Assembly: GCA_963855995.1 (NCBI GenBank)
Contig: OY979724.1
Location: 4,726,558-4,790,557, forward strand
Source of the DNA: Muricea muricata
Taxonomy: Eukaryota > Cnidaria > Anthozoa > Malacalcyonacea > Plexauridae
Direction of reading: 5' to 3'
DNA: 64,000 bases
Below are positions 1-64,000 of this stretch, piece by piece. How positions within the stretch are numbered: the stretch's first letter is position 1; every line of letters starts with the position of its first letter. The position numbers and the translations under genes were made by a program. Under the pieces are notes generated by a model, which saw only the letters and a program-made list of their open reading frames with translations, was not told where the DNA came from and did not search any database.

Positions 1-3000
1 GACCGCATGAAAACATGTCTGCTGCTTGACCAAAACTAGTCGGGTCAACACCATACTTCTTGGACTTCAGCACTTCAGGAGCAATCCAACATCTCGTCTC
101 TGCCATCGCACCACATCTTGTGGTACACTCGCTATACATAGCACGACTTACACCAAGGTCGGCAAACTTCAAGCACAATTTTGGATGTACTTTGTAAAGA
201 ATATGTAGAGGCGTTATAACCACTCCTAGGATTTGTTGTTTGTGTAAAAACTGAAGTCCCATAACGACATCTTTACAAAGGCGAGTGGCTTCTGCAGTAT
301 CAATTGTGCTTCCATCAAGAAACTGCTCGAGACTTCCTTCCATCAGCTCCAAACATAAGTACGAAAAATCTTCATCTTCAAAGAAAGATATATAACGAAC
401 AACATGCTCGGAATCAGCAAGAGCAACGAGATTTTCGACTTCTCTCTTGTCTTCTGAGTTTTTTAAACGCAATTTTTTGGCGCGTCTTACAGCGACTTCT
501 CTGCCATTCTCCTTATCAATTCCAGCAAAAACACGCCAAAACGAATCACTTCCTATGTGTTCTCTGTGATACCAAACTTGATTAACAACTTTACATTCCT
601 GCCGCCTAGCAACCTTCGCCAACAGGCCTTTACATCTGTCAGAAACGGACGCCCAAGGTATAACAATGGGAATGGTGTCGATTTCTATTGGTTTCGTCAG
701 AAGATCTCGAAGAGAAGGGCAATCATTTGCGACGTCGAGACAACAAATCCCAGACTGGTCAGGACTGTATATATCCACTCCGTGTAACAATAATTGTTTG
801 GCGATTTTGCAGTAAACGGAATCGTAGGTAATTTGTATTTCATTTGACTTTTGTTCATTTGTCGATTCATCTTTTCTTGCTTTCTTCGTAAGCGGTTGCC
901 CATCATCCTCACCACGCTTGTCGTTAGTGGCTTGAAAAGGCACTGGTTGCTGATCATCAAACATACCAAATTTAACGATGTTTTGACAGCAAAGGCGTAG
1001 GGGTGACTCCAAGGCAAGATGTCTCGTTCCAGCCGACATTAGAATAAGGTCAACCAAAATGGTTTTCCAGTGTGTATGCTTTAATTTGTCCTTACAAATA
1101 GATCTTAAAGTCGAAAGCTTGACGTCCTCTCCAATAGACTCTTCCTTGCAAGCAACTTCAACCAAAGCTCTACTAAGTGGAAAATCTTCTGATTCGATGA
1201 GAACACTCAAAATGGTCTCTTCTTGTTTGTCAGCTACCCATGGATCAAGTTTCTTTTGGATAGCACATTTCCAAAACGATTCAGGTTCTTCTGTAACATC
1301 AGGGTATAAACGTCCTGCTTTCTTTGACGCGTACTTTTTCTTAGCTGCGGCAAGGAGCGGCGAATGACCAAAAGAATTCTGATCGCTTGGGTTTGCACCA
1401 GCATCTAATAACAACTTCACTGCTGTCCACGTTCTGCACTCGTGCAAAGGAGTTTCGTCATTAACATTGCGAGCATTGACGTGCACTCCACATTTCAGCA
1501 GATGGTCCAAAATTCTTTCCATAATGCTCTCGAACGTAAAGTCCTCCGTTCCAAATGCCGTGTAATCTTGAGGTGTTTTTAGTGCAATTGACGCCCAAAG
1601 GTGTAGTGGTGAGTTTAACAAAGTGTTCGTATGGTTCACAGCATTTCGAACAGCCTTTTCGTGAGGCCGGAGTAACTCCAAAACATTCACCAATGCCTGT
1701 ACAACTGCTTTTCTCTGGGCTTCTTCACTTAGCTCGAGACCTTCCTGGATACGTGAAATGATCCGATAAAAAATGAACTCGCTGTTTAGAATAGCGTTTC
1801 TGCTGCTCAACAAAAATCTACAGACTTCAAACAATCCTCTGATTGAAGACTGCCAACTATTGTTTTCAGTTGCTACTTTCCACGTATTAGATGATAAGGA
1901 AAAGAGCAAAGGTGACTGATCCTGGTGATTTTTTGTATGGAACATCGTCCCAAATTTCTTGAGTTTTTTACAAATATCCATGACGTCGTCTTGTGCTACA
2001 TCATAAAGTGGCAGAAGGGTGGCATAATGAAAAGCTGTATTCCCATCTGAATCAGTAGTTTGGGGATCGGCGCCCAAGTTGATGAGCAAGGATAAAATAC
2101 GCGGTACATCCATCACGTTTTTACCCCTTATCACGAGCACGACTTCATCAATGTCTCCAACGTTATGAGATTTCTGAATTACATATTGCTGTCGAGCAAA
2201 GGCCAAAGCCTCTAAAACATTTGTTTTGTTAAAAATAGCGTATGGCTTTATCAAATGAGGAAATATTCTGACAGATAACAGAGGAGCCTGACAATAGAGT
2301 ATGTTCAATACGGCATGAGTCACGGCGTTTGGTTGTTCTTCTTTTAAGTGAGAGTTAAACAACTCTTTTTCTGCAACATTCCGGGAAATAAACTTTTCGG
2401 CAAAGAAAGTAAAGATGCTAGTATTGCAGTTATCTTTCAGTTCAAGGTTTGCTCCTTTCTCAATAAGATACCGAGCTTTTGTTGTATCATCATCCTCAAG
2501 GGTATAGAATAAGGGGGTTCTACCATAGTGATCTCTTGCATCTATCACTACTTCAACCACTTTCATTAAGGTATCTAAAAAATTGTCATCGCCATAGAAT
2601 ACAACCGTCTTGCCTTGTTCATCTGTTATTTCGAGGTCTAGGCCTGCGTTATACAACGGCTTAACCACATCTTTATGTTCATTTTTTGCAGCATAGAACA
2701 AAAGACCTTTCGCATCATCGATTTCATGCAACTTAAATTCAGCACCACATCCAATTAACTTACAAAGCGCATCCATACTGTGATTACGCTGAGCATAAAA
2801 CACGGCAGTTTTGCCTTCATCATCAGCTATGTTGAGGTCAAAACCCTTATTATGTAATTTATCTACTGTTCCGTAATAATCATATTCAGCAGCGTGGAAC
2901 AAGACAGCTTTTGCATCAATTTCATCCAGCTTAAATTCAGCATCACATTCAATCAACTTACAAAGTGCATCCATACTGTGGTTTCCGATGGCATAAAACA

Positions 3001-3172
3001 AGGCAGTTTTGCCTTCATCATCAGTTATGTTGAGGTCAAGACCTGCATCAAACAATCGCTTCACTACAAGTGGAAGATTATTTCTCGCACCATGGAACAA
3101 AACAGGTTTTGCGTCTATTCCATCCAAGTTAAATTCAGCGCCCCCATTAATTAGCCTACACAGTTCAGCCAT
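1..3172 (-). CDS. Ankyrin/kinase/KEN (RNase L-like) gene, left copy, 3' end cut by window
   Basis: The frame stays open from an ATG at 3172-3170 to the window edge, about 1057 codons. An in-frame TAG lies four codons upstream, which supports this start. The protein opens with ankyrin repeats carrying a GKT loop (DDEGKTALFYA, ADDEGKTAVFYA, DEQGKTVVFYG), continues through a degenerate ankyrin region and a basic LTKKARKDE stretch, and enters a kinase-like domain. The P-loop reads GSDSFWRVF, the usual VAVK lysine is arginine (VAVRR), and the HRD region is lost, so this is a pseudokinase. The end of the kinase and the KEN domain lie outside the window; they are inferred from the copy at 60393-64000, which matches with a constant offset of 61069 and no net indel. 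Family knowledge: in RNase L the ankyrins sense a nucleotide second messenger and the KEN domain cuts RNA. Function here is inferred. Confidence 0.8.
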   Translation of the reverse strand, partial: MAELCRLINGGAEFNLDGIDAKPVLFHGARNNLPLVVKRLFDAGLDLNITDDEGKTALFYAIGNHSMDALCKLIECDAEFKLDEIDAKAVLFHAAEYDYYGTVDKLHNKGFDLNIADDEGKTAVFYAQRNHSMDALCKLIGCGAEFKLHEIDDAKGLLFYAAKNEHKDVVKPLYNAGLDLEITDEQGKTVVFYGDDNFLDTLMKVVEVVIDARDHYGRTPLFYTLEDDDTTKARYLIEKGANLELKDNCNTSIFTFFAEKFISRNVAEKELFNSHLKEEQPNAVTHAVLNILYCQAPLLSVRIFPHLIKPYAIFNKTNVLEALAFARQQYVIQKSHNVGDIDEVVLVIRGKNVMDVPRILSLLINLGADPQTTDSDGNTAFHYATLLPLYDVAQDDVMDICKKLKKFGTMFHTKNHQDQSPLLFSLSSNTWKVATENNSWQSSIRGLFEVCRFLLSSRNAILNSEFIFYRIISRIQEGLELSEEAQRKAVVQALVNVLELLRPHEKAVRNAVNHTNTLLNSPLHLWASIALKTPQDYTAFGTEDFTFESIMERILDHLLKCGVHVNARNVNDETPLHECRTWTAVKLLLDAGANPSDQNSFGHSPLLAAAKKKYASKKAGRLYPDVTEEPESFWKCAIQKKLDPWVADKQEETILSVLIESEDFPLSRALVEVACKEESIGEDVKLSTLRSICKDKLKHTHWKTILVDLILMSAGTRHLALESPLRLCCQNIVKFGMFDDQQPVPFQATNDKRGEDDGQPLTKKARKDESTNEQKSNEIQITYDSVYCKIAKQLLLHGVDIYSPDQSGICCLDVANDCPSLRDLLTKPIEIDTIPIVIPWASVSDRCKGLLAKVARRQECKVVNQVWYHREHIGSDSFWRVFAGIDKENGREVAVRRAKKLRLKNSEDKREVENLVALADSEHVVRYISFFEDEDFSYLCLELMEGSLEQFLDGSTIDTAEATRLCKDVVMGLQFLHKQQILGVVITPLHILYKVHPKLCLKFADLGVSRAMYSECTTRCGAMAETRCWIAPEVLKSKKYGVDPTSFGQAADMFSCG

Positions 3173-3432
3173 AACTTTAAGCTAGTCATATAAAGTAACT
3201 AGAATAACAGAGAGCGTACTATCACTTGACTTTCCTTGTAAGTCTCTCAGAACCTTGATTATTTTAGTAGATGGATTTAGTCTCTCCCCACAATTCTTCG
3301 CCAAAATATCGAAGTCAAGACTGTCAAGCTGCACAGCAGTTTTGAAAATAACTCAAGAAAAGTAGCAAATTCCCGTCTAGAAACAAAAACCTGCATGTTA
3401 TACAAGGCCATTATTGATATATTCATTATGAG

Positions 3433-5880
3433 ACCTGACATGGATACAATTAAACCGGGACTTGTTCCACGAAAATCAAATCGATGAATTACGAACAGCT
3501 GGTGAAAATGAGATTTTACTGATTTTAAAAATAAAGAATAAACTTGTGGTTAAATGGTTAACACATTGAAAGCAACTTCTTGAAAAAAGTAAATGTCTAG
3601 TGGTAATAAATTTAGCCGTAACATCCATTTTTTCTTAGAAAACAATTGTGTTCAATTCTTTACAAAACAAAAGGCAGATCAATGCTTGAATTACGTTATG
3701 TACTGTTGGAATCTAAAACAAAGGAGAGGACAGCCTAAAAGTTGAAAGAAACTGAAAAAATGAAGAAAGACACAAAAACATTACAACAATCCATTTTAGG
3801 ACTGACAGTACTACGTAAAATACATGTACAGTCCACATTTTGTAGCAGAAAAGTTTAAAACAAGATAAATTATATATATACTCTATTAGTAGAATAATAC
3901 CAGCATACTAATGCAAATGCTGTAATTTGATTAGCTACTCTACTAGCTATCTATTTCTCGATAGATAGCGAGTAGCAAAACAACAATTTTCCTGGCGTAT
4001 TTTTTCAATTCAAAGACAATATGTAGTATTATTTTTAGCAAAAATGGCTTATGAGTCAATTATTTATCTCAGATTCTACTAAAACAATTAGATTACTCGC
4101 TCTCAATTTCTATGTGTTGATAGTCACCGCATAGAAATCTCGAGCTCGTAATCTAATTGTTAATTAGACAAGATAAACTATATTACAAGATAAATGATAA
4201 TGGCTAACAATAATTATACAAGAAGTCGTTTACTATTTCAAAATAAGTAAACATATGTAATATCTACTGCCGTTAAATTTGATGATCCAGCCTAAATTAA
4301 AAAACCAGTAACATCGTGCTTACATGGTCTTATATAAACCTGGGTAATTTGAAAACAAATCTTAATCTTTGTTCGACAAAGAGGGCTGAAACCAGACTTA
4401 AATAATTCTAGGGAAAATAGCTTGTCTTTACTAGAAGACCATGCTCAGTTAGAAATATTAAATTACGAATAGCATCGTTTACAATTTTATCAGACAAGTT
4501 GTTTGTGAATTACGACGAAAGTTTGTCTTTTAATGAATTCAGTACATGATTAAACTTTAACTCCAGTGCATGACCAAACTTTCACAAGAGCAAATTGTTG
4601 CGAGCTGTTATTACTGTCGTACTGTGAAAATAGCGACAAAGCTTCTGTTCATGAATACAATAAATTGAGATAAAATAAAGTCGCTACATAGTAGCTACCA
4701 TACAGCTGTTCCTAAAATACTGAAGTAAAGGAAATAATTTGTATAACGGGGTGTGAGAATACAGAAAAGCCTATCAGGTTTACGATTATATCGCTCTTAT
4801 ATCCATACGACCTAAAATGACGGAGTAATCGTCTGTTAAACATGGTCGCTTGAAACCAATTTTTTCAAAATTCAAAGTCAGACGTACAAACAAAAGATAA
4901 TGCAGATTAATTAATCAACAAATTGATACGATTGTGACAAAATTTACGCAAATTGGATTCGTATTATTTTGATACACACTGTACTTTGATACACTATCGT
5001 AAATTCCTACCTTGAATAGAATGCTCCTTTTAAACAGCAATCACATTTACAGTCTGCGACTTAGCGTCGAAAACACAACATAATTTCAATATTGTTAAAC
5101 AACTAACTGAGCAGGGATTTCCCCAAAGTAAAATCATGTTTCTTAGACACAACTCCTACATGACCTTATATGGTAATTTTCACTGCTGGGTGTTGTTTCG
5201 TTGTTGTTATTGCCATGGTGATCTCGATCACCAACGGTGTTTCCACACTGACAAGCGACAAAAATAATCTGATCTAATCAAAACACACACGGATTTTAAA
5301 CACACACGCACTTTGCTTATGTCGTTAAATTTTGTCCAAATATGCATTCACTACATTGAAAAGATTTCTTAAAATAAGAACTTAACTTCTTTGCTGGAAT
5401 GTTTCTTCTTTAATAATCCAAACTGTAACTTTGGTAGTTTTTAGAAAGAAAATAGCGTGCCGGTAGGTCGATTATTCCACATGCATCGAATGTGTTCTTT
5501 ATGTATGAAGTATTTATTTTTTACGAGAGTCAGGGTATTCACGGTGAAGGAAAGACTAAGACTTTACTTTAGTCATGTGCCTTGTTTTTAATAGTTTGTT
5601 ACATTAAGCGTCCACTGGCATGCACTGCTTTGAATTCAAAAATTTTTTACTTCGCAAATAAAAGCCAGTCAACTGGTTTCAAACTAAATCTAAATCTAAC
5701 AACAAAGTCGTAGCTAATAAATAATATCAGTTTTCAAAATTGAAAAATTATTTTGAATTGATACAATGCCCTGGAGATGTTCATGTATAGTTAGTCGCAC
5801 GAGTTTGAATGCAATTTGAAAATAATATGCACTAGCAATTTTCTCAATGACGCCAATACGCATGCATTGTAAAAATATCG
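3433..5880. other. Intergenic stretch upstream of the left RNase L-like gene
   Basis: AT-rich with no coding signal. Short inverted repeats are visible: CTACTCTACTAGCTATC with GATAGATAGCGAGTAG near 3935-3975, and AACAATTAGATTAC with GTAATCTAATTGTT near 4084-4162. The 250 bases next to the ATG resemble the flank of the complete copy at 54590-54760. Confidence 0.6.
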
Positions 5881-5885
5881 CACAT

Positions 5886-6045
5886 AATTTCACATGTGAA
5901 ATTTTATGCGGCATTGGAGCACTTCACATGTTGAAATGATAATTTCACGTGCGAAACTTACAAATTTTATATGTGAAATTTGTGTTGCGGGTAATTTTTC
6001 ACATGCTTGTGACATGCGAAAGTCAATTTCACATGTGAAATCAAC
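5886..6045. repeat. Cluster of TTTCACATGTGAAA palindromes
   Basis: At least four perfect or near-perfect copies of AATTTCACATGTGAAATT (about 5888, 5940, 5970 and 6027) within 160 bases, each centred on an E-box-like CACATGTG or CACGTGCG. It may be a decayed small repeat or a cluster of binding sites. Confidence 0.6.
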
Positions 6046-6646
6046 AAATTACTCGTGGTTTAACTTTCTTTTGAGGGTAATCTGGTCATTTATTTTAATG
6101 CATCAATGTCATTTTACCTTGCTTCATGTGCTGGCTAAGCGGGAGCACACAAACAGCCATGCTAGTACATGACTTTACAAACATGGTTAGTAGGCATACT
6201 AGTCAAATCACACTAATCCCAAGCGCACATGTTCAAACTACAATCAACTGTCAAGGAATATTGGATCAGGAATAGACCATGCGCTAAAGCAACCATTGCA
6301 TAAATAAATATAAGATTCCTAAATGGCAGAAAGCTTGGAATAATTAACAGTTTAAATAAAATTATGGGAAAAGATAAACAACATTTGGAGAAGGTGTAAA
6401 GAACGTTTGAACATAACATATGAAATACAACAAACTGGAATTCTATTGCCATATCCCTTCAAATTAATACCTTCAAAACTTCCACTTAAGCACGAGAATT
6501 TTCCGTCTCCTAATAATGGGATAATTACAGAATGCAATATAATTACAGTATGAGATTATATGAAAATCTATCCTAAATTGAAATGTCTTAAATTGCACAA
6601 AATATTAAGAAAGTATAAAAATAATTCTAATGACAAAATGTTTATT

Positions 6647-30980
<24,334 letters not shown>

Positions 30981-31374
30981 CTGAAACCATGGAATATGCA
31001 GTTTAAGAAAAAGCATTACAAAATATTATGAGATAGGGAAAAAGGGAAAAACATTTTTGACTTGCAAAGTTTGCAAACTTTGTATAATTATTTCTATATA
31101 TACTACACGCAGTCACAGAAAGCCTACATATAATTTCTTTACCAATTTCGGCTCAAAAGCGGTAAGCTTGTTTACGTGCAATACAAAATATAAACATCAT
31201 ATTTTGCAATATTGCAGGATCGTAAAGGCTTTATTTTCAGTATGTTACGATGTTTTGTAACCAAACTGTGCAAATTTTACTCATTTCAAAGTGCTCTTTT
31301 GAAGGGGAAAAAATGATCGCCCTTAATTTTACTAGAATGATTTGAGTCCTTACTTGAATTCTGATCATCTGTTT

Positions 31375-34300
31375 TCTATGTATTGAATAACTTGTCCAAA
31401 TCTAGTGGCCAACATGTTGAGAGATGTCATAATGCCGCCATTAGGTCCCATACTGTACTGTTTCATGACTTCTTTGTACTTTATTGTGTCTCGGATATCA
31501 ATGTTTGCAGGATAAGGTATTTCATACACTGCTGGATCAAGATTAACAACATAGGGTGGTGACTTCTTTGTATGAAGGTGGGCACTGATCCTCTGCAAAT
31601 ACATTCAAGATATATAAACATGAACCTCCATTCAAAAGGGATCATTATTTAACATGTTGAAATGTTAGGATAAAACTAAAATGCATATACTGCAATTTTA
31701 TTGCTAAATTTTGCACCGAAATTAGAAGTAGTGATATATTTATCAAAAATTGCCTGGTAGCTAATGTAGCCTTCATAGAGAGTTTGGAAAAAGTGCCATT
31801 ATTTGTATCATGATACATACACTAATGTTCATACAAATCCTTAGGAACTTCAAAATAATCAAGCATAATTTCTTATCAAAACCTTCCACTTTATAAGTGA
31901 AAAGCAAATGGTTTAACCACAAAAGCTCTGCAGAAGGACAACTGATTTCTATAGGCTGCCTGTCAGAGCAAATTGTAACGGTATCAAAGAATACGTGGCT
32001 GGAATGGAAGAAACAGAAACCACCATGTGTCTGTGAGGAAACGAACAGTTGTTTGATGCAGCCACCATCCAGATTTATGGATGAATATATTTACAAAACA
32101 AGTTTGTCACATGCATGCGTAAATAAGCTGATAACAGGCAGGCCAGGGCCCAGATGTATCAAAGGCGTTTAGCTTAAACAGCGAATAAGTCAAATATTGA
32201 AAGCACTTTGGCATCTCGTACACACATCCTAATTTATAAGGAGTTAAATATTTCTTTATTGTTCTTCCAGATTTTACAAAATTTTAAAATATTTTGTCTA
32301 ACGTTTCGGTATCTTTCACAGAAACCATTTTCAAAGACTTCAAAATTTATCTTTAATGTTCAACTTGCGTCAGCTGCATGATCGCGTGATTGTTCTCGCG
32401 TGCGTTTACATTCTGCGCGCGCTCGTTCATTCGCAATTAAGCTAAAATACGCGCCTGGCATATCGCGCGATATGTTTATGCTGTTTTTGTCGCTCTTGCT
32501 ATGCCAGCTTTCCAAAAACATTCTCTTGTTGAAATTCGTTTCACATTCCAGGCAGGTGGCTGAGTGGCTCCCTCCCAATCCATTTGGTGATTCGTCGTCA
32601 TGTGATGAACAGCGATTCTGTTGCTAGTGCCTTTGTTAGCTATACAGCGCTTGTGTTCTTTTACTCGGCATCGCAATTTTCTTCCGGTTTCTCCAACTTA
32701 GCTAGCAGGGCACTCAGAACAGGTTATTTTGTAGATCGCTCCCACTCGAGAATTTTTTGGCGATGGATCTTTCACTTTGGTTAGTACATCCCGTAAAGTT
32801 GTTAAAGGTTTATCAGCCACTAGGATGTTGTAGGGTCTCAGAATCGGTGCAATTCTTTCGGACGTGCCTTCGACGTAAGGAATTGCAGCAATGACTTTCT
32901 TGTCTTCATTAGTTTTACTCGTACTATTGGAAAACTCTGTTGTTGACATATTGGATCTTTTGGTAACGCTGTCAAAAAATGATTTATCTTATTTTTTAAC
33001 AAAAATAAAATAAAAAAATTGAAAACTTCGCTTAGATGTTGTAATTCGTTCTCAAGGTCTTCATTCGTACTGCAGACTACGTGTGCTCTTTTAACCAACG
33101 TTTTTATAGTCGCCGATTTGTGTGCCGCTGGATGGTATGAAGAGTCATCTAACAAACGGTCAGTACTGGTGGGTTTCCTATACACGCTTGTTCCGAGGGT
33201 CTTTCCTGCTCTGGTGACTAAACAGTCCAGGAATGCTATTTTGCCATGCTTTTCTGGCTCAATCGTAAACTGGATACTCGGATCTTGCTTGTTTAGGTGT
33301 TGAAGGAATTTGCTCTTCTCATTCTTGTGCAAACTTGTGAGGGTGTCGTCCACGTATCGGAACCAGAAAGGTACTGGGTTGGTGTAAGTGGCTACTGCCT
33401 TCTTTTCTAAACGTTACATCACAATCCCGGCAACAACAACAGAAACGGGGGAGCCCATGGCCGTGCCATGAAGCTGCTGGTAGAAATTCCCATCATATTG
33501 GACAGACTGTTAGATACAGATGAAGAGAGTATTATCGTATGGTATGAAACATTCCTTAGCGCCTACACATTTACCTACAGCAAAGATCCTTGCAAGTGTA
33601 GTAGCCGCCATAAGTTATAATGATGATCTATCTATTGAAGTGAAAGAAACCATTCGAGGTAAAGTTGCGTCTACACTTCAGACAAGTATGAAACCCGTAA
33701 GCAATTTGACGAAAGATGAACAACTAGCAGGATCTAGGTTACGAAATGACGACACAATTGTCATTACACCAGCTGATAAAGGTTGCGTAACAGTAGGTAT
33801 GAATAAAATGGAATATCATCAAAAAATGTGTAATCTAGTTAATGATGATAAAACATATAAGAGACTTAAGAAAGACCCTTCTAAGAAATTGCAACACAAA
33901 CTTAATGAGAAGCTTTACCCATTACATCAAGCAAACATTCTGAAGAAACAGATAAACTCAAGGTTATACCGCACCGTTGCACAAACTCCAAAACTGTACA
34001 GAATGCCCAAGATTCACAAAGTGAATACACCTTTGAGACCAATCGTTTCGTTCTCTTCATCACCAACTTATGAGCTTTCTAAGAATCTTGCGAGAATTCT
34101 AAAACCATTAACCGAGCAATCCAGCCATCGTTTGATCAATTCTAGGGAGTTTGTCACCAAAATCAATAATGTAATATTAGGTGAGGATCATGAACTCGTA
34201 TCATTTGACGTGAAATCCTTGTTTACGAGTATCCCCTTAGAGCTAGCAATCGAAAGCGTGAAAGAGGCGTTAGCTAATTATAGTGATGAGCTCCCAATAC

Positions 34301-36800
34301 CTAAAGAGGGAGTCATCGACCTTCTTACCCTTTAAATTGCCTACATTCAACGTATTTCCAATATGATGGGAACTTCTACCAGAGTAAAACAAATGAAGAC
34401 AAGAAAGTCATTGCTTCAATTCCTTACGTCGAAGGCACGTCCGAAAGAATTGCACGGACTCTGAGACCCTACAACATCATAGTGGCTCATAAACCTTAAA
34501 CAACTTTACGGGATGTACTAAGTAAAGTGAAAGATCCATCGCCTAAAAATTCTCGAGTGGGAGCGATCTACAAAATAGCCTGTTCTGAGTGCCCTGCTAG
34601 CTACGTTGGAGAAACCAGAAGAACATTGCAACGCCGAGTAAAAGAACACAAGCGCTGTATAGCTAACAAAGACACTAGCAACAGAATCGCTGTTCATCAC
34701 ATGACGACGAACCACCAAATGGATTAGGAGGGAGCTACCTGCCTAGAATTTGAAACGAATTTCAACAAGAGAATGTTTTTGGAAAGCTGGCATAGCAAGA
34801 GCGACAAAAACAGCATAAACATATCGCGCGATATGCCAGGCGCGTATCTTAGCTTAATTGCGAATGAACGAGCGCGCGCAGAATGTAAACGCACGTGAGA
34901 ACAATCACGCGATCATGCAGCTGACGCAAGTTGAACATTAAAGATAAATTTTTAAGTCTTTGAAAATGGTTCCTGTGAAAGATACCGAAACGTTAGATAA
35001 AATATTTCAAAATTTTGTAAAATCTAAAAGAACAATAAAGCCAAGTCAGTCTTAATGTATAAAATATTAAATGACCACACTGCGCCTGGCCTGCGTGGTT
35101 CCTTCGTTAGGAGGGTAGTAGATCAAACTAACTATCACCTCCGAAATACTGCTACAGATCTAACACTACCTAAGCCAAAGCGAGAATTTTTGAAAAAGTC
35201 TTTCAAATATAGTGGCGCAGTGCTCTGGAATCAACTCTCTATAGAAGGGAAATTAGCAGAATCACTGCATTCATTTAAATCAATTGTTGGACGATGACAT
35301 GTACATGTCCAGTTTATTTGTTTGTTCTATATATATAACTTGTTGTCCTATATATTTAATCTGTGTGTTTTTGTAATTAGTTCATGTTCTCTTTTTAATG
35401 ATTTTTACATCCAAGGCGTACGCCCCCCATGGAAGCCAGCTTTAAGTTGATGGGGCTGGCATGTTATTTTGACTTTAAATAAAGTATTACCTACCTAGAA
35501 ATAAAATAAATAAACCTGGATTCAAGCCTTTTAACGAGTAAATATTTAGTTTTACAAATAATTGTACTTCTGAGCTTAAAAATATTTAGCGGGTTCATTC
35601 ATGCAATGTAAAAACTTGTTTTATATTTTCGACTTATCCACAGTGTAAGCCTTTGATGGAACTGGCCGCAGTTGTAGAAATGTTTTGACAAGCTACAGAA
35701 AGTGATGTAATTTTGGTGACATTCTAAACGCTGTCTTCTCAATCTCGTCTCCGAGCCTGCGATCCCTTGTGAAGGAAACAAAGGCTCTGGGATAATCCGT
35801 GATCGACGCATACAAAAAACTGTATGTCGGAAACTGTATGGAAATAAATAGATTCAATAAGCCGCAATAGCCTTTTTCTAAAGCTCTTTGGAACAGTATT
35901 TTTACTATTTTGTTTGTAATGTCAGTGGGAAATATTAGTTTATTTCATTCTGTGTTGGACGAAGCATTAGAGTGACTGGGTAGGAAGAATCTCAAATTGA
36001 AGGAGTCTCAGTACGAAGCGGTAAAGACTGTTGTTGTCGACCAGAAAGACACGACTTCTGGTTATGGAAAGTCACTTATATACCAGCTTCTTCCATATTG
36101 CGGCTTATTGAATCTATTTATTTGCAATCAATTTTTTTTTGTATGTCGATCACGGATTATACCAGAGCCTCCGTTCCTTCCCAAGGGATTGCAGGCTCGG
36201 GGAGCGAGATTGCTGTCTTCTCTGGTTTCTCTTCCTCCACCCCAGGCCACCAATTACTGCTAGCTGCAAGGGTTTTATTTGCCTATTCTTGACTTGCAAC
36301 CAACCTCTCGGGACACACGAGACAATGTTTCTCACCCACGTTGGCTCGTGCCCACAATAGAACTGATAAAATATTCTTTTGTACTTCACCAACAACATGG
36401 CTGAGGTGCAAGTTAAGAACATGACAGTAATGTCAGATGGACACTTCCCAATTGAGATAATCAAGGAACTCACCTAATCAGATCAGAGTGGAAAGTCTCT
36501 ATTTTATCAGACAAATGTGTGTACATTTTTGTTTGCTTTTATTGCCATTTGCATTATAAAGAAAATATCAAAACATAGACTCATTCGTATTCACTCATAC
36601 TTTGTCTATAACTTTGTGGTTTCACTGGTTTGTACATTGCCCACAAAAAAATACACACTGAAAAATGCATTTATCTAGTTGCACAACAGTATTACCTGTA
36701 CAAATGTAGTTTTTCCAGACCCTGCCATTCCTAAAGTTATAATACACACAGGTTTTGAGCATTGTTCTCCCGACTTCGAACCATTCGAACTTTCCGCCAT
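31375..36800 (-). CDS. GPN1: GPN-loop GTPase 1, first two exons only
   Basis: GPN1 (XAB1) is a small GTPase needed for nuclear import and assembly of RNA polymerase II. Exon 1 is 36696-36800, from an ATG, and carries the P-loop [12 protein letters not shown]; it ends in a good donor (CAG then GTAATA). Exon 2 is 31375-31592 and reads RISAHLHTK, then [19 protein letters not shown], then the diagnostic GPN loop [13 protein letters not shown], ending [11 protein letters not shown]. In-frame joining across a 5.1-kb intron is exact. Exon 2 then meets TGA with no usable donor before it, and no later GPN1 exon (G3 DTPGQ motif, C-terminal half) is seen downstream; acyl-CoA synthetase exons follow within 400 bases. 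The locus is either a truncated gene copy or a rearrangement/assembly junction. The intron holds Penelope-like, LINE and RecQ-like fragments. Confidence 0.85.
32250..33515 (-). mobile_element. Penelope-like element, 5'-truncated minus-strand copy
   Basis: Read on the minus strand from about 33515: [18 protein letters not shown], then [11 protein letters not shown] (the YVDD catalytic box of RT), [22 protein letters not shown], and the GIY-YIG domain start ([14 protein letters not shown]) near 32700. A stop or frameshift near 33412 and an AT-rich insert near 33000 break it. The 3' end matches, inverted, that of the plus-strand copy at 34380-35034. Confidence 0.8.
33516..35034 (+). mobile_element. 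Penelope-like element, plus-strand copy with internal deletion
   Basis: The ORF at 33520-34335 is the N-terminal part of a Penelope-type reverse transcriptase ([41 protein letters not shown]). After a short gap it jumps from DGNFYQ directly to SKTNEDKK, so the YVDD segment is deleted. A GIY-YIG endonuclease domain follows at 34527-34727 ([20 protein letters not shown]). It abuts the minus-strand copy head to head, forming an inverted dimer in the first intron of the GPN1 gene. Confidence 0.8.
35055..35500 (+). mobile_element. Non-LTR (LINE) retrotransposon 3' tail
   Basis: The ORF at 35055-35297 matches the conserved C-terminal tail of many LINE polyproteins ([34 protein letters not shown]). 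A 3' UTR of about 200 bases ends in AAATAA-type repeats near 35490. The 5' part is absent, as is typical of truncated LINE copies. Confidence 0.7.
35740..36230. mobile_element. RecQ-like helicase fragment flanked by inverted repeats
   Basis: At 35979-36110 the plus strand reads [14 protein letters not shown], then [13 protein letters not shown], which matches RecQ-family motifs 0 and I (expected [11 protein letters not shown]); the segment before GYGKS is shortened. About 80 bases around 35745-35830 recur inverted at 36140-36230. RecQ-like fragments of this sort are often carried by repeats. No intact gene is present. Confidence 0.55.
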
Positions 36801-37052
36801 ATTGAATTGTTTGCAGTCCAGTGTTTCAATTACAGATCAGTGTTGAATTAGAATTGGATTTAGGAATCCAAGGCAAGGATTCGATTAAGGATTACTACAA
36901 GGATCGGATTAGGATTAAAATACGAATGACTTATCAGTAGACTTACTGTTTTTATCGTCGGAAAAACTGCGGCAATTTTTTGGCTGCCATCTTGGTTTAG
37001 AAGCAACATACGAGTTGATATCTAGATAATCTAGTCCTGTTAAATGGAGAGT

Positions 37053-37160
37053 CAATCAGATTGCAGCATTCTTCATGCCGCCAATCAGATTGCAGCATTC
37101 TTTATGCCACCAATCAGATCGCAGCATTCTTCATGCCGCCAGTCAGATTGCAACATTCAA
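37053..37160. repeat. 29-bp minisatellite between GPN1 exon 1 and FDXR
   Basis: Three and a half units of AATCAGATTGCAGCATTCTT plus CATGCCGCC, with few changes. It lies about 250 bases upstream of the GPN1 start and 430 bases before the first FDXR exon. Confidence 0.85.
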
Positions 37161-37585
37161 CATGTGCGCGTTTTTGTTCTACCCAACTATAGCAACTGCA
37201 AAATGACGGAGGGGAAAAGTAAAACTCTGCGGCTATAGTTGTTCAAAAACAGGTTAGCTTAACCCAACGTTAACGTAAAATTCAAACTTCAACTCAGGGC
37301 TCCAGTTAGCACTGGTTACCAACAACTCAGCTTTAAACAGCAGGTCCCTGGTCTCATTTGACAATCGCTAGACGAACAATAAAATCAGGAAATCTTTGAA
37401 CAAAAGGAAGATACCTAGAAATTTCCCACGTTTTTTTTTATGTTAATGTTTACGTTCATTTCACACTCCTTCGTATACAATTTACGTATAATCTTCCCAC
37501 TAGATAGTTATTCTTTAATTATGATCGAAGTCACGCAAAGTAATTATCGAAGAACTAAGTAATTAGACTTTTTTGTCTGTTGTAG

Positions 37586-40500
37586 CTAAAATCAGATCTG
37601 GATTCAGAGACAGCAGTGATACTTGGTCAAGGAAATGTGGCTAATTTAGATGTCGCACGTATACTACTAAAACCCGTCAGCATGCTGGAAGTAACAGCGG
37701 ATTCTGTAGGCAACAGTTTAGAATTGATAGAGATATCCAGTGTAACAGTCGCTGGGCAAGTTCGATAATTCAAGGTAGCGACGATTTGCCTACGTCACGA
37801 CACGATAATATTCGAAGAATCAAAGGCGAGGATATATTTTACAGGCAACTTTAACGTTCTTAAACACAACACGATACAAATGTTCGAATTCTCGGTAGAT
37901 ATGTTCACATAACATACGTACGTTGTCGTGAAATAAAATATGAATATATAAATTATAAACTAGTGCGCACGCGTAGCATTCCAAGAATCCCTAAGCCAGA
38001 AAATTTGTTTCTAGGCCTATTACACAAGTAACTAAAAATACTAAATCAAATTATGAACATGGACGTGCAAACTACCATAAATTGCTATCATAAATTTTAA
38101 ATCATATATCACGAAAAGCTGCTTGATTGCATAATAGTAAACTTACATAAAAGTCCCGCTTTGTCGAGGCGATCGATGCAAAAACTACGGATGTCCCAAG
38201 TGCTAGAACAACTGAGAAAACATAGGCCTACGGCAAGATTTACGAAATTTCAAACAGTGCACAAAACCAACTGAACAAAAACATGATTCGTGCAAGGCCC
38301 CCTCCTCATGATTCGCGAAAGGCCCCTCCGAATCGGAACTAGTTATTGTGTGATGCATATAACCACTAAATACTGACTGTTCCTGTTTACTGCTAACTCA
38401 AGCTGAAGAAAGACTTTACATCCAGTACGAACGGAGCTTAGTTTAAGTTTTCGTCTCTTACTGGATCTTAAAAAGGAACAATTAAAAACTGTTCAGTTAC
38501 GTCTGCTGACACTTCCTAGGACGTTGCAGTAGACTTATTATCATCAAGCCGGAGTAAGCGATGCGAACGCATCCTGATGTCCATTCGGTCCTGGTGAAAG
38601 CAAGGTGACAGTTAAGCCTGAAGAAGACTTAGCTAAATTCGGCTGACAAAAGCTTTAATAGCATTAAAGGGAAAAGAGTAAAACTCATAGAGCTATTACC
38701 CAGTTTAGGTTAGTCTCAGATATTAGCTATTATTTTTTAAACATTGGATCAATCAGCAATGACCTATAACAAAGGAACAGTTTACATAGGACAATCACTT
38801 GAATGTCACACAATGATAACTATACCCTCACACAAAATTTCAGCAACAATGCTGTTTCTGGTTGTTGTTTTTTTCTTCAGAAAACAGATATATGCGAGCA
38901 CGCACTGGACGTGCTACGTAAAAGCAAAGTAAAGCGAGTTTATGTGATCGGAAGAAGAGGTCCTTTACAGGTTTGATTTGTTTAGCGTGGACCAGTTCAA
39001 TGTAGATTGGTAAAGACATCTCTAAGGGACCGTTCATATATATTTATACCTCAGGGGGGGGGGGGGGGCGCCGAAGAGAAATTAGAAAAAGTATATATAA
39101 AAAAATTACCCAACCGCTCTGGGTGTTAAAATTTTTTTTACCCAACCTCTAATAGAAATCCAAGCTGCCTTTTGTAAACATAACTCGAATTGACAGTTTT
39201 ATTTGTTTTTGTCATTGTGTTAATTGTGTATATGTTTTTAACTGCGTTTGTTCATTAGTTATTATTATTCATTGTATTCTTCAACAATTCTCGTATTCTC
39301 ATTGGTCGACAGTGATTTTTAGATTTTGTTTGACTTTGCTTTGTTGTGTTGATGCATACTTACATTAACATTAGTTAGTATATATTAAATTAACTTGTGT
39401 TGGGCGCTTATTTTTCCTCCGCCTAATTTTTTTACCCACACTTTCACATAACTCTTTTTTTTCACCCAACCTTTAAGAGGTTTCAAAAATCAGTTACCCA
39501 CCCAATTTCTCTTCGGTGTCCCCCTGAGGTATAAATAATGAACGGTCCCTAACATGAGCCATTAATAGCGTATTACATAAATAGTAGCAATTGTAACAAC
39601 TCTGAAAAGGAAATCTTAATCGTGGTGGTTCAGTAAAGTCTGTGTAGGCATTATTATAAAAATAACAAATAGTATTTCACAATAAGCTGTCATGGTTCAT
39701 GTCTGAACTACCTGAAAATATGTCTCAAACGTGGTGGTCCAGTGTAAGCTGCATTCTAAAGTACCTGAAAAAGATAGCTATCTTAAATTATCGTGATAGC
39801 CCAGTGTATGAAATTTTTCAACACTATAACTATCATGTATAGATTATTTGGAGACAGGAGACTTAGAACCTTTCAGTGTCGAGAAGGCATGTTAGGCTTT
39901 GGCGTTGTCTTGGCCGTTTTGTCCTCACGAAATTTTAAGAAAACAAACACTGAACGAACCTTGATTATTATTTTTTCTTATATGAAACGAAATTCACCAT
40001 TTATTGTTTGCGATGTTTAACCATTTTAGAAATTCCAAGACAAAAGCGAAGATTATTCGAGCTGCTTTGTAACACAGCATTGTAAGTAATCAGGAGATTA
40101 TTGCAAGGAATTGGTATTATTTCTGAGCTATATATAAACACTCCACATTCCACAAAGATGTCCCCCGCATTTCTGTAAGTTTATCAAAACGAAATGCTAA
40201 ACATAACTCATAAAGAGCAGTACTAAACATACTAAACTGTAAAATAATAATACTAGTAAAATAACATTATTGTTAATTTGGCTGGTGGGTCGATTTTTTC
40301 ATTATTGCTACACTACTGGTTGACCATCACGGTGCTACAAGACCAAATCTTTATTTGCAACACTATTTTGACGTAGGAATACTCCTGATGAACAACCTGA
40401 AACATCTAAAGAGTTCAAACTAAAGTTTTGTCGCAGTCCTGTTGAAATATTGAGCTCTAATTTAGGAAGAACATCTGGAATAAAATTTGAAATAAACAAC

Positions 40501-43032
40501 CTAATAGAGGTATGACGTTAAAGATACGTTTATGTATTGTGTTAAGAGCTTTTTGCTGAATACTGCTCGTACGAATCTCCACGTATTTCAATAAAAGCAA
40601 TCATTTGGTAAAAACTGAGTGTTAAGATTTTAAAGACAATGAAATCGAAGTGGAAGTTTTGAATCCATTATGCTGTAGTGTTTATACTTTTCATGATTTC
40701 CTTTAATTCTTGCTATTTCTTCCTGCACCGCAAATTCTTGCTCAATACGCGTTTAGTCTGCTTTATGCCTGGAAATTCAACACTATATCACAAAGAAAGA
40801 TGCATCTCATAACCGCCTGTTGAAAGGCGCTGTTACACTATGCAGCTTGTCTCGCAATTTTGTTCCGACACACGTTGCAGGCGAAATTGCAAGGTGTTAA
40901 CATGCGTCGCAATGATAAAGTTACCTATTAATCGCTAATTATAGTTTACTTATTAACTGCTAATTAATTTTACTTGTTAACTGCATGTAATTATTCTGTA
41001 AATAACTGTATATATATTTAAATTATGGACTTTGTAAAGGCGCACGTTTGTTGTGCCTCAGTTTTTAATAATAAAGACTATAATTAAAACGTTTTTGTTG
41101 ACAGAAGCATTGCGCGAAGTAGAATCAGGTCCTACTTCTCCCATCGTTTGCCGCAACGCTGCAACGCATTTTTTAGCCATTGCACAGTGCGCAACATCCC
41201 TCTTGCAAGTTGTCTCGCCTAAATCTCGCCTTTAAAAAAAGATTCCTGCCTCTACCGAGATTACGAGACAAGTTCCAAGAAACGTTGCACACTGTAACAT
41301 CCCTGTTCATCAAACTTCAGTTCTTAAAATAAATTTGTTGCGAGACAAGTTGCACAGTGCAACAGCGACTTAAATGCTCCTTTACATTTTTCCAGGTATT
41401 TCGCAGCATTGGTTACCGTAGCGTCGCTATTGACAATGATATACCCTTTGATGATAAAAATGGTGTTGTATCATGTGAATCCAAGGATGGTCATGTGGCT
41501 GGACTACCAGGTATACGGTCAGTTTTCAAATTCTAGTCTCGATTTTCTTTGTCTTCTTCAAAAGCATTGTGTTCAATAACTTGAAAGACTGGAGACGGTG
41601 ATGAGAACAACAATTGGTTTTAATGAGGAGACAATTGAAAGTGATGCTGATAGTAATGCATATATTTTAACAGGTGTTTATTGCTGTGGTTGGGTCAGGA
41701 CAGGTCCCACTGGCGTCATTTTGAGCACGTTAAATGAAGGAAGAGAAACTGCCAAAGTGGTGGTAAAAGACTTAAATGAAGGTGCATTAAAGGACAGAAA
41801 AATCATTCTCATCAATGCTTAGTCTTATCAAAACGTACTTAGTCCCGTCAATTGATAAGTTTCCTTGCTGCAAATACTCCCATGAAATCAGGCACGTGAC
41901 TACTAAACGGTAACACAATGTTGGCCATCAAGTGGACGAGTTAACACCCGTCACGTTTAAGGAGCAGTGTCAGGCCATTTTCAGCAATTCCTACACTTAA
42001 ATAACAAATAGAATAACTTTGTGCAGAGGTACAAATGGAATGGTCACAATTTACTTAGGACTGAATTGGATTGGGTTGAATTGATTTTTTTTCGGAAAAC
42101 AAAAAAATAACGTTTTGGTAAATTGTGAGAAAGCTCCGTCTATATAATGTTGCATGTTTTGTGATTAGTATTATACACGTAAATTGTAACGGAATGTGTG
42201 TACAATGAATGTATATTTTGGGAACGTTTTGTCCGGTTTTTTAATATAAGATATTTTTGGTAAAACTAGCGCGATACTGCCTCTCAATTTGGAAACACCG
42301 GGGTTACTGTTATTGAATTCAGTCGACAATATCGGCAAATGCCACCTAGATTGCCCAAAAAGAATTTAATTTCGAACCTGGAATTGAGAATAAAAAGGAG
42401 AAACGAATAAAAAAACATTTTACTTTTTCAAATTTGACAAAATTTGGCAAGTTGTACAAATTTTCATTTCCATATCAGATCAATGCAAAATATCATGAAA
42501 TAATGTCACATGGAAACTAAATTTGCCAATCTGCTTTCGTTTCAGGTCAGCAAAGTATTGCTGATCTGATTATTTTTTGTTAATTCAGAGATTGTTCATA
42601 ACTGCTTCTTCAAGCAAGTGTTTCTTTTTTGCAGGAAAACTCCTCGTAATCACGACCGATAACATAGGTTTTCCAGGGATCTTAACTCTCATAGAATCTC
42701 GAGGTACCTTCAATTTAACGTTTTAATGATATTTTGTGCTTCAACAATGTCTCGAAAAATATAGTACTTGTGCATGGCTGCATTTTTCGCCTGAAATATG
42801 GAATTGTTGTTAACGAAATTATTGTAAGAAGTTGCAACTTAGTACCCCTACCATTCCTCATTTAATGTCACTCTTAACTGGTTGTACTTTACTAGGGGTA
42901 AAACCAGTATCGTTCACACAATGGGAACATATTGACAAACGCGAACAGCAAATTGGAAGCAATAACGAAAAACCAAGAGAAAAGATTGTGGATACTGAAA
43001 CTCTTCTTAACTTAGCGCATGAAATTGATTAA
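37586..43032 (+). CDS. FDXR: Adrenodoxin (ferredoxin-NADP+) reductase, C-terminal half
   Basis: Mitochondrial flavoprotein that passes electrons from NADPH to adrenodoxin for steroid, heme and Fe-S synthesis. Exons seen: 37586-37690 ([19 protein letters not shown], the NADPH Rossmann motif), 38881-38970 ([14 protein letters not shown]), 40030-40081 ([16 protein letters not shown]), 40377-40509 (FCRSPVEIL), 41396-41510 ([13 protein letters not shown]), 41674-41781 ([16 protein letters not shown]), 42635-42703 and 42896-43032 ([11 protein letters not shown], then stop). Splice phases fit except between 38970 and 40030, where an exon (the family VAFTIKELRE region) is missing or unrecognised. The N-terminal FAD-binding half should lie upstream, but only 785 bases separate the first exon from GPN1 exon 1 and nothing matching is there. 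The family motif GQGNVALDVAR carries one extra residue (N) after A. Probably a displaced partial gene or one broken by rearrangement. Confidence 0.85.
39026..39549. mobile_element. MITE family GGGACCGTTCAT, copy 1 (TAA target duplication)
   Basis: Termini GGGACCGTTCATATATATT and the inverted AAATAATGAACGGTCCC bound 524 bases, with TAA on both sides. The interior has G- and T-rich low-complexity runs. It lies in an intron of the adrenodoxin reductase gene. Confidence 0.8.
40825..41370. mobile_element. MITE with termini CGCTGTTACACTATGCAGCT
   Basis: About 545 bases with inverted ends (left CGCTGTTACACTATGCAGCT, right TTGCACAGTGCAACAGCG) and internal repeats of CTTGTCTCGC. It lies in an intron of the adrenodoxin reductase gene. 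No ORF of note. Confidence 0.65.
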
Positions 43033-43439
43033 CGGTTAACTTAGAGTAACAATGTTCTCCGGAGCTTTGTGGCGTTGTCAGCCCAGAGTTTAGCACATTA
43101 CCACTTAAATTAACCCGATTTACACAATATAGGAATGCAACTGTAAGGATCAATTAAATTTATTTGAAATTATTTAAAGAATATCTAATGTTAATTAAAC
43201 TTGTTTATAATGAAATTAAAAGTGAGAATAAAACCATATTTCTATACAAAAATTTGTAATTATGGTATCGGTTTACCGATATTTTTTAAATGAAAAAACA
43301 TCACAGAAACTAATTTTGAATTCTGCCTTGGAAATAACGTAAAGGGAAATGGGACTAACTTGAATGCTAAGATCGTTTATAATTTTTCAGTGTACATCAA
43401 AGTACACAAAATTCAATTACTTTACAAAAGGATTGACTG

Positions 43440-44165
43440 ATTCCTGGTGGAAATAATGCTAGAACTGAATTTAATACTACAAATAATTATTCAATTTCTC
43501 ATCATGTTTTTATCATATACAATGTAACATATTGAGTAACTAATAAATTACAGCACTTTTTTATCCGAAAATAATGGTAGAACTGTATTTTGTATACTAG
43601 AAATAGTTATTCAAATTCTCCTTGTATTATATCCTGCGAGACAGCTGACTCTATTCTTTGAGATATATCAGGCTACCTGCATTATTTTCATTGCGTTTTT
43701 GTAAACATATAGATTTAATTAACTTTTTAATTAAAAAAGTTCAAAATGATAAATGTATTTCAACCTTCATGGCTGCAGCAATTTCTATTTCAATCATTAA
43801 TAAATTAAATTCAATGTACGTTTCTCATTATGTTTTTAACCACGACACTACTTTTATAACAATTATATATAAACGTATCAATTACAGCACTGTTGTATCT
43901 GAAAATAATGGTAGAACTGTATTAGGTACTAGCAATAATTGCTCGTTTTCTCCCCACATTTATAGCCTGCGAGACAGACTGTATTCTTTGATATATGTCA
44001 GGCTGCATTATTTTAATTACATTTTTATAACTTTTATTAACTTTTTAATTAAAGAAAGTTCTAAATTATAGATATATTTATACCTCATGGCTGAATTTTC
44101 TGTTTCATTGAATTTATTTCAATTTATGTCACTTATGTTTTTAACACAGACACTAAATATCACAC
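43440..44165. repeat. Imperfect tandem repeat of about 332 bp 3' of the GPCR gene
   Basis: Blocks such as AAAATAATGGTAGAACTGTA at about 43568 and 43900, CCTGCGAGACAG at about 43633 and 43968, and TTAACTTTTTAATTAAA at about 43718 and 44038 recur with the same spacing. A partial third unit begins near 43440. It fills the gap between the FDXR and GPCR genes. Confidence 0.75.
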
Positions 44166-44197
44166 ATAAAATCTAACTCAATTTACGCCATTTCTCT

Positions 44198-45081
44198 CTA
44201 ATTGAACATATTCTTAATTTCTTCCCTAAAACTGCTATTTCGCCAAAACACAAGACAAGGATTTAGCAGAGAGTTCAGATACATCAATGTCGCAACTGCG
44301 GCAGCCAAAATGGAGTTCGTATCACCAACAATTTTCCAGGCGTTTAACAAAAATTTAAAGAAGGCAAAACACAAACCAAAGAGGTAGCAACAAAGAAGAC
44401 TCAAAATCACTGCCAAAGCGGTAACTGTCAACCTAAGTATCTTCTTTTTCGATACAATTTCTTGAGCTGAAGGAGTTTGCGTTGCTTCGATTGCTTTGCG
44501 ATGTCGAGCTACGAGTCGGCATGTCCAAATCCAAGTAAAAACCACGACACTGATGGTTGAGGATATTATCAAAACCGTGAGGTATATTTGTAGTGGAGAA
44601 TTAAACTTTACAGCAAACGTTGCCACTACGATGCAAACCGAAGAGCAAATCACCGTAATCTTTAAACGCCGTATGGTAACAATATTCTGGTAATGATAAG
44701 GATAAGCCAAAGTCAGATAACCTTGTACACTGAGAATTACCATGGTTGCGAGTGACAAATAGAGGAAAATCATTGTTGATAACGAGGCAATGTCCCACAG
44801 AAGACAATGTTGTTTACCCAGGACTTCGTGAAGCACGGCCGCCACATATGTCGGCTGCGCAAAGGCGGTCACACTGATGTCTGTGATGGCAAGCAGGAGG
44901 AATATCGTGTTTTGGATAGTTCGCAAACGAGGGTTACGATAGTTATAACAAGACCGTTGGCCAGTGTTCCCCAGAAAGATGAGAGAATATTTAAAATAAC
45001 AAAGAAATTTATCGCAGAAGTAAATTTCACTGTGGCTGGAATGTATACTTGACCTGAAACGTCACACCCCACCACAATCAA
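44198..45081 (-). CDS. Class A (rhodopsin-like) GPCR with a frameshift after TM1
   Basis: Seven-transmembrane receptor read in two overlapping frames. The first (45081 to about 44940) gives the N-terminus and TM1 with a GN motif (LANGLVITIV). The second (about 44940 to 44198) starts at NPRLRTIQ and holds TM2 (LLLAITD), the TM3 cysteine, TM5, a KKK-rich third loop, TM6, and TM7 ending NSLLNPCLVFW before a short basic tail. The frames join if one base is missing near 44940, so this is a pseudogene, an allele or a sequence error. The DRY box is replaced by VQGYLTLAYPYHY and NPxxY by NPCLVFW, both atypical. No ligand can be assigned; lone-exon GPCRs of this kind are common in cnidarians. Confidence 0.75.
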
Positions 45082-45829
45082 CTAGATTTTCGAGCAATAC
45101 TTGATGTATATACTTTGTCTGTTTATATGTGTAGAACGTTACACCTCCGTGTGAACGTATTCTTCTTCAAAATACTCTCAACATTTTGGAAAGAGCCGAT
45201 GTGTCATTTTGTAGACGAAGAAGTTTATAAGGAACCAAGGCTCGAAATAATTTTAATTACTTAAAAGTATGTTTAGAGAGAAAACACTAAAAACGTAACA
45301 ATGCAGTGTTTATTAATGCTTCGGGTCACTAACAAAAACGATCATTTGACAAGTGCGATTATTTGTAACTTTCATACAACCATGCGAAGGTTATAGCGGA
45401 ATACATTTAGCTATACATTTCAACTTGATGTCATTTCCTTGCAAGCAAATACGCACAGACCAGTTGTTTTTAACAAAGAAAACAAAAAGATGATTGAAAA
45501 TAGTTTATTTTTCTGTATTAATAATCCGGTCGGCATATCAATTGCTGGAGTGTAATATTAAAATTCATACAGAGACGTCTACATGCCGGCTCGCTACCTA
45601 CCTGTACGAACAACTGCTGTGATAGGCTGACGAAGACAATAGAAACAATAAACCTATAGAAATTCTAAAGAACGAATCTTATAAACACTGGTCACTATTG
45701 TCTCAGAAAGCCAACAACAAAACGTGTTCATATCAGGTAGATCTTTACTCGTTTCATAACAAATCGCTTTCTCATCAATAGTAAGGTTTTTCCTGGTGGC
45801 AGACGACAATTTCAAGAAATAAAAATAAA

Positions 45830-46235
45830 AGATAATCGGTCATAAAACATAACCACACCTTGAAACCCAGGATACGGATTAAAACAAGACAAGAATCAGT
45901 TTGTGATCTCTCTCTATGCATGCATAAAAAGTTCTTTTCCACTGCCCTCAATTCTGGTCTAAAGCCAACAAAGAACTTATCCAGTTCTCTTAATTCTTTT
46001 CTAACACTTTCCCTACACCTTTTCACTGCCTAGTAATCAGACTCATACCGAGAAATTCCTTTCTAATGACGTCATGTGATAATTATGGTGTATCAGACCG
46101 CGTATTACATTGTAACTTTAGTTTGTCTGATGATAATTTTGTAATAAATCGAAATATGACAAACTCATTCTCGTCTTGTTTCAATCTATATCCTGGGTTT
46201 CAAGATGCTAATCTTTGGATAATGTTTTATTCTTT
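45830..46235. repeat. Inverted repeat pair, 75-base arms
   Basis: Arms at about 45830-45905 and 46158-46235 match inverted (CTTGAAACCCAGGATACGGA versus TCCTGGGTTTCAAG). Likely a fold-back element. The short ORFs across it are not convincing genes. Confidence 0.65.
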
Positions 46236-46435
46236 ATACATGTATCTCGCTTGGATTCTCACCTCTTCTAGCTTTTGCAATCCTTATATTCTCGTTACAC
46301 AACAACAATTACAACCCATTCACACTTTCGGGTGAATATTGTTTAAAAAGTCGATAACAAAATTTAAATGCGCCGCTGTTCCCTTATATCCGAGTGCTGT
46401 TCAACCTGGGGAGGACAGCGATTTTTCCAGTCTGT

Positions 46436-46840
46436 TAAAATACAGCATGTTCTCTTCCCTACAATTTATAATAATTCTAAAGTGTGCATCGTCCTTCAAT
46501 TTATAATAATTGTAAATTGTAGAGCTAGCTTAAGAACGAAGCAATATTATTGGTTAAAAAAATTGCTTGCTCGCCCTTCGGGCTCGCTCTTTAGCTAAAT
46601 TTGGTGTAGATACAGTCCCAGTGAGTGAGAATAGTTTTAATGACAATTAGTTAAAATTGAACAAAAAATAAAACAAGTCCCGCCCCCGCCTCCTACCCCA
46701 TTTTGTTTTTATCACGTTCGTCTGTGTCTAAATGTTGTGGTGCAATTATAGTTCTACAATTTACAATTATTATAAATTGAAGGACGATTCACAATTTAGA
46801 ATTATTATAAATCGGAGGAAGAGAACATGTTGTAAAATAC
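46436..46840. repeat. Inverted repeat pair, about 88-base arms
   Basis: Arms 46436-46522 and 46753-46840 share TACAGCATGTTCTCTTCC, the AATTTATAATAATT repeats, and ACAATTTACAATTATTATAA on the opposite strand. Likely a MITE. Confidence 0.7.
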
Positions 46841-47068
46841 CACTTCTCACAAAATTCTTTAAATTTCATCCTACACCGTTTGAATATTACGAAGGGGTAA
46901 GTCGCACCGCACTAGCTTTCCATCGTTTGGAGACAAGCTATAGATGGCAAACTCTGGCAGTACCCGGCGATGCTGCTATGAATTACCTCAGTGATATATA
47001 TGATATCACTAACAATTTTTCTACAACCTTTATTGCTATACAAACATCTTTTCAAAACTACAACGAAG

Positions 47069-47321
47069 TTAAAATATAATTTTGTGGAAACACCACGTAA
47101 GTTTATTATCGCAGAGCTTTTAATTAGATATTCACCATGCAAACACACAAGGAACTTATTACAGAACTCTATGGGGAGTGTATACATTCATCATTTAAAA
47201 GACTGGATTGGCTAAAATTAGTCGCATTATTATTAGCATTGATGAAGATCCGAGCTCACGGATCGAAAGCTCTGCGATAATAAACTTACGTGGTGTTTCC
47301 ACAAAATTATATTTTAATTCG
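47069..47321. repeat. Inverted repeat pair, about 52-base arms
   Basis: TTTTGTGGAAACACCACGTA at 47080 pairs with TACGTGGTGTTTCCACAAAA at about 47287. Related GTGGAAACAC plus ATTCACCATGCAAACA blocks occur near 17245 and 58405, so this is one member of a dispersed family. Confidence 0.65.
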
Positions 47322-47997
47322 ATATTCACTGGCGAGAATGACGGAACAGCCAGTTATTGGATACAAAATGCAATTGACTGGTCAGAACCTGCATGCATAA
47401 TAAACATGCGTAAGGCGACACACACCGGGACACAAATTTCAAAGGTTCCGACTCGAGTGGCCCTTCTGTTCAGTTCTTATTCTGTGCTTATAAGCATTGA
47501 TAACAAGTCGCCCAAAACAATACAAAGATCACGTGAGGAAGATGGAGAAAATTTCTACACAAACCTGAAGAAAAACAGATGACCTCTGTTATCTACGTAA
47601 ACCCCTCCCACCAACCATGTATTTTTTATTAGCATACATACAATATTGTCCACAATTTCTCCAAAAGTCTTTACAGTGCTTCTACTAGGGCCACTTAGAC
47701 AACACTAACCAATCGCATTGAAGAACGAAAATAGAAAATTGCTCAAAATGGCACGTTGAAGCGTAGCGAAAACAATGTCAATTTCACAATAAACATACCA
47801 GTAATAAGCGTGAAGTTTGAAAAAGCCAACGAGTGAAATATAATCGTAAACTTTAATCGTCATACACTGATACACCCAGTCTTTACTCAGCCTTCACACG
47901 ACATGCTTCCGTATTTAAACCTTGTTGTATCAATAATTGTGCTGGATTATTTGCGAGTGTTGTCTGAGTGGCCTAACTTATAGTAGATGCACTGTAA

Positions 47998-48580
47998 AGG
48001 CCGGTTTACGCTGCACAACTTTTGCTTACAACTGTCGCATGCAATTCGCTTACAATTCGAATTGTGCAATGTAAGTTACCCCTACAACTCGCTACGGTAG
48101 TTCAATACAACACGAAAAATGTTGTAGCCTTTTGAAATCAAGCTTTAAAAGCTTACGACAATCGTATGAAAATCAAACCATATTTGGGCATTTCGCAACA
48201 AAAGTTGGAATAGGGAGGGGAGGGCAACGCAATAGTTTTGCAGTTTTGTTTGACAACATGGCGTCGACGTCGATGACAGCCAAGAAAAATAAAAAATAAA
48301 AAAGAGCAAATAGGCTTCTCTTCCGAAGAAACGGTTTCTCTTATCAACCTGTGGGGAAAGGAGGAGGCCCTGTTCAACTGCCGCCACGAAGAATACTTTA
48401 ATAAAGATGCAGCAGCCTTCAACCGTATTGCTTAGTATTGAGCCGTATTGAGCGAAATTGCTTACGATTTTCTTGAGTTGCATGGGTTAAGTTGTATGCG
48501 TGTAAATCTATCCGAATTCGAGTTGTAAGCGAATTGCATGCGACAGTCGTAAGCAAAAGTTGTGCAGTGTAAACCGGCCT
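47998..48580. mobile_element. 583-bp PIF/Harbinger-type element carrying a Myb/SANT-like fragment
   Basis: Long inverted termini of more than 60 bases begin AGGCCGGTTTACGCTGCACA and are flanked by TAA duplications (47995-47997 and 48581-48583). Inside, the plus strand at 48310-48435 reads SSEETVSLINLWGKEEALF and then EEYFNKDA, which resembles the Myb/SANT-like DNA-binding protein of Harbinger elements. An upstream ATG (48258) is separated from it by a stop and a frame change. Its termini resemble those of the 193-bp element at 20919-21111. Confidence 0.8.
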
Positions 48581-48583
48581 TAA

Positions 48584-50135
48584 GCCTTATAAAGATCGCG
48601 TAAAGGGGAAACGAAAGCTTTCCCGGCACCGCAAATAATGTCAAAAACTGACCACGCGAGGAAAATGGAATCGATTTCTGCACAAACCTGAACAATAACA
48701 GATAACGACCTCTGTTATTTACGTAAACCCCCCCCCCCCCTCCCCCCACTAACCATTTATTATTTTTACTACCATGCATGCATAATATTGTTCACGATTT
48801 CACTAAAAGTCTTTAGGTCTTATAAAGTTAATGTTTACAAACTATGTCTCTAAGAGGTATCTGTCTTTAGTTATTAAACCGTCCGTTTGCTAAGAGTTTG
48901 CTGCATCAACTTATGATTACAATCAAATAACATATGCATTAGACACTAACGAAACACATGGTCATGGTTCAGTTTTGAAGAGCCGACTGTTTACAGGCTA
49001 ACGCGTGCGCAGAAACTGGTGAGAAATATCATCGAACATTGGAGTTTAAGATTACGTGGGGTCCTAGAACTTGTAGTAGGCTATTTGTGAGATTCAGAAA
49101 TCAAGGAGGCAATGTAAAATCGATATTCAATTGTTATATTAACAAAACGAAAAAATAAATCACTCAGGCAACCTTCTCAAAAGGTAGAAGAAGTAACACC
49201 ATTCCACGCACTAACCTCGCGTCCACAACACACGCTGCTGCCATTAGCTTCTTTAGATTTTTGTACGGCTACGAAAACGAGTAAGCACGACTACGAGACT
49301 TTTATTTTGTTAAAATCTTTTCTTGTGAAACTCATTAATAATTCATAAAGAAAACACAAAAGAAATCATAAGCGTGAAGGAGTCTGTATACTCTGATAGA
49401 GAATTCTGTTTATTTTCATAAACTTTAACTTTGATTTTCTGGTCTTATATAAGATGTATTTTCAAAATTACTTCGCAAATTGACCTATAAAATTGGAGAG
49501 TTTCACAAGCTATTTACAAAATTCGCGTCCGTGTTGTATCAGATATACAACTCTCGCCTTCGGCTCTAGTTTGTATATGCTGATACAACACGGCCGCTCA
49601 TGTTGTAAATAGTACTAAAAACACGCTTTCGATCACCTGTTGTTTCAAGACATATTGGGCCAAAAAAGGACATTATCGAGTTTTCAATAGCTGATTTGCA
49701 AAGTAAAACGAGTCGTACACGTACTTGTAGCCGTAGTTAAATTTAAAACTCCCTATTAGTTTCGCTCTCACCTGCGTTAGCCGATTACAATCAAACTATG
49801 TATTTCGTATTGTAACTGAATTCTTTGCGTATTAACTTAATATGTTCAATATCTTAGCTGTCACTAACCTAACTCATATACGCAATGTCTTTTCCAGCAC
49901 GTTCAACATTTTACGTGGTGACGACGTTCATACTATCATTTCTTTGTTTGACGTCTGGTTAACCTACAGTTAATTATTATCTTGCACTCAACCTAAAAAC
50001 AGACAAGAACTATAGTAAGTGAAGGCGCAAATTTCAGGTTGGAATAACTTCTGCTGTTTTCCTGTTTGGTTGTATTAACTTCATTATCTTACAGTCAAAA
50101 TTAATAAATTTTTTTATCTATACAATCACTTTACC
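48584..50135. other. Intergenic stretch 3' of the complete RNase L-like gene
   Basis: Contains a run of C near 48729-48748 and the dispersed repeat at 49325-49610. No gene is recognised. Confidence 0.5.
49325..49610 (-). repeat. Dispersed 290-bp repeat, copy 2 (inverted)
   Basis: Reverse-complement match to 57905-58195, including the ATCATAAGCGTGAAGGAGTC and CGTGTTGTATCAG blocks. A hairpin of TGTTGTATCAG...CTGATACAACA is very clear here (49530-49595). Confidence 0.85.
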
Positions 50136-53100
50136 TCAGTATTCTTTGTCCATGGCACTTTTTACTTCTTCTGCCTCGTCTAATTTATGTTTGATAACAT
50201 ACTTGTACACCTCCATGACAAGATCGGGAAAGTTTTCGAAAAACACATAATCTTTGAAGAGCAGCTTATCTATTTCCACACATTCGCCAAGAGAAATTTG
50301 ATTCGAATGTGCGTACACATTTCGTATTAAACGTATCAAGTCCACGACTGATCTGACACGATAATTTCTGAATGCTGACATCTCCGTGCGTAACTCGTTC
50401 ATGTGTCTATATTCTCTGTTGTTCCATCTGCCTCGTTCCATGCTCTTCCTTAATGCAGCCTCGATATTAGGGTCATGCGCTTTACTGAATTTTTTATGAT
50501 CACTAACAGCTTTGAGGAAGTTCACCTTCCTTTTATTCGACCAGAATAAAGGATGCTCTAATGCTTCTGCTGCGCTTGGCCGATCCTTTTCGTTGCTTTC
50601 AAGCATTCTTTTTACCAGGTGAGTGGCTTCAGAACAAAGAGACTCATCCCATCCTTCCATTTTACCATTCTTTACGTTGTCCTCCACTGTTTCTTGCAAA
50701 ATTTGCAGTGTAGGACTAAATGGGTGTTTCTTTCCTGAAAGAATGTAATGAACAAGCAGTCCACACGAAAACACGTCTGATTCTGTCACATAATGATTCT
50801 TGCAAACACTGTCCGGCTTGGGTTTGAACACTTCAGGAGCCATCCAGCATCTGGTACCATCATAGATCGTACTAAACGCTGTATCATCAATAGCACGACT
50901 CAGACCAAAGTCGGCAATCTTCAAGCACAATTTTGGATGTATTTTGTAGAGAATATTTTGAGGTTTCAGATCGCGATGCACGATTTTTCGTTCGTGCAAA
51001 AACTGGAGTCCCATGACGACGTTATTACAAAGGTAAGTGATTTCTGCGGTATCAATTGTGTTTTCATCGAAAAACTCCTCGAGATTTCCCTCCATCAGCT
51101 CCAAAACTATGTAGGAAAAATCTTCATCTTCAAAGAAAGATATATAACGAACAACATGCTCGGAATCAGCGAGAGCGACAAGATTTTCGATTTCTCTCCT
51201 GTCTTCTGGTCTTCTAATTAAACGCAATTTTACGACACGTTTTACAGCAACTTCTCTGCCATCCTCCTTATTAATTCCTGCAAAAACATCGCCAAACGAA
51301 CCGCTTCCTATGTGTTCTTTGTGATACCAAATTGGATTAACAATTTTACATTCCTGCCGTCTAGCGACCTTCGCCAACAAGCCTTCATATCGCTCAGAAT
51401 TCGACGCCCAGGGAATACGCATAGGAATGGTGTTGATTTCTATTGGTTTCGTTAGAAGATCTCGAAGAGAGGGGCAATCATTTGCAACCTCAAGACAATA
51501 TGTCCCAGACTGGTCAGGACTGTATATATCCACCCCGTGTGACAATAATTGTTTGGCGATTTTGCAGTAAACGGAATCGTAGGTAACTTGTTTCTCGTTT
51601 GACTTTTGTTCTTTTGTCGATTCATCTTTTCTTGCTTTCTTCGCAGGTGGTTGCCCATCATCCTCACTAGGCTTGTCGTTAGTGGCTTGAAAAGGCCCTG
51701 GTTGCTGATGATCAAACATACCAAATTTAACGATGTTTTGACAGCAAAGGCGTAGAGGTGACTCCACGGCAAGGTGTCTCGTTCCAGCTGAATTTAGAAT
51801 GATGTCAACCAGAATGGTTTTCCAGTGTGTATGCTTTGATTTGTCCTTACAAATGACCCTTAAAATCGAAACCTTGACGTCATCTCCAACAGACTCTTCC
51901 TTGCAAGCAACTTCAACCAAAGCTTTAATAAGTGGAAAATCCTCTGATTCAATGAGAACACTCAAAATGGTCTCTTTTTGTTTGTCAGCTACCCAAGGAT
52001 CAAGTTTCTTTTCGATAGCACATTTCCAAAACGATTCAGGTCTTTCTGTAACATCAGGATATAAATGTCCTGTTTTCTTTGATGCGCATTTCTTCTTAGC
52101 TGCGGCAAGGAGCGGTGAATGACCCGACAAATTCTGGTCGTTTGGGTTTGCACCAGCATCCAGTAATAACGTCACTGCAGTCCACGTTCTACACATATGC
52201 AAAGGAGTTTCTTCTTTTTCATTGCGAACATTGAGTTTTGCTCCGCATTTCAGGAGATGGTCAAAAATTCTTTTCATAATGCTGTCGAACTTGAAGTCTT
52301 CCGTTCCAAACCTTGCGTAATCTTGTGATATTTCTAGTGAAATTGATGCCCATTGGTGTAGTGGTGAGTTTAAAAAGCTGTCCGGGTGATTCACAGTTTC
52401 ACGAACAGCCTTTTCGTTGGGCTGAAGTAATTCCAAAATATCCACCAATGTCTGCACAACAGCCTTTCTCTGGACTTCTGCATTCAATTCAAGACCTTGT
52501 TGGATAAGTGAAATGATGCGATGAAAAATGAACTCACCGTTCGGAATAACGTTTCTGCTGCTCAGCAAAAATCTACAGACTTCGACCAATCCTTTGATTG
52601 GCGACTGCCAACTTTTGTTTTCAGTTGCTGACAAGCAAAAGAGCAAAGGTGACTGACCTTGGTGATTTTTTGCATGGAACATCGTCCCACATTTCTTGAG
52701 TTTCTTACAAATATCCATGACGACTTCTTGCGTTACACCATAAAGTGGCAGAAGAGTGACATAATGAAAAGCTGTATTTCCAGCCGAATCAGAAGTTTGG
52801 GGATCGGCGCCCAACTTGATGAGCAAGGATAAAATACGTGGTACATCCATCACGTTTTCACCCCTGAGCAAGGATAAAATACGTGGTTCATCCTTCACGT
52901 TTTCACCCCTCATCATGCGCACGACTTCATCAATGTCTGCAACGTTATGAGATTTCTGAATTACATATTGCTGTCGAGCAAAGTCCAAAGCCTCTAAAAC
53001 ATTTGTTTTGTTAAAAATCGCGTATGGCTTTATCAAATGAGGAAATATTCTGACAGATAACAGAGGAGCCTGACAATAGAGTAGGTTAAATACGGCATGA

Positions 53101-54536
53101 GTAACGGCGTTTGGTTGTTTTTTTGTTAAGTCAGAGGTAGACAACTTTTTTTCTGCAACATTCCGGGAAATAAACTTTTCGACAAAGAAAGTAAAGATGC
53201 TAGTATTGCAGTTATCTTTCAGTTGAAGGTTTGCTCCTTTCTCAATAAGATACCCAGCTTTTGTTGTATCATCATTCTCAAGGGCATAGGATAAGGGGGT
53301 TCTACCATAGTGATCTCTTGCATCTATCACAACTTCAACCACTTGCATCAAGGTATCTAAAAAATTGTCATCGCCATAGAATACGACCGTCTTGCCATGC
53401 TCATCTGTTATTTCGAGGTCTAGGCCTGCGTTATACAACGGCTTAACTACATCTTTATGTTTATTGTTTGCAGCATAGAACAAAAGACCTTTTGCATCAT
53501 CGATTTCATGCAACTTAAATTCAGCACCACATCCAATTAACTTACAAAGCGCATCCATACTGTGATCCGCATAAAACATGGCAGTTTTGCCTTCATCATC
53601 AGCTATGTTGAGGTCAAAATCCTTTTTATGTAATTTATCTACTGTTCCGGAATAATCATATTTAGCAGCGTAGAACAAGACAGCTTTTGCATCAATTTCA
53701 TCCAGCTTAAATTCAGCACCACTTGCAATCAACGTACAAAGTGTATCCATACTGCTGTAACAGTTAGCATAAAACACGGCAGTTTTGCCCTTATCATCAG
53801 TTATGTTGAAGTCAAAGTGCTTATCATTTAATTTTTCCACTGTCATGGAATAGTCTACTTTAGCAGCGTAGAACAAAACAGACTTTGCATCAATCTCATC
53901 CAAATTAAATTCAGCATCACAACCAATCAACGCACAAAGTGCATCCATATTGTTGTAATGGTTAGCATAAAACACGGCAGTTTTGCCCTCATCATCAGTT
54001 ATGTCGAGGTCAAAGTTCTTTTCATCTAATCTATAGACTGTTAGGGGACAGTGTTTTTTAGCAGCGTGGAACAAAACAGACTTTGCGTCAATTTCATCCA
54101 ACTTGAACTTGGCACCACGTTCAATCAACGCACAAAGTGCATCCATACTGTTGTTACGGTTAGCATGAAACACGGCAGTTTTGCCCTCATCATCAGTTAT
54201 GTTGAGGTTAAAGTTCTTATAATTTAATTCATCCACTATCAAGAAAGAGTCATATTGAGCAGCGTGGAACAAAACAGACTTTGCGTCAATTTCATCCAAC
54301 TTAAACTCGGCACCACATTCAATCAACGCACAAAGTGCATCCATACTGTTGTTGCAGTTAGCATGAAACACGGCAGTTTTGCCTTCATCATCAGTTATGT
54401 TAAGGTCAAGAACTGCATCAGACAATCCCTTCACTATAAGTGGCAAGTTATTTTTCGCAGCATGAAACAAAGCAGATTTTTGGTCTCTTTCACCCAAGTC
54501 AAACTCATCGCCATTTAACCTACGCACTTCATCCAT
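50136..54536 (-). CDS. Ankyrin/kinase/KEN endoribonuclease, RNase L-like, complete
   Basis: Single uninterrupted coding exon of 1466 codons from the ATG at 54536-54534; 11 further codons upstream are open only from a TTG, and the left copy also starts at this Met. Residues 1-450 are ankyrin repeats in a 66-residue two-repeat period, with GKT loops near residues 51, 117, 183, 249, 316 and 380. More degenerate ankyrins run to about 1040, interrupted by a PPAKKARKDE basic cluster. The kinase domain (about 1070-1330) has GSGSFGDVF, VAVKR, HRDLKPQN and DFG, so it looks active. The C-terminal 140 residues match a KEN ribonuclease domain: HPLFW, then VVDLIRLIRNVYAH with D1399, R1405, N1406 and H1410, then FPDLVMEVYK. 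The D-6-R-5-H spacing equals that of human RNase L (D661, R667, H672). IRE1 shares kinase-KEN but not ankyrins. Predicted role: ligand-triggered RNA cleavage, plausibly antiviral; the ligand is unknown. Confidence 0.88.
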   Translation of the reverse strand: MDEVRRLNGDEFDLGERDQKSALFHAAKNNLPLIVKGLSDAVLDLNITDDEGKTAVFHANCNNSMDALCALIECGAEFKLDEIDAKSVLFHAAQYDSFLIVDELNYKNFNLNITDDEGKTAVFHANRNNSMDALCALIERGAKFKLDEIDAKSVLFHAAKKHCPLTVYRLDEKNFDLDITDDEGKTAVFYANHYNNMDALCALIGCDAEFNLDEIDAKSVLFYAAKVDYSMTVEKLNDKHFDFNITDDKGKTAVFYANCYSSMDTLCTLIASGAEFKLDEIDAKAVLFYAAKYDYSGTVDKLHKKDFDLNIADDEGKTAMFYADHSMDALCKLIGCGAEFKLHEIDDAKGLLFYAANNKHKDVVKPLYNAGLDLEITDEHGKTVVFYGDDNFLDTLMQVVEVVIDARDHYGRTPLSYALENDDTTKAGYLIEKGANLQLKDNCNTSIFTFFVEKFISRNVAEKKLSTSDLTKKQPNAVTHAVFNLLYCQAPLLSVRIFPHLIKPYAIFNKTNVLEALDFARQQYVIQKSHNVADIDEVVRMMRGENVKDEPRILSLLRGENVMDVPRILSLLIKLGADPQTSDSAGNTAFHYVTLLPLYGVTQEVVMDICKKLKKCGTMFHAKNHQGQSPLLFCLSATENKSWQSPIKGLVEVCRFLLSSRNVIPNGEFIFHRIISLIQQGLELNAEVQRKAVVQTLVDILELLQPNEKAVRETVNHPDSFLNSPLHQWASISLEISQDYARFGTEDFKFDSIMKRIFDHLLKCGAKLNVRNEKEETPLHMCRTWTAVTLLLDAGANPNDQNLSGHSPLLAAAKKKCASKKTGHLYPDVTERPESFWKCAIEKKLDPWVADKQKETILSVLIESEDFPLIKALVEVACKEESVGDDVKVSILRVICKDKSKHTHWKTILVDIILNSAGTRHLAVESPLRLCCQNIVKFGMFDHQQPGPFQATNDKPSEDDGQPPAKKARKDESTKEQKSNEKQVTYDSVYCKIAKQLLSHGVDIYSPDQSGTYCLEVANDCPSLRDLLTKPIEINTIPMRIPWASNSERYEGLLAKVARRQECKIVNPIWYHKEHIGSGSFGDVFAGINKEDGREVAVKRVVKLRLIRRPEDRREIENLVALADSEHVVRYISFFEDEDFSYIVLELMEGNLEEFFDENTIDTAEITYLCNNVVMGLQFLHERKIVHRDLKPQNILYKIHPKLCLKIADFGLSRAIDDTAFSTIYDGTRCWMAPEVFKPKPDSVCKNHYVTESDVFSCGLLVHYILSGKKHPFSPTLQILQETVEDNVKNGKMEGWDESLCSEATHLVKRMLESNEKDRPSAAEALEHPLFWSNKRKVNFLKAVSDHKKFSKAHDPNIEAALRKSMERGRWNNREYRHMNELRTEMSAFRNYRVRSVVDLIRLIRNVYAHSNQISLGECVEIDKLLFKDYVFFENFPDLVMEVYKYVIKHKLDEAEEVKSAMDKEY
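52821..52910 (-). repeat. 45-bp tandem duplication inside the RNase L-like gene
   Basis: Two adjacent 45-bp units (52821-52865 and 52866-52910) encode RGENVMDVPRILSLL and RGENVKDEPRILSLL. The paralog at 60393-64000 has one unit only (RGKNVMDVPRILSLL). It is an in-frame, recent expansion between ankyrin repeats. Confidence 0.9.
53380..54420 (-). repeat. 198-bp tandem coding repeats (66-aa ankyrin pairs with GKT loop)
   Basis: The start of the complete RNase L-like gene is built of units of 198 bp, each encoding one ankyrin repeat with a DDEGKTAVF-type loop and one with a DEIDAKSVLF-type loop. Four intervals are almost exactly 198 bp; the fifth is slightly shorter. The left copy carries fewer units ahead of the shared region. 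The array is suited to copy-number change by unequal crossing-over. Confidence 0.8.
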
Positions 54537-54700
54537 ACTTATACTTTTATGTTGTTTAGCGCAGAACAAGACAGTTGTGGCTTTGTCGCTAGTATATCAA
54601 GTAACTAGAGTAATATAGAGTCTCTTGATCATTTGGTCTCTTTTCCACAACTCTTGGCGAAAATGTTGAAGCCGACAGTAATACTGACACAACTCAAGAT

Positions 54701-54784
54701 CTAGAAAGAAAAACCTACAGTTTATACACGACTATTACTGAGATATTTTAATGACCCAACGAACTTAACGTTAAGGAAACTTAC
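54701..54784 (-). other. Predicted 5'-UTR intron of the complete RNase L-like gene
   Basis: On the minus strand a strong donor (GGCTCAG, then GTAAGTTTCC) ends at 54785, and a pyrimidine-rich acceptor (TTTTTCTTTCTAG) ends at 54701, 165 bases before the ATG. A closely similar acceptor context (TTTTTGTTTCTAG) sits upstream of the left copy near 3375-3390, so the 5' leader is shared between paralogs. This suggests the long coding exon has a short non-coding leader exon. It is inferred from splice signals only. Confidence 0.45.
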
Positions 54785-54785
54785 C

Positions 54786-57700
54786 TGAGCCTTCGCTTCG
54801 CTTACTCCGCTTGTCCTTGCAGGAAAGTATGTACAATCCTTCTGATACTCAACACTTTTATCATGTTGCTGTTCTTTGATCTTGGATAATGTTTACTTAG
54901 CCTAATCACTCCTTCGCTCTAAAAGGGCGGAGAGGGCTTTTAATTTTCATCAAGGAAGAGTGGGACTGATGACTATATTTAACTACAAAAATACCTCACT
55001 AATATACTAATCACCTATTTATCTAGTAAATAGATATGCCACACGAACGGACTTTTTTACCATAGCGTACAAATATAGGGTACAAATATACATTGTAAAG
55101 TCTCTGTCAATGCTGATGGCTCATTTATTATACTGAATATAATAAATTTTTCATAATTATATGACAGTGTCATGATTTCAGTTGCATTAATATGTCACTT
55201 GTGAAAACGGTGGACAGCAATAGATGACGTATGGAGAATACAGAATGCTAGTCCCACTCCCACTCAAATGATAGTTTCCTGTTCAGCTATATAGGGCGCT
55301 AAATCAGAAAGCTGGCCCATCCACAAGCTTGGAAACGAACATAACGTAGAAAAAACACAGACTTCGTGAGGAGAACCATACCTTTGGCAAAGCCTACTCG
55401 TGATCAAAAGTCGAAAATAATTTGAGTGTGTTACAGGCTGGGTGTCGATTTGCGATGCACTAAAAAGTAAAATTGTTCGTTTCATATAATTTCAAACCGA
55501 GCTCTCAAGGCCATATAATGTGTAAACCCGAGCTTTCAAACCCACGTAATGTCAAGCTCGATCCGAGGCCTGATTCCTACAATCCTGAAAAATCCTACTC
55601 CAGGCCTACTCTGGAACCTAAAGTCGCACAAAATAACTTTAATATGCACAAAGTACTTAATGATAATGGTCTGTTTGAACTCATTTAATTATAGTTGGGA
55701 TTTAAATGCATATGACAACTAAAGTTTAAAAATCTATATCGTGAGGCAAGTTGGGTAAAGAAGTTTAGGTAAGTCTGGCTGAAAACTGCAATAAATGGGT
55801 TATAGCCGAGTGTCAGACATGTGACATGTTTACTGCACAGTAAAGCTTGGTCGTCAACTCTAAAAATAAACCGTTATTGGATCGAGTTAAATATTCATCA
55901 CAAGTATTGATGTTGTGTTTGGTAGCATGTACAAACAATTTAACAAAATTTGCTTGCTTAAGACACTAAGCAGCAATATGTGTAAAGTTGACCACCAACT
56001 GCTGTCCTATGTAAACATTTTGATTGAGACCCACCTATTGCTACTAAAACCTACTTTTTATAAACCTAAATTTAACCCAGAAGTACATAATATTTAGGAT
56101 ATTTAGGTGTATGAATAAATGAATATGTACTTGTTGTAATGTACTAGTTAGTGTATTAAACCCCTATTCCCCCACTCCCATTTCAGAAAGACGTTTAGGT
56201 ATTGTTTAGTTTGCAAACAAAAAAATTCACCAATGAAAAGACAAATAAGCAGTTCTCAAATCAAATCAGTCTCAAATAGAACCAATAAATACATTCACTA
56301 GTGCATGAAAACCACATCATGGAAACATGATAAGCTGTACAGCCAATATAAGAAATTTTTGAGTATATTTGAACTTGCTTCTCCCGAACCTCACCACATA
56401 CAAACCTTATCTCAAATACAACTGAAAATCACATATTCAATAGACTTAAGCAACATTCTGTATAATTATATACGGTCTTACTGTTCAAGTCGTATAAAAT
56501 GACTCAACATTTTCATACGGTGCAATAAAACTATCCAGTTTAGGGATACAAATCGCCGCAGACATAACATGCCAAATGCCAATGACTTCAGAGTAGCAAA
56601 CCCTCGGGTAACCGGTATAAACATTTTAAAAGCACAATTGAAATAGATGTTGAAAGAGTGTCTTAACAAACTCTGTCAGTTTTGGCAGAAACACTGGTCA
56701 AAAATGTAAAGATATTGCTACAAGTCTTGACACAAGGGTTCTGCCCACAGTGGGTAGTGGCAGCACTCGAGCCTAAAACGGCTCTTCTGCCTGGCACTTA
56801 AAATGCAGTTTGAAAACATAAAAAAACAAGCAAACAAATAAAAATTATTAACATGAGAGCGTTAGTACACACAAATAGTTCATATCACGGTCAGCATATG
56901 CGAAAAGTTGCACTCACGCTTTCTTTAAAGTTGGAATGAATAATTTGCCTTTTCTACTATTTTTACATGGACATATTGCTTCTTAAACTTCATGACACTG
57001 CTTTATACTTTAAACAAGTAATGTTGGCAGATATAATGACATCTGTTAAAATGCTGTTCATAGTCTAACAATTGTTTTAGCCACTGTCAGCAAGTTTTGA
57101 AGATTTTCAGTTTTTTGGAACAGCCAAACCTGGGGGGAGGGAGAGAGTAGCTAAAAAAGTACCCAGCAAGAAACATGAACCAGAACAGAAGCCTGTTTGG
57201 TCCATAGCTTTTAACAAATATTGCTGAAAATAACTTGGTGTTGCTTGCCAGTCAGTATACAATACTAAGAAACCACACAGCATGTCAGAATATAGACAAA
57301 TGTTAATTATAATTGTATGTATATATTCACACAAATATCAGTACTACATGTAATTAATATACAAATTTACTGCCATCAACAACAAATAGCAACAGAAGAG
57401 AAACTAGACCATCCCACCTTGATCATCTAACATTTTCAACAAACCAACCAAAACTAACTCATTCCAAAGACTGTTTTTGAACAGTTTGAAAAGACTTTGG
57501 AACTTTAAAAGTGTTACTTTCTGCTGGCTGAGGCACAAGAGAAGCAGAAAATATTTTGCTCACACACCCCTGGGGCCGTTTAAGGAGCGGGTGTTGCGGG
57601 TTTTCAAGCACATTTTGTTGTTGCATTCGCCATTGCTTCACAAAACACCTGCCCAACCCCACCCCCTTGTTTGCTTGAAAACCACTGCTGGTGGGTATAT

Positions 57701-57900
57701 AATTCATATTAGAGGATGTTGTAAATTTTTAGCCATACTTGTGTTACAGTAATTATACATTTTTTAAATAGAAGTCAAGCTTGCGGCAGATGGCTGCAGC
57801 AGCTCCCAGTGGTGTGTGAGAAATACTATCAACTAGCTGTGAAAAACATTTCAATATAGACGATCCATGAACATGGAAATCCATATGTTTGTCCTGTAAG
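54786..57900. other. Intergenic stretch upstream of the complete RNase L-like gene
   Basis: Contains a predicted leader exon and promoter next to 54786. The rest is AT-rich, with only short ORFs that lack family similarity. A small palindrome around 57595-57690 (TTTTCAAGCA with TGCTTGAAAA) is the only structure seen. Confidence 0.5.
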
Positions 57901-57904
57901 TAAT

Positions 57905-58195
57905 GTTTACAACATGAACGGCCGTGTTGTGTCAGCATATACAAACTCGAGCTGTAGGCAAGAGTTGTATACCTGGTACAACACGGACGCGAATGTTGTA
58001 AACAGCTTGTGAAACTCTCCAATTTTATAGATCAATTTGCAAAGTAATTTTGAAAATACATCTTATATAAGACGAGAAAATCAAAGTTAAAGTTTATGAA
58101 AATCAACAGAATTCTCTATCAGAGTATACAGACTCCTTCACGCTCATGATTTCTTTTGTGTTTTCTTTATGAATTATTAATGACTTTCACAATAT
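57905..58195 (+). repeat. Dispersed 290-bp repeat, copy 3
   Basis: Closest to the inverted copy at 49325-49610, with the GCCGTGTTGTGTCAGCATAT hairpin arm, then the GACTCCTTCACGCTCATGAT block near 58130. Confidence 0.85.
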
Positions 58196-59208
58196 GTGTC
58201 GTAATCTGTCCTGTGAAACCTCGTGTTGTTATTAGCTTTAATGTATCATATTTATGTAGAGGGTCGCTGTAATTGGCCTAAGCTGCAGATTTTAGGCCAC
58301 TGCCAAAATCAAAATATAAATGCTTACATACTATTTATCGGCACAATTTCTGTATTTTATAGATGTTGAAATATTGTTACAAATCATCCTTTAAAATACA
58401 ATTTTATGGAAACACAAAGTATATTTATTATCATTTATTTTTAATTTGATATTCACCATGCAAACATACAAGGGACTAGTCTTTGCTCACAAAAATGTGC
58501 TTGTATAAGCAAATAAAGATTCATACGGTTTCTTCGAATCTTTATTAATTATAAACTAACGTTGCTAGTATTGGTACTGCAGTTTTAATATTTCTTTATC
58601 TTATCTCAACATAGTAAAGTGCGAGTAAACTTTCGAGCGTTCATTTAATGGACTCGAAGTTTCGTTTGCGGTGAATATCCTGGTCACTTGCTAACACTTA
58701 TCACTAACATGAATGTAAGTTTTCGTAAACAAACTTGAAAGGCTGGATAGCGTACACTGTAGAACCTTCATATTTCGAAACATGGACAAACTTAAATTGG
58801 CACCTACCTTTTTGAAACCGTTTGTTTTCCAACTACGACTGTGGCAACTGTGGTCCAAATAACATATCCAAATCCAAATACGTTTGTGATACGTTGTGTT
58901 GGAGTCGTGGAGGCGAATTACCACTGACCAACCGCGATCCTAATGATTTCACAGAGGCTTTCCCCCTCCCGAAAACAAGTATAAATTCTACTTCTGCCTC
59001 AACTTTTGCTTTAGTCTAGGTCCTGTACAGGGTTTTGTATGCGTTTCATCTGAGATTATCTCAACTGTTTTACCGTAAAATGACCATGGTGGTCAACATG
59101 GCATATATGTGCCAAAACCCGAATCCAGGACAAAAGTACTCAAAATGACCCCGCCCGGATACGGCAGTGTCGACATAGCTCTCCTAAAGTGTTTAAAAAG
59201 GTTGCTTA
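58196..59208. other. Intergenic stretch without a recognised gene
   Basis: Part of a dispersed repeat near 58385-58480 (GGAAACACAAAG, ATTCACCATGCAAACATACA), otherwise nothing supportable. Confidence 0.5.
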
Positions 59209-59451
59209 GGGACCGTTCATTATTTAGAAGGGGCGTGGGCTGGTAACTTTTCAATATCAATATATATAACTTTCTTGACCCCCCCCCCCCCCAAGAACAA
59301 GGGTTTAATTTTTGTGGCCCACCCCTCGTTGTTTGACCCAAAATTATGACCCCCCCCTCAGAATTCAACTTTTTCTCTCAAAATCTGTACATCTAAGCAT
59401 GAACATTTTAAACCAACCAGCCCACCCACCTCCTAAATAATGAACGGTCCC
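59209..59451. mobile_element. MITE family GGGACCGTTCAT, copy 2
   Basis: The same termini as the element at 39026-39549 (GGGACCGTTCATTATTTA and its inverse) bound 243 bases. The flanking triplets are TTA and TTC, so the target duplication is imperfect. The interior is C-rich (runs of C near 59280 and 59351). Confidence 0.75.
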
Positions 59452-59664
59452 TTCTAGGGGTGCATGGTTATTAGAAGCAAAACATTACCTAACTATAATA
59501 TTATCCAAGAAAATCACCACTCAACATGCCACGTCAGCAGCTCATAAATTAAACTTTCATATTTCCCAAAAAAATTATTATAACATAAAAACCATGTTGA
59601 ATTGAATCCAATTATTGTAGATTTCAAGAGGATTGACATTATTTTGTTGATACACAAGGCATTA

Positions 59665-60126
59665 GAGACCTTTAGATTGGCGTTTACGGCAAACGGCAAA
59701 CCTCAAGCATGTTCATGCTTATAAAATCGAAATCATGAACCGTGAAGTGCCCAAACCGCTATACGATTTATTCAATAAATCGAAAATACTGATCTACGAC
59801 GTATTTGTATGACCACCGAAAGGTGTCACTGAGGGATAATAAGGGCCTCAAACGCTTGCACGTTCGAGTTGACGTCTGTAGTGAGCATGTCCAGCAGTTC
59901 AATTGTAAAATTCAAACATCAAACGCCACAATTCAAACGTGAAGCCATGTAAGCAGAAAAATCATTGCATGACGTCAGTCAACAAGTGTCTGTGATCGAA
60001 CGACTTGTCTATGTGCGGTGTATTTATTCTTATTAATAATTCGTATAGGTAAAACATTTCACGGTCACTAGTTTTATCTCAAACGACGTGTCTCAGGTTT
60101 GCCGTAAATGCCAATCTAAAGGTGTC
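59665..60126. mobile_element. MITE with termini GA(G/C)ACCTTTAGATTGGC
   Basis: The ends GAGACCTTTAGATTGGCG and, inverted, TGCCAATCTAAAGGTGTC frame about 460 bases 3' of the right RNase L-like gene. Both ends contain a TTTACGGCAAAC stretch. Confidence 0.65.
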
Positions 60127-60392
60127 TAATGTACTTAAATAAAACACGATTTCAGCTATATTTTCCGTGATTATCACCTCAGTATGATTTCTTTTCACTC
60201 ATGGACCATGTTTTCTCTGTCATTATATAGAAATACATGCCAGCACATTGTGAATTGTTTAGTGACAACCTGAGCAACAATGTCTTGGTTGACAACTTGG
60301 TATCTTGCACGTAACCTAAAAAATCGACAAGAGTTATTTAATGATCAGCTTGAGGGTTTGGGATTATCCTGCCGGCCTTTACATTACATACC

Positions 60393-63300
60393 TTATCTGA
60401 TACGAATGTTATTCAAAAAACATTTGATATCATCTCTTGTCTTGTCCCAGCCATAAGTGGTTACCGGCTTGTAGACTTCTATCACAAGATCAGGAAAGCA
60501 TTTCAAAAACACAAACTCATTAAACAGCATCTGTTCGATTGGCGTCGGTGTTCCAAAGGTATTGTCTCGATAATGTACGTATGTATTCCGTATGAATCGT
60601 ACCAACTCCACGGCAGACGAGGTTTTATATTTTCTTCGTTTCTTCATCTCACAGTACAACTTATTCATGTCCGTCGAGCTGTTCCAGTCTTTATGTTTGA
60701 CTATAAAGCTGAAACGTTTCTCTAAGTCTTGTTCAACTTGAGTCAAAGAGGAAGGGTGGCGCTTTGAACGAGGACACTCGAATTCTTTCTGATTTCCAAC
60801 GACCTCTAAGAAATCAACCTTTTCTTTATTCGACCAGAATAAAGGATGCTCTAATGCTTTTGCCGCGCTTGGCCGATTATTTTCGTTGCTTTCAAGCATT
60901 TCCTTTACCAGATGGGTGGCTTCAGGAAAAAGAGAGTCATCCCATCCTTCCATTTTACCATTCATTATGTTTGCTTCTGTTTCATGGGAAACTTGCAGTT
61001 CAGTTTTATTCGCACAATTATTGGGATAAAATGGGTGTTTCTGCCCCGAAAGAATGTAATGAAGGAGAAGACCGCATGAAAACATGTCTGCTGCTTGACC
61101 AAAACTAGTCGGGTCAACACCATACTTCTTGGACTTCAGCACTTCAGGAGCAATCCAACATCTCGTATCTGCAATCGCACCACATCTTGTGGTACACTCG
61201 CCATACATAGTACGACTTAAACCAAGGTCGGAAAACTTCAAGCACAATTTTGGATGTACTTTGTAAAGAATATGTAGAGGCGTTATAACCACTCCTAGGA
61301 TTTGTTGTTTGTGTAAAAACTGAAGTCCCATAACGATATCTTTACAAAGGCGAGTGGCTTCTGCAGTATCAATTGTGCTTCCATCAAGAAACTGCTCGAG
61401 ACTTCCTTCCATCAGCTCCAAACATAAGTACGAAAAATCTTCATCTTCAAAGAAAGATATATAACGAACAACATGCTCGGAATCAGCAAGAGCGACGAGA
61501 TTTTCGACTTCTCTCTTGTCTTCTGAGTTTTTTAAACGCAATTTTTTGGCGCGTCTTACAGCGACTTCTCTGCCATCCTCCTTATCAATTCCAGCAAAAA
61601 CACGGCAAAACGAATCACTTCCTATGTGTTCTCTGTGATACCAAACTTGATTAACAACTTTACATTCCTGCCGCCTAGCAACCTTCGCCAACAGGCCTTT
61701 ACATCTGTCAGAAACGGACGCCCAAGGTATAACAATGGGAATAGTGTCGATTTCTATTGGTTTCGTCAGAAGATCTCGAAGAGAAGGGCAATCATTTGCG
61801 ACGTCAAGACAACACATCCCAGACTGGTCAGGACTGTATATATCCACTCCGTGTAACAATAATTGTTTGGCGATTTTGCAGTAAACGGAATCGTAGGTAA
61901 TCTGTATTTCATTTGATTTTCGTTCCTTTGTCGATTCATCTTTTCTTGCTTTCTTCGTAGGTGGTTGCCCATCATTCCCACTAGGCTTGTCGTCAGTGGC
62001 TTGAGAAGGCACTGGTTGCTGATCATCAAACATACCAAATTTAACGATGTTTTGACAGCAAAGGCGTAGAGGTGACTCTAAGGAAAGATGGCTCGTTCCA
62101 GCCGACGTTAGAATAAGGTCAACCAAAATGGTTTTCCAGTGTGTATGCTTTGATTTGTCCTTACAAATTGATCTTAAAATCGAAAGCTTGACGTCCTCTC
62201 CAATGGACTCTTCCTTGCAAGCAAGTTCAACCAAAGCTCTACTAAGTAGAAAATCCTCTGATTCGATGAGAACACTCAAAATGGTCTCTTCTTGTTTGTC
62301 AGCTACCCATGGATCAAGTTTCTTTTGGATGGCACATTTCCAAAACAATTCAGGTTCTTCTGTAACATCAGGATATAAATGTCCTGCTTTCCTTGACGCA
62401 TACTTTTTCTTAGCTGCGGCAAGGAGCGGTGAATGACCCGACGAATTCTGGTCGCTTGGGTTTGCACCAGCATCTAATAACAACTTCACCGCTGTCCACG
62501 TTCTGCACTCGTGCAAAGGAGTTTCGTCATTAACATTGCGAGCATTGATGTGCACTCCACATTTCAGCAGATGGTCCAAAATTCTTTCCATAATGCTCTC
62601 GAACGTAAAGTCCTCCGTTCCAAATGCCGTGTAATCTTGAGGTGTTTTTAGTGCAATTGACGCCCAAAGGTGTAGTGGTGAGTTTAACAAAGTGTCCGTA
62701 TAGTTCACAGCATTTCGAACAGCCTTTTCGTGAGGCTGGAGTAATTCCAAAACACTCACCAATGCCTGTACAACTGCTTTTCTCTGGGCTTTTTCATTTA
62801 GCTCGAGACTTTGCTGGATAAGTAAAATTATCCGATGAAAAATGAACTCGCTCTTTACAATAACTTTTCTGCTGCTCAACAAAAATCTACAGACTTCAAA
62901 CAATCCTCTGATTGACGACTGCCAACTATTGTTTTCAGTCGCCACTTTCCACGTATTTGATGACAAACAAAAGAGCAAAGGTGACTCATCCTGGTGATTT
63001 TTTGCATGGAATATTGTCCCAAATTTCTTGAGTTTCTTACAAATATTCATGACGTCCTCTTGTGCTACACCATAAAGCGGCAGAAGGGTGGCACAATGGA
63101 AAGCTGTATTCCCATCTGAATCAGTAGTTTGGGGATCGGCGCCCAAGTTGATGAGCAAGGATAAAATACGTGGTACATCCATCACGTTTTTACCCCTTAT
63201 CAGGAGCACGACTTCATCAATGTCTCCAACGTTATGAGATTTCTGAATTACATATTGCTGTCGAGCAAAGGCCAAAGCCTCTAAAACATTTGTTTTGTTA

Positions 63301-64000
63301 AAAATCGCGTATGGCTTTATCAAATGAGGAAATATTCTGACAGATAACAGAGGAGCCTGACAATAGAGTATGTTAAATACGGCACGAGTCACGGCGTTTG
63401 GTTGTTCTTCTTTTAAGTGAGAGGTAAACAACTCTTTTTCTGCAACATTCCGGGAAATAAATTTTTCGGCAAAGAAAGTAAAGATGCTAGTATTGCAGTT
63501 ATCTTTCAGTTCAAGGTTTGCTCCTTTCTCAATAAGATACCGAGCTTTTGTTGTATCATCATCCTCAAGGGCATAGAATAAGGGGGTTCTACCATAGTGA
63601 TCTCTTGCATCTATCACAACTTCAACCACTTCCATCAAGGTATCTAAAAAATTGTCATCGCCATAGAATACAACCGTCTTGCCTTGTTCATCTGTTATTT
63701 CGAGGTCTAGGCCTGCGTTATACAACGGCTTAACTACATCTTTATGTTCATTTTTTGCAGCATAGAACAAAAGACCTTTCGCATCATCGATTTCATGCAA
63801 CTTAAATTCAGCACCACATCCAATCAACTTACAAAGCGCATCCATACTGTGATTACGCTCAGCATAAAACACGGCAGTTTTACCTTCATCATCAGCTATG
63901 TTGAGGTCAAAACCCTTATTATGTAATTTATCTACTGTTCCGGAATAATCATATTCAGCAGCGTGGAACAAGACAGCTTTTGCATCAATTTCATCCAGCT
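60393..64000 (-). CDS. Ankyrin/pseudokinase/KEN RNase L-like gene, 5' end cut by window
   Basis: The frame is open from the right window edge to the stop at 60393, over 1190 codons. Domain order is as in the gene at 50136-54536: GKT-bearing ankyrins, degenerate ankyrins, a PPTKKARKDE basic cluster, a kinase-like domain and a KEN domain. The kinase is degenerate throughout: P-loop GSDSFCRVF, VAVRR in place of VAVK, no HRD (GVVITPLHIL instead), and DLG in place of DFG. It is therefore predicted to lack phosphotransfer and to act as a scaffold or nucleotide-sensing pseudokinase, like vertebrate RNase L. The KEN domain keeps R and H with the same spacing (SAVELVRFIRNTYVHYRD), but the catalytic Asp is Glu; FPDLVIEVYK follows. 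The ribonuclease may be weakened. The domain is clear; activity cannot be judged from sequence. Confidence 0.85.
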   Translation of the reverse strand, partial: LDEIDAKAVLFHAAEYDYSGTVDKLHNKGFDLNIADDEGKTAVFYAERNHSMDALCKLIGCGAEFKLHEIDDAKGLLFYAAKNEHKDVVKPLYNAGLDLEITDEQGKTVVFYGDDNFLDTLMEVVEVVIDARDHYGRTPLFYALEDDDTTKARYLIEKGANLELKDNCNTSIFTFFAEKFISRNVAEKELFTSHLKEEQPNAVTRAVFNILYCQAPLLSVRIFPHLIKPYAIFNKTNVLEALAFARQQYVIQKSHNVGDIDEVVLLIRGKNVMDVPRILSLLINLGADPQTTDSDGNTAFHCATLLPLYGVAQEDVMNICKKLKKFGTIFHAKNHQDESPLLFCLSSNTWKVATENNSWQSSIRGLFEVCRFLLSSRKVIVKSEFIFHRIILLIQQSLELNEKAQRKAVVQALVSVLELLQPHEKAVRNAVNYTDTLLNSPLHLWASIALKTPQDYTAFGTEDFTFESIMERILDHLLKCGVHINARNVNDETPLHECRTWTAVKLLLDAGANPSDQNSSGHSPLLAAAKKKYASRKAGHLYPDVTEEPELFWKCAIQKKLDPWVADKQEETILSVLIESEDFLLSRALVELACKEESIGEDVKLSILRSICKDKSKHTHWKTILVDLILTSAGTSHLSLESPLRLCCQNIVKFGMFDDQQPVPSQATDDKPSGNDGQPPTKKARKDESTKERKSNEIQITYDSVYCKIAKQLLLHGVDIYSPDQSGMCCLDVANDCPSLRDLLTKPIEIDTIPIVIPWASVSDRCKGLLAKVARRQECKVVNQVWYHREHIGSDSFCRVFAGIDKEDGREVAVRRAKKLRLKNSEDKREVENLVALADSEHVVRYISFFEDEDFSYLCLELMEGSLEQFLDGSTIDTAEATRLCKDIVMGLQFLHKQQILGVVITPLHILYKVHPKLCLKFSDLGLSRTMYGECTTRCGAIADTRCWIAPEVLKSKKYGVDPTSFGQAADMFSCGLLLHYILSGQKHPFYPNNCANKTELQVSHETEANIMNGKMEGWDDSLFPEATHLVKEMLESNENNRPSAAKALEHPLFWSNKEKVDFLEVVGNQKEFECPRSKRHPSSLTQVEQDLEKRFSFIVKHKDWNSSTDMNKLYCEMKKRRKYKTSSAVELVRFIRNTYVHYRDNTFGTPTPIEQMLFNEFVFLKCFPDLVIEVYKPVTTYGWDKTRDDIKCFLNNIRIR

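Follow-up and report, generated by a model that had tools for sequence, protein, structure and literature searches.

Ankyrin-kinase-KEN genes in the window

The stretch of DNA analysed here (the window, 64,000 nt) carries three related genes on its minus strand, two of which run over its edges. Their features are collected in Table 1. The gene that lies entirely within the window, p1, encodes an ankyrin-repeat region, a protein kinase domain and a KEN ribonuclease domain. The initial annotation had assigned to it the domain order of RNase L and about twice the length of that protein; Pfam matches within the one open frame confirm the order (Ank_2 E-value = 7e-42), and the length is as described. 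The nearest upstream in-frame stop codon begins 63 nt before the ATG. Ankyrin-like similarity continues beyond the ATG towards this stop codon, thus the true start codon is not certain and 5′ exons are possible. The highest hydropathy over 19 residues in p1 is 1.26.

Table 1. Coordinates of the genes and features in the window
Feature	Position	Strand	Evidence or remark
Ankyrin-kinase-KEN gene p1	50136..54536	-	Uninterrupted ORF, 1466 aa from first ATG
p1 ankyrin-repeat sensor region, residues 1 to ~802	52131..54536	-	Pfam Ank_2, Ank_4, Ank_5, Ank, Ank_3
p1 tandem array of 198-bp (66-aa, two-ankyrin) units	53470..54409	-	TRF; 4.8 copies, 84% matches
p1 protein kinase domain, residues 1073-1331	50544..51320	-	Pfam Pkinase, E-value = 3.5e-56; K, HRD, DFG intact
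p1 putative recombination breakpoint against paralogue L024 (approximate)	50516..50555	-	DNA identity falls from 93-96% to ~43-80%
p1 KEN ribonuclease domain, residues 1338-1451	50184..50525	-	Pfam PF06479 (Ribonuc_2-5A), E-value = 2.4e-13; helical model; fold matches IRE1, RNase L
p1 D1399	50340-50342	-	Alignments
p1 catalytic motif R1405-N1406-xxx-H1410	50307..50324	-	Alignments
Second copy p2, ankyrin-kinase-KEN	60393..64000	-	Frame open at window edge
Third copy, ankyrin and kinase parts	1..3172	-	KEN end lies left of window edge

The p1 KEN domain scores 50.8 bits against PF06479, for which the curated cut-off is 23.3, and is placed by this score in the KEN family. Amino acids D1399, R1405, N1406 and H1410 align with D661, R667, N668 and H672 of human RNase L. 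The spacing that had been noticed from the sequence is thus correct, as is the description of the kinase as intact-looking, its lysine, HRD and DFG all being present.

An AlphaFold2 model of p1 residues 700–1466, made with an alignment of 24 sequences from the same genome, has a mean pLDDT of 72.8 and a pTM of 0.57 (moderate confidence). The KEN region is all-helical in this model; the C-terminal region therefore both matches KEN by Pfam and has the predicted helical fold. A Foldseek search of the PDB with the model ranks an IRE1 kinase-KEN structure first (E-value = 1.2e-20, TM by target 0.75), and the second hit has a TM by target of 0.78. Complete human RNase L (4oav_D) is found at rank 14 with an E-value of 4.5e-18 over 799 columns. 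The domains match over these columns, but in this model the placement of the ankyrin region relative to the kinase differs, as the superposition on 4oav_D gives TM values of 0.38/0.42 and an rmsd of 17.1; the predicted domain placement is therefore tentative.

The second copy, p2, has a whole frame of 1285 codons when the flank outside the window (L070) is included. Its kinase is degraded, with the VAIK lysine changed to arginine, HRD lost and DFG changed to DLG, and the KEN R, N and H are retained. The third copy is the locus C9:4727159 in the list of p1-type ankyrin loci. Its ankyrin part matches p1 at 79% and p2 at 93%, and its kinase matches them at 64% and 95%, respectively.

A multigene family with apparently reassorted KEN domains

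The genome consists of 453 Mb in 74 contigs. The mitochondrial contig C74 (19,292 bp) carries cox1 and also matches MutS (2.3e-32) in a frame of 525 codons; a frame beside cox1 on the opposite strand, recognised by eye, is taken by us to be cox2. A mitochondrial MutS and such a gene arrangement are hallmarks of octocorals, thus the source of the DNA is an octocoral, in keeping with the invertebrate origin initially proposed.

PF06479 matches the genome at no fewer than 59 places, 56 of which were analysed, the partial matches C12:9618948, C12:9669747 and C3:56395238 being left out. Residue counts are based on 55 KENs and exclude the part-exon of the canonical IRE1, an intron-bearing gene of its own at C9:1869374. 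Twenty loci with the p1 ankyrin region are spread over 4.327–5.150 Mb of contig C9, every one on the minus strand. Nineteen of them show a KEN match and the twentieth is the copy at the left edge of the window, where the KEN end is outside the window. Ankyrin region, kinase and KEN are found in a single open frame of 1043–2479 codons at 18 of the 19 loci; the copy at C9:4524023 is broken across several frames. At C9:4839625 (L023) there are extra ankyrins directly upstream in a different frame, which suggests a frameshift; most of the other one-frame C9 copies were read only a limited distance upstream in this comparison. A second, shorter form is situated on contig C7 at six loci, all of them in one frame (968–1013 codons). 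In total, at least 25 loci display an ankyrin region together with a KEN, 24 of the 25 in one frame of 968–2479 codons, and the expanded family proposed in the initial annotation is thus present. A scan of viral contigs gives a single match, to the kinase only (L074).

The highest 19-residue hydropathy in four C9 proteins is 1.26–1.39, compared with 2.50 in L034, a gene that joins leucine-rich repeats (LRRs) to a kinase-KEN. The single C7 protein scanned has a maximum of 1.93, and because of this more hydrophobic stretch solubility is less sure for the C7 form. The model of a C7 protein is also weaker than that of p1, with a mean pLDDT of 66.4 (low confidence).

The nuclease residues are highly conserved. 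The position of RNase L W632 is W in 52 of the 55 genome KENs, that of R667 is R in 54, and those of N668 and H672 are N and H in all 55. The D661 position varies (D in 21, E in 25, Q in 5, G in 2 and S in 2). All 25 ankyrin-type KENs retain R, N and H, the kinase-degraded copies included; thus decay of the kinase has not been accompanied by loss of the nuclease site. Kinase residues were scored at the 31 of 56 loci that have the kinase in the same frame. The lysine and both aspartates are retained in 22 of the 31, seven show a K to R change (three of these seven also being without the HRD aspartate) and two are without both aspartates. In a cluster of eight C9 copies, defined by their kinases, the VAIK lysine is lost from all seven kinases assessed.

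Six near-identical 1285-codon copies out of this eight-locus cluster were used for dN/dS, p2 without its first 84 codons. As the ratio of means over 15 pairs, with a pairwise dS of 0.014–0.075, dN/dS is 0.34 and 0.38 for the two ankyrin parts, 0.47 for the linker, 0.55 for the kinase and 0.50 for the KEN. The six copies are young and constrained, and with values of 0.34–0.55 in all domains positive selection among them is not indicated. The number of 66-aa (198-bp) ankyrin units differs between paralogues; nine proteins, two of them truncated or shifted on the upstream side, carry between 2 and 6 unit anchors. Among 24 distinct units the scaffold positions are invariant and the most variable positions are 14–19, 22–23, 25–26, 46–47, 49, 56 and 59.

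Kinases and KENs of the 19 C9 loci do not cluster alike. The kinases form four clusters (7, 3, 8 and 1 members) and the KENs four as well (1, 15, 2 and 1), with cluster sizes identical at identity thresholds of 70, 75 and 80%, and six kinase/KEN combinations are found. C9:4839625 and C9:5057170 share 88% in the kinase vs 37% in the KEN; the corresponding values for p1 and C9:4326266 are 92% and 37%. A single KEN type (87.5–90% among representatives) follows three kinase types (59–67% among the same representatives). In both mismatched pairs the DNA identity drops from 90–96% to ~43–80% at roughly −410 to −380 nt relative to the end of the coding frame, directly behind the motif HP[LF]FWSN (HPLFWSN in p1). 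Between p1 and L023 the KEN is at 70–96% and ~280 nt of 3′ flank at 83–100% per 30-nt step. From these sequence comparisons, nuclease ends appear to have been exchanged between C9 paralogues through recombination at the kinase/KEN junction. Among clustered paralogues, a swapping of nuclease cassettes is what a diversifying defence family would be expected to show; in a stress enzyme it would be out of the ordinary.

Relation to IRE1 and RNase L

In pairwise sequence comparison p1 is nearest to IRE1; its kinase-KEN half gives a phmmer E-value of 1.1e-39 over 374 query residues. A kinase+KEN tree was made from 27 rows, consisting of 23 representative genome loci, human and pig RNase L, and human and coral IRE1. 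IRE1 is set apart at 100/100, and a three-gene group, one member of which carries LRRs, splits off at 100/100. The C7 and C9 ankyrin genes form one clade (100/99). RNase L groups with four kinase-KEN genes in which no ankyrins are seen, at 97/91 in a tree where long branches meet according to a warning from the tool; in a reduced set from which four long rows are removed this join is at 92/90. The AU test does not reject a union of RNase L and the ankyrin clade (p-AU = 0.078 with 27 rows, 0.102 with the reduced set), nor, in the reduced set, that of RNase L and IRE1 (p-AU = 0.105).

In a tree of the KEN alone, with 60 rows, RNase L branches first among the KENs that belong neither to the IRE1 nor to the LRR group, as sister to the rest of them. 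The whole set of RNase L, ankyrin and other KENs is apart from IRE1 with 99/92, and the three-gene LRR branch has 99/97. RNase L is thus not placed by the trees next to the ankyrin clade, although such a placement is compatible with the AU tests.

In the DNA of the four genes on the RNase L side, namely L016, L017 and L018 (9.9 kb for each) and L052 (2 kb), an ankyrin-repeat HMM and BLAST find no ankyrins. The HMM was home-made, BLAST was run with the p1 and p2 ankyrins, and frames of 25 codons or longer were considered; one 37-codon frame in L016 gave an E-value of 0.39. As the control for this comparison is uneven, with C9 copies at 1e-42 or better and C7 copies at 5.5e-4, 0.015 and 0.4, weak or distant ankyrins may be present in the RNase L-side genes. 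A mixed KEN profile of nine ankyrin-type rows and the four rows with no ankyrins seen ranks RNase L first (6.4e-16) and was set aside. With a profile of the same nine ankyrin rows alone, the top rank goes to yeast IRE1 (1.1e-8), ahead of RNase L (3.5e-6), thus the pull towards RNase L comes from the four added rows.

These sequence relations suggest that the ankyrin-kinase-KEN order of RNase L and that of the coral family were probably built separately on related KEN kinases. Other KEN kinases in the same octocoral look nearest to RNase L, which bears on the origin of the vertebrate enzyme.

RNase L and the coral family are alike in the ankyrin-(pseudo)kinase-KEN order and in the KEN positions R667/N668/H672 and W632, with D661 also shared by p1. 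The kinase of RNase L is itself degraded (HQD, DFD), like that of the p2-type coral copies. The coral proteins differ, however, in being up to twice as long or more, in carrying an array with a variable number of 66-aa repeat units, in that many of their kinases are intact, and in forming a tandem multigene family. With IRE1 the likeness is in the kinase-KEN half, but ankyrins are found instead of the luminal sensor and membrane segment. In the accessible portion of PMC3710099, KEN expansions are described from Oikopleura and monocots. These are likewise independent KEN amplifications, but there the KENs have been amplified apart from the kinase, whereas the coral family retains both ankyrin and kinase. 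A row of the KEN table in that paper mentions ankyrin fusions and names no cnidarian.

Other literature concerns the pathway rather than this architecture. In the part of PMC6307210 available to us, 12 non-vertebrate animals are surveyed, the anthozoans Acropora, Nematostella and Orbicella among them. OAS is recorded in these animals and RNase L in none, and the conclusion drawn there is that they lack the OAS/RNase L pathway. OAS1 and RNase L are called absent in Aplysia in an excerpt of PMC9334734. An excerpt of PMC12922763 cites Chu et al. 2023 for the view that the coupling of RNase L with OAS arose in jawed vertebrates; related invertebrate genes may already be reported in Chu et al. 2023 (PNAS, PMC10400998). 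Titles and abstracts among the matches listed describe no cnidarian ankyrin-kinase-KEN genes, and the portions available of PMC8260672, PMC2852836 and PMC11797021 contain nothing on such genes.

Possible function

With moderate confidence, p1 is read here as an endoribonuclease of the same kind as IRE1 and RNase L, probably soluble, which would be gated by its ankyrins and activated by dimerisation and is probably immune. The architecture, predicted fold, catalytic residues, multiplicity, constraint, variable ankyrin number and KEN reassortment are observed. From these we infer RNase activity, activation as a dimer, the class of ligand and the immune role. An immune role for the ankyrin-kinase-KEN family as a whole has about an even chance of being correct, and would be the likeliest explanation for a family that is tandem, mosaic and sensor-variable.

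The biochemistry of IRE1 and RNase L is the basis for the gating, dimerisation, nucleotide switching and cleavage proposed. The ligand recognised by the ankyrin array would probably be a protein or a modified protein and not 2-5A, and when this ligand is lacking the array would keep the enzyme inactive. Clustering driven by the ligand would bring the kinase-KEN halves into a back-to-back dimer. A bound nucleotide could stabilise this dimer, as could autophosphorylation in copies with an intact kinase, p1 being one of them. The paired KEN domains would then cut RNA through R1405, N1406 and H1410 in a metal-independent manner.

The family may alternatively consist of IRE1-like stress effectors, which would respond to proteotoxic or other stress by regulated mRNA decay and have no immune role. 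The proximity to IRE1, both pairwise and by Foldseek, is in line with this, and as the canonical IRE1 is also present in the genome, the family could share its output. However, there is no luminal part, the C9 proteins scanned display no membrane-like segment, and the large, mosaic, copy-variable cluster appears unlike a housekeeping stress sensor. Such a role is rather unlikely, although it survives better than the other alternatives.

It is quite improbable that the coral gene is a true RNase L orthologue in which 2-5A made by OAS binds the ankyrins and activates the KEN. The domain order is shared, the genome has OAS-like genes, RNase L is found with the ankyrin and other KENs in the KEN-only tree, and the constrained kinase+KEN trees are not rejected. 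However, in the best kinase+KEN trees the partners of RNase L are genes in which no ankyrins are seen, the ankyrin-only KEN profile favours IRE1, and the 2-5A-contact residues are not matched in the ankyrin sequences. The residues of RNase L that contact 2-5A are taken by us to be W60, N65, K89, F126, E131, Y135 and R155. Eight alignments over 11 proteins, each covering 4–7 of the seven positions, match none of them, compared with six of seven in pig RNase L as a control. The W/K/F spacing signature is likewise not seen in any of the 12 ankyrin proteins scanned. The nucleotide (2-5A) trigger put forward in the initial annotation is thus not supported, and for the coral family it is highly doubtful.

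The same annotation had called for a search of the genome for OAS/cGAS-like synthases, and matches to such families are found. Three OAS1_C-bearing genes are situated on contig C11 (six OAS1_C matches), and there are 29 Mab-21_C (Mab-21/cGLR) matches and seven STING-domain matches. For the OAS catalytic exon, PF01909 gives no match near the three OAS1_C genes, and visual inspection of 2.1 kb upstream of one of these genes shows no DxD motif, which also speaks against an RNase L orthologue. The OAS, STING and Mab-21 content fits an animal rich in nucleotide-based immunity and shows no link to the ankyrin-KEN family.

Least probable of all is a recently duplicated, largely inert family kept by segmental duplication, with some copies kinase-dead or decaying: the lysine loss in the eight-copy C9 cluster, the split C9:4524023 and the probably frameshifted ankyrins of C9:4839625 are of this kind, but the intact frames at 24 of 25 loci, the dN/dS of 0.34–0.55 and the R, N and H kept in every ankyrin-type KEN argue against it.

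With an OAS-bearing octocoral that has 25 or more RNase L-shaped loci, the origin of RNase L can be put to a direct test, with regard to shared ancestry or convergence and to 2-5A or another ligand. Returning to the reading of p1 as an ankyrin-gated endoribonuclease, it is suggested tentatively, at somewhat less than an even chance, that octocorals have an undescribed cytosolic repertoire of RNA-decay immune receptors convergent with RNase L, with ankyrin sensors, kinase/pseudokinase switches and exchangeable KEN cassettes in a cluster of ~0.8 Mb. On this view, RNase L would be a single case among several in which IRE1 paralogues from an old metazoan set were independently taken up for immunity, and the same kinase-KEN output module would also have been joined to an LRR receptor-like protein. 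The latter is the L034 gene of the same genome (C5:9193800), which has the kinase-KEN module in common with the ankyrin family but a different sensor. It differs in its LRRs, in a strongly hydrophobic segment (2.50) and in belonging to the separate three-gene branch. In L034 the LRRs, the hydrophobic segment and the kinase-KEN are all carried in one 767-codon frame.

KEN exchange in the C9 cluster

The kinase/KEN junction is a site of KEN (Ribonuc_2-5A ribonuclease domain) cassette exchange among the ankyrin-kinase-KEN paralogues of contig C9 (C9:4.33-5.15 Mb), namely those of L023, L024 and L037, read outside the window, and p1 (window 50136-54536). The 3′ flank travels together with the swapped cassette. 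L023 (C9:4839300-4847300) also displays a 1209-codon ankyrin-kinase-KEN frame, the start of which is overlapped by a 355-codon ankyrin frame in a different reading frame. This overlap is a frameshift or assembly error.

Kinase-KEN genes elsewhere in the genome

An additional expansion of kinase-KEN genes is found at C12:7.1-9.9 Mb, C1:40.7 Mb, C13, C15 and C9:8.5-9.3 Mb. These genes show no ankyrins in the sequence covered, which is either the KEN exon or a stretch that only in a minority of cases takes in the N-terminal part. In some of them the position of human RNase L D661 is occupied by E or Q, with the catalytic R, N and H retained.

On contig C5, a single 767-codon frame (L034:7251-9551, C5:9193800) contains LRRs, a strongly hydrophobic segment, a kinase with a DFD motif, and KEN; it is a receptor-like LRR-kinase-KEN gene. 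Genes at C10:2609186 and C7:2558696 cluster with it.

An NLR-like frame, L021:2-1789 (C9:8945001-8946788), shows LRR_6 and a weak NLRC4_HD2, and a kinase-KEN gene follows ~6 kb downstream. In L017 (C1:116874300-116884200), exon-sized frames with putative repeated RRM-type domains, judged by eye only, are situated 5′ of a kinase-KEN gene.

Other features

Further features of the window
Feature	Window positions	Details
GIY-YIG catalytic domain match	9908-10648	6.7e-7, in 246-aa frame
27-bp repeats	20592-20789 and 24948-25015	unit translates as Gly-X-Y collagen-like triplets
12-bp-unit array	26526-27482	75 copies, 957 bp, strong GC skew

The nuclear genome contains a near-complete cox1 copy of mitochondrial type, interrupted by a single stop (C1:38414782-38416095) and adjoined by a frame that by eye is cox2-like.
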